From: Gluconobacter kanchanaburiensis NBRC 103587
Lineage (GTDB): Bacteria; Pseudomonadota; Alphaproteobacteria; Acetobacterales; Acetobacteraceae
Direction: 5' to 3'
Assembly: GCF_007988905.1 (NCBI RefSeq)
Contig: NZ_BJVA01000019.1
Span: 1-42,234, forward strand
DNA: 42,234 nucleotides
Shown in pieces: positions 1 through 42,234 of the stretch. A program made the position numbers and the translations under genes. Position 1 is the stretch's first letter. Every line of letters starts with the position of its first letter. The notes beneath the pieces were generated by a model. That model did not search any database. It saw nothing but the letters and a program-made list of their open reading frames with translations, and was not told the DNA's origin.

Positions 1-355
1 TAACAACAATACGCACGTATCAAATTTGTGATAATTATCTAAAATTCTGCAAAATTTTCAAACAACAGATTGGCAATGATAGTACCACTATATTACCATT
101 CTTGTTTTACGTTTATTATTTTTATAAACCCTGAGATAATTTTTTCGAATATTTTTTATATTACATTTTCATGTATGTTTTTTTGTTCATAACTTATTTA
201 TTTCTGATCAGGGATAAATTAATGATGTCAACTGTCCCCTTGGTGTTGAAGTACAACTTTACTTACTAATGATGGTTATTGTCCCCTGAATTATCAAGGC
301 ACCGGTATGGGTAATTATGTCTATAGCTATCATAATTTCCTGGTGCTGACGGGGA
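1..355. other. AT-rich stretch without a recognisable gene
   Basis: No open frame of convincing length or family resemblance was found. The stretch is strongly AT-rich compared with the DNA after 3.2 kb. The octamer TGTCCCCT occurs at 233-240 and again at 280-287, which could be a decayed mobile-element end but is too short to assign. It continues the accessory character of the left end of the window. Confidence 0.5.
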
Positions 356-493
356 ATGGTTTTTTATTTTCTTACTGCACACGGGCCAGCCGATGTTTAC
401 CACGAATTCGTCTACATAACACAAACTCCAGAAATGTTAGATGAATTTTGCTTTGGAAGCGTAAAGGATCGGCTTGTTACCAGAATTCAATGA
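356..493 (+). CDS. Possible 45-residue protein of unknown function
   Basis: An ATG at 356 opens a 45-codon frame that ends at TGA 491-493, inside the left arm of a strong hairpin terminator. An in-frame stop lies just upstream at 347-349, so the ORF is not the tail of a longer frame. GGGGA directly before the ATG could be a Shine-Dalgarno but the spacing is poor. The product would begin with a short hydrophobic patch (MVFYFLTA) and end in a mixed charged region, and I do not recognise it. The main support is the terminator immediately after it, oriented to stop plus-strand transcription. It could equally be a chance ORF in the leader of something else. Confidence 0.3.
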   Translation: MVFYFLTAHGPADVYHEFVYITQTPEMLDEFCFGSVKDRLVTRIQ

Positions 494-539
494 AGAAACA
501 TTATAAAAAATAATATTTTTATAATGTTTCTTCTTTTTT
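492..539 (+). terminator. Rho-independent terminator, 18-bp perfect stem
   Basis: An 18-base arm at 492-509 is perfectly complementary to 516-533 with a six-base loop, followed by six T at 534-539. The T-run is on the plus strand only, so it terminates rightward transcription. The stem is AT-rich except for G/C pairs near its outer half. Confidence 0.75.
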
Positions 540-974
540 CTGCAATATAAACCATCCTTGTTTCCAAGAAAATATTTTGGAACGAAGCTGATTATTATCC
601 ATCCGCCCCGATGGTCATCTGCTTCAGGAGCTTTCTCGCGTTACCATGTGTGTTTTTGATACTTCTGGCGTGTAATTTAGAAAAAAAATGAAATAGGCCT
701 AAAGATTATGCGCCCACCAATGTATCTTGAAAAATATCCTATGGAATTTATCTTTGGCATTTCTCGGTGATATTGCCTCTTAAAAAATTTCCTGGATGAC
801 TATACCGAAATGTATTTCTATAGTTATATGTTCACATTATTTTGACTATATTATAGTAGGATTTTTTCGAAAAACAAATTTATCAAAAGTTCACATACAA
901 AAAGATGCCTGACACAACATCGTAAATATATCTTTTATTAAATTTAATTTAATCTACTAGAGGAGAAAACAGGA
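540..974. other. AT-rich intergenic leader of the deoxyribosyltransferase gene
   Basis: No supported gene. The stretch probably carries the promoter of the gene at 975, but AT-rich sequence gives too many chance -10 matches to choose one. A TTGACT lies near 842 without a convincing -10 at proper distance. A 26-codon lipoprotein-like ORF at 611-691 was considered and rejected. Confidence 0.5.
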
Positions 975-1601
975 TTGGCTCAAGAAACTTCAGAAATTTT
1001 GTTTCCCGTCTATCTTGCAGGTGATCTTGTTTTTCGAAAAGAGGCTATCCTTCTTTTCGAAAAACTGAAATCTATATGCTTTGAATATGGCCTGCAGGGA
1101 GTTGCGCCATTTGACGGTCAGGCCGAAGCACGCTCTCTTTCCCCGGGCCGGGAGACGATTCTAGCATTTGTAGATGCTGACAAGGAACTGATGGAAAGCT
1201 CCGTAGCCGGTTTGTTCTGTATTGATCCTTTCCGACGTTCATCTGAAATGGATCCAGGGACGGCTGTAGAGATTGGTTATATGCTAGGTCTACAAAAACC
1301 GATGGAAGCCTATACCGTAGACGGGCGTCCTTATTCAGAAAAAGTTTCAGACTACTGGCGCGATGCTTGGGGAAATTATTTGCACAACCGCTTACCCAGC
1401 GACGCTCCCGCATCCGGAAGCCTGGAAGATCCGGACGGGATGCTGGTGCATTCAGAAGGAATGCTTCAGAACGGTATGATAGAAGGTTTTATTGAAATGG
1501 CAGGCGGCCAAGTCGCAATAGATACAGATTTCTTCGAGGCATTTCGGAAGGCCTGTCAGAGACTTTCAAAACGGCTTTATCAAAACCATCAGGAAACATA
1601 A
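975..1601 (+). CDS. Nucleoside 2-deoxyribosyltransferase-like protein
   Basis: A 208-residue protein of the nucleoside 2-deoxyribosyltransferase family (PF05014), which moves a 2'-deoxyribosyl group between nucleobases or hydrolyses deoxynucleosides. The N-terminal YLAGDLVF (13-20) matches the usual YLAGPxVF opening. The core motif at 84-102 reads DPFR, then DPGTAVEIGY, with Glu99 in the place of the catalytic nucleophile and Asp93 at the substrate-binding position. The start is TTG at 975: AGGAG lies at 961-965 with a nine-base gap, and the next in-frame Met is about 70 codons in, past the family's first motif. The gene stands alone in AT-rich DNA, with no purine or pyrimidine salvage neighbours. 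The family assignment is good; the substrate is unknown. The fold is related to TIR/SIR2/SLOG-type nucleotide sensors, so a defence or signalling role is possible but only speculation. Confidence 0.85.
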   Translation: MAQETSEILFPVYLAGDLVFRKEAILLFEKLKSICFEYGLQGVAPFDGQAEARSLSPGRETILAFVDADKELMESSVAGLFCIDPFRRSSEMDPGTAVEIGYMLGLQKPMEAYTVDGRPYSEKVSDYWRDAWGNYLHNRLPSDAPASGSLEDPDGMLVHSEGMLQNGMIEGFIEMAGGQVAIDTDFFEAFRKACQRLSKRLYQNHQET

Positions 1602-2048
1602 ATTTAGTTTTCTGGTAAATTTTCTTCCGACAATGCGGGACCTGGCTACATATACTTTAAACCACCATCATAGATGGATCTTCGTTAAATTCACATGATG
1701 TAGGTCGTTCCATTGCATACCCCAATAGTAGTGGTTTCGTCTGAAAAACCGTCATAACCCTTATAATCCACTTCTAAAGGGTATGCAGCAATTCGTCTCT
1801 AGGTCAGCCCACCAGAGAATGTCATCTGCCGTACGCCTTATCTGCTGAGCAAGCTGATCAGGGGACCGTTGAATGAACTATAGAAAATCCATTAACATCA
1901 CACCATGCAAATTCTATAACTTCCAAAGTTGCGCCATGAAATTCAGATATAATTCACTATTATTTTTTAAATAAATTATTAAATATAATTTTATTTATAC
2001 CTCAACCATTGAACGGAACAAATCATTTAAAGGTGTTTTTAACACTTC
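1602..2048. other. AT-rich gap between two accessory genes, no gene seen
   Basis: Only very short frames are present on either strand (about 20-30 codons, none with a ribosome binding site). A weak hairpin with arms ACCCTT and AAGGGT lies near 1756-1785. No repeat, RNA gene or terminator that I can support. Confidence 0.5.
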
Positions 2049-2885
2049 CTACCTGTTCCGTCGCTTATTAAAGCGCTTTAATCCAAATTGTCCCACCTTT
2101 TCGAGGATAGGCATGCTCAATCGAAGCAGACCTGGAATTATCAAGCAAGCATGTGCGAATATCCCGTCTATCCAAGGAAGAAATATTTCTTTTCCAGCAC
2201 CCTGACTAACCTGAACTATTTTTCTTGCTACAACCCGCGCAGACAGGGGCTGGCTGACATAATTGAGGAGGGAGCCACCATCCAAGGTTTCCCGTTGCAA
2301 CATTTCTGTATCAACAGCACCTAGGAAAACTGACGAAATTCTCAAAGTCCGCGGCCTGAACTCAAGCGCCAGAGAGCGTGCAAATCCCCGAAGCCCAAAT
2401 TTGGTAGCACTATACACAGCACTCCCTGCCAACGGCATGACGCCAGCTATAGAATTGACAAATATAATATGCCCATTGACGGCAATTACCTTTGCTAACC
2501 GTGAGGTCAGCAGAATTGGAGCAGACAGATTAATGTTCAATTGCGCAGAGAGAGCGGAAGAAGAAATATCTGTGGATCGTTGAGGATCTATCTGTCCCGC
2601 ACAATGGATCAAAATCTCGATTTGACGACCACGAGCGATAATTTCATTACATACTTTTTCTATTGAAGAAAAATCATTTAAATCGCAGTAAAAATTTTCA
2701 ACTTTATTGTTGATAATTTTATTTTCAGCTTTTTCTCTCTGAGTATTCCTTGTGAGGAGGAAAATATCCCACCCGTCTTCTAAAAGAAGATCTACAATCT
2801 CGCGCCCTATCCCACCTGTACCACCCGTTATAATTGCAAGTTTCCGTCGCGTTGAGTCAGAGGTGGATGAAAATCTATCTGTCAT
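2049..2885 (-). CDS. Short-chain dehydrogenase/reductase (SDR)
   Basis: A 278-residue classical SDR, an NAD(P)-dependent oxidoreductase of unknown substrate. The cofactor loop TGGTGGIG is at 20-27, HCAG at 94-97 replaces the usual NNAG, and the catalytic tetrad reads Asn118, Ser145, Tyr158 (in YSATK) and Lys162. After the Rossmann core a hydrophobic C-terminal segment (about 237-262) is followed by a basic tail, suggesting membrane association. Another SDR at 39769-40569 has a similar tail. Start is ATG at 2885; no clear Shine-Dalgarno precedes it. The gene lies in the AT-rich left region, transcribed away from the tRNA-Ser gene, and its codon use follows that composition. Confidence 0.88.
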   Translation of the reverse strand: MTDRFSSTSDSTRRKLAIITGGTGGIGREIVDLLLEDGWDIFLLTRNTQREKAENKIINNKVENFYCDLNDFSSIEKVCNEIIARGRQIEILIHCAGQIDPQRSTDISSSALSAQLNINLSAPILLTSRLAKVIAVNGHIIFVNSIAGVMPLAGSAVYSATKFGLRGFARSLALEFRPRTLRISSVFLGAVDTEMLQRETLDGGSLLNYVSQPLSARVVARKIVQVSQGAGKEIFLPWIDGIFAHACLIIPGLLRLSMPILEKVGQFGLKRFNKRRNR

Positions 2886-2943
2886 ATTCTATGTAGACCA
2901 TAAGGGAAGGAGGCATTCGAAGATCGCCAGCAAGTTTATACAC

Positions 2944-2973
2944 AATATATTTCTATAGAATGCAAAAATTCAA
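2944..2973 (-). promoter_or_regulatory. Candidate sigma-70 promoter of the SDR gene
   Basis: On the minus strand TTGAAT (2973-2968) is followed after 18 bases by TATATT (2949-2944), about 60 bases before the SDR start. The match is fair but the surrounding DNA is AT-rich, so chance hits are common. Confidence 0.35.
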
Positions 2974-3141
2974 ACGGGTCCCGCTTATCGTCGCTGATTT
3001 TCATAAATAAATTTATAGAAGATGATTTTGCGGCTTTATTCCACAGAAATCAGCTAAGTTTATTTATCAACTTGTATGGACCATCAGTAGACGACAAAAA
3101 ATCCGTCTAAATAAGAGTTAATTATATAATGAAAGAAAAAA

Positions 3142-3233
3142 TGGCGGAGGGGATGGGATTCGAACCCACGATACGACTTACATCGTATAACGGATTAGCA
3201 ATCCGCCGCCTTCAGCCTCTCGGCCACCCCTCC
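3142..3233 (-). tRNA. tRNA-Ser(GCU)
   Basis: Read on the minus strand, the gene starts with GGAGGGG at 3233, pairs with CCCCTCC near the other end and finishes with discriminator G and an encoded CCA (3144-3142). The anticodon arm shows GCT between paired GGATT and AATCC. A long variable arm (stem TACGA/TCGTA) is present, as expected of class II serine tRNAs, and the T arm has GGTTCGAATCC. At 92 bases with CCA it is full length and looks functional. Its 3' end faces the AT-rich region at 1-3141, the usual arrangement when a tRNA gene serves as an integration site. Confidence 0.96.
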
Positions 3234-3267
3234 GCGCTATACGCGGTTCACACGGCGTATGCAGAGT

Positions 3268-3318
3268 GTTCTTAGGGGGTAACCGCGTTGTGGTCAAACC
3301 CCCTAAGAACTTTTTTTT
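3268..3318 (+). terminator. Perfect inverted repeat with plus-strand T-run
   Basis: Arms of 12 bases at 3268-3279 and 3299-3310 are perfectly complementary, with a 19-base loop, and eight T follow at 3311-3318. The T-run lies on the plus strand, so as a terminator it would stop rightward transcription entering the 3' end of gatB. For gatB itself (minus strand) the hairpin comes right after the stop codon but has no downstream T-run in that direction. It could still act as a 3' stabiliser or weak terminator. Confidence 0.55.
3269..3297 (-). promoter_or_regulatory. Candidate promoter of tRNA-Ser
   Basis: On the minus strand TTGACC (3297-3292) and TAAGAA (3274-3269) are separated by exactly 17 bases. 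A start about seven bases on would give a leader of roughly 30 bases before the tRNA 5' end at 3233. The element sits inside the inverted repeat at 3268-3310, with the -35 in the loop and the -10 in one arm. Confidence 0.5.
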
Positions 3319-3322
3319 AGGG

Positions 3323-4780
3323 TTACTCTGAAAGAAGTTTTTTCAGGGTTTCATTGACGAGGGCAGGGTTCCCTTTACCCTTCATGGCCTTCATCGTCTG
3401 GCCGACAAAGAAGCCAAAAAGCTTGTCTTTTCCGCCCCTGTATTCCTCAACCTTGTCGTTGTTTGCAGCAAGGATTTCGCGAATGGCGCTCTCGATCGCT
3501 CCCGTGTCCGTCACCTGACGCAGCCCCTTCCGCTCAACGATAGCGGATGCGGAATCACCGGTCTCGACCATGTCTTCGAGAACTTCCTTGGCGATCTTTC
3601 CATTAATCGTGGAGTCGGAAATCAGACCCAGCAATTCCCGCAGACCCTCCGCACTGACAGGACTGTCCTCAATCGAACGACCGGTCCGATTCAGTGCCGC
3701 GAAGAAGTCTCCCAGCATCCAGTTGGCCGCCAGGCGGGCATCGGCACCACGCGCCACGGTCTCATAGAAATCCGCGATCGCCTGCTCGACACAGAGCACA
3801 GATGATTCATAACGGCTGACACCGTATTCCTGCTCCAGACGAAGCCGCTTGGCTTCAGGCAGCTCGGGGAGGGCAGCCTTGAGTTCATCGACCCAGGACT
3901 GCTCGATCACCAGCGGCAGCAGGTCCGGATCAGGGAAGTAGCGATAATCGTGCGCATCCTCCTTGCTCCGCAGGGAACGCGTTTCACCACGCACATGGTC
4001 GAACAGACGCGTTTCCTGATCGACGGTTCCGCCCGCTTCCCACACTTCGATCTGACGCTGTGCCTCGACCTCAATGGCCATCATTACAAAACGGATGGAA
4101 TTGACGTTCTTGATCTCGCAACGCGTGCGATATTCGGTTTCACCCGGCTTGCGGACCGACACGTTGACGTCGGCACGCATCGAGCCTTCTTCCATATTGC
4201 CGTCGCAGGTGCCGATATACCGCAGGATCTGGCGCAGTTTGCGCAGATAGGCGCCGGCTTCCTCAGGCGAACGAATATCCGGCTCGCTGACAATTTCCAT
4301 CAGGGCCACACCGGCACGGTTCAGATCGATGAAAGAGCGTGTTGGGTCTTGATCGTGGATCGACTTGCCCGCGTCCTGCTCAAGATGCAGTCGGGTGACA
4401 CCGATTTCACGCGTGCTGCCATCTGCGAGATCAACCAGGACCTTGCCCTTGCCAATGATCGGATGAGCAAACTGGCTGATCTGATACCCCGTAGGCAGAT
4501 CAGCATAAAAATAGTTCTTACGATCGAAGCGGCTGAACAAGTTGATCTCAGCTTCGAGCCCCAGCCCCGTGCGGACGGCCTGGGCGACACATTCCTGGTT
4601 CAGAACCGGAAGCATTCCCGGAAAACCGGCATCAACGAGGCTGACATGCGTGTTCGGTTCGCCGCCATATTCCGCCGAAGCGCCTGAAAAGAGCTTGGCT
4701 TCGCTGACGACCTGGGCATGAACCTCAAGACCGACAACGATTTCCCATTCGCCGGTGCTGCCGGTGATACGATAGCTCAT
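3323..4780 (-). CDS. gatB: Asp/Glu-tRNA amidotransferase subunit B
   Basis: A 485-residue GatB, the usual family length. With GatA and GatC it forms the GatCAB complex that phosphorylates and transamidates Glu-tRNA(Gln) and/or Asp-tRNA(Asn) in the cytoplasm. GLEVHAQV near residue 17 and the [15 protein letters not shown] region around 195-210 are the family hallmarks. The helical YqeY-like tail ending near residue 480 binds the tRNA. The ATG overlaps the gatA stop in the form ATGA, so translation is likely coupled. It is the last gene of gatC-gatA-gatB, and the tRNA-Ser gene follows on the same strand with its own candidate promoter. Confidence 0.98.
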
Positions 4781-6264
4781 GCCGACACTCCTGCATGAAT
4801 GGTAGGTCTGTGATGGAACGCCGCAGCCTGCTCAATGGCATGACCAGCCGCGATCAGGGTTTCTTCATCGAAGAACCGACCGATAAGCTGCAAACCGAGC
4901 GGCACCCCACGCGCATCCAGACCCGCCGGAACAGACAGGGCAGGGACGCCCGCCATGCTGGCCGGAACCGTAAAGATATCATTGAGATACATCTGCACCG
5001 GATCCGTCGGCTTTTCGTCCTGCGCGAAAGCACCCGAAGGAGCCGTCGGCGTCAGAAGAACGTCGACATTCTCGAATGCCTTGAGGAAGTCCTGCTGGAT
5101 CAGGGTGCGCACTTTCTGCGCGCGCAGATAATAGGCGTCGTAATAGCCGGAGGACAGCACGTGCGTTCCGATCAGGATCCGGCGCTTGACCTCTTCGCCG
5201 AAACCGGCGGCACGGCTGGCTTCATAAAGGCCATCCAGTGTCGGGGCACCAACGCGTTCACCGAAACGCACGCCATCATAGCGGGCAAGGTTAGAGGAGG
5301 CTTCGGCCAGAGCCGCGATATAATAGGTAGGCAGGCCGTATTTGGTATGCGGCAGCGAGACTTCAACAATTTCCGCACCCGCATCCCGGAGCCAGGCCAT
5401 GCCCTGCTGCCAAAGCGCCTCGATTTCCGCAGGAATGCCTTCAACGTGATATTCCTTGGGAATACCAACGCGCAGACCTTTCACACCGCGCTTGAGCGCA
5501 GATTCATAATGCGGAATGGGCGTATCAACGCTCGTTGAGTCACGCGGATCAAACCCGGCCATCGACTCAAGCAGAATGGCGCAGTCCTGAAGATTACGCG
5601 CCATCGGACCGGCCTGATCGAGCGAGCTTGCGAAAGCGATCGTTCCAAAGCGTGAGCAGCGACCATAAGTCGGCTTGATCCCGGCAATGCCCGTGAACGC
5701 AGCCGGCTGACGGATAGAGCCGCCTGTATCCGTTCCTGTGGCACCCAGCACAAGCCCTGCTGCCACAGCTGCTGCGGAGCCACCAGAAGACCCGCCCGGA
5801 ACCAGCTTCGCGTCAGAGTCTTTGCGTTTCCACGGGTTTTCGACAGGACCAAACGCGGAGGTCAAGTTCGCGGAACCCATAGCGAATTCATCCAGGTTCA
5901 ACTTGCCAAGAAAAACGGCGCCATCCCTGAGAAGATTGGCTGTGACCGTACTTTCGTAAGGCGGCACGAAGTTACCCAGAATCTTGCTGGCAGCCGTGGT
6001 GCGAACACCATTCGTACAGAACAGATCCTTGATACCCAGCGGAATACCGCAAAGGCTGCCGCCTTCACCCTTGGCAAGCGTTTCATCCGCAGCCTTGGCA
6101 GCCTCGCGGGCCTGATCCGGTGTACGGGTAATGAAGCTGTTGAGCTGACCGTCCAGACGCTCGATCGCGTCAATATGGGCGTTCGTCAGCTCGACTGCGG
6201 AAATCTTGCGGGCCTTGAGCGCGTCCCGGGCCGAAGCCAGCGTAAAATCGTGAATGCCGGACAT
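4777..6264 (-). CDS. gatA: Asp/Glu-tRNA amidotransferase subunit A
   Basis: A 495-residue amidase-signature enzyme, the glutaminase subunit of GatCAB, which releases ammonia from glutamine for the transamidation in GatB. The Ser-cisSer-Lys triad is visible: Lys79 in GIKDLF, the cis-Ser in PGGSSGGS (157-163), and the nucleophile Ser183 in [10 protein letters not shown]. The start ATG shares its A with the gatC stop (TAATG), and the 3' end overlaps gatB by four bases. Order and spacing are those of a single co-translated operon. Confidence 0.98.
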
Positions 6265-6551
6265 TATTCGACCACCTTCGGAACCGTGTAGAACGGGCCT
6301 TCCCGCTCGGGAGCGTTGGACAAAACCTTGTCACGGCAGTTGCCGTCCGTAACGCGGTCTTCGCGCAGGCGAGGCTTTGCCAGACCCGTGCCGATCATTG
6401 GGTCGACGCCCGTGACGTCCACTTCCTTGAGCTGCTCCACCCAGTTAATGATAGAGCTCATATCTTGCCCGAGGGTTTCAACCTCTTCGGGCTGGAGACC
6501 AATCCTCGCCAGTCTGGCGATGCGCGTAACCGTTTTCGCGTCGAGCGACAT
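6264..6551 (-). CDS. gatC: Asp/Glu-tRNA amidotransferase subunit C
   Basis: A 95-residue GatC, the small subunit that wraps around GatA and stabilises the GatA-GatB interface. The opening ([12 protein letters not shown]) and the C-terminal segment PLREDxV-like ([12 protein letters not shown]) are typical of the family. AGGA lies about seven bases before the ATG at 6551. It is the first gene of the gat operon and is divergent from ruvX, with 69 bases between the two starts that must hold both promoters. Confidence 0.96.
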
Positions 6552-6620
6552 GAATATTCCTGAACAAGAGGAAATTTTATGGTGGCTTTTCAGCCGTCAG
6601 GGGGATCATAACGCCGTGCT

Positions 6621-7103
6621 ATGCCCCTGTTCAATCCACATGATCTCCGTAATCTTCTTCATTCCGGTCAGCGTGTCCTCGGTCTCGACCCAGGATCGAA
6701 GACAATTGGCGTCGCATTGACCGACGTTTCTCTCATGCTCGCATCTCCCCTGATCGGCCTCAGGCGCCGGAAACTGGGGGAAAACGCAAAGGAAATCGCA
6801 CAGATCATCCGTGCTCAGGATGTCGGTGCCTTGGTGGTCGGCCTTCCTCTTTCGCTGGACGGATCTTTCGGGCCTGCCGCACGTGCCGCATCGGACTGGA
6901 CGCAGGCACTATCTGAAAAAACCGGGGTTCCTGCTGGTCTATGGGATGAAAGACTGTCTTCAAGCGCCGTGAACCGCTTTCTGATTCAGGACGCGGACAT
7001 GACACGTGGCAGGCGGGCGGAGGTCGTGGACAAGATGGCTGCTGCTTACATGCTGCAGGGATGGCTTGATGCCTCAATACCAGAGCAGTTGGATCAGTTC
7101 TGA
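6621..7103 (+). CDS. ruvX: Putative pre-16S rRNA nuclease / YqgF family protein
   Basis: A 160-residue YqgF (RuvX) protein with an RNase H-like fold. In E. coli the homologue matures the 5' end of 16S rRNA, and an older proposal was Holliday junction resolution. GLDPGSKTIGVALTD around residues 19-33 carries the first catalytic Asp. VGLPLSLDGS near 73-82 and the DERLSS segment near 108-113 supply the other expected acidic positions. The start chosen is ATG 6621, giving the normal family length; the Shine-Dalgarno is weak. It is divergent from gatC and its stop lies just before a small minus-strand gene at 7109. Confidence 0.93.
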   Translation: MPLFNPHDLRNLLHSGQRVLGLDPGSKTIGVALTDVSLMLASPLIGLRRRKLGENAKEIAQIIRAQDVGALVVGLPLSLDGSFGPAARAASDWTQALSEKTGVPAGLWDERLSSSAVNRFLIQDADMTRGRRAEVVDKMAAAYMLQGWLDASIPEQLDQF

Positions 7104-7108
7104 AGTCC

Positions 7109-7228
7109 TCAGGATGGCCTCGCGGCCGACCTTCCAATGAGCCGGCTGCGAGAGTAAGTGTTGGCCAGGATCCCGAACCACATCCGGGCGGTCATGGCAC
7201 CAAGTATCAGGCAGAACAGGAACTTCAT
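7109..7228 (-). CDS. Small single-pass membrane protein, 39 residues
   Basis: An ATG at 7228 preceded by GGAG (gap of about seven bases) opens a 39-codon frame. It starts MKFLFCLILGAM, a hydrophobic stretch running to about residue 22, followed by a strongly basic tail rich in Arg and Ser. That layout suits a single membrane helix with a cytoplasmic positive end, or a short secreted peptide. No family is recognised. The gene converges on ruvX, with only five bases between the two stop codons. The ribosome binding site and hydrophobic profile support it; the shortness limits certainty. Confidence 0.55.
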   Translation of the reverse strand: MKFLFCLILGAMTARMWFGILANTYSRSRLIGRSAARPS

Positions 7229-7317
7229 GATATTTCTCCGATCATGACACCTGAAAACGAACCAGAATGGTCCGGGTTTCCGAAGATCCTGATTTCAAAC
7301 TGTAAAGTGGCCTCAAT

Positions 7318-7473
7318 ATGATTTTCAGAATACTGGCCATCTCCGTACTTGTCGGGATGTCCTCATGCACAAGCCCCCGCACCAGTGAGGAGGGAAATAT
7401 TCCAAAATCCCCTCATGCAACCGCCATTCACGGAGCCTATACCGGCGCGGGAAGCGGCTGGTCCGGATACTGA
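7318..7473 (+). CDS. Small predicted lipoprotein, 51 residues
   Basis: An ATG at 7318 starts a 51-residue frame with a lipoprotein-like signal: MIFRILAISVLVGMSSC, the Cys at position 17 preceded by Met-Ser-Ser, an imperfect lipobox. The mature part is short, polar and Gly/Ser/Tyr rich, ending GSGWSGY. The stop codon ends at 7473 and the converging transglycosylase gene begins its own stop at 7474, so the two genes abut exactly. No good Shine-Dalgarno is visible. Function unknown; a small outer-membrane or periplasmic lipoprotein is the best reading. Confidence 0.5.
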   Translation: MIFRILAISVLVGMSSCTSPRTSEEGNIPKSPHATAIHGAYTGAGSGWSGY

Positions 7474-8307
7474 TCAGCGTTGGCGCCAGGCAAGCCGCAC
7501 AGGCATTGAACGGTATGACGCCAGATCACGTCCTGCCTGCGGGACTGTGCCACGCCCCTGTGATCCCGTCGCATGATGGATGATACGGGGCGGGGGCGCG
7601 TAAGACACCATCTGAGCCGAGAGGATAGGACGCATCTGTGGCGTAGAGATGCCTGCAAACAAAGTTGACCTGTGCGGTGCCGGATATGACCCGACGGACG
7701 GTAAAAGAGCCTGCAAGCCGTTTGCTGTCATTACGACCTGAGGCAAAAAATCAGGCGGACGATAACTATCCGGCTGTCCGTTCCAGATTGCCAGAACATG
7801 TCGCGCATAATCTGCTCCGAGCGCGGGCGTCAGAGAGTGATAGGCGGCTGTTGCCGCGGGCCAGCCCTGAAGCTGGTTATGCAATACCGACAGAAAATGC
7901 GCGCCGTATCGGGCGTTGCTATACGGATCAAAGGCGTCTTCGAGTGACACGAAGGCATCAGGATGATGGTGAAGATTGATCTGCATGCACCCGACATCGA
8001 TCAATACCACGCCCTGCGCCTGAAACCCCTTTACAGCAGCAATCGCCTCTTCCTTACTTTCGTAGAAATAGCCCCTTCCGCCTGCATTGACGGTCCATGG
8101 CCAGGCAATGGTCGTGGTGCCGTTCGGGTCGCGTCTACCGCTTTCAACACGACTGATTGCATCCAACAGACGCGCTGGGATACGGGCCTGCTGTTCCGCC
8201 GCCTGCGTTGCCATACGACAGATGGAAGACGCGTCGTAGGCAAAGGCCGTGGATAGGCCGGAGTACGCAATAGCCGCCGCAAAGAGAAGAGATTTCCCGA
8301 TCATCAT
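7474..8307 (-). CDS. Lytic transglycosylase (SLT domain), exported
   Basis: A 277-residue periplasmic protein with a signal peptide (about 1-23, cleavage after AFA) and an SLT-type lysozyme-like domain. The domain would cut the glycan strand of peptidoglycan to form 1,6-anhydro ends. The catalytic Glu is Glu55 in SRVESGR, and GCMQIN (106-111) matches the conserved GxMQxN motif. The C-terminal 90 residues are low in recognisable features and Pro/Ser/Arg rich. The gene lies 40 bases after pepP on the same strand. A 9-bp inverted repeat at 8296-8323 covers the start region (ATG at 8307 or 8304) and may limit initiation or end the upstream message. Apart from the small lipoprotein that abuts its 3' end, context gives no clue to a specific role. 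Confidence 0.9.
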   Translation of the reverse strand: MMIGKSLLFAAAIAYSGLSTAFAYDASSICRMATQAAEQQARIPARLLDAISRVESGRRDPNGTTTIAWPWTVNAGGRGYFYESKEEAIAAVKGFQAQGVVLIDVGCMQINLHHHPDAFVSLEDAFDPYSNARYGAHFLSVLHNQLQGWPAATAAYHSLTPALGADYARHVLAIWNGQPDSYRPPDFLPQVVMTANGLQALLPSVGSYPAPHRSTLFAGISTPQMRPILSAQMVSYAPPPRIIHHATGSQGRGTVPQAGRDLASYRSMPVRLAWRQR

Positions 8308-8323
8308 TCTGCTTATGATCGGG
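8296..8323 (-). repeat. Inverted repeat over a start codon
   Basis: CCCGATCAT at 8296-8304 is perfectly complementary to ATGATCGGG at 8315-8323, with ten bases between. On the mRNA it would fold across the tandem ATG start of the transglycosylase gene. It lacks a T-run, so a terminator for pepP is less likely than a translational or mRNA-end structure. Confidence 0.5.
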
Positions 8324-8347
8324 AAAGGTAAAGATTAGGTTATGCGC

Positions 8348-10135
8348 TCAGTCCTGCCGCACCAGAGGTTTGCAGACCGAAGTCAGCCAGACAGAAACCT
8401 CGGGTTCAACATATGGCATCACCCGCTTTTCAACCTCCGCATGATAGGCGTTTAGCCAGTTCAGCTCTGCATCATTGAGAAGAGCGACGTCGATCAGACG
8501 GCGATCAATGGGCGTGAAACTCAGAATTTCAAATTCGAGAAACGCGCCCTTCGGGCCCACAAACGACGATGGGCGCACAAGCATCAAGTTTTCGATCCGT
8601 ATTCCGTACTGTCCAGGCTCATAATAACCAGGCTCGTTGGAAACGATCATGCCTGCTTCGAGTGCCACGGGACGCGGGGCCGGGGAAATATTCTGCGGGC
8701 CTTCATGGACCGACAGATAGCTGCCGATGCCGTGTCCGGTCCCGTGATCGTAGTCCATGCCGACCTGCCACAGGGCCGCGCGAGCCAGCACATCCAGTCT
8801 ATGGCCGGTCGTACCGGGGGGGAATCGGATACGGGAGAGGGCGATATTCCCCTTCAGGACCCGCGTGAAGGCTTCACGGACATTGGCGGGTGGCTCCTGA
8901 TTGCCCACCCAGAGCGTGCGGGTGATATCTGTCGTACCGAACGGATACTGCCCGCCACTATCGATCAGATAGACATTTCCCGCTTCCAGAACCCGATCGT
9001 GACCGACCTGCGCGCGATAATGGGGAAAGGCACCGTTGGGTCCGACGGCGGAGATAGCGTCAAAACTTTGTTCCTGATAGTCCTCGGAGCGGGCCCGCAA
9101 ATCATCCAGGCGGGTGACGAGATCCGTCTCGTGCTGGCCAATTCCTGAAACCGTCAAGGAATGCAGGAACCGAGCCATCGCCACACCATCATGGGTATGC
9201 GCCTGTCGTGCTCCTTCCTGTTCCGCAGCGTTCTTGATCGCTTTGGGAAGCGTGCAGGGATCGACTCCATCGACAACCGTTGCCCCCGCGTCGGCAAGCG
9301 TGGTGTCGAACCAGACTGCCGTCGTTACCGGATCCACACGCACTGTTCGGCCCTTCAGGGCCTCAAGCCGCTTAACCAAATCGGCAGGTGGACAGGCCGT
9401 CACTCCAGGACCGCAAACCTCCGTCACCCCTTCGGAGAAGCGATCGGACGAGACGAACCACTCAGCGGTACCGTCCGCATGCAGGATCACATAGCCATGT
9501 GCGACAGGGGTAAGGGGGACGTCATGACCACGGATGTTCAGCAGCCAGGCCAGCGAAGTACAGTCCGCGATAACGGCCGCATCGTGCCCGGCGACACTCA
9601 GGGCCTGACCAAGACGCCTACGCTTGTCGACACTGCTTTCCCCGGAAAACTCCAGAGGCTGTGGTATAATTCGACTGGCTGGAGCGGCGGGTCGATCAGT
9701 CCAGGCTTTATCGATGGGGTTGTGGGCGAGCGCAACGAGTTCGACACCCGGCACCTGCCAGGAGGCCAGCATGGACTGGCTCACCAGACGCGGGTCGTAA
9801 CCGATCTTTAACCCCCTGGCATTTTCCGTCAGCCAACCAGCAAGCGGCTCGAGGGCACTGTGTCTGCGTTCCCACAGGGCATGCGGAACCTGCTCTTCCA
9901 TCTGCACCGTATAACGTCCGTCGGAAAAGACGGCACCTCTGTCGGGAAGAATCGCGGCAAGCCCGGCACTCCCGGTAAAGCCCGTCAGCCATGCCAGACG
10001 TTCGGCACAGGGAGCCACATATTCGCCCAGATATTCATCACCGCGCGGGATGATGAAGCCATCGACGCCGAGCACCGTGCAGGCAGAGCGGACAAGGGAA
10101 GGGCGCTCGTTGAGCGGGATGGAGGACAGGGTCAT
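8348..10135 (-). CDS. pepP: Xaa-Pro aminopeptidase (M24B, long form)
   Basis: A 595-residue metallopeptidase of the aminopeptidase P family, in the long three-domain form with two creatinase-like N-terminal domains and a C-terminal pita-bread domain. It would remove the N-terminal residue from peptides with proline at position 2 in the cytoplasm. Metal ligands are recognisable: Asp in YLIDSGG and in TTDITRT, His in GTGHGIG, and Glu in SNEPGYY and RIENL. The open frame extends 22 codons upstream to 10201, but ATG 10135 is preferred: it overlaps the upstream GNAT stop as ATGA, has AGGA at good distance, and starts the protein at the normal family position. It is the fourth gene of the pcrA-prmA-GNAT-pepP chain. 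Confidence 0.94.
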   Translation of the reverse strand: MTLSSIPLNERPSLVRSACTVLGVDGFIIPRGDEYLGEYVAPCAERLAWLTGFTGSAGLAAILPDRGAVFSDGRYTVQMEEQVPHALWERRHSALEPLAGWLTENARGLKIGYDPRLVSQSMLASWQVPGVELVALAHNPIDKAWTDRPAAPASRIIPQPLEFSGESSVDKRRRLGQALSVAGHDAAVIADCTSLAWLLNIRGHDVPLTPVAHGYVILHADGTAEWFVSSDRFSEGVTEVCGPGVTACPPADLVKRLEALKGRTVRVDPVTTAVWFDTTLADAGATVVDGVDPCTLPKAIKNAAEQEGARQAHTHDGVAMARFLHSLTVSGIGQHETDLVTRLDDLRARSEDYQEQSFDAISAVGPNGAFPHYRAQVGHDRVLEAGNVYLIDSGGQYPFGTTDITRTLWVGNQEPPANVREAFTRVLKGNIALSRIRFPPGTTGHRLDVLARAALWQVGMDYDHGTGHGIGSYLSVHEGPQNISPAPRPVALEAGMIVSNEPGYYEPGQYGIRIENLMLVRPSSFVGPKGAFLEFEILSFTPIDRRLIDVALLNDAELNWLNAYHAEVEKRVMPYVEPEVSVWLTSVCKPLVRQD

Positions 10136-10677
10136 GAAAAGTCCTTTTCCACGGAGGAGAAATCGTCGAGGCAGAGTGTCATGAACAGCAGGTCCAGCCA
10201 CCGGCCACGCTTACGCCCGACCTGGGGGAGGCTGCCACGGCTGCGAAAGCCCAGTTTGTGATGCATCGCGACGGACGCGGCGTTGCCCGCCGTAATGCCG
10301 GCCACCATGACATGAAAGCCCGCGTCTCTTGCATACTCGATCAGTGCACGCAGAAGGAGCGGCCCGATCCCCAGACGCTGGTATTCAGGCGAAAGGTATA
10401 CCGAATGCTCGACGGTGCGGGCATAGCCTTCATAGGACCGAAAAGAACCGTAGGAGCCATAACCGGCGATGTTACCATCGGAAGTAACTGCTACCAGCAC
10501 AGGATATCCCTGCGCCTGCCTGTCTTCGAACCACTGACGCCGCTGCTCCAGCGTAAAAGGCGTCGTGATCCAGAGCGCATCGGTGTTTTCGATGGCATCA
10601 TTGGTGATCCGCAGGATGGCTGGCAGGTCATCAAAACCGGCGTTCCGGATCAACGGCAATGATCCCGGCATGTCCAT
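10132..10677 (-). CDS. GNAT acetyltransferase, phosphinothricin acetyltransferase-like
   Basis: A 181-residue single-domain GNAT enzyme that would transfer an acetyl group from acetyl-CoA to an amine. The pattern RNAGFDDLPAIL...ITNDAI, the TVEHSVYLSPEYQRLGIG acetyl-CoA segment around 85-103, and GNAASVAMHHKLGF near 135-148 match the Pat/Bar/YncA group. Members act on phosphinothricin, methionine sulfone or similar compounds, so the natural substrate here is open. The start overlaps the prmA stop (TGATG) and the end overlaps the pepP start (ATGA), so it is translated as part of that operon. Confidence 0.88.
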   Translation of the reverse strand: MDMPGSLPLIRNAGFDDLPAILRITNDAIENTDALWITTPFTLEQRRQWFEDRQAQGYPVLVAVTSDGNIAGYGSYGSFRSYEGYARTVEHSVYLSPEYQRLGIGPLLLRALIEYARDAGFHVMVAGITAGNAASVAMHHKLGFRSRGSLPQVGRKRGRWLDLLFMTLCLDDFSSVEKDFS

Positions 10678-11582
10678 CAGCCACGACGGCGCAGGATCAG
10701 GGTCGCCCAGTCGCCCTCACGCAGGATACGCTCCAGAACAAGACCCTGACGCTGATGCGCCACCAGAACCATCCGCGCCTGACTGTAAAGCAGCCCGGCC
10801 AGAATGGCCGTCCCGTTCGGAGCAAGATTCAGCGCCAGAGACTGCGCCATCCGGCATAGCGGGCGGGCAAGAATGTTGGCGAACACCAGATCGTACGGCG
10901 CCTTGGCCCGGACGGCCTCGGTCTGCCAGCCATTGCCGAAACGGCAGTCCAGCAGATTGCCCTGACCGTTCAGCCGCGCATTGAGCTTGGCCGTCCGGAC
11001 GGACCACGGCTCAATATCGACGGCCAGAACCGGCCGATGCAGCAACTTTGCCGCCGCCATGGCCAGAATTCCGGACCCACATCCCATGTCCAGAATACGC
11101 TGAGGCTTGCGATACGCCACCATCTCCAGAGCCCGCAGACAGCCGCGCGTGGACCCATGCTCGCCTGAACCGAAGGCAATCCCGGCATCCAGCGTAATCG
11201 TCAGGCGGGACTGATCGGGCGCGCCATGAAGATGGGTGCCGCGAATGGCGAAGCGTTTGCCAACATTCTGCTGCGGAAAGGATTCGTAAGTCCGGGCCAG
11301 CCAGCCTTCGGATTCGGTGGGAGTCCGCTCAAGCTCCGCCTCACATCCGGTCAGAAGCCGCGCAACAGCCAGAGCGTTCTCGAGTTCGTCTTCCTTGAAC
11401 CCCGTGTCCTTCACCCCTTCCACGCGCCAGTATTTCTGCGCGTCATCGGCTTCGAAAATACCGACCGTTTCACAAGCGCACATGAGTGCCTGCTCGAACA
11501 AAGGAACAAAAGGCTCTTCAACCGTGATGGACAGGGTTTCGAGCGCACTGGCATGGCGACGGCCAATGCTGCGGGGTGCCAT
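10677..11582 (-). CDS. prmA: Ribosomal protein L11 methyltransferase
   Basis: A 301-residue SAM-dependent methyltransferase that trimethylates ribosomal protein L11. The C-terminal Rossmann domain has ILDMGCGSGILAMAA (SAM motif I), DIEPWSV for the acidic loop, and FANILARPL, the PrmA equivalent of the NPPY-like motif. GIAFGSGEHGSTRGCL just before motif I is characteristic of PrmA. The ATG at 11582 overlaps the pcrA stop (TGATG); a GTG one codon earlier is an alternative. The pairing of prmA with a UvrD-type helicase gene and pepP is a co-transcription observation, not a known pathway. Confidence 0.95.
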   Translation of the reverse strand: MAPRSIGRRHASALETLSITVEEPFVPLFEQALMCACETVGIFEADDAQKYWRVEGVKDTGFKEDELENALAVARLLTGCEAELERTPTESEGWLARTYESFPQQNVGKRFAIRGTHLHGAPDQSRLTITLDAGIAFGSGEHGSTRGCLRALEMVAYRKPQRILDMGCGSGILAMAAAKLLHRPVLAVDIEPWSVRTAKLNARLNGQGNLLDCRFGNGWQTEAVRAKAPYDLVFANILARPLCRMAQSLALNLAPNGTAILAGLLYSQARMVLVAHQRQGLVLERILREGDWATLILRRRG

Positions 11583-13810
11583 CACGATCTGATCTCCACG
11601 AAATTTGCCATGACGCGCTTGACGCCACCGTTTTCAAAATTGATGTGCAACTGCGGTCCATCAGCACCGATGACCGTGCCTTCACCGAACCTGTGATGAA
11701 AGACCGTAGCCCCGATCGCGACGGTCGGCTCCGGCTTGACGTCATGGAGTTTCGGACGCGGGGCACGAAACCCTGATGGACGTGTGCTGGTGAGTGGCCC
11801 CGACGCGAACATGGACGGTACCGCCGCAGCCTGACGGCGCGTTTCAAACGCCTGCCCATTCATCTGGACATGTTCCGACGGGATTTCCTCAATAAAGCGG
11901 CTCGGCATTGAAGACTGCCAGTTCGCATAGATTCGCCGGCTCGCCGCATGCAATACGATCGCCCGACGCCGGGCACGGGTTAGACCGACATAAGCCAGCC
12001 GCCGCTCTTCCTCGAGTGCCCGGTTTCCGCCTTCGTCAAGCGAACGCTGGGACGGGAACACACCTTCCTCCCAGCCCGGCAGGAACACTGTATCGAACTC
12101 CAGCCCCTTGGCGCCGTGCAGCGTCATGAGGCTGACCTTGTCGTCGGACGTCTCGCTCTCCGTATCCATGACAAGCGCGACGTGCTCCAGAAAGCCCTGA
12201 AGCGTTCCGAACTCGCCAATCGCGCGCAGAAGCTCACGAATGTTGTCCAGACGGCCCGGAGCCTCAACGGAGCGGTCGTCCCGCCACATCTGAAGATAAC
12301 CGCTGTCTTCAAGAAGCTGTTCCGCCGCAACAACATGACCTTCGGTCTCGAGTGTCACCTTGGCCCGCTGGAACGCTGCCATCAGCCCGTCCAGCGCCTC
12401 TTTGGACTTGCCCTTGAGCAGCCCGGCCTGAAGCTGCCAGCTTACCGCCGCCGTCAGCGGGCCGGGCAAGGCGCGTGCCTGCGCATGCAATTTCTGCACT
12501 GCTACGGCACCCACACCCCGTTTGGGAACGTTGATAATCCGCTCGAACGCCAGATCATCCGCAGGCTGCGACAGAACACGCAGATAGGCCAGACAGTCCC
12601 GGATCTCCGCGCGCTCATAAAAACGCAGGCCACCTACGACGCGATAGGGGATGCCGATCAGCATGAGCCGCTCTTCAAACGGCCGCGTCTGGAACCCGGC
12701 CCGCATTAGGATGGCGATTTCCGAAAGAGGATGCCCATCAGCACGCAGGCGCTCGATGGCCCCGCTGACGATCCGCGCCTCTTCATCCGAATCGCGGACA
12801 CCGATGATCTGGACCTTCTCGCCGTCTGCATCTTCGCGCCCGGGTCGCAGGGTCTTGCCAAGCCGCCCCTCGTTATGGGCGATCAGACCAGCAGCAGCCG
12901 CCAAGATCTGGGCCGTAGAGCGGTAATTGCGCTCCAGACGCACGACTTCCGCTCCCGGAAAATCTTTCTCGAAGCGCAGAATGTTCTCAACTTCCGCCCC
13001 GCGCCAGGAATAGATGGACTGATCGTCGTCCCCCACACAGGCAATGTTGGATGGTCCATGCTCGCGTTTGGCGAGCAGACGCAGCCACAGATACTGGACC
13101 GTATTCGTGTCCTGATACTCGTCCACGAGAATGTATCGGAAAATCCGGTGATACTGCGCCAGCACGTTGGGCTGGTTGCGCAGGATCTCCGTCATGTGCA
13201 GCATCAGATCGCCGAAATCGCACGTATTGAGCGCGATCAGACGCTCCTGATACGCCCGATAGATCGCCAGTGCATGACCATTCGCAAAATCCGAATCTTC
13301 CGCCGGGGTCACACGATCGGGCGTCAGCCCGCGATCTTTCCAGCGCTGGATGATGCCCATGAGCTGGTTCGGCGGCCAGCGCTTGGTATCGATCTTCCAC
13401 GGCTCCATGATCTGCTTGAGCAGGCGGATCTGGTCGTCTGTGTCGAGAATATTGAAGCTGCTGGTCAGCCCGACATATTCCGCATGACGCCGCAGCATCC
13501 GCGCGCAAATTGCGTGAAAAGTCCCCAGCCACAGCCCTTCCGCCGGCTCACCGAGAATGGCGCTGACGCGCTCGCGCATTTCACGCGCAGCCTTGTTCGT
13601 GAAGGTCACGGCCAGAATCTGGCTCGGATAAGCGCGTCCAGTCAGGAGAATATGGGCGAACCGCGTCGTCAGGACGCGCGTCTTGCCCGTTCCCGCTCCT
13701 GCCAGAATGAGGAGCGGGCCTTCGGTCGTCTCGATGGCGCGTCTCTGCTCCGGGTTGAGGCGGGAGAGATACTCGGGCGCTGGGGCAGGGGAAGAGAGGT
13801 CTTGCGGCAC
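11582..13810 (-). CDS. pcrA: ATP-dependent 3'-5' DNA helicase, UvrD/PcrA family
   Basis: A 742-residue superfamily 1A helicase involved in nucleotide excision repair, replication restart and clearing of protein-DNA obstacles. Walker A is AGAGTGKT (37-44), motif II is VDEYQDTN near 235, the DDDQSIYSWRGAE motif III region follows, and LMTLHGAKGLEFDTVF plus EEERRLAYVGLTRAR are motifs V/VI. The C-terminal ~70 residues form the small Tudor-like domain found in PcrA/UvrD (GATVFHHRFGEGTV). The only usable start is GTG 13810, but GGGAGG lies immediately before it with no gap, so the true start is uncertain. First gene of the operon, divergent from the radC pair with a 27-base gap. Confidence 0.95.
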   Translation of the reverse strand: MPQDLSSPAPAPEYLSRLNPEQRRAIETTEGPLLILAGAGTGKTRVLTTRFAHILLTGRAYPSQILAVTFTNKAAREMRERVSAILGEPAEGLWLGTFHAICARMLRRHAEYVGLTSSFNILDTDDQIRLLKQIMEPWKIDTKRWPPNQLMGIIQRWKDRGLTPDRVTPAEDSDFANGHALAIYRAYQERLIALNTCDFGDLMLHMTEILRNQPNVLAQYHRIFRYILVDEYQDTNTVQYLWLRLLAKREHGPSNIACVGDDDQSIYSWRGAEVENILRFEKDFPGAEVVRLERNYRSTAQILAAAAGLIAHNEGRLGKTLRPGREDADGEKVQIIGVRDSDEEARIVSGAIERLRADGHPLSEIAILMRAGFQTRPFEERLMLIGIPYRVVGGLRFYERAEIRDCLAYLRVLSQPADDLAFERIINVPKRGVGAVAVQKLHAQARALPGPLTAAVSWQLQAGLLKGKSKEALDGLMAAFQRAKVTLETEGHVVAAEQLLEDSGYLQMWRDDRSVEAPGRLDNIRELLRAIGEFGTLQGFLEHVALVMDTESETSDDKVSLMTLHGAKGLEFDTVFLPGWEEGVFPSQRSLDEGGNRALEEERRLAYVGLTRARRRAIVLHAASRRIYANWQSSMPSRFIEEIPSEHVQMNGQAFETRRQAAAVPSMFASGPLTSTRPSGFRAPRPKLHDVKPEPTVAIGATVFHHRFGEGTVIGADGPQLHINFENGGVKRVMANFVEIRS

Positions 13811-13837
13811 CCTCCCGATATAGAGTGAGATACCGCC

Positions 13838-14542
13838 ATGGCCAACACCTATCCCCGTATCGATCTAACGCGCGGCCCCTCAGGCAACGGCACTGGTCCG
13901 CAGGGGCATCGAGCAAGAATGCGCGCCCGTGTGCTGAACAATGGTGCCCAGACCCTGGCGGATTACGAAATTCTTGAAATGCTGCTCTTCGCCGGAATCG
14001 CACGCAGGGACACCAAGCCGCTCGCCAAGGGCCTGATCGGCCATTTCGGCAGTCTGACGGATGTCTTTCGTGCCCCCACACAGGCCCTCAGGGCCGCGGG
14101 CCTCAAAGACGATGCCATCCGCGTTCTACGGCTGCCGGGGGTGGCTGCTGAACGGCTGGCAGCGTCTGAACAGCGCGAGCGGCCGACACTGGGAAACTGG
14201 GACCAGCTTGTCACCTATCTTGATCAGGCGCTGGGAGGAGCGGTCACCGGGCAGTTCAGACTGCTTTATCTGGACAACCGTAACCGTCTGCTGGCTGACG
14301 AAGTCGCTCCTGATACGGACGTGTTGACGGAGCGTCATCGCGCGATTGCCATTCGCGCGCTGGCCTTGCATGCCACTGCGCTGATCGGCTTTCACGTTCG
14401 GCCTGCCTCCCATAAATCCGAACTTTCCCCTGCGGCGAGGCAGCTCGATTTCGCCATGCGTCCTCTCTCCATTACGCTTCACGACGTGCTCGTGACGGGA
14501 GAAGGGCGTCCTGCCAGCCTGCGGCAGGAAGGGCTGCTCTAG
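13838..14542 (+). CDS. RadC-family protein with degraded JAMM site
   Basis: A 234-residue protein with the full RadC layout: an N-terminal helix-hairpin-helix-like region (about 40-110) and a C-terminal JAB/MPN-like domain (about 120-234). The metal-binding signature is broken. Where RadC has HNHPSGD, this protein has FHVRPAS at 185-191: the first His is kept (186), the second is Arg188, and the conserved serine and aspartate positions are changed. Glu155 in LLADE is retained. It is therefore unlikely to bind zinc as a normal JAMM protein. It lies directly upstream of an intact paralogue (next gene begins the base after its TAG). RadC itself has no settled biochemical role. Either a pseudoenzyme partner of the next protein or a decaying copy. 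Confidence 0.88.
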   Translation: MANTYPRIDLTRGPSGNGTGPQGHRARMRARVLNNGAQTLADYEILEMLLFAGIARRDTKPLAKGLIGHFGSLTDVFRAPTQALRAAGLKDDAIRVLRLPGVAAERLAASEQRERPTLGNWDQLVTYLDQALGGAVTGQFRLLYLDNRNRLLADEVAPDTDVLTERHRAIAIRALALHATALIGFHVRPASHKSELSPAARQLDFAMRPLSITLHDVLVTGEGRPASLRQEGLL

Positions 14543-15298
14543 ATGACCGACGAGAACAGGGCAGACAGTGGCTTTTGCGACGGCATGACAGGCCTGTCGT
14601 CAGCCGACCTTCGGCAGATCGTCGGAATACCCGCGTCTTCCTCGGAAATGGAACCACCGCTGGCGCTACTGACAGGACGCGGACGCCATTTGGGCGATGA
14701 AACACTTCTGCGCCTTCTGACTGTGCTCTTCACACATCGTGAGGAGGAGAGTGCTGTGCTCTCCCGCACTCTTTTCGCACGTTTTGGGTCTCTTGCGGCC
14801 GTTCTTTCTGCCACCGACCGTGAACTCGAAAGCGTCGCGGACATGGGTATGCACATGATCCCCCTGATCCGTGTCGTTCAGGAAGCAGCCCTGCGATATA
14901 ACCGTGCGCGTCTGGATATAAAGGATGTTCTCGATAACGAACAGAAGCTTCTCGACTATCTGACGGCCCGTCTGGCACGGGAAAACATCGAGCAGTTCCG
15001 CATTCTGTTTCTGGATAAAAAGAACAGCCTGATCGCCGACGAAGCGCAGGCACGCGGCACGGTCAACCATACCCCGGTTTATCCCCGTGAAGTTGCCAGA
15101 CGGGCTGTGGAAATCGGTGCGACCGCGCTGGTCCTGGTTCACAACCATCCCAGCGGCGATCCCACCCCCTCCGAAGCCGATCTTCAGATGACGATGCAGG
15201 TCCAGGCCGCTCTTGACGTCGTCGGTATCGCTCTCGCGGACCACTTCATCATCGGCAATGGCCGCCACACCAGTTTCCGGCGCAGCAAGCTGATATAA
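14543..15298 (+). CDS. radC: RadC family protein (JAB/JAMM domain), intact
   Basis: A 251-residue RadC of typical architecture. The JAMM signature is complete: Glu167 in IADE, H200-N-H202-PSGDPTP, and Asp213 in SEADLQM. The N-terminal part holds the helix-hairpin-helix-like region, though with an extra stretch of about 40 residues before it. RadC was once linked to recombinational repair, but that has not held up, and the molecular role remains unclear. The ATG follows the TAG of the upstream paralogue with no gap. It converges on purK with four bases between the stop codons. Confidence 0.94.
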   Translation: MTDENRADSGFCDGMTGLSSADLRQIVGIPASSSEMEPPLALLTGRGRHLGDETLLRLLTVLFTHREEESAVLSRTLFARFGSLAAVLSATDRELESVADMGMHMIPLIRVVQEAALRYNRARLDIKDVLDNEQKLLDYLTARLARENIEQFRILFLDKKNSLIADEAQARGTVNHTPVYPREVARRAVEIGATALVLVHNHPSGDPTPSEADLQMTMQVQAALDVVGIALADHFIIGNGRHTSFRRSKLI

Positions 15299-15302
15299 GA
15301 TC

Positions 15303-16427
15303 TCAGGCGCGAGGCGGCAGAAGAACGTCTAGGGCCAGTTCGCCGGGCAACGCACCACGCGGGAAAATCGTATTCACGTGACCCATCTTCCGGCCCGGAC
15401 GAGCCTCATTTTTACCATACAGATGCAGCGACGCTCCGTCCGTGGCAAGGATGGCAGGGACGCGCGCCATGTCTTCAGGTCCGATCAGATTGTGCATGAC
15501 CGCATCGGAATGACGCCGGGCCGGCGGGAGTGGAAGCCCCGTTACCGCACGAACATGCATTTCAAACTGATCGACAAGACATGCATCCATGGTCCAGTGA
15601 CCGGAGTTGTGGGGACGAGGGGCGATCTCGTTCACCAGAAGCGTGCCATCAGCGGCATGGAACATCTCCACGCCCATAATCCCGATCAGGCCCAGAGCAT
15701 CGGCAATCCGTGCGGCCATATCCTGAGCCTGTCGGGCAAGACCCGGCATGATCCGCGCGGGGGCAAGTGTCACGTCCAGAATGCCGTCGCGATGCCTGTT
15801 CTCGACCGTATCGAAGCAGCGCACGGTCCCATCCAGGCCGCGCACCACCATTACGCTGAGTTCGCGCTCGAAATCGATCATTTTCTCCGCGACGAGAGGA
15901 TACGGCAGGTCTGCCAGAGCAGCCAGTTCCCCGGCATCACGAACGCGGAACTGTCCCTTGCCGTCATAACCGAACCGCGTCGTCTTCAGGATCAGGGGAA
16001 AGCCGAGCGTCTCCAGTGCGGCAAGGTCTGCCGGACCATTGACGGCACGCCAAGGCGCAAGCCCGACACCGATTTCGGAAAGACGTGTCTTTTCTGCAAT
16101 CCGGTCCTGGCTGATCCGAAGGATCTCGCCCGCAGGCCGCACCGGCCTGTGTCGTTCGAGGAGCGCCAGCCCCCTGGCGCTGATATTTTCGAACTCGAAA
16201 GTTACGACATCGCAGCGGGATGCAAAATCCTCAAGCGCCTCCGGATCGTCATAGGCACCGATTGTGACGGACGCTGCAACCTCGGTAGCCGGCCCCGGAA
16301 ATTCGGGACTGAGGAGATGAACGTGATAGCCCAGCTTCGCAGCGGCCACGGCAGACATTCGACCGAGCTGCCCCCCGCCTATGATCCCGACTGTGCTACC
16401 GGGAGCAAAAACCCTGTCATGTGTCAT
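15303..16427 (-). CDS. purK: N5-carboxyaminoimidazole ribonucleotide synthase
   Basis: A 374-residue ATP-grasp enzyme that converts AIR, bicarbonate and ATP to N5-CAIR in purine synthesis. [11 protein letters not shown] near the start is the typical PurK opening, [13 protein letters not shown] around 145-157 is the ATP-grasp loop, and [13 protein letters not shown] near 270-282 is a family signature. The frame extends 15 codons further upstream, but ATG 16427 overlaps the purE stop (ATGA) and places the glycine-rich loop correctly. Downstream partner of purE in the same operon. Confidence 0.97.
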
Positions 16428-16948
16428 TCGACAGGCACATCCGCTACGGCTGCAGTCTGCGTCGCCCGCCATGCATCCAGCCGTGCCATGACCCGGGCGT
16501 CGGTGACCGAAAGGATCGACGCGGCCAGAAGCCCCGCATTGGTCGCGCCTGCCTTGCCAATGGCAAGCGTACCAACAGGGACACCCCCCGGCATCTGAAC
16601 GATGGAAAGCAGGCTGTCCTGCCCATTAAGGGCACGGCTCTGCACTGGAACACCCAGAACGGGAATACTTGTCCAGGCGGAGCACATTCCCGGAAGGTGG
16701 GCAGCGCCCCCGGCTCCCGCGATAATGACATGCAATCCCCGCTGACGCGCCGTTTTTGCATACTCAACCAGTCGATCCGGCGTCCGATGGGCCGAAACGA
16801 TACGCTTCTCATGCGCGATTCCAAGATCATCAAGGATCTCGCAGGCGTGACGCATGGTATCCCAGTCGGACTGGCTGCCCATAATGACGCCGACACGGAT
16901 CGGCATGTCGTTCTGGAGTGTTTCGTCGGTAGAGAGGGTCTGGCTCAT
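16424..16948 (-). CDS. purE: N5-CAIR mutase, class I PurE
   Basis: A 174-residue enzyme that rearranges N5-CAIR to [17 protein letters not shown] (18-30), VSAHRTPDR around 55-63, and the [12 protein letters not shown] loop with a following GVPVQS identify class I PurE, which works together with PurK, consistent with the neighbouring gene. The start lies directly after the stop of the DUF465 gene without a gap. Confidence 0.97.
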
Positions 16949-17149
16949 TCAGGCAATGTTATCCGGGATGAGACGGGTCTCGATCCAAGAAATTTCATCT
17001 TTAAGCTGAAGCTTGCGCTTTTTAAGGCGCTGAAGCTGAAGCTGGTTAAGGGGATGATGGACGAGACGCTCGATGACGGTGTCAAGATCGCGATGCTCGC
17101 TGCGCAATTCGTGCAGACGTTTGAGCATGGCATTGTCGTCAGTCATCAT
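16949..17149 (-). CDS. DUF465 (YdcH-like) small protein
   Basis: A 66-residue, highly charged, all-helical protein of the YdcH/DUF465 family common in Proteobacteria. LKRLHELRSEHRDLDTVI, then LKKRKLQLKDEI, is the family pattern and suggests a short two-helix coiled coil. Function is not established for the family. Start is ATG 17149 or the adjacent ATG 17146. It is the first gene of the DUF465-purE-purK set, abutting purE with no gap, an arrangement that suggests co-expression rather than a shared reaction. Confidence 0.85.
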   Translation of the reverse strand: MMTDDNAMLKRLHELRSEHRDLDTVIERLVHHPLNQLQLQRLKKRKLQLKDEISWIETRLIPDNIA

Positions 17150-17221
17150 GGCATCCGGTCCCGGAGAACGGTCAGGCGTGTGGAGAGACTGATTCTTTCC
17201 ACTATTTCATTGCAGTATCAT

Positions 17222-17254
17222 GCCTGACAGGCACCGGACCAGTACCTGTCAGGC
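17222..17254 (-). terminator. Hairpin downstream of the DUF1013 gene
   Basis: GCCTGACAGG at 17222-17231 pairs perfectly with 17245-17254 across a 13-base loop. It lies about 50 bases after the stop of the DUF1013 gene (minus). No clear T-run follows in either direction, so it may be a Rho-assisted terminator or an mRNA 3' stabiliser. Confidence 0.4.
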
Positions 17255-17301
17255 TTTCATCAGAAGCAGGCGTATCAGGCCCGCTTCCTGGATCCTGCAA
17301 A

Positions 17302-17886
17302 TCAGTCGTGACTGTCGCTTTCAGGAACGTAAGCTTCAACCACCGGAAGCGCATGACCCTCACGGGCCAGACGGTCATTGGCAGCCGTCACAGCTGCATG
17401 CAGATCCGTCTGGGTGCACAGGCCAAGGATCACGGGGTCACGCGGCTTGATGTTAGCACTGTTCCAGTGCTGGCGATCGCGCACCTTGGTGATGGTGTCC
17501 TTGGTCGTGCCCAGAAGCTTGACGATCTGCGCTTCGGAAAGCTGGGGAAACTGGCGCAGGACGAACGCGATGGCATCCGGACGATCGTTGCGCTTGGCAA
17601 CGGGGGTATAGCGGGCCCCCTTGGCGCGACGCTTCACCGGGCTGGCGGTCGGCATGATCTTAAGGCGTGCTGTGGTATCAGCTTCACACCGCTTGATTTC
17701 AGCTTCCGCAAGTTGGTGGTTCTTGACAGGATCATAGCCGTTGATGCCGGCGGCCACTTCACCATCGGCGATCGCCTGAACCTCAAGCGGATGCATGCCG
17801 CAGAATTCCGCGATCTGGGTAAAAGTAAGACCGGTTTTCTCAATTAGCCAGACGGCCGTGGCCTTGGGCATCAAAGGCAGGGTCAT
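17302..17886 (-). CDS. trcR: DUF1013 / TrcR-type cell cycle transcriptional regulator
   Basis: A 194-residue DUF1013 protein, a family found almost only in Alphaproteobacteria and annotated as cell cycle transcriptional regulator TrcR. The N-terminal TAVWLIEKTGLTFTQIAEFCGMH and the later SEAQIVKLLGTTKDTITKVRDR look like two helix-turn-helix segments (about 10-45 and 115-145) joined by a basic linker. The long frame begins at 17964, but ATG 17886 has AAGGAA at suitable distance and matches the family start (MTLPLMPKATAVWLIEKTG). Neighbours (hsp20 upstream, DUF465-pur downstream) give no functional hint. Symbol given by family name; target genes are not deducible here. Confidence 0.88.
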   Translation of the reverse strand: MTLPLMPKATAVWLIEKTGLTFTQIAEFCGMHPLEVQAIADGEVAAGINGYDPVKNHQLAEAEIKRCEADTTARLKIMPTASPVKRRAKGARYTPVAKRNDRPDAIAFVLRQFPQLSEAQIVKLLGTTKDTITKVRDRQHWNSANIKPRDPVILGLCTQTDLHAAVTAANDRLAREGHALPVVEAYVPESDSHD

Positions 17887-18062
17887 GTCAGTGCGTTCCT
17901 TGCTGGGACACGGATGGAGCCGGCTTCCGCAGGCACCGATCGGGCGTATCCGGCGAGGAACCAATCCCGCCCGGGATATGATCGCGGCACCTGCTGGATG
18001 CTCTGCGATAATGCAAACGGGTATGGGGCACTCAAGCCGGAATGGTCAAGCGACAAAAAGAA

Positions 18063-18092
18063 AACGGGAATGCTTTTACAGGCATTCCCGTT
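18063..18092 (-). terminator. Terminator of the hsp20 gene
   Basis: AACGGGAATGC at 18063-18073 pairs perfectly with 18082-18092 across eight bases. On the minus strand the stem is followed by TTTCTTTTT. It lies about 25 bases after the hsp20 stop. Confidence 0.85.
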
Positions 18093-18115
18093 CCCAAAGT
18101 GTCTGCTCCGAATGT

Positions 18116-18574
18116 TCAGGCAGCCTGAACCGATTCCAGGGAAGCATGCTGCCCTGAAACGCTCTGCACCGGAATGCGACGGGGTCTGGCGGCTTCAGGA
18201 ATGACCTGCCTGACAGCGATCGCCAGCAGACCGTTCACAAGTTCCGCGCGCTCGATTTCCGTATGATCAGCGAGGACGAAACGGCGTTCAAAGGCCCGGG
18301 TCGCGATCCCGCGATGCAACCACTCACGATCACGGCTGTTTTCGGGAACACGTCCTTTGACAACAAGCGTGTTTTCCTCCTGAATTACGTCCACATCTTC
18401 AGGGTGGAAACCCGCAAGGGCCATCGTCAGGACGTAGTTAGTCTCGCCGGTTTTTTCGATATTGTAGGGGGGATAGCTCGGAAGGGCCTGAGCATTGGCA
18501 ACATTACCTGCCATCGTAGCAAGCCGGTCAAAACCGATCGCGCTGCGAAACAGCGGTGTAAAATCGTAGGTCAC
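18116..18574 (-). CDS. Small heat shock protein, Hsp20/alpha-crystallin family
   Basis: A 152-residue IbpA-type chaperone that holds unfolding proteins in a refoldable state. The alpha-crystallin domain runs from about 34 to 130 (PPYNIEKTGETNYVLTMALAGF at its start, AFERRFVLADH and the ENGLL-like VNGLLAIAV strand later). The start is GTG 18574: AGGAGG is six bases upstream, and no ATG gives a family-length product, since the ATG at 18661 would add 29 unrelated residues. Upstream lie a sigma-32-like promoter (18677-18705) and a short stem that could mask the Shine-Dalgarno, suggesting heat control at both levels. A T-tailed terminator follows at 18063-18092. Confidence 0.94.
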   Translation of the reverse strand: MTYDFTPLFRSAIGFDRLATMAGNVANAQALPSYPPYNIEKTGETNYVLTMALAGFHPEDVDVIQEENTLVVKGRVPENSRDREWLHRGIATRAFERRFVLADHTEIERAELVNGLLAIAVRQVIPEAARPRRIPVQSVSGQHASLESVQAA

Positions 18575-18580
18575 TGAAAC

Positions 18581-18596
18581 CTCCTTCTGGCAGGAA
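18581..18596 (-). promoter_or_regulatory. Stem masking the hsp20 Shine-Dalgarno (possible RNA thermometer)
   Basis: In the mRNA, UUCCU (18596-18592) can pair with AGGAG (18585-18581) across a six-base loop, four Watson-Crick pairs plus one G-U. This is the Shine-Dalgarno of the GTG start at 18574. Such short anti-SD pairings are the core of ROSE and fourU thermometers in small heat shock gene leaders. The fold is inferred by eye only. Confidence 0.4.
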
Positions 18597-18636
18597 TCAT
18601 CTGGTGCATTTCCCGAAACGGCAAAATGCAATGGTT

Positions 18637-18673
18637 GAACCAGCCGCGACCCGAAAGGCATCGCGGCTGGTTC
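18637..18673 (-). terminator. GC-rich 13-bp hairpin between rpmE and hsp20
   Basis: GAACCAGCCGCGA at 18637-18649 is perfectly complementary to 18661-18673 with an 11-base loop. It lies some 58 bases after the rpmE stop and probably ends that message, although only a weak ATT-rich tail follows. The proposed hsp20 start of transcription would fall inside its upstream arm, so only part of it would be in the hsp20 leader. Confidence 0.55.
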
Positions 18674-18676
18674 TCC

Positions 18677-18705
18677 AGATAGGTTTCAGCCTCGCAACCT
18701 TCAAG
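18677..18705 (-). promoter_or_regulatory. Candidate sigma-32 (heat shock) promoter of hsp20
   Basis: On the minus strand CTTGAA (18705-18700) is followed after 16 bases by CCTATCT (18683-18677), one change from the CCCATnT core of the RpoH -10. The spacing lies within the accepted range, and the element precedes a small heat shock gene by about 100 bases. Confidence 0.5.
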
Positions 18706-18730
18706 ATGAAGGCGTGAGGAGGGCGCAGAA

Positions 18731-18958
18731 TTACTTCGTGCGCGTACCGATGCCAGCAAAGCGCTTGTTGAACTTCGCGACCTGGCCTCCGGTGTCCATC
18801 ATACGTTGGACGCCCGTCCATGCCGGATGGGACTTCGGATCGACGTCGAGACGCAGGGTCGCGCCCGGCTCACCATAGCAGGAATGCGTCTTATACTCGG
18901 TCCCGTCGGTCATGATGACGGTGATCTCGTGATAGTCGGGATGGATGCCGGATTTCAT
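18731..18958 (-). CDS. rpmE: 50S ribosomal protein L31
   Basis: A 75-residue L31 of the large ribosomal subunit, with the family opening [12 protein letters not shown] and the closing FNKRFAG. It is the zinc-free form: the paired CxxC ligands of C+ paralogues are absent, and only one Cys remains (in HSCYGEPG). GGAG lies nine bases before the ATG at 18958. It is transcribed divergently from mscL across a 189-base gap and is followed by a GC-rich hairpin before hsp20. Confidence 0.95.
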
Positions 18959-19147
18959 GAATGTCTACTCCATAAAGAAAGCTCCGATGCCGACCGGAGC
19001 GAATCATCAGGCGCGTATAACGGAAACTTCTTCCTGATGAAAGTGGCCTTTACTGGATCGCGTGAGTCCGTTTATCTCTTGTAAGTAAGGCAGGCTCGGA
19101 TGTCAGGCCTGCGACCGTTGTTTTACGGGTACAGAGAAAGGTTTGAT

Positions 19148-19606
19148 ATGAGCGAAACCAAGCACGCGCTGCATACCCCGGGCTGGGTCGGCGATTTCCA
19201 GAAATTCATCATGCGCGGCAACGTGCTCGATCTCGCCATCGGTGTGGTCATTGGCGCGGCGTTCAGTGCGATTGTCAGTAGCGCCGTCAAAGACATTATG
19301 ACACCGTTCATCGGGCTGCTGACAGGAGGTGTCGATTTCTCGAACCTGTTCATCACCCTCAAGGGGCCGGTCAAGGACACGCTGGCTGAGGCGCAAAAGG
19401 CTGGGGCAGTCACTGTCAATATCGGCTTATTCCTCAATGCCGTCATTCAGTTCCTCATCGTCGCCTTCTTCATCTTCTGGCTGACCCGGATCCTCAGCAA
19501 GCTGAGCCGCAAGCAGGCAGAAGAACCTGCCGCTCCTCCGGCACCGACCAAGGAAGAAGTTCTACTCACGGAAATCCGTGATCTTCTGGCTCAGAAAAAC
19601 TCCTGA
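19148..19606 (+). CDS. mscL: Large-conductance mechanosensitive channel
   Basis: A 152-residue inner membrane channel that opens under high membrane tension to release solutes on hypo-osmotic shock. The amphipathic N-terminus is followed by FIMRGNVLDLAIGVVIG, the MscL signature, which leads into TM1 (about 24-47). TM2 is at about 92-114, and a charged cytoplasmic helix ends with EEVLLTEIRDLL. ATG 19148 is chosen over an upstream frame extension because AAAGG lies about seven bases before it and the family begins there. A lipoprotein gene overlaps its stop. Confidence 0.97.
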   Translation: MSETKHALHTPGWVGDFQKFIMRGNVLDLAIGVVIGAAFSAIVSSAVKDIMTPFIGLLTGGVDFSNLFITLKGPVKDTLAEAQKAGAVTVNIGLFLNAVIQFLIVAFFIFWLTRILSKLSRKQAEEPAAPPAPTKEEVLLTEIRDLLAQKNS

Positions 19607-20013
19607 TGAGCGGTATGAAGTCTCTCCGTTTCACCGCAATGCTGCGCTCCGCGACGGCGCTGTTGGTGGCGGGAGGCTTTCTGGCAGGATGCGCGGCACG
19701 GCCCGGAATTACCGGCGTGCCGCCATCCCCCAATTCACGGCTTTATGCATATCTGATTGCCCATGGCATGGCCCGTGGAGCCGTTATGACACGACAGATC
19801 GGGCCTGATGGCCTGTTCCAACTGGTCACGCTGGACAAGGCGGCGCAGCGGGCGACGGTAAACGCTCTGACATTACAGAGTTCCGCTGCCAACCGGGACG
19901 CCGACAAGGCTCTTTCCAACCTTATAGCAGACCTTCACCGGAAAATATCCTCCGGACCACCGGACGCCCTCCCAGACGCTTCAGAGCAGATACAAAAAAA
20001 CCGGCTTCCCTGA
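19606..20013 (+). CDS. Predicted lipoprotein of unknown function
   Basis: A 135-residue protein with a clear lipoprotein signal: a basic start, hydrophobic stretch, and lipobox LAGC with the lipidated Cys at 29. The mature region contains an alpha-helical stretch (about 85-120) and is otherwise without recognised domains. Its ATG overlaps the mscL stop (TGATG), so it is co-translated with the channel; ATG 19615 is an alternative start. A bidirectional terminator follows within its last codons. Co-expression with mscL suggests an envelope role, which is inference only. Confidence 0.8.
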   Translation: MSGMKSLRFTAMLRSATALLVAGGFLAGCAARPGITGVPPSPNSRLYAYLIAHGMARGAVMTRQIGPDGLFQLVTLDKAAQRATVNALTLQSSAANRDADKALSNLIADLHRKISSGPPDALPDASEQIQKNRLP

Positions 20014-20029
20014 GGAAACCGGTTTTTTT
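19994..20029. terminator. Bidirectional terminator between the mscL unit and secF
   Basis: A run of seven A plus CCGG at 19994-20004 pairs with CCGG plus seven T at 20019-20029 across 14 bases. The A/T tails serve both directions, ending the mscL-lipoprotein message on plus and the secD-secF message on minus. The left arm overlaps the end of the lipoprotein gene. Confidence 0.88.
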
Positions 20030-20062
20030 GTTCCAGTCCCTTATAGGGAAAGGGACTTATTC

Positions 20063-21001
20063 TCATCCGGCTTCGGTCTCTTTACGCAATCGCTTTTCCC
20101 CCATCAGGAGAAGGAGTGGTGCAGCAATGAAGATCGAGGAGGATGTTCCCACGACAATACCGAACAACATGACCGTCGCAAAACCGGTCAGCGTACTCCC
20201 TCCGAAAAGAGCGAGCGGCAGAGCCGCAAGAAAAACGGTCATGGATGTACCGAGCGTTCGATTCAGGGTCTCATTGATTGACAGATCCAGCAGTTCGCGC
20301 AGCGGCATTGTGCGGTATTTCCGCAGGTTCTCACGAATACGGTCATAAACTACGACCTTATCGTTCGTGGAATAGCCCAGGATGGTGAGCAGGGCAGCAA
20401 CCATCACCAGATCAAATTCGAAGCGCGTGATAGCCAGAAATCCAACCGTCTTGGTCAGATCAAGAACCAGCGTGACCACTGCGCTGATGGCGAATTCCCT
20501 CTCGAAACGAACCCAGATATAAATCAGGATCATTGCAAGGCTGAAGCCGAGAGCCAGCAGGCCATCCCGGAACAGTTCCGAAGATACCGAGGCTCCGACC
20601 GCATCCGCGCGAAGAACCTGCGTGCCGGGTTCTGCCGCCGAAATCGCGCTCTTAACGCCATCAACGAGTTTCTGGGTCTGTGCCTCACGATCCGCCCCTT
20701 CCGGAGCATTGATCGAGATGCGGACATCACGCGGCGACCCGAAAGCCTGTACGGCGTCCGGATGAATTCCGGCATGATCCAGAGCCGCACGCAACTTGCT
20801 GAAATCAGCCGGCCCAGGCGTCTGGGCTTCGACGATGATACCGCCGCGGAAATCCAACCCGAGCTTCAGACCAGGCTGAAAGAACAGGATGATGGATGCG
20901 ATGGAAAGAACCGCCGAGACGATCAGACCCATATGACGACCGCGCATAAAGTTGATGCGCTGATCGTCACGGACAAAACGGAAAAGGGGACGTGACAGCA
21001 T
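20063..21001 (-). CDS. secF: Protein translocase subunit SecF
   Basis: A 312-residue RND-type inner membrane protein that, with SecD, uses the proton gradient to help proteins through SecYEG. Six membrane segments are expected; TM1 is near 22-42. The RGGIIVEAQ periplasmic element and the C-terminal SINETLNRTLGTSMTVFLA region are family hallmarks. The open frame continues upstream to 21046, but ATG 21001, five bases after the secD stop, starts the protein in the normal place. Confidence 0.97.
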   Translation of the reverse strand: MLSRPLFRFVRDDQRINFMRGRHMGLIVSAVLSIASIILFFQPGLKLGLDFRGGIIVEAQTPGPADFSKLRAALDHAGIHPDAVQAFGSPRDVRISINAPEGADREAQTQKLVDGVKSAISAAEPGTQVLRADAVGASVSSELFRDGLLALGFSLAMILIYIWVRFEREFAISAVVTLVLDLTKTVGFLAITRFEFDLVMVAALLTILGYSTNDKVVVYDRIRENLRKYRTMPLRELLDLSINETLNRTLGTSMTVFLAALPLALFGGSTLTGFATVMLFGIVVGTSSSIFIAAPLLLLMGEKRLRKETEAG

Positions 21002-21006
21002 GACGA

Positions 21007-22551
21007 TCAGACCGGAAGTTCTTTGGGGCGGGCGAGGGCATACCACCGCACGACCAGAAGGCGTGACAGCAGGAGAGTCGTGAAGAGGGTCGTGACAATG
21101 CCTATAGTGATGGTCAGGGCAAAATTGCGCACAGGCCCCGTACCGAACACGAACAGCATGACATGCGCCAGAAAGGCCGTGGCATTACTGTCGACAATCG
21201 TGCCGGTCGCCCGGTCGAAACCGGCCTGCAAGGCCTGAAGGGGGCCTCGGCCACGCTTCACTTCCTCGCGGATACGCTCGTTGATCAGAATGTTCGCATC
21301 CACAGCCATACCAAGAGTCAGCAGCATACCCGCCATCCCTGGAAGCGTAAGCGTGGCCTGAAACAGCGACAGGATCGCCACCATCAGAATCAGGTTCGCA
21401 AACAGGGCAATATCCGCATACAGGCCAAAGCGTCCGTAAAACAGAACCATGAAAGCAATGACCAGCAGCAGACCGGTCAGAAGGCTGATGATGCCGGCAT
21501 GAATGGATGCAGCGCCAAGGCTCGGGCCGATCGTCCGCTGTTCAACCACGGAAAGTGGGGCGGGAAGGGCACCGGCACGCAGAAGAAGGGCCAGATCGGA
21601 AGCACTGCGAGCATCGAATCCTCCCGTGATCTGTCCGCTTCCCGCCGTAATCGGGCTGATGATGTTCGGAGCTTCGATGACCTTGTTGTCCAGAACAATT
21701 GCAAAGCGCTTGCCCACATTGGCCCGCGTGACATTCGCGAATGCCGTCGCTCCTGCGCTGTTGAGCTGGAACGTCACAGCCCAGCCGCCACTCTGTTGAT
21801 CGATGACGGCACCCGCGTTTGTCAGATCGGTGCCGTCCACATCCACGTGGTCCTGCACAGCGATCTGCGCATGTACACTTTCATCCTCAAGCATCGTTGA
21901 GCCTGGGCTCGCAACGCTGGGATTGGGCGCGAGAAGCCGGAAGGTTAGTCGCGCTGTTGTCCCCAGAAGGTTCTTAATCCGCTCCGGATCGCTAACACCC
22001 GGCAACTCCACAACGATCCGGTCGTCACCCTCACGAGCGATGCTCGGATCGATCGCACCCGTCGCGTCAATACGGCGCCGTACGATCTCGATCGACTGGG
22101 CAACCGCTTCACGGGCCCGGGCGAGCATGGCATCGTGCTGAAGCGTCAGAACAATCCGACCATCCTTTTCGGAGGCTGCGAATTCGTCAGGAACTGCTGG
22201 AGGCAGCGATTGCATAGCCCTGAATGCGGCATCACGCTCGGCATCGGAACGTGGCGCGAAGCTCAGGCTGGCCGAAGCATCGTCGCGAACGAAATCCCGA
22301 TATCCCAGAGACTTGTTCAGAAGGGTCTGGCGTGCCTGATCCTGCAGCGACTGAAGACGGTCATGCTCAAGAGATTTCAGATCAAGCTGCAGAAGAAGGT
22401 AGGACCCGCCTCGCAGATCGAGCCCCAGATGAATCTGCCGCCAGGGCAGGGACGGTGCGGGAGCACTCAGGAAATTGGGCAGACACAGGAGCACGCCGAT
22501 CAGGCAGATCCCTGCGACGCCCAGCAGTCTGAGCCGGCTGTAATACATCAT
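21007..22551 (-). CDS. secD: Protein translocase subunit SecD
   Basis: A 514-residue partner of SecF with a first membrane helix at about 8-26, LGLDLRGGSYLL (family motif) near 43-54, a large periplasmic domain, and a C-terminal bundle of five helices (about 350-505) with GMAVDANILINERIREE. The tandem ATG at 22551/22548 gives two equal start options. YajC, often encoded just upstream of secD, is absent here: the upstream neighbour is a divergent dehydrogenase gene. Confidence 0.97.
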   Translation of the reverse strand: MMYYSRLRLLGVAGICLIGVLLCLPNFLSAPAPSLPWRQIHLGLDLRGGSYLLLQLDLKSLEHDRLQSLQDQARQTLLNKSLGYRDFVRDDASASLSFAPRSDAERDAAFRAMQSLPPAVPDEFAASEKDGRIVLTLQHDAMLARAREAVAQSIEIVRRRIDATGAIDPSIAREGDDRIVVELPGVSDPERIKNLLGTTARLTFRLLAPNPSVASPGSTMLEDESVHAQIAVQDHVDVDGTDLTNAGAVIDQQSGGWAVTFQLNSAGATAFANVTRANVGKRFAIVLDNKVIEAPNIISPITAGSGQITGGFDARSASDLALLLRAGALPAPLSVVEQRTIGPSLGAASIHAGIISLLTGLLLVIAFMVLFYGRFGLYADIALFANLILMVAILSLFQATLTLPGMAGMLLTLGMAVDANILINERIREEVKRGRGPLQALQAGFDRATGTIVDSNATAFLAHVMLFVFGTGPVRNFALTITIGIVTTLFTTLLLSRLLVVRWYALARPKELPV

Positions 22552-22708
22552 ATCAGGTCGAGACGTCCTCGGCGGATTTGGACAGATCGTCTTTCAGATC
22601 ATTTTCAGGCCGGGACCATGCCGTTTCTGCCCTGCCGATGCAACCTTTTGCCCTGTTTGGCGGAGGCCCTCCTTTTCGTCAAACGCCACGCCTGTTAATC
22701 GTGTGGGC

Positions 22709-23704
22709 ATGAATACAGCGCAGCAGCTCCGGGTCGGTATCGTCGGTGCGGGACATTTCGGACGGTTTCACGCCCTCAAATCCGCGGCGAACCCGACGGA
22801 AGAGCTTATTGCACTTTTCGATCCCGACCTATCTCGGGCAGGCGTGGTCGCGGATGAAGTTCGTTGCGGAATTGCTACAAGCTATGAAAATCTTCTCGAT
22901 CAGGTTGATGCCGTCATCATCGCCGCCCCTGCGGAATACCATTTCCCACTGACCAGCCAGGCACTATGTGCCGGGAAACACGTTCTCGTCGAGAAACCTA
23001 TCGCCGCAACCCTTGAGGAAGCACATTCTCTTGCCGAACTAGCGGAGAGAACTGACCGCGTCCTGCAGGTTGGACATCTGCTGCGGTATTCCGCCGAACA
23101 CACTGCGATTACTGAACGGATCAGAAGGCCGCTTTATATCGAAGCAACACGCATCGCGCCCTTCAAGCCCAGAGGCACCGATGTGTCAGTTATTCTGGAC
23201 CTGATGATCCATGATTTGGATCTTGTCCTGGCCATCGTTGACAGCCCGATTGCAGAAATTGACGCCCTTGGCGCCGCAGTTTCAAGCGCCCATGAGGATA
23301 TCGCCAACGCAAGAGTACGGTTTGAAAACGGCTGCGTCGCCGCTATAACGGCCAGCCGAATTTCTCTGAAAACTGAAAGACGGATGCGTCTGTTTTCCCA
23401 GGACGGCTATCTTTCCGCCGATTTCATGGAGCGAAAGCTGAGCTTCATTGGTCGGGAGAGAGGAATACCGCTACCCGGTACCGGAGGGTTCCGTCGTGAG
23501 GCTATAAGCTGGAAAGATCACGATAATCTTGCTGTAGAGCATGCGGCTTTCGCAGCATCCTGTCTGCATAGAACCCCAGTTCTGGTAGATGCTTACGCAG
23601 GAATCAGGGCGCTTGATGCCGCGATCAAAGTGACCGACAGCATTCGGAAGTCGCGTCAGATCATGGAATATTCCGGACTAATTCCTAACCCCGGTAAAGA
23701 ATGA
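22709..23704 (+). CDS. Gfo/Idh/MocA family oxidoreductase
   Basis: A 331-residue NAD(P)-dependent dehydrogenase with an N-terminal Rossmann fold (GIVGAGHFGRFH) and the family motif EKPIA near 93-97. The C-terminal half contains FKPRGTDVSVILDLMIHDLDL, a segment I associate with the UDP-GlcNAc 3-dehydrogenase (GnnA-like) branch, where the enzyme prepares a 3-amino sugar for lipid A. No GnnB-type aminotransferase or lpx gene is beside it here, so that substrate remains a guess. Start ATG 22709 is preferred to GTG 22703; no Shine-Dalgarno is evident. It is divergent from secD and converges on the ABC-F gene. Confidence 0.88.
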   Translation: MNTAQQLRVGIVGAGHFGRFHALKSAANPTEELIALFDPDLSRAGVVADEVRCGIATSYENLLDQVDAVIIAAPAEYHFPLTSQALCAGKHVLVEKPIAATLEEAHSLAELAERTDRVLQVGHLLRYSAEHTAITERIRRPLYIEATRIAPFKPRGTDVSVILDLMIHDLDLVLAIVDSPIAEIDALGAAVSSAHEDIANARVRFENGCVAAITASRISLKTERRMRLFSQDGYLSADFMERKLSFIGRERGIPLPGTGGFRREAISWKDHDNLAVEHAAFAASCLHRTPVLVDAYAGIRALDAAIKVTDSIRKSRQIMEYSGLIPNPGKE

Positions 23705-23719
23705 TAATTTTCTGTCAAC

Positions 23720-25525
23720 TTACTGGTTTTCAATAATTTCCTTCTTCATTTCCAGTTCAAGCCACTCTTCTTCACACTGCGCAAGCTCCTGCTCTGCTGA
23801 TTGCAGAAGGCTCGTAATCCGAGTGAAGCGCGGCGCGTCCCGACTATAAAGTTCAGGGTCAGAGAGGGTATCACGATGGGCCTGAATAGCCTTTTCCAGT
23901 TCGGCCATTTTCTGGGGCAAAAGATCAAGTTTCCGCTTGTCATTATAACTGAGCTTCCTGGTCTTCTTTTCTGTTTTTAAGACAGATTTCGGCGCGATCT
24001 CTATCAGGCCCGCATCTATCTCCCGCCCCGCGGGAACATCACCCCGCTGGATCAGCATATCAGAGTAGCCGCCAGCATATTCGATCCATTCACCGCCGCC
24101 ATCCGAGACCAGAACTGAGCTTGCGACCCGATCGAGAAAGTCACGGTCATGACTGACCAGAAGCACCGTTCCGGCATAGTCAGCCAGCATATCCTGAAGC
24201 AGGTCCAGCGTCTCGAGATCGAGATCATTGGTCGGTTCGTCCAAAACCATGAGGCTGGAAGGCTTTGCCAGCGCACATGCCAGCGCAAGACGCCCCCTCT
24301 CGCCACCGGACAATTTTCCGACAGGCGTGCGTGCCTGCTCCGGACGGAAGAGAAAATCCTTCATATATCCGATGACGTGGCGTTTTTCGTCTCCGACCTG
24401 CACCATGTCGCCGCTCCCTCCTGCAAGCGTTTCCGCCAGCGTTTTTGTCGGATCAAGCGCTTCACGCTGCTGGTCCAGGGTTACCATGGAAACAGACGGC
24501 CCCATTTTCACAGTCCCGGACTTAGGCTCCATTCGCCCCGTCAGCAAACGCAGAAGGGTGGTTTTCCCCGCGCCGTTTGCTCCGACCAGACCAAGCCTGT
24601 CCCCCCTTAAAATCCGCAGATCAAGATCCCTGACAATGGCACGATCATCAAACGCCCAGTTAAGGCCTTCCGCTGCGATTGTAATTTTGCCCGCACTTTC
24701 AGCTTCGGTAGCCGCCATACGGAGGGTACCCTTGCCACGGGAAGCCATGTCCCGACGTTGCGCCCGAAGCGCGGCAAGCTCATCGACACGACGGACATTG
24801 CGTTTGCGACGTGCAGTCACGCCGTAAATCATCCAGTCTTCTTCCCGGGCGATCTGACGATCCAGCTTGTGAGCGTCGCGCTCCTGCTGTTCGAGAACCT
24901 CGTCTCTCCAGCTCTCATAGCGTGCAAACCCTTGATCCAACCTGCGGGTCCTGCCGTTCTCGAGCCACACTACGCTTCTGGAGAGCGTTTCCAGGAGACG
25001 CCTGTCATGGCTGATGACGATCATTGCACACCGCGAGGCAGAGAGCTCCTTTTCCAGCCACATGATGGAAGGAAGGTCCAGATGGTTCGTAGGCTCATCC
25101 AGCAGTAGCAGGTCAGGCTCTGCTGCCAGCGCGCGGGCAAGGGCGCATCGGCGCACTTCTCCGCCAGAAAGAGTAGAGCAGCTTTCGTCACCCGTCATAC
25201 CAAGTTCAGCCAGCATCGAGCGGGCGCGATAGGCCTCCGTCTCGTCGAGACCTTCCGACGCATAGTGAAACGTTGTCGGATACGCAGAAAGGTCCGGCTC
25301 CTGAGCCAAATAATGGACTTTCGTGCCGGGCTGGACAAAATGCTCGCCAGAATCGGCCAGAATATCTCCGGAGGCAATTTTCAGAAGGGTGGATTTTCCG
25401 GATCCGTTGCGTCCGACAAGACAGATCCGCTCCCCCGGAAGAACAGCGAGCTCTGCTCCGTCAAGGAGCGGGCGTCCACCGAGAGTGAAAGTAATGTTCT
25501 GCAGGGAGAGTATAGGTGCCGACAT
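23720..25525 (-). CDS. uup: ABC-F family ATPase, Uup type
   Basis: A 601-residue soluble protein with two ATPase domains and no membrane segments. The first P-loop is GRNGSGKS (38-45) and the second GANGAGKT around 315-322; both domains have LSGGE signatures and DEPTNHLD / DEPTNDLD Walker B segments. A C-terminal coiled coil (about 525-601, rich in Lys and Glu) marks the Uup subgroup, whose E. coli member binds branched DNA and affects precise transposon excision and ribosome function. GGGAG precedes the ATG closely. It follows phyR on the same strand after 61 bases. Confidence 0.93.
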   Translation of the reverse strand: MSAPILSLQNITFTLGGRPLLDGAELAVLPGERICLVGRNGSGKSTLLKIASGDILADSGEHFVQPGTKVHYLAQEPDLSAYPTTFHYASEGLDETEAYRARSMLAELGMTGDESCSTLSGGEVRRCALARALAAEPDLLLLDEPTNHLDLPSIMWLEKELSASRCAMIVISHDRRLLETLSRSVVWLENGRTRRLDQGFARYESWRDEVLEQQERDAHKLDRQIAREEDWMIYGVTARRKRNVRRVDELAALRAQRRDMASRGKGTLRMAATEAESAGKITIAAEGLNWAFDDRAIVRDLDLRILRGDRLGLVGANGAGKTTLLRLLTGRMEPKSGTVKMGPSVSMVTLDQQREALDPTKTLAETLAGGSGDMVQVGDEKRHVIGYMKDFLFRPEQARTPVGKLSGGERGRLALACALAKPSSLMVLDEPTNDLDLETLDLLQDMLADYAGTVLLVSHDRDFLDRVASSVLVSDGGGEWIEYAGGYSDMLIQRGDVPAGREIDAGLIEIAPKSVLKTEKKTRKLSYNDKRKLDLLPQKMAELEKAIQAHRDTLSDPELYSRDAPRFTRITSLLQSAEQELAQCEEEWLELEMKKEIIENQ

Positions 25526-25586
25526 GGCTCCCTATGTGTCGCAGCACGACGTCCGCTGCAAGCTGCCGCGACCTGAATTGATGCTT

Positions 25587-26327
25587 TCAGACCGGCGTGA
25601 CGCCACCTGTCACCGCTTGATAGGTCGCGACGGCGAGAGTCATAGGCTCGAAGGGTTTCGTAATGACGAATGACGGCTCCTGCGTTTCCCCGGTCAGAAG
25701 ACGCTCAGGATAAGCCGTCACGAAAATGACCGGCGCTTCATGTGTCCGCAGAATCCGCCCCACGGCCTGCATTCCATCGCCGCCACCGCCAAGATTGATA
25801 TCAGCAAGGATGAGCCCGGGTTTCGTTTTTCCTGCCAGTTCGACCGCGTCAGCCTCGGTATGAGCAACACCCGCAATCAGATGTCCGCAACGCTCCACCA
25901 GATCCTGAATGTCCATCGCGATGATCGGTTCGTCTTCAATGATCAGAACGCTGGTCTGTGCGATGCCCCGTAACCCCTCACGGGCTGAACGAAGTTCGGA
26001 AGCCGCCTCCTCATCGCTCATGCCCAGAGCTCTGGCGCTTGAGGCAAGGGACTGCTCTTCAAGAGAAGTTAGCAGCAGGAGCGCGCGCTGACGCAGAGGT
26101 ATACCAACGGATACGCTGACCTCATGCTGCTTCGTGAACGCCTCAACCAGTAATCCATACAGCGCAGATCGCGGGGAAAGGGTGTTCTCGCGCGGGTTTT
26201 CCACCAACTCCCTGAGGGCTGTAGCTACGAGCTGATCGCCACTCTTCTGCTCTCCCATGAGGGCCCGTGCAAAACGGCGTGCATAAGGAAGCGCTTTGAC
26301 GAGTTCCTGCCGCGCGGAATCACTCAT
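25587..26327 (-). CDS. phyR: PhyR, anti-anti-sigma response regulator
   Basis: A 246-residue regulator joining an EcfG-like sigma domain (about 1-115) to a receiver domain (about 125-240). In the general stress response of Alphaproteobacteria, phosphorylated PhyR opens and its sigma-like domain captures NepR, freeing EcfG. The receiver has the acidic pair Glu131-Asp132, phosphoacceptor Asp176 in LADINL, and FVTAYPE (202-208) followed by TKPFEP, the FAT-GUY-type pattern of this family. The sigma-like domain is not expected to bind DNA. AGGAGG precedes the ATG by about nine bases. The gene is divergent from the first ecfG gene across ~150 bases; no consensus GGAAC-N16/17-CGTT promoter was found there. 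Confidence 0.96.
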   Translation of the reverse strand: MSDSARQELVKALPYARRFARALMGEQKSGDQLVATALRELVENPRENTLSPRSALYGLLVEAFTKQHEVSVSVGIPLRQRALLLLTSLEEQSLASSARALGMSDEEAASELRSAREGLRGIAQTSVLIIEDEPIIAMDIQDLVERCGHLIAGVAHTEADAVELAGKTKPGLILADINLGGGGDGMQAVGRILRTHEAPVIFVTAYPERLLTGETQEPSFVITKPFEPMTLAVATYQAVTGGVTPV

Positions 26328-26481
26328 TGCTCGATAGCCTCCTGGAAGAAAATTTCGGCAGACACATCCTTAAAGGACGCATCTCACTATGGAAGGTTGA
26401 ATAATCATGACACGATGCCTAATCTACGTATAGTCTCCGTTTCTGTCGGCTCGTTGGCTACGTCGCGCGAAGGAACATCTT

Positions 26482-27057
26482 CTGAGCACACAAGTCCCCG
26501 CGGGCCATTCGTCAGAGCCTCTCTCGAACAAGGGAAATTTCCATCGGGAGCTTCTGCAATGCCTTCCCGACCTACGAGGATTTGCGCGCTTCCTTACTCG
26601 CGAGAAGAGTGCTGCTGATGACCTCGTTCAGGAAACCATCGTTCGCGCACTAGCGGCACAGACACAGTTTCAGGAAGGAAGTGTGCTGAAAGCATGGCTT
26701 TTCACAATTCAGCGACACGCTTTCTATGAGCAGAACCGACGCCGGAGCCGGGAACTGGAAATTATGCAGGACATCGAATTCGATGCCCCTGCTTCAGACG
26801 CGATGCCATTACGTCAGCATAACCGGGATACACTGCAGGATCTCGGGGAAATGCTCTGGAGGCTTCCGCACCTTCTTCGTGAAGCCTTGATTCTCGTAGG
26901 CGCGCAGGAGCTGTCATATGAAGATGCGGCCCGGGTATGTGATGTTCCGTCAGGGACAATGCGCGCCAGGGTTTCGAGAGCCCGCGCACAGCTTGCAGAA
27001 CTTTCCGGACGGGAAAACATGGAAATCCATTCAGAATCCGAAAATAAAATTGTTTAA
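26482..27057 (+). CDS. ecfG: EcfG-type sigma factor with apparent CTG start
   Basis: A 191-residue group ECF15-like sigma factor of the general stress response. Region 2 includes LLQCLPDLRGFARFL, ADDLVQETIVRALA and LKAWLFTI; region 4 includes LPHLLREALILVGAQELSYEDAA and GTMRARVSRARAQL. The in-frame coding signal runs upstream to about 26482, yet between the in-frame TAG at 26431 and GTG 26683 there is no ATG, GTG or TTG. GTG 26683 would delete most of region 2. CTG 26482 has AAGGA at 26470-26474, seven bases before it, and gives a normal-length protein beginning MSTQVPAG. A sequencing frameshift joining the other-frame ORF at 26397-26618 is the alternative. It is followed by a second ecfG-like gene and nepR. 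Confidence 0.85.
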   Translation: MSTQVPAGHSSEPLSNKGNFHRELLQCLPDLRGFARFLTREKSAADDLVQETIVRALAAQTQFQEGSVLKAWLFTIQRHAFYEQNRRRSRELEIMQDIEFDAPASDAMPLRQHNRDTLQDLGEMLWRLPHLLREALILVGAQELSYEDAARVCDVPSGTMRARVSRARAQLAELSGRENMEIHSESENKIV

Positions 27058-27188
27058 TTATTATTATTTTTCAATGAGTTAGGGTTTTCCTTTCGGTTTT
27101 TGGATTTTTTTTGTGCTCCCAAATGCAACCTTTCCTTCTGGCTATTCATTGATTCCGTGAAAACAGAATGAAAGCAGGAGTGAGTTCC

Positions 27189-27764
27189 ATGACATTCCAC
27201 GATCAGGTCATTGCCATTCTTCCGAAGCTGCGTATTCAGGCTCTCTCACTGACCCGGAACCGCGCCGCCGCTGAAGACCTTGTGCAAGACGCCGTGTGCA
27301 ATGCTCTGGCCGCCCAGAACAGCTTTATCCCGGGTACGAATTTTTCGGCGTGGATGCACCGTATCCTTCGTAACCGTTTCATTTCCGATCTACGCAAACG
27401 TCGTGAGACCACGGATATCGATGATGTGCCCGCATCCTCCTTTGCGAGCCCTGCAACGCATGAAGACAACCTAGCTCTCAAGGACCTGTCGATGGCGCTC
27501 TCCCGACTGCCTGCCGACCAGCGTGAAGCTCTCGTCATGGTTGTAATACAGGGCATGAGTTACGAAGCTCTGGCGGAAGCAACGGACTGCGCCGTAGGTA
27601 CCGCGAAGAGCAGGGTTTTCCGTGCCCGCCGCCAGCTTGAAGCCTGGATGAATGGGGATCTTCCCGTGAACGACAGACTCCGCATGAAGGTCAAAGCCCT
27701 ACGGGATGCCATGGATATACGTCATCGTGACGGCCAGTCCGCTCACGATCTACTACTTTCCTGA
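27189..27764 (+). CDS. Second EcfG-type sigma factor
   Basis: A 191-residue sigma factor paralogous to the preceding one. Region 2 carries RNRAAAEDLVQDAVCNALAA and FSAWMHRILRNRFISDLRKR; region 4 carries LPADQREALVMVVIQGMSYEALAEA and GTAKSRVFRARRQL. A C-terminal tail of about 30 residues follows region 4. An upstream ATG at 27168 is in frame, but ATG 27189 has AGGAG eight bases ahead and is preferred. The promoter region at 27058-27188 is T-rich. Having two tandem EcfG paralogues beside one nepR and one phyR suggests either divided promoter sets or modulation of one by the other. Confidence 0.92.
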   Translation: MTFHDQVIAILPKLRIQALSLTRNRAAAEDLVQDAVCNALAAQNSFIPGTNFSAWMHRILRNRFISDLRKRRETTDIDDVPASSFASPATHEDNLALKDLSMALSRLPADQREALVMVVIQGMSYEALAEATDCAVGTAKSRVFRARRQLEAWMNGDLPVNDRLRMKVKALRDAMDIRHRDGQSAHDLLLS

Positions 27765-27962
27765 TCAAGGCATCCCAGTTCATTCTCTGCGGACCCGTTC
27801 CAGTTTGGCAGTGATTGCAGAAAAGAGGCTGTTTCCGTAAGATAAGGTGGATAACTCAGTGAACGGGAACGCTTCCTAAGTGATCCGGAAGAGCGCCACA
27901 GCCAGAATCAGAGGTGCACGTTTTGCATCTTCTGACGTCACAGGAAGGTTCAGGACCAGCCA

Positions 27963-28136
27963 ATGACCGCAGGAGACAAGCGGAAAGCGTCAGCCGATGA
28001 TGACGGAGGGGATGAAAAAGACTCTCCCTTCGGAATTTGGTTGAGCAGGGGCCTGCATCAGCTTTTTGACGATGTTGCGAACGAGCCAATTCCTGAAGAG
28101 CTGCTCCGGCTGATTGAGGAAGACCGAAACAAGTGA
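27963..28136 (+). CDS. nepR: NepR, anti-sigma factor of the general stress response
   Basis: A 57-residue protein, acidic at its N-terminus, with the NepR helix pair LHQLFDDVANEPIPEELLRLIEE-like pattern across residues 31-53. The conserved VANEPIPEEL turn between two helices wraps around EcfG or, after stress, around the sigma-like domain of PhyR. AGGA lies seven bases before the ATG. The stop overlaps the GTG start of the kinase gene (GTGA), so the two are likely co-translated. In many Alphaproteobacteria nepR precedes ecfG; here it follows two sigma genes after a gap of about 200 bases. Confidence 0.93.
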   Translation: MTAGDKRKASADDDGGDEKDSPFGIWLSRGLHQLFDDVANEPIPEELLRLIEEDRNK

Positions 28137-30007
28137 CTGGTACGCGGTCTGGTTCGCCAGACCAAGATTCGCGCCTTAACGCTCGATTCTGGTCTGGACA
28201 ATGGCGTCTGCGCAGTCTCCGGATGCTGGACACGGTCGGTGCCAGGGTCATGGCGCTCATTGTTGCCACGACTCTGCCTCTTGCCGTTATTGCGTCTTTT
28301 CTAGCTTGGCACAGCTATCAGCAAAACGTTGGCAACAGCGCGCTGCGTACTGAACGCGATACCCAGCTGGCAATCTCGGAAATCACGACTGATCTTGATC
28401 AGACCCATACCCTTCTGGACATGCTGGCCGATGGGGATATTTCCTCTGGGAACGCCCTGAGAGAATTTGCGCTGGTCCAGACGATCTCCCAGCATAACTA
28501 CTGTCTTCTAATGCTGACGGATGTGGCAGGACGCCCCTCGGTTATATTACCCCCGCCATCAACTCAGGACGCGGCAATATGCCGTTCGCCCGATTTTAAC
28601 GTCTCATCGCTTACAACAGGCTCATCAAAACTGCCTATGGTCGGTGTTAACGTTCTCACGGGGGAACGTGGCCCGCTCCTCAAATTTGTTGTTCCCATTC
28701 TCAGTAACAATGCAGTCTCCGGCTATATTGTTGCCGTGAGAACATTGGGATGGCAGCGCAGTCATCTTCCCAAAAGGGACAACCGGCGACTACTCGGCAT
28801 GGCCAGTGAAACGAAGCACTTTCTGGCAATGCCAGGCGGATCTCTTTATTCGCTTTTCCCGGATCAGCCAGTAGTTGCGGACCTGCCACCGAAAGCTCTG
28901 GCTCACCTCCGGCAAGACATATCGTCTCTCAGACTTCAGGACGTTTTTACGAGCGAGGGAACGACTTATGCTTTTCAGAACGCTTATGGGCCCGTCAGCC
29001 TGATTGTAGCGACTGAGCGCACTGCGGAAGAAAGTCGCGCCCTTAATATCTTTCTGCTTCGCGTCAGTCTGATTGTAGGCCTGCTCCTCATCGAACTGCT
29101 GGCTGTCGCGATGGGCGCGCGACTTTTTCTGGTTGAGCCGTTGGAAAAGCTTGCAAGTGCCGTAGCAGAATGGCGACGGGGAGCAGCTTTTGCACCCCGA
29201 ATCAGTCACGCAATCCCTCTTGAAATCAGACATCTTGAGAAAGCATTTCTGCGAGCGACGAGACGCCTGGGTCAACATGAAAAGGATCTCGAGCAGTCCG
29301 CGCGCAACCAAGATATGCTTATCCGAGAAATTCACCACCGGGTTAAGAACAACCTCCAGGTTGTCGCATCCCTGCTAAACCTTCAGGCAAGCCGCATCCG
29401 TTCGCACGAGGCGCGTGAGGAATTCCGGCTCGTACGGGACCGGGTGAGGGCGCTCGCAACGCTGCATCGCTATCTCTATTCAGAGAACGGTCTGTCTGCC
29501 CTCGATGTACAGAGTTTTCTCGAGGAACTTTGCAGTATCCTGCTGTCTGCCAATGGCATGAACGCTCAGACCCGTATCCGTCTCAAGCTCGATATTGAAC
29601 ACGTGCTGATCTCACCGGATCAGGCAGTCCCCATTGCGCTGATCGTTACCGAGGTAGTCAGCAATGCCCTGCGTTATGCGTTCCCACAAAACAGATCGGG
29701 CCATATTGCAATCAGTCTTCATAAAATCGTTCATACATCTACAGACCAAGAAGGCTTGGTTGAACTCAGACTCGGAGATAACGGAATCGGAATCGACGCC
29801 GGTCGGGCCACTGAATCCCGCATGCGTCGGGAAGGAATCGGAATGCAGCTCATTCGTGGATTTGCGCGTCAGATCAACGCCGATATGACTGTGCAGACCG
29901 AAAACGGAACCTGGTATATTCTTCAGTTCGTGCCGGAACGGCCCTCTCTCACAGCTCTCGCCATGGCGCGCAGTGCGATCGCCCAGAGAGAAGAGACGGA
30001 CGTGTAA
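28133..30007 (+). CDS. HisKA_2 sensor histidine kinase, probable PhyR kinase
   Basis: A 624-residue membrane kinase with a first TM near 37-59, an extracytoplasmic sensing region of about 240 residues, a second TM near 305-333, a HAMP-like linker, and a HisKA_2/HATPase core. The H-box IREIHHRVKNNLQVVASLLNLQ (phospho-His about residue 400) is typical of HisKA_2 kinases such as PhyK. The N-box EVVSNALRYAFP and G-box DNGIGID follow. Start is GTG 28133 overlapping the nepR stop. Position next to nepR and family membership make it the likely donor (or phosphatase) for PhyR. The sensed signal cannot be read from sequence; no PAS domain is evident. Confidence 0.92.
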   Translation: MTGTRSGSPDQDSRLNARFWSGQWRLRSLRMLDTVGARVMALIVATTLPLAVIASFLAWHSYQQNVGNSALRTERDTQLAISEITTDLDQTHTLLDMLADGDISSGNALREFALVQTISQHNYCLLMLTDVAGRPSVILPPPSTQDAAICRSPDFNVSSLTTGSSKLPMVGVNVLTGERGPLLKFVVPILSNNAVSGYIVAVRTLGWQRSHLPKRDNRRLLGMASETKHFLAMPGGSLYSLFPDQPVVADLPPKALAHLRQDISSLRLQDVFTSEGTTYAFQNAYGPVSLIVATERTAEESRALNIFLLRVSLIVGLLLIELLAVAMGARLFLVEPLEKLASAVAEWRRGAAFAPRISHAIPLEIRHLEKAFLRATRRLGQHEKDLEQSARNQDMLIREIHHRVKNNLQVVASLLNLQASRIRSHEAREEFRLVRDRVRALATLHRYLYSENGLSALDVQSFLEELCSILLSANGMNAQTRIRLKLDIEHVLISPDQAVPIALIVTEVVSNALRYAFPQNRSGHIAISLHKIVHTSTDQEGLVELRLGDNGIGIDAGRATESRMRREGIGMQLIRGFARQINADMTVQTENGTWYILQFVPERPSLTALAMARSAIAQREETDV

Positions 30008-30120
30008 AACCCGCTCTCCACTCCTTTTCAGGCTTCAGTTTTACAAAAAAATATAAATAAGCGGCAAGAAATGCGTCCCGCTCTGTCTTGTCGGGCTTTT
30101 GCACCCTATATGCAGGGATC

Positions 30121-31806
30121 ATGAAGGCCGACAAGACAATCGCTAAAGCGTGGGTGAAGGCACAGGGGGGCGCAAGTCGCTTCCGGACCTCCGCCGTAGT
30201 ACTCCTTGGACTGCTCTCCACAGCGTTCGGACTCCTTCAGGCATGGGCGCTCGCGCGAACTCTTGCCTCGGTGCTAATCCGAGACGACGACAGCACCGGA
30301 CCTGCCATCGTCGTTTTTGCTGTGGCCTGCATCTGCCGTGTCCTGATTTCCACCCTCCAGGAAATTATGGCCTCATCCGCCGGCATTCACGCCCGTCGCC
30401 GCCTTCGCCGTGAGGTACTGGAGCGCATTATCGGCGAGGGACCAGCACTGCTTCGGCGTCACCATAGCGCGACAGTCGCCGCCACTCTGGTCGACAGGAT
30501 CGAGGCGCTGGACGGATATTTCGCCCGCTGGCTTCCTGCATCGTCCCTGTGGCTGGTCTCGCAATGGATGGTCGTGATCGCGGTCTATGTTGAAAATCAT
30601 CAGGCCGGTCTGATTCTTGCAGCTTGCTGTGCAGCACTCCCGATTTTTCAGGCCGTTTTTGGCATTGCCACCGCGGTCGCATCCCGTCGCCAGTTTCTGG
30701 CCATGGCTCGTCTTCAGACACGTTTTCTGGACAGGGTACGCGGAATTGCGACCATCGTACTCTCCGGCGCAACCGACCGTGAGACCGAGGCGCTCGCCAA
30801 AAGTGCCGATGATCTTCGCCTACGTACGATGAAAGTCCTGCGGATCGCATTTCTTGCTTCCGCAACAACCGATGTCGCAATGGTAGTAGCCCTCGTGCTG
30901 ATCGTCGTGACACAGGCACATGCCCTGACCGGTCAAACCTCTGCAGGCACCCTGACACGCGCGCTTTATGCGGTGCTCCTTGTGCCAGAGGCCTTCGCCT
31001 CTTTCCGTGCCCTGTCGGCGGCCTATCAGGACCGCGCGCACGCCACTGCTGCGGCGGAAGCTATGCATCAACTGGCACCCATTTCCGAAAAAAGCGAAAA
31101 AAAACTCGCGTCCCTGAATACTGAAGAGGGACTTTCGGTCTCCGCAGAAAATCTCTGTTTCGCGTGGGATCGTGAACGTGGGGCTGTTATTCATGACGTC
31201 AATTTTGCTCTACCCGCAGGATCGACGCTGATCCTTGAGGGAGCATCGGGCGCTGGGAAATCAACCCTACTGGAACTTCTTCTCGGTTTTGTAGCGCCCT
31301 CAGCGGGACGCATCCTCCTGAATGGACAGGACATGCAGACCCTGGCGCCACGACAGATTGCATCCCTGATCAGCTGGATTGGCCAGAAACCGGTTCTTTT
31401 CGCAGGAACGATCCGGGAAAATATTCTCTTCGCCCGCCCCGATGCCTCCACCGATGATTTGCGGCAGGCCATACGAGCCGCCGCCGTTGATCAGTATCTT
31501 CCTTCCCTGCCGGACGGTCTGGAAACCCGGATCGGGGAGGGTGGTTACGGCCTTTCGGGCGGACAGGCGCAGCGTATAGCCATCGCGAGGGCCTATCTCA
31601 AAGATGCGCCGCTTCTGCTGCTTGATGAGCCCACCTCCCATCTCGACCCGACAACCGAAGCCGAAATCCTTACCAGTCTCAGAGAGCTTGCCCGTGGGCG
31701 GACAGTCATCCTGTGCAGTCACTCCACTCAGGCACGACAATTCCAGGGGCGTCACCTTGTTCTTGATGGCGGTCGTGTCATCGCCTTTACAGGAGAGGCG
31801 GCATGA
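30121..31806 (+). CDS. cydD: Cysteine/glutathione exporter subunit CydD
   Basis: A 561-residue type IV ABC exporter half, with six membrane helices (about 18-285) and a C-terminal ATPase. Walker A is GASGAGKST, the signature LSGGQAQRIAIARA, and Walker B LLLLDEPTSHLD. With CydC it exports glutathione or cysteine to the periplasm and is needed to assemble cytochrome bd oxidase. ATG 30121 is preferred over an earlier GTG or TTG in frame; AGGGA precedes it closely. The cydC start overlaps its stop (ATGA). No cydAB is in the window. Confidence 0.95.
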   Translation: MKADKTIAKAWVKAQGGASRFRTSAVVLLGLLSTAFGLLQAWALARTLASVLIRDDDSTGPAIVVFAVACICRVLISTLQEIMASSAGIHARRRLRREVLERIIGEGPALLRRHHSATVAATLVDRIEALDGYFARWLPASSLWLVSQWMVVIAVYVENHQAGLILAACCAALPIFQAVFGIATAVASRRQFLAMARLQTRFLDRVRGIATIVLSGATDRETEALAKSADDLRLRTMKVLRIAFLASATTDVAMVVALVLIVVTQAHALTGQTSAGTLTRALYAVLLVPEAFASFRALSAAYQDRAHATAAAEAMHQLAPISEKSEKKLASLNTEEGLSVSAENLCFAWDRERGAVIHDVNFALPAGSTLILEGASGAGKSTLLELLLGFVAPSAGRILLNGQDMQTLAPRQIASLISWIGQKPVLFAGTIRENILFARPDASTDDLRQAIRAAAVDQYLPSLPDGLETRIGEGGYGLSGGQAQRIAIARAYLKDAPLLLLDEPTSHLDPTTEAEILTSLRELARGRTVILCSHSTQARQFQGRHLVLDGGRVIAFTGEAA

Positions 31807-33500
31807 GCAATTCCGTGCCTGAAGTTTCCACTTTTGGAACTTCAACACCTGAATCCCACAGTGCGACCGCGCTCTCCAGAATTCTCCACGTCTGGCGCCC
31901 GCAACGAAGCCGCCTGATCACAGGGCTCATTCTGGCGGAACTGGCGGTCTGTGCGGGTCTTGCCCTTATGGGGCAGGCCGGTGGCCGGATTGCTGGAGCA
32001 GCCATTGGAGTGAGCGCTGGATATCTGCTCCTGAGACTGTCAGGTATTGGCCAGATCGTCCTGCGCTACAGCGAACGCCTCTACACGCATGACGCCATGT
32101 TCCGCGCCCTCGCGGATCTGCGTGTGTGGTTTTATCGCAAACTCGCTGGTGGCGCGGCGGCTGGACTGGGCTTTCAGCGCTCAGGAGATCTTCTGTCCCG
32201 TCTCGTCTCCGACGTGCAGACGCTCGATAATCTTTATCTCCGTATACTCGTTCCTCTTGTCTCAGCAGGCCTCACACTTCCGATCGTCCTTCTTGTCTGG
32301 TTCCGGGCAGGGGTAGGAGCAGGCCTGACGGCAGGTGCTCTGTTTGCGGTACTCGCCTTCGTCCTGCCTCTGATGGGTGCGCGACTGTCCCGCCGCTTTG
32401 GGCCGGACATTCTTAAGGCTGAAGCCGACCTGAGGGTGGCCGCTCTCGATCTGACATCCGGACTGCGCGAAGCGCGTGCTTTCGGTGCAGAAGATGTTCT
32501 GGCAGCGGCAGTAACGAGCCGACAGGAAACCCTTTTCAGGGCGCAACGCCGCCAGCAGATCCGTATGGCTCTGATGCAGGGTTTTGCTGGGTTTGTCGCC
32601 AAGGCAGGTGTCGTCGTGATTCTCTGCGCAACGGCAGGGATCCTGTTTCCTCGGACTCCTGTCATCGCAGGTCTAACGGCTCTATTCGTCGCCATAACTG
32701 CCCTTGAGGGCGTGACGTCGCTGGGACGAGCCGGTCTCCTCAGCGGACAGGTGGCTCATGCTGCCCGGCGCATTGTTGAAGTTGCCGACCATGCGCCTCC
32801 CGCACCGGAAGGAACTGCGCCACTTCCTGCCAGTCGGGAATTGCAGCTTGAAAACGTAACCTTCCGGTGGGCTCCTGACCGTGCACCCGTTTTCCATAAT
32901 CTGACCCTGACACTCCGACAGGGCGAGCGTGTCGCACTGATCGGTCATTCAGGTGCTGGGAAATCAAGTCTCGCAGCACTTCTTCTCAAGGCAGCATCTC
33001 CCGAACGTGGAAAAATTCTCCTTGGCGGAACGGATATTACCACGCTTCGCGATGACGATTTGCGGCGCCAGATCGCATGGTTGTCCCAGGCCAGCCATCT
33101 GTTCGACGACACCATTCGCGGCAACCTGCTTCTCGGACGAACCGACCTTTCTGATAAAGAGCTCTGGAGCGCCCTTGAACAGGCCAGAATTGCCAATGTT
33201 ATCCGTGATCTCCCAGACGGTCTGGACACATGGATCGGGGAAGGTGGCTCAAAACTGTCAGGTGGGCAGGGACGGCGTATTGCGCTCGCACGCGTGCTGC
33301 TTTCCGATGCGCCAATTCTTGTCCTTGATGAACCCGCTACAGGTCTGGATGCCGAGACAGAACGGGCTTTCCTTGAGACGCTGAATGTCGCAACCGAAGG
33401 AAGGAGCGTCCTGCTGATCGCTCATCGTCTGACAGGTGTGGAAAAACTTGACCGCATCTGGCGCCTTGAGGACGGACAGGTTATTTCCATTGCGTGCTGA
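31803..33500 (+). CDS. cydC: Cysteine/glutathione exporter subunit CydC
   Basis: A 565-residue partner half-transporter of CydD. The membrane domain carries RYSERLYTHDAMFRALADLRVWFYRKL, the characteristic CydC segment (about 82-108). The ATPase has GHSGAGKSS (Walker A), LSGGQGRRIALAR (signature) and LVLDEPATGLD (Walker B). Start overlaps the cydD stop by four bases, so the two are co-translated and form a heterodimer in the inner membrane. Confidence 0.95.
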   Translation: MSNSVPEVSTFGTSTPESHSATALSRILHVWRPQRSRLITGLILAELAVCAGLALMGQAGGRIAGAAIGVSAGYLLLRLSGIGQIVLRYSERLYTHDAMFRALADLRVWFYRKLAGGAAAGLGFQRSGDLLSRLVSDVQTLDNLYLRILVPLVSAGLTLPIVLLVWFRAGVGAGLTAGALFAVLAFVLPLMGARLSRRFGPDILKAEADLRVAALDLTSGLREARAFGAEDVLAAAVTSRQETLFRAQRRQQIRMALMQGFAGFVAKAGVVVILCATAGILFPRTPVIAGLTALFVAITALEGVTSLGRAGLLSGQVAHAARRIVEVADHAPPAPEGTAPLPASRELQLENVTFRWAPDRAPVFHNLTLTLRQGERVALIGHSGAGKSSLAALLLKAASPERGKILLGGTDITTLRDDDLRRQIAWLSQASHLFDDTIRGNLLLGRTDLSDKELWSALEQARIANVIRDLPDGLDTWIGEGGSKLSGGQGRRIALARVLLSDAPILVLDEPATGLDAETERAFLETLNVATEGRSVLLIAHRLTGVEKLDRIWRLEDGQVISIAC

Positions 33501-33555
33501 CCGGTTCCGACCCGGTTCGGCTTCACGCTTACACACCCTGACAGGACGCTACCCC

Positions 33556-33963
33556 ATGGCACGTCTCTCTTCTTTCATCCGCATTGCGGCCCCGGTCTTC
33601 GTTCTGTCAGCCGCGCTGGCAGGATGTGCTGAACAGCCGTCGCGTGACAGCTATGTCGTTTTCTTCGATCGTGAGTCCGTTACGCTGAGCCCCGTCGCGC
33701 AGGCTGTGGTCACAAAAGCTGCAACTGCCGCTCGCGCTGAACATGCAAGCGTCGTTCGAGTCTCGGGGTCTGCCGGAACCAATGGCGATGCAGCCGTCCT
33801 GAAGGAGCTGGCCACAAGCCGCGCCCAGACCGTCGCAACCCAGCTCAGCAATGACGGCCTTGGCGGCGCACGGATCGAAATGACGCCATACACGCCAAGC
33901 GAGCTTGAAGATTCACACGTCGCCCTGCGTCGTGTCTCCATCACAATCGTTCCGGGCCACTAA
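33556..33963 (+). CDS. Small OmpA-like lipoprotein
   Basis: A 135-residue lipoprotein: signal with lipobox LAGC (lipid-bearing Cys at 24), followed directly by a compact OmpA-like (peptidoglycan-associated) domain. YVVFFDRESVTLSP matches the F-D-xx-S-x-x-LS opening, and LATSRAQTVATQL matches the N-x-x-L-S-x-x-RA helix in weaker form. It would anchor in the outer membrane and contact peptidoglycan. The frame runs upstream to 33436, but ATG 33556 is the start that gives the signal sequence. It lies between cydC and recQ in the same direction. Confidence 0.82.
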   Translation: MARLSSFIRIAAPVFVLSAALAGCAEQPSRDSYVVFFDRESVTLSPVAQAVVTKAATAARAEHASVVRVSGSAGTNGDAAVLKELATSRAQTVATQLSNDGLGGARIEMTPYTPSELEDSHVALRRVSITIVPGH

Positions 33964-33975
33964 TCCGGCCCCGGG

Positions 33976-35844
33976 ATGACACAGGCACAGTCAGGCCTAC
34001 CAGTCGCTCCGGGCTCAAACCCGCAGGTTTCGCCAGAAGGCATACTGGCGGATGTCTTCGGATTTTCCGGCTTTCGCGGTCTCCAGCAGGATGCCGTGGA
34101 TACTGTCATGCAGGGTGGAGACGTTCTCGTTCTCATGCCCACGGGCGGTGGAAAGAGTCTGTGCTATCAGGTGCCTGCTCTCTGTCGTGACGGGATGGGT
34201 CTGATCATCTCACCCCTGATCGCCTTGATGGATGATCAGGTCGCAGGGCTGAGACAGCTTGGGGTTCGGGCGGCCGCTCTCCATTCAGGACTAGAACCCG
34301 ACGAACGTGACCAGCTTCATGCCGACCTGCGTCACGACCGGATCGACATTCTTTATATTTCTCCCGAACGGCTGCTTCAGCCGACAACGGCAAATTTCCT
34401 CTCAAAACGCGTCATTTCCCTGATCGCCATTGATGAAGCCCATTGCATTTCCGCATGGGGCCATGAGTTCCGGCCCGAGTATCGCGCTCTTGCAAGCCTT
34501 CCGGAAATGTTCCCCGGCGTCCCACGCATCGCGTTAACGGCCACCGCTGATCCCCGGACACGTGACGACATTCTTACAGCGCTCGACATGCCTGACGCGC
34601 GTGTCCTGATGGCAAGCTTTCACCGTCCCAATCTCAATATCGAAGCCCACGCCAAGGCAAGTGAAAGCCGACAGCTCCTCGAGGTTCTTCAAACGCACAG
34701 GGAAGGGGCCTCAATCGTCTATTGCGGCAGCCGCACCAAAACGGAGCGGGTTGCGAAAATGCTTCAGGACAAGGGACTGACGGCGCTGCCGTTTCATGCC
34801 GGGCTGTCGACGCTTGAAAAACGTGCGACCCTGATGCGTTTCCGCTCCGGTGAGGAAATGATCATCGTCGCTACAATCGCGTTCGGTATGGGTATCGACC
34901 GGCCAGACGTCCGCTGCGTCGTCCATCTGGATATGCCCTCGTCCCCTGAAGCCTATTATCAGCAGATCGGACGCGCCGGACGCGACGGTGAGCCCTCAGA
35001 TACACTCCTGCTGTATGGCGGCGAGGATATGGCGCGGGCGCGGTACTGGCTCGAGCAGTCCAGTGCGCCTGATCATGAGAAGCGGATCATGCAGGCCAGA
35101 CTGGAGAGCATGATCGCGCTCACGGAAACTACTGGCTGCCGAACCCAGGCGCTTTTAGCATGTTTTGGCGAGAACCTGCCACAGCCCTGTGGCCACTGTG
35201 ACAACTGTATCAGTCCGGTTTCAACGTTTGACGGAACACAGGCCGCACAGAAGGTTCTTTCCGCCATTTACCGGACAGGTCAGCGTCTCGGCGCGGTGCA
35301 GCTTTCCAACGTCCTGCGCGGTAAACTCAACGAGATAATTGAGCGCAACGCCTACCAACAACTGTCGGTCTTCGGAATCGGCAAGGAACATACCGAACAA
35401 TGGTGGCGGGCCGTCATCCGTCAGTTGATCGCCCGCGGCGCCATTCGCATGCATGGCGAATACGGCAGTCTGGCCCTGCAGAGTGACATCGCGCGCCCAA
35501 TCCTGCGGGGCGAAGAGCGCGTGGCCCTTCGCCTGGAGGCAAAGGCTGTCCTGACAGCTAGTGCCGGTTCAGATGGGCATACAGAGAACGATCGCCTCTC
35601 CGCAGAAGAAAAGTCCTATTTCGATGCGCTGCGCCATTGGCGCCTGTCTGAAGCGCGAGAGCAGGAAATTCCGCCATATGTTATTTTTCACGATTCCGTT
35701 TTACGGGACATCGCGCGCGAGCAGCCTGCCAACGCTACCGAACTTGGAACCATAAAAGGGGTCGGGACGTCCAAGCTGGAGCGTTATGGAAGTGCCGTCC
35801 TGACAGTCCTGCGCGAAATTCGGGAGCCGGTCTCCGCGCCTTAA
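33976..35844 (+). CDS. recQ: ATP-dependent DNA helicase RecQ
   Basis: A 622-residue 3'-5' superfamily 2 helicase for recombination and fork repair. Walker A is PTGGGKSLCYQVPA near 55-68, motif II is DEAHCIS near 154-160, and the zinc cluster Cys residues occur in GCRTQ and CGHCDNC near 390-415. A winged-helix region follows, and an HRDC domain ends the protein (about 530-610, PYVIFHD and IKGVGTSKLERYG). ATG 33976 lies 12 bases after the preceding stop, with only a weak Shine-Dalgarno. Confidence 0.97.
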   Translation: MTQAQSGLPVAPGSNPQVSPEGILADVFGFSGFRGLQQDAVDTVMQGGDVLVLMPTGGGKSLCYQVPALCRDGMGLIISPLIALMDDQVAGLRQLGVRAAALHSGLEPDERDQLHADLRHDRIDILYISPERLLQPTTANFLSKRVISLIAIDEAHCISAWGHEFRPEYRALASLPEMFPGVPRIALTATADPRTRDDILTALDMPDARVLMASFHRPNLNIEAHAKASESRQLLEVLQTHREGASIVYCGSRTKTERVAKMLQDKGLTALPFHAGLSTLEKRATLMRFRSGEEMIIVATIAFGMGIDRPDVRCVVHLDMPSSPEAYYQQIGRAGRDGEPSDTLLLYGGEDMARARYWLEQSSAPDHEKRIMQARLESMIALTETTGCRTQALLACFGENLPQPCGHCDNCISPVSTFDGTQAAQKVLSAIYRTGQRLGAVQLSNVLRGKLNEIIERNAYQQLSVFGIGKEHTEQWWRAVIRQLIARGAIRMHGEYGSLALQSDIARPILRGEERVALRLEAKAVLTASAGSDGHTENDRLSAEEKSYFDALRHWRLSEAREQEIPPYVIFHDSVLRDIAREQPANATELGTIKGVGTSKLERYGSAVLTVLREIREPVSAP

Positions 35845-35860
35845 CGGACACGGCCTCACT

Positions 35861-36370
35861 TCAGTCGTGCGTCAGTTCATCAGGATCCGTAACGGTGAAG
35901 CTGACGGTAATACTGCCGCCATTGAGAATATCGAACGTAAAAGGCACCTTGCTTCCGCGTGCGGGCATCTGACGGATGCCCATGCACATCATGTGGTAAC
36001 CGGATCGCGGAAAGATCATTGTGGAGTCATGCGGCAGGGCCAGATGGGTGAACAGGTCATTCGCCCCGTCAGTCTGCTGCTGATTCGTATGGTGCGCGAC
36101 AACGTTCTGACAGAGGGGGGAAGAAATACCCTTGAGCAGATGGTCAACACTGTCATCATTGCGAATCGTAAAATAGCCTGCACCGCGATCGGGAAAATAG
36201 GCTGACGGGCGGAAGGTCCCGTCCATGACCACCACCCGTTGGGCATCATGATCTGCGTCAGGCGCTACGTGAGCGCCCGGAGGCACCTGCTGGGCCATTG
36301 CAGGCGGAATGGAGAGTATAAGGAGGGCGGTCAGGAAAAATACCCGTTGCAACGACAGTCTCCCGGTCAT
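35861..36370 (-). CDS. PCu(A)C-type periplasmic copper chaperone
   Basis: A 169-residue exported protein (signal about 1-26, cleavage after AMA) of the PCu(A)C/DUF461 family, which delivers Cu(I) for assembly of cytochrome oxidases. The expected Cu ligands are Met and His residues in a H-M-x10-M-x21-H-x-M pattern. The second half is visible in [10 protein letters not shown]; the first part is less clear, with His78 and a His pair near 93-94 as candidates. A tight GC-rich hairpin (36376-36389) sits six bases before the ATG in place of a Shine-Dalgarno. Transcribed divergently from nrdR and convergent with recQ. Confidence 0.85.
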
Positions 36371-36458
36371 GAACAGGCCCGTTTGGGCCGAAACGCATCA
36401 TCCGGTAAACTGCTCCCATTTCCCCGGCCGCGAAAGGCCCGAACACTCAGGATCGCGC

Positions 36459-36959
36459 ATGCGTTGCCCTTTTTGCGGACATGACGACACACAGGTCAAG
36501 GACAGCCGCTCTACGGAGGACGGTGTCGCCATCAGGCGCAGACGCGTCTGCTCGGCGTGCACGCAGCGTTTCACAACCGTTGAGCGCGTTCAGCTTCGGG
36601 AGCTTTCCGTCACCAAGGCAGACGGGCGGCGCGTGCCCTTCGACCGGGACAAGCTGGCGCGCTCCATTCGCGTCGCCCTACGCAAGCGCCCGGTTCCTGA
36701 AGAGCGGCAGGAGAGACTGGTCAACGGGCTGGTGCGACAGCTTGAAGCGTCCGGAGAACATGAAATTTCTTCCCATCGCATCGGTCAGCTCGCAATGGAC
36801 GCATTGCGTGAGGTGGATGGTGTGGCCTATGTCCGCTTCACCAGCGTTTATCGCGATTTTCGCGAGGTCGAGGCGTTTTCAAAAATCCTCGCCGATATGA
36901 AACCCATCCCCGGGGAGGCGGCCATTCCGCCTCCCGACGATTCCCAGGAGACACCATGA
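36459..36959 (+). CDS. nrdR: Transcriptional repressor NrdR
   Basis: A 166-residue repressor of ribonucleotide reductase genes. It begins with the zinc ribbon MRCPFCGH ... CSACTQRF (Cys at 3, 6, 31 and 34) and continues with an ATP-cone domain (about 49-140) that senses ATP/dATP. The frame opens 50 codons upstream, but ATG 36459 is where the family starts, with AGGA eight bases ahead. The end overlaps nusB (ATGA). In many Alphaproteobacteria glyA and rib genes accompany nrdR and nusB; they are not here. Confidence 0.97.
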
Positions 36960-37441
36960 CCGCCACCGACGCCCCTGCCGCGAACCCGACACGCCGCAGC
37001 CGGACTATCGCCCGCGTCGCCGCCGTTCAGGGCCTGTTTCAGTGTGAACAGTCAGGTGATACGGCAGAGACCGTCATCAGCCAGTTCATCCGCCATCGCC
37101 GGGTGAGCTCAACCGCCTCTTTCGAGGACGGTCACATTCCTGACGCCGATCTGAAGCTTTTTCAGGAAATCATGCTTGGCGTCACACGCCGCCAGGACGA
37201 GATCGACGCAAAACTGGGCGATGTCCTGCCGGAACAGTGGCCCCTGCCTCGTCTCGATCCTGTTCTGCGCGCCCTTCTTCGCGGCGCAGTGTTCGAACTC
37301 ATCGGCACCGACACGCCAGACCGTATCATCATCAATGAATATCTGGACGTCGCGCACGGGTTCTTCTCAGGAGATGAACCCAAGATGGTAAACGGCATCC
37401 TCGATACGCTCAGCCGCCGCAGTGAGACCGGTAACGCCTGA
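36956..37441 (+). CDS. nusB: Transcription antitermination factor NusB
   Basis: A 161-residue all-helical NusB that binds boxA RNA with S10 for rRNA antitermination. [21 protein letters not shown] is the conserved first-helix segment (about 14-34). [15 protein letters not shown] and FVNGILD-like MVNGILDTL near the end are typical. Its ATG overlaps the nrdR stop, and thiL starts three bases after its stop, so the three genes form one translation-coupled operon. Confidence 0.97.
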
Positions 37442-37444
37442 ACA

Positions 37445-38413
37445 ATGACTGCGAGGGGCGTAACCGGAACGGGCGAATTCGATTTCATCGCCCGCTATTT
37501 CCGCCCCCTCGCGGGTTCCGGAAGTTTAGACCTGCGCGACGACTGCGCACTGATGCGGTGCCCGGATGGAAAAGAATTTGCCATCTCTACGGACACCATG
37601 GTCGAAAACGTCCATTTCCTGCCTGACGATCCAGCTGAGACGCTCGGATGCAAGCTCCTGCGCTGCAATCTATCCGATCTCGCTGCCATGGGTGCACGAC
37701 CCCACGCCTATACGTTGAACGTTACAGTTCCGCGGAACGGGCGATACGACGAACACTGGTTTTCAGGATTCTCCCGTGGTCTCGCCGCCGACCAGAGAGA
37801 TTATGGCATCCATCTTCTTGGAGGTGACACCACCTCGATAACGGGACCTCTGGTGATATCCGCCACAGTCTTCGGCCTATTGGACCGGGGAAGTGCTCTT
37901 CGCCGGAATGGAGCGGCACCCGGAGACGAAATCTGGGTTACGGGGACAATCGGTGACGGTGCACTCGGTCTGCTTGCACTTCAGGGGAAAATTTCTGATC
38001 CGTCCGGTTTTCTTGCAGAGCGATACCGACTTCCTCGTCCGAGAACAGGACTGGCTCTGCATGGCATTGTGAGTGCGGCGATGGATATCTCCGACGGTCT
38101 GATTCAGGATTGCGGCCATATCGCCCACGAGTCCGGCGTTCAGCTTCTTATCGAAGCGCAAACCGTACCCACTTCCGACGCAGCCGCGGCACTGGGTCCC
38201 GATTTTCTGATGCAGCGCCTGAGTGGGGGAGATGACTACGAACTTCTGCTCACCTGCGCGCCACAACAGGCGAAAACGCTTCAGGCCGTCTGTCAGAAAG
38301 CAGGCGTTCCGATACGGCGGATTGGGACTGTCCGTTCAGGTTCAGGCGTCAAAATTCTGGATGCGGCGGGTTGCGAAATTATCTCTGAAACGAGGGGCTG
38401 GCAGCATTTCTGA
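37445..38413 (+). CDS. thiL: Thiamine-monophosphate kinase
   Basis: A 322-residue ThiL that phosphorylates thiamine monophosphate to the active cofactor thiamine diphosphate. GEFDFIARYF opens the protein, DDCAL near 31-35 holds the Mg/ATP acidic pair, and STDTMVENVHF, NLSDLAAMGA, LLGGDTT and MDISDGL follow in the standard order. The C-terminal SGGDDYELL loop is intact. Last gene of nrdR-nusB-thiL; no riboswitch is seen upstream, as expected for an internal operon gene. Confidence 0.97.
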   Translation: MTARGVTGTGEFDFIARYFRPLAGSGSLDLRDDCALMRCPDGKEFAISTDTMVENVHFLPDDPAETLGCKLLRCNLSDLAAMGARPHAYTLNVTVPRNGRYDEHWFSGFSRGLAADQRDYGIHLLGGDTTSITGPLVISATVFGLLDRGSALRRNGAAPGDEIWVTGTIGDGALGLLALQGKISDPSGFLAERYRLPRPRTGLALHGIVSAAMDISDGLIQDCGHIAHESGVQLLIEAQTVPTSDAAAALGPDFLMQRLSGGDDYELLLTCAPQQAKTLQAVCQKAGVPIRRIGTVRSGSGVKILDAAGCEIISETRGWQHF

Positions 38414-38435
38414 CACCCCATGGTTCAGACACCTG

Positions 38436-39629
38436 TCATGCAGCATCTTCAATAGCCCGTTCGTAAAGACGGTAGCGCTTGTATGGTTCCGGCACGATGC
38501 TTTCTGCCAGATTGCGCATGTTGGAGTCCGAGGCCTGGATCCATCCCAGCTCCACCCAGGAATAGGGTAGGGATTTACGCCTGCGCATCAATTCCGCAAT
38601 GGCCAGTGAGGGCAACAGAGCCCCCAGAACAGTACCACGGAGCTTCTGCGTCACCCCAAGCAGAATCACCCGGGCAGAATGGAAACGATGTGTCGTAAGA
38701 CGGGCTGCCAGCTTCACCCACCCCAGAGGGGAGGGCGAGCCCCCGAGATCGCCGGCAATATCGTAAAGATTCGGAACCACCAGCGCCATCGCAACCGGTT
38801 CACCGTTCTGATCGATCTGGACGTAGTGTTCGGGACGCAGAACCGGGCCAAGCTGCTTGATCATGGCCTTCATTTCGTAATCCTGAAGCGGCACGAAATT
38901 GAATTTGTCACTCCATGCGTCGTTGTAGAGCTGACGCAGGATTTCTCCCTGCTGGGCAATCTGCTTCTTGGACAGACGCCGAATAGCAATCGAACCCAAC
39001 CGGCCTTCCCCGATCTTCAGGTCGCCGGGGACCTTGAAGCGCGACTCGGTCTGGTCGTCGAGATCGAGCTTGTAACTGAGAAGATCCTCAACAGGCTTGT
39101 ACCCTGCATCTTCTACCAGTTTGCCAAGCAGAAGGGGGTGCCAGGGCATGGCGACCATCAGCGGCTGATCCTGCCCGTCGATCATCAGCCCCGATTCGCC
39201 GTTCCCGCTCAGAGTAACCGGCCCGCGCATTGTCTGCATGCCTTGCAGCCGCAGCCAGTGCCGAGCCGTGTCGAGAAGTGCTTTAACGATCCGTCCTTCA
39301 GGAACTGCATCAAGCGCACCGAAGCAGCCGATCTTTGCCCCCCAGTGCTCTATGGCGCGATGATCGACGATCGCGGCGATACGCCCCACAGCCGTGGTCC
39401 CGCGCCATGCCAGGAAATAGCGGATGCTGGCATGGCGGAAAATCGGAGCTTTCTTCGGATTGAGCAGCTCGTCCTGTTCCATGTCCAACGCCGGGACGAA
39501 CCCTGCCATTCCCGCGTAAATTCTCCGCGGCAGAGTCATGAACAGTTTGAGGTCGGCACGCGTAGTCACTGGCCGGACCACAAGATCATCATGTGGCGCA
39601 GGGATATCAGTCCTGTCGGGCAGTGTCAT
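38436..39629 (-). CDS. Two-lobed GNAT-like protein of unknown function
   Basis: A 397-residue cytoplasmic protein with the look of two acetyltransferase-fold lobes. The N-terminal lobe has FMTLPRRIYAG and FLAWRGTTAVGRIAAIVDHR (beta strands before an acetyl-CoA site). The C-terminal lobe has GEPVAMALVVPN followed by ILLGVTQKLRG and ends with SWVELGWIQASDSNMRNLAESI, where an acyl-CoA binding helix is expected. Homologues are generally annotated as hypothetical or N-acetyltransferase-like. ATG 39629 is preferred over upstream in-frame Met codons. It is divergent from an SDR gene with about 140 bases between, and converges on thiL. Confidence 0.8.
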   Translation of the reverse strand: MTLPDRTDIPAPHDDLVVRPVTTRADLKLFMTLPRRIYAGMAGFVPALDMEQDELLNPKKAPIFRHASIRYFLAWRGTTAVGRIAAIVDHRAIEHWGAKIGCFGALDAVPEGRIVKALLDTARHWLRLQGMQTMRGPVTLSGNGESGLMIDGQDQPLMVAMPWHPLLLGKLVEDAGYKPVEDLLSYKLDLDDQTESRFKVPGDLKIGEGRLGSIAIRRLSKKQIAQQGEILRQLYNDAWSDKFNFVPLQDYEMKAMIKQLGPVLRPEHYVQIDQNGEPVAMALVVPNLYDIAGDLGGSPSPLGWVKLAARLTTHRFHSARVILLGVTQKLRGTVLGALLPSLAIAELMRRRKSLPYSWVELGWIQASDSNMRNLAESIVPEPYKRYRLYERAIEDAA

Positions 39630-39768
39630 AACGGCAGATACACCTCTGGTCGAAAACAGCATCCCGTCCGACGGGCTGATGTGCCGGTGCGGCACGGGGT
39701 CGCATCTTGTTGCATGGGAGGGCTATACCCTTCCAGTCCCGATCCGACCACGATTAAAGCGGTTAACC

Positions 39769-40569
39769 ATGTCAGATGCCCCTTTCTCCTCTTCAGACAC
39801 TCCATTTCATGTCCTTGTTACCGGTGGATCAAGCGGCATTGGGGCAGCTCTGGCTCTTCATTACGCCCGCCCAGGAACACATCTGACACTTTGGGGACGA
39901 AACCAATCGCGTCTTAAGGATGTCGCAGCCCAGGTCGTCCGCAGAGGGGCCACTGCCGAGATTTTCTCGCTAGATCTGCGCAAGACGGACGCCGCTCTGC
40001 ACGCTCTTCGCAAAACCGACGACGACCGCCAGATCGACATCTTGATTCTCGGGGCAGGACTGGGAGACATCCGTCCCGAAGGGGCTCTGACCGAGACGGC
40101 GGAGCAGGTGCACGAGATTTCTCTGGTCAATTTCACGACACCAGTGACGCTCGCGACCGAAATGGCATCCCGAATGGCCTTGCGCAAAGGGGGCAGAATC
40201 GCCCTGATCGGATCAGTCGCGGCGTTCCATGATCTTCCGGTCGCCACGGCCTATAGCGGCTCCAAAGCCGGACTAGCCCGCTTCAGTACGGCACTTCATG
40301 CCGCCATGACGCCCCATCATGTTTCTGTTACCCTGATTTCACCTGGCTATGTGGATACGCCCATGAGCCAGCGTCTGGAGGGGGCGAGACCTTTCCTCGT
40401 ATCTTCGCAGAAAGCAGCGCGCATGATTGCCCGCGCAATTGGTCAGGGACGGGCGCACCTTCTTTTTCCATGGCCGTTCGCCATCGCGCGTTTCCTTGAG
40501 ATGATCGTACCCCGCGCCATTGTCCACAGACTTCTGAGAACAGCCGACGTCAGGCAGCGTCCTGCCTAA
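39769..40569 (+). CDS. Short-chain dehydrogenase/reductase (SDR)
   Basis: A 266-residue SDR with cofactor loop TGGSSGIG (18-25), LGAG (94-97) replacing NNAG, and tetrad residues Asn121, Ser149, Tyr162 (in YSGSK) and Lys166. After the fold a hydrophobic C-terminal segment (about 234-250) suggests membrane contact. Frames upstream of ATG 39769 exist but lie over the promoter region of the divergent GNAT-like gene. The substrate is unknown. The divergent GNAT-like gene may be linked in a lipid or acyl modification step, which is inference. Confidence 0.9.
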   Translation: MSDAPFSSSDTPFHVLVTGGSSGIGAALALHYARPGTHLTLWGRNQSRLKDVAAQVVRRGATAEIFSLDLRKTDAALHALRKTDDDRQIDILILGAGLGDIRPEGALTETAEQVHEISLVNFTTPVTLATEMASRMALRKGGRIALIGSVAAFHDLPVATAYSGSKAGLARFSTALHAAMTPHHVSVTLISPGYVDTPMSQRLEGARPFLVSSQKAARMIARAIGQGRAHLLFPWPFAIARFLEMIVPRAIVHRLLRTADVRQRPA

Positions 40570-40593
40570 TGACGAAAGTGGTCATATCCGAAA

Positions 40594-40634
40594 CTTGACG
40601 TAGCGATGGCAGTAGGCAACTGCTGCCTGTCAAG
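40594..40634. repeat. Nested inverted repeat upstream of glk
   Basis: CTTGAC (40594-40599) pairs with GTCAAG (40629-40634), and inside it GGCAG (40608-40612) pairs with CTGCC (40623-40627), leaving an eight-base and a one-base bulge. It lies about 50 bases before the glk start and after the SDR stop. It could be an operator, a terminator of the SDR message without T-run, or a leader structure of glk. Confidence 0.4.
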
Positions 40635-40681
40635 AAAAGCGTAGGCGATCAAGCCAACATTGCCAGAGGACCAGAGGTGCC

Positions 40682-41650
40682 ATGAGGGAAATCGTAGCCG
40701 TCGATATCGGTGGAACGCACGCACGCTTTGCAATCGCGTCCATCGAGAACGGTAAGGTCGTGACACTGGGCGAGGCAACAACGCTCAAATGTGCCGAGCA
40801 TGGAAGTCTTGCATTGGCGTGGGAAACATTCGGTCGCACCCTCAACCGTACGCTTCCACGCGAGGCGGGCATTGCCGTCGCATGTCCTGTCAGCGGCGAA
40901 ATCCTGAAACTGACGAACAATCCATGGATTATCCAGCCGAGCCAGCTTGCATCCCGCCTACATCTGGACAATTTCATCCTCGTCAACGACTTCGGCGCAG
41001 TCGCGCATGCCGTGGCGCAGGTTGATTCCTCCTGCATGAAGCATCTCTGTGGCCCTGACATCGACCTCCCCACGGAAGGAGCCATCACGATCATCGGCCC
41101 CGGGACAGGGCTTGGAGCCGCCTGCCTGCTACGCCGGAATGAACGGTATTTCGTTATGGAAACCGAAGGTGGTCATTTGGATTATCCGCCACTGGACGAA
41201 CTGGAAGACAAAATCCTCAGCGCACTGCGTCTCCGCTTCAGACGTGTCTCTGCCGAACGGATTGTCTCTGGTCCGGGCCTGACCAATCTCTACGAAGTCA
41301 TCGCGGAAATGCAAGGCCGGCCGATAACGCTGCGTGATAACCGAACACTGTGGAAGAACGCCCTGGACGGCTCAGACACGGTCGCCGTTGCCGCGCTCGA
41401 ACGCTTCTGTCTCAGCCTCGGGGCGATTTCGGGCGATCTGGCGCTCGCTCACGGCGCACGGGGCGTCGTCATTGGCGGCGGTCTTGGGCTCCGCTTGGCC
41501 AACATCCTGAGCTATTCCGGGTTTGCGGAACGGTTCGTAGCCAAGGGCCGCTTCGAGGCGATGATGAGCGAAATGCCGGTCAAGATCATCACACACCCAC
41601 AGCCAGGCCTCTTCGGCGCAGCGGCAGCATACGCAGAGGCCCACCCGTAA
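40682..41650 (+). CDS. glk: Glucokinase (E. coli type)
   Basis: A 322-residue glucokinase of the non-ROK Glk family, phosphorylating glucose with ATP in the cytoplasm. DIGGTHARFAI (6-16) is the phosphate-1 loop, NDFGAVAHA near 102-110 holds the catalytic Asp, and GPGTGLGAACL near 139-149 and GGHLDYPP near 161-168 match the family. GIVIGGGL-like VVIGGGLGLRLAN is the adenosine site. AGAGG precedes the ATG closely. Acetic acid bacteria oxidise most glucose in the periplasm, and this enzyme serves the cytosolic share. Confidence 0.96.
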   Translation: MREIVAVDIGGTHARFAIASIENGKVVTLGEATTLKCAEHGSLALAWETFGRTLNRTLPREAGIAVACPVSGEILKLTNNPWIIQPSQLASRLHLDNFILVNDFGAVAHAVAQVDSSCMKHLCGPDIDLPTEGAITIIGPGTGLGAACLLRRNERYFVMETEGGHLDYPPLDELEDKILSALRLRFRRVSAERIVSGPGLTNLYEVIAEMQGRPITLRDNRTLWKNALDGSDTVAVAALERFCLSLGAISGDLALAHGARGVVIGGGLGLRLANILSYSGFAERFVAKGRFEAMMSEMPVKIITHPQPGLFGAAAAYAEAHP

Positions 41651-41689
41651 GATCCAGCGGGGTCGTTTCCAGACAAAAAGCGATCCCGT

Positions 41690-41711
41690 CACCTTGAAAG
41701 ATATCAAGGTG
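41690..41711 (+). terminator. Hairpin downstream of glk
   Basis: CACCTTGA at 41690-41697 pairs perfectly with TCAAGGTG at 41704-41711 across six bases, about 40 bases after the glk stop. Only AAATAT follows, with no T-run, so terminator function is uncertain. Confidence 0.45.
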
Positions 41712-42113
41712 AAATATGGTATGGACGTTTTACGATTCGGAAGACGGCGTCAGAGGCCCAAGGCGAAAGCAACTGGCGTTCCATCATGTCACGCTCGAAA
41801 AAAAAGCGCCGTCTTTATAGACCTAACATTATCCGTCATAGACCCAGATAAGGCCCAACTGCAAAGGACTGCAACACCGGCTAGAAATTGGCTGTTTTCT
41901 GCGGGTTGAAATTGTCTCTGGAGGTTCGGACGGGAACGACATGCTGAACAAAATCAAACACTTAGCTGTGTAAAACCGCAAAATACACTCACACGAAACC
42001 GCCGTTTTTCGCGCATTTTGTAAAACGATTTTCTTCATTTTCACCTATATGCGACTCGTGCGTCTCTACCCCTCTGTATCCCATCCCCTTCTTGCAGGCC
42101 TCAGGGCAGCAAG
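41712..42113. other. Right-end intergenic stretch without a supported gene
   Basis: Frames here are short and without family resemblance or a ribosome binding site. The part around 41960-42050 is AT-rich compared with the neighbourhood and may be the promoter region of a gene beyond the window. Confidence 0.5.
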
Positions 42114-42234
42114 ATGGCATCGATAATCAGATTCCATGAGGAAGGGCAGGGGGCTTCCTATCCCATTGCAAACAAAAGACTTCCCAAAATCGTTCGCATA
42201 AAACCGTTGACGCGGCCCGATGTGTTCTCTTTCT
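42114..42234 (+). CDS. Possible partial ORF running off the window
   Basis: An ATG at 42114 opens a frame of 40 codons that stays open to the last base, beginning MASIIRFHEEGQ. GGGCAGC before it is only a weak ribosome binding site. No family recognised. The opposite strand is also open across part of this stretch, so the call is tentative. Confidence 0.22.
   Translation, partial: MASIIRFHEEGQGASYPIANKRLPKIVRIKPLTRPDVFSF

Follow-up and report, generated by a model that had tools for sequence, protein, structure and literature searches.

As judged from the comparison of related genomes, the gene for an EcfG-like ECF sigma factor in Gluconobacter kanchanaburiensis NBRC 103587, here called sigma1, very probably starts at a CUG codon (position 26482) that is served by a Shine-Dalgarno AAGGA. 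This start would be ancestral to a clade of acetic acid bacteria, would mostly have been kept there, and would likely act as a fixed low set point for the sigma factor. The position of the start, its conservation, its Shine-Dalgarno sequence and the boundary at which coding begins were all established by the comparison. The window is the whole stretch of DNA that was analysed, 42,234 nucleotides of contig NZ_BJVA01000019.1, and all coordinates refer to it unless another locus is named.

The sigma1 gene extends over 26482..27057 of the forward strand and encodes 191 amino acids, as determined by frame translation, Pfam and comparison. Translation shows that the frame stays open from the in-frame TAG at 26431 to the stop codon at 27055-27057. 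The first ATG, GTG or TTG of this frame is the GTG at 26683..26685 (forward strand), which lies inside region 2, and none precedes it after the TAG. This GTG was rejected as an implausible start, as it is residue 84 and its product would lose most of region 2. With residues counted from 26434, the Pfam match to sigma region 2 covers residues 42-106 and that to region 4 covers residues 135-187. Sigma-70 regions 2 and 4 are present and region 3 is missing, which is the ECF architecture. The Pfam scores were 48.3 bits for PF04542, 42.9 bits for PF08281 and 52.9 bits for PhyR_sigma2, all above cut-off, and TIGR02937 scored 59.4 with a cut-off of 42.9. The best subfamily and equivalog models of NCBIfam all scored under their own cut-offs. 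The distance from the upstream stop to the first usual start was compared among 40 long open frames of the window (at least 90 codons, picked greedily and mechanically), and it was largest in the sigma1 frame, with 83 codons versus 53 in the runner-up. Three other long frames, at 15303-16625 (reverse strand), 22544-23704 (forward) and 36812-37441 (forward), also run for 48-53 codons before a usual start appears.

The locus encodes the partner switch of the general stress response and includes two EcfG-like sigma genes. The divergent phyR (25587..26327, reverse strand) was identified by profile matches as a response regulator with a PhyR sigma-like domain, and it is followed on the forward strand by sigma1, sigma2, nepR and an HWE-type kinase. 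The second EcfG-like gene, sigma2 (27189..27764, forward; profile matches and comparison), has an ATG behind AGGAG, and its start is ATG in all 26 genomes of the genus code. The anti-sigma factor gene nepR (27963..28136, forward; 57 aa) overlaps the start of the HWE/HisKA_2 sensor histidine kinase gene (28133..30007, forward) by 4 nt; the best NCBIfam match of the kinase is PhyK, far under its cut-off. The sigma1 gene adjoins phyR and shares the locus with nepR, as EcfG-type genes do. In this locus nepR sits between sigma2 and the kinase (GTG start) and not directly before a sigma gene, while a motif check placed nepR directly before the sigma gene in 17 non-Acetobacteraceae loci. Among the reference EcfG proteins next to NepR, 8 of 17 are closer to sigma1 than to sigma2, and one solved sigma chain, 5uxx, is matched about as well by either protein. 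The two genes are neighbours in one locus, yet sigma2 is far more conserved: in the 20 closest genomes, the identity to the window's copy is 93-99% for sigma2 and 65-76% for sigma1. The promoter consensus of EcfG targets is GGAAC-CGTT. In a search for a possible EcfG promoter, this consensus matched once in the window, below the 2.0 matches that chance would give.

The genus code of the window comprises 26 genomes, and sigma1 is present in all of them. The CTG (26482..26484, forward) is invariant in the 21 closest genomes (L001-L021), where it always stands 30 codons ahead of the conserved LRGFARF in a gapless alignment. The AAGGA (26470..26474, forward) is likewise invariant in these 21 genomes, and its spacing to the CTG is 7 nt in 20 of them and 8 nt in L021. 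In the window the spacing is 7 nt; this motif and spacing, as well as the missing ATG, GTG or TTG between 26431 and 26683, agree with the preliminary description. Across the genus code, 23 of the 26 genomes have the CTG at this position. Two of the five remoter genomes, L023 and L025, have it; L024 has TTG, L022 probably has ATT and L027 has an ATG elsewhere. In L022 (its positions 1474-1488), the probable ATT replaces the CTG 8 nt after AGGA, and no ATG, GTG or TTG lies in frame above region 2.

The leucine, indel and pN/pS tests were confined to the 21 closest genomes, with L022-L025 and L027 (51-60% identical) set aside. All 16 other invariant leucine columns of sigma1 vary in their codon, each using 2 to 6 codons with CTG in at most 17 of 21 genomes, and CTG makes up 198 of the 454 other leucine codons. 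Residues 2-19 of the protein are only 15-55% identical per column. An ordinary leucine codon would be expected to vary, so the invariant CTG counts in favour of a start codon. The invariance of CTG and AAGGA in the 21 closest genomes, together with its presence in 23 of the 26 genomes of the genus code for CTG, is more than chance would give. The Shine-Dalgarno energy from AAGGA to CTG in the window is -6.2 kcal/mol; like all energies given here, it was calculated with an assumed anti-Shine-Dalgarno sequence, which may differ from that of this genome. Two pattern searches for the 16S 3' end, one covering a single genome and the other 26, gave no match. For G. oxydans, the consulted text of PMC5756330 reports aGGAg motifs that match the 16S tail.

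The comparison was extended to the Acetobacteraceae. The family search matched 113 genomes, and the DNA was examined for the mostly better-scoring part of them (30 loci and 40 regions), with start labels beyond the 21 closest genomes assigned by eye. A quick protein tree was built from 87 hand-chosen Acetobacteraceae rows, leaving out near-copies (among them L031-L043, L045, L048, L161 and L181), non-Acetobacteraceae loci and several outgroup Acetobacteraceae. All 50 rows with CTG fall in one clade of 59 (SH-aLRT 93, not starred). The other nine rows of the clade are one probable ATT (L022) and eight usual starts. Four of these eight (ATG, GTG or TTG) are read as changed; L152, L155, L168 and L179 are labelled canonical, though the ATG of L152 lies almost exactly at the CTG site and L168 has a CTG besides. 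The TTG of L024, the ATG of L047 and the GTG of L053 stand at or near the CTG site with a Shine-Dalgarno-like sequence ahead, which is the picture expected of a start codon. The CTG rows include ten genus codes (g1, g9, g47, g50, g55, g67, g73, g84, g97 and g109), and also six named Acetobacter loci that have no genus code of their own. The CTG start that had been proposed from the window alone is thus borne out comparatively, in 21 of 21, 23 of 26 and 50 of 59 cases at the three levels. Since the start is kept in most of the clade members examined, it is neither an error nor a peculiarity of a single strain.

The absence of a usual start is also shared. No ATG, GTG or TTG lies between the upstream stop and codon -10 in 12 of the 59 clade rows (the window and 11 others), a count that omits rows without a stop within 75 codons. 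In four of the twelve, L015, L017, L020 and L046, the CTG is the sole near-cognate codon there. Within the clade a strong Shine-Dalgarno sequence precedes 45 of 85 in-frame CTG codons versus 2 of 53 CTC, CTT, CTA or TTA codons (p 2.5e-10, rows not independent); this test is independent of the start labels, and the 53 include many spacer codons. When the Shine-Dalgarno and spacer codons were excluded, a version that uses the labels, the counts were 45 of 84 versus 1 of 26 (p 2e-6, rows again not independent). The same comparison in 28 outgroup rows gave 5 of 19 for CTG versus 3 of 18 for the other leucine codons. When the clade is tallied by which codon has the strongest Shine-Dalgarno, CTG and AGC tie at 11 each, because the adjoining codon shares the motif. 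Of the 50 labelled CTGs, 44 have a Shine-Dalgarno energy of -5.0 or stronger; the six without a strong one include g84 (4 rows, -2.4 kcal/mol) and L156 (-3.0). These data suggest that a weak CTG start has been kept across many genera.

The beginning of coding was located from stops, indels and substitutions. An in-frame stop lies 5 codons before the CTG in 9 of the 50 CTG rows (including L017, L020 and L023), 8 codons before it in L007 and 10 codons before it in L025. One-base indels occur upstream of the CTG in the 21 closest genomes, and none occurs within 30 codons downstream. The ratio pN/pS was computed with gaps ignored and pooled over pairs that are not independent. For the 14 rows of the oxydans group (91 pairs) it is 1.03 upstream and falls to 0.49 in codons 2-22 and to 0.09 beyond them; codons 2-22 read in the two shifted frames give 0.90 and 1.13. 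For the 5 rows of the frateurii group, it is 0.91 upstream, where the figures are inflated by indels, 1.20 in codons 2-12, 0.42 in codons 12-22 and 0.77 in codons 2-22. Codons 2-12 of this group are without a coding signature, and the effect is confined to codons 12-22. The coding signature starts downstream of the CTG, and it is weaker in the frateurii group.

A sigma-70-like promoter, ATGACA-16-TATAGT (26407..26434, forward), is predicted by motif upstream of the gene. It fits 10 of 12 consensus positions, and the region holds 2 such sites versus 0.7 expected. The in-frame TAG at 26431 probably belongs to the -10 box of this promoter, and the sigma1 mRNA probably starts near 26441, which would give a leader of about 40 nt. 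Leader RNA structure was considered as a means of control, and the RNA fold of 26441-26540 is no stronger than that of shuffled sequences (z 0.06). The idea of a conserved upstream reading frame within the leader was rejected, since the alignment length varies and the ATG is not kept in L015-L021. Between phyR and sigma1, a block like TTGAATAATCATGACACGA (window 26397-26415) shows strong conservation across most of the 21 closest genomes; it may serve as an operator or as the promoter of phyR, and also form part of the sigma1 promoter.

In the explanation that we propose, the AAGGA would position the ribosome on the CUG at 26482, 7 nt downstream, and the CUG, as a poor initiation codon, would set sigma1 at a low and fixed level. 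The paralogue next door, sigma2, would be made from AUG. The weak CUG has probably been retained to hold sigma1 scarce. We infer that initiation takes place at this CUG in the cell, that the yield is low and that the low yield has been selected. In E. coli, according to the consulted parts of PMC11497404, CUG initiation complexes are less stable than those of AUG, GUG and UUG, and CUG lowers translation (PMC11497404, and PMC13068326 citing a systematic study). The poor performance of CUG at initiation in bacteria makes a low set point of sigma1 likely. Conserved AUA and AUU starts in Staphylococcus are described in the accessible text of PMC13009471 as giving about 10% of the AUG output, and up to 30% in one case.

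The CUG might also be the start codon and yet functionless, if little sigma1 is needed and a weak start is tolerated and drifting. We regard this reading as rather doubtful, although part of the data fits it. The sigma1 protein evolves fast in the 20 closest genomes (65-76% identity versus 93-99% for sigma2), low-expressed genes tend to evolve fast, and some lineages have ATG, GTG or TTG instead of CTG. However, a change from CUG to AUG, GUG or UUG takes a single base and should improve initiation, and the CUG is still kept in 50 of the 59 clade rows. Switches to CUG are also very rare elsewhere: the part of PMC5622118 on 36 prokaryote groups gives 2 changes among 61,358 ancestral AUG starts, 1 among 5,080 GUG starts and 1 among 2,468 UUG starts.

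Sigma1 might also be under dynamic, IF3-dependent control. The CUG would then be a switch and not only a brake, and sigma1 synthesis would follow initiation stringency (IF3, initiator tRNA, ribosome state), a reading that we consider unlikely. The sigma factor would be made when translation itself is disturbed, and selection would keep a codon that IF3 discriminates; L022 seems to have swapped CUG for AUU, which is likewise discriminated by IF3. A close known parallel in form is infC, the IF3 gene with its AUU or AUA start, which like sigma1 has a long-conserved non-canonical start after a good Shine-Dalgarno sequence. In the genus code, infC has CAGGAG-6 nt-ATA in 26 of 26 genomes (L208-L233), with an ATG five codons later, and the ATA would be the infC start in this genus. 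A weak, presumably IF3-controlled start thus exists in the genus. The codon before the ACC ATA of infC is CTG in 24 of the 26 genomes. In E. coli, infC autoregulates through IF3, as the consulted text of PMC13009471 has it, whereas sigma1 has no known loop of this kind and its codon is CUG.

A start further upstream in the oxydans group, at an NTG five codons before the CTG that the window copy (GCG) would have lost, is very improbable. The preliminary description had named a usual start arising by a one-base difference in related genomes as what would speak against CTG. L015, L017 and L020 likewise lack a usual start, so none is common to all 21 closest genomes. There is a partial exception: of the 14 rows L001-L014, 11 have GTG and 2 have ATG where the window has GCG. 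This codon could be used in those 13 genomes, and a gene caller would probably pick it. But the Shine-Dalgarno energy of this NTG is 0 in 10 of the 13; in the other three, L007, L010 and L012, it ranges from -2.1 to -3.3 kcal/mol. The CTG, by comparison, has -5.9. The NTG lies immediately next to the AAGGA of the CTG, and the codons at its place in L015-L021 are AAA, CGA, TGA, TGG, TCC, TGA and GAA. A sequencing error or a natural or programmed frameshift joining the sigma1 frame to a start in another frame, the main rival in the preliminary description, has a negligible probability and is excluded by the 21 closest genomes, in all of which the CTG occupies this place unshifted and is followed by a coding stretch of equal length; the overlapping frame that opens at TTG 26397 / ATG 26415 was rejected as its source, matching no Pfam or NCBIfam model at E values up to 0.01, beginning upstream of the predicted mRNA start and lacking the ATG 26415 at that place in L015-L021.

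A low set point through the CUG start has several relatives among known systems. The starts of ccpN (AUA) and cvfC1 (AUU) in Staphylococcus and relatives are conserved and weak, stand behind strong Shine-Dalgarno sequences and limit the synthesis of a regulator or small protein, in the account of PMC13009471 as consulted. Unlike the CUG of sigma1, those codons are AUA and AUU, belong to another phylum, and were detected by ribosome profiling and tested with reporters (same source). In Listeria, start-codon strength at rsbW likewise sets the output of the general stress response; there, the consulted part of PMC13068326 describes selected mutations in an anti-sigma gene, whereas the present case is a clade-wide CUG in the sigma gene. 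Methylobacterium, Rhizobium and Sphingopyxis have at least two EcfG-like paralogues with PhyR and NepR, as here, and the consulted parts of PMC4814048, PMC3892343 and PMC7083833 mention no unusual start codon for their EcfG. The preliminary description had called sigma1 the EcfG master stress regulator and its start a possible control point. The EcfG-like character stands, while the gene is one of two tandem EcfG-like genes, and the roles of master regulator and control point may be supposed.

In G. oxydans 621H, a CTG start follows 22 of the 973 5'-UTRs that were analysed (PMC5756330). The genus may therefore use CTG starts more often than most bacteria do, which makes the present case less surprising. 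These CTG-start genes are not named and carry no conservation analysis in the consulted text of that paper, which names two ECF genes for G. oxydans without a stated link to sigma1; a term search found PhyR, EcfG and CUG absent from its main text. The conserved weak bacterial starts in the consulted parts of PMC13009471 and PMC13068326 are AUU, AUA or AUC. A CUG-started EcfG or other sigma gene was not found among the matches listed for the open-licence literature. Conserved non-canonical starts are a known kind, and a clade-wide CUG in a stress sigma gene was not met in that literature among the matches listed.

Gene callers normally look for ATG, GTG or TTG. This suggests that sigma1 may be misplaced or cut short by gene callers across the clade. 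If the CUG has truly been kept over ten genus codes, this stress sigma factor of the acetic acid bacteria would provide a natural system in which to examine whether the weakness of a start codon is selected as a dosage setting.
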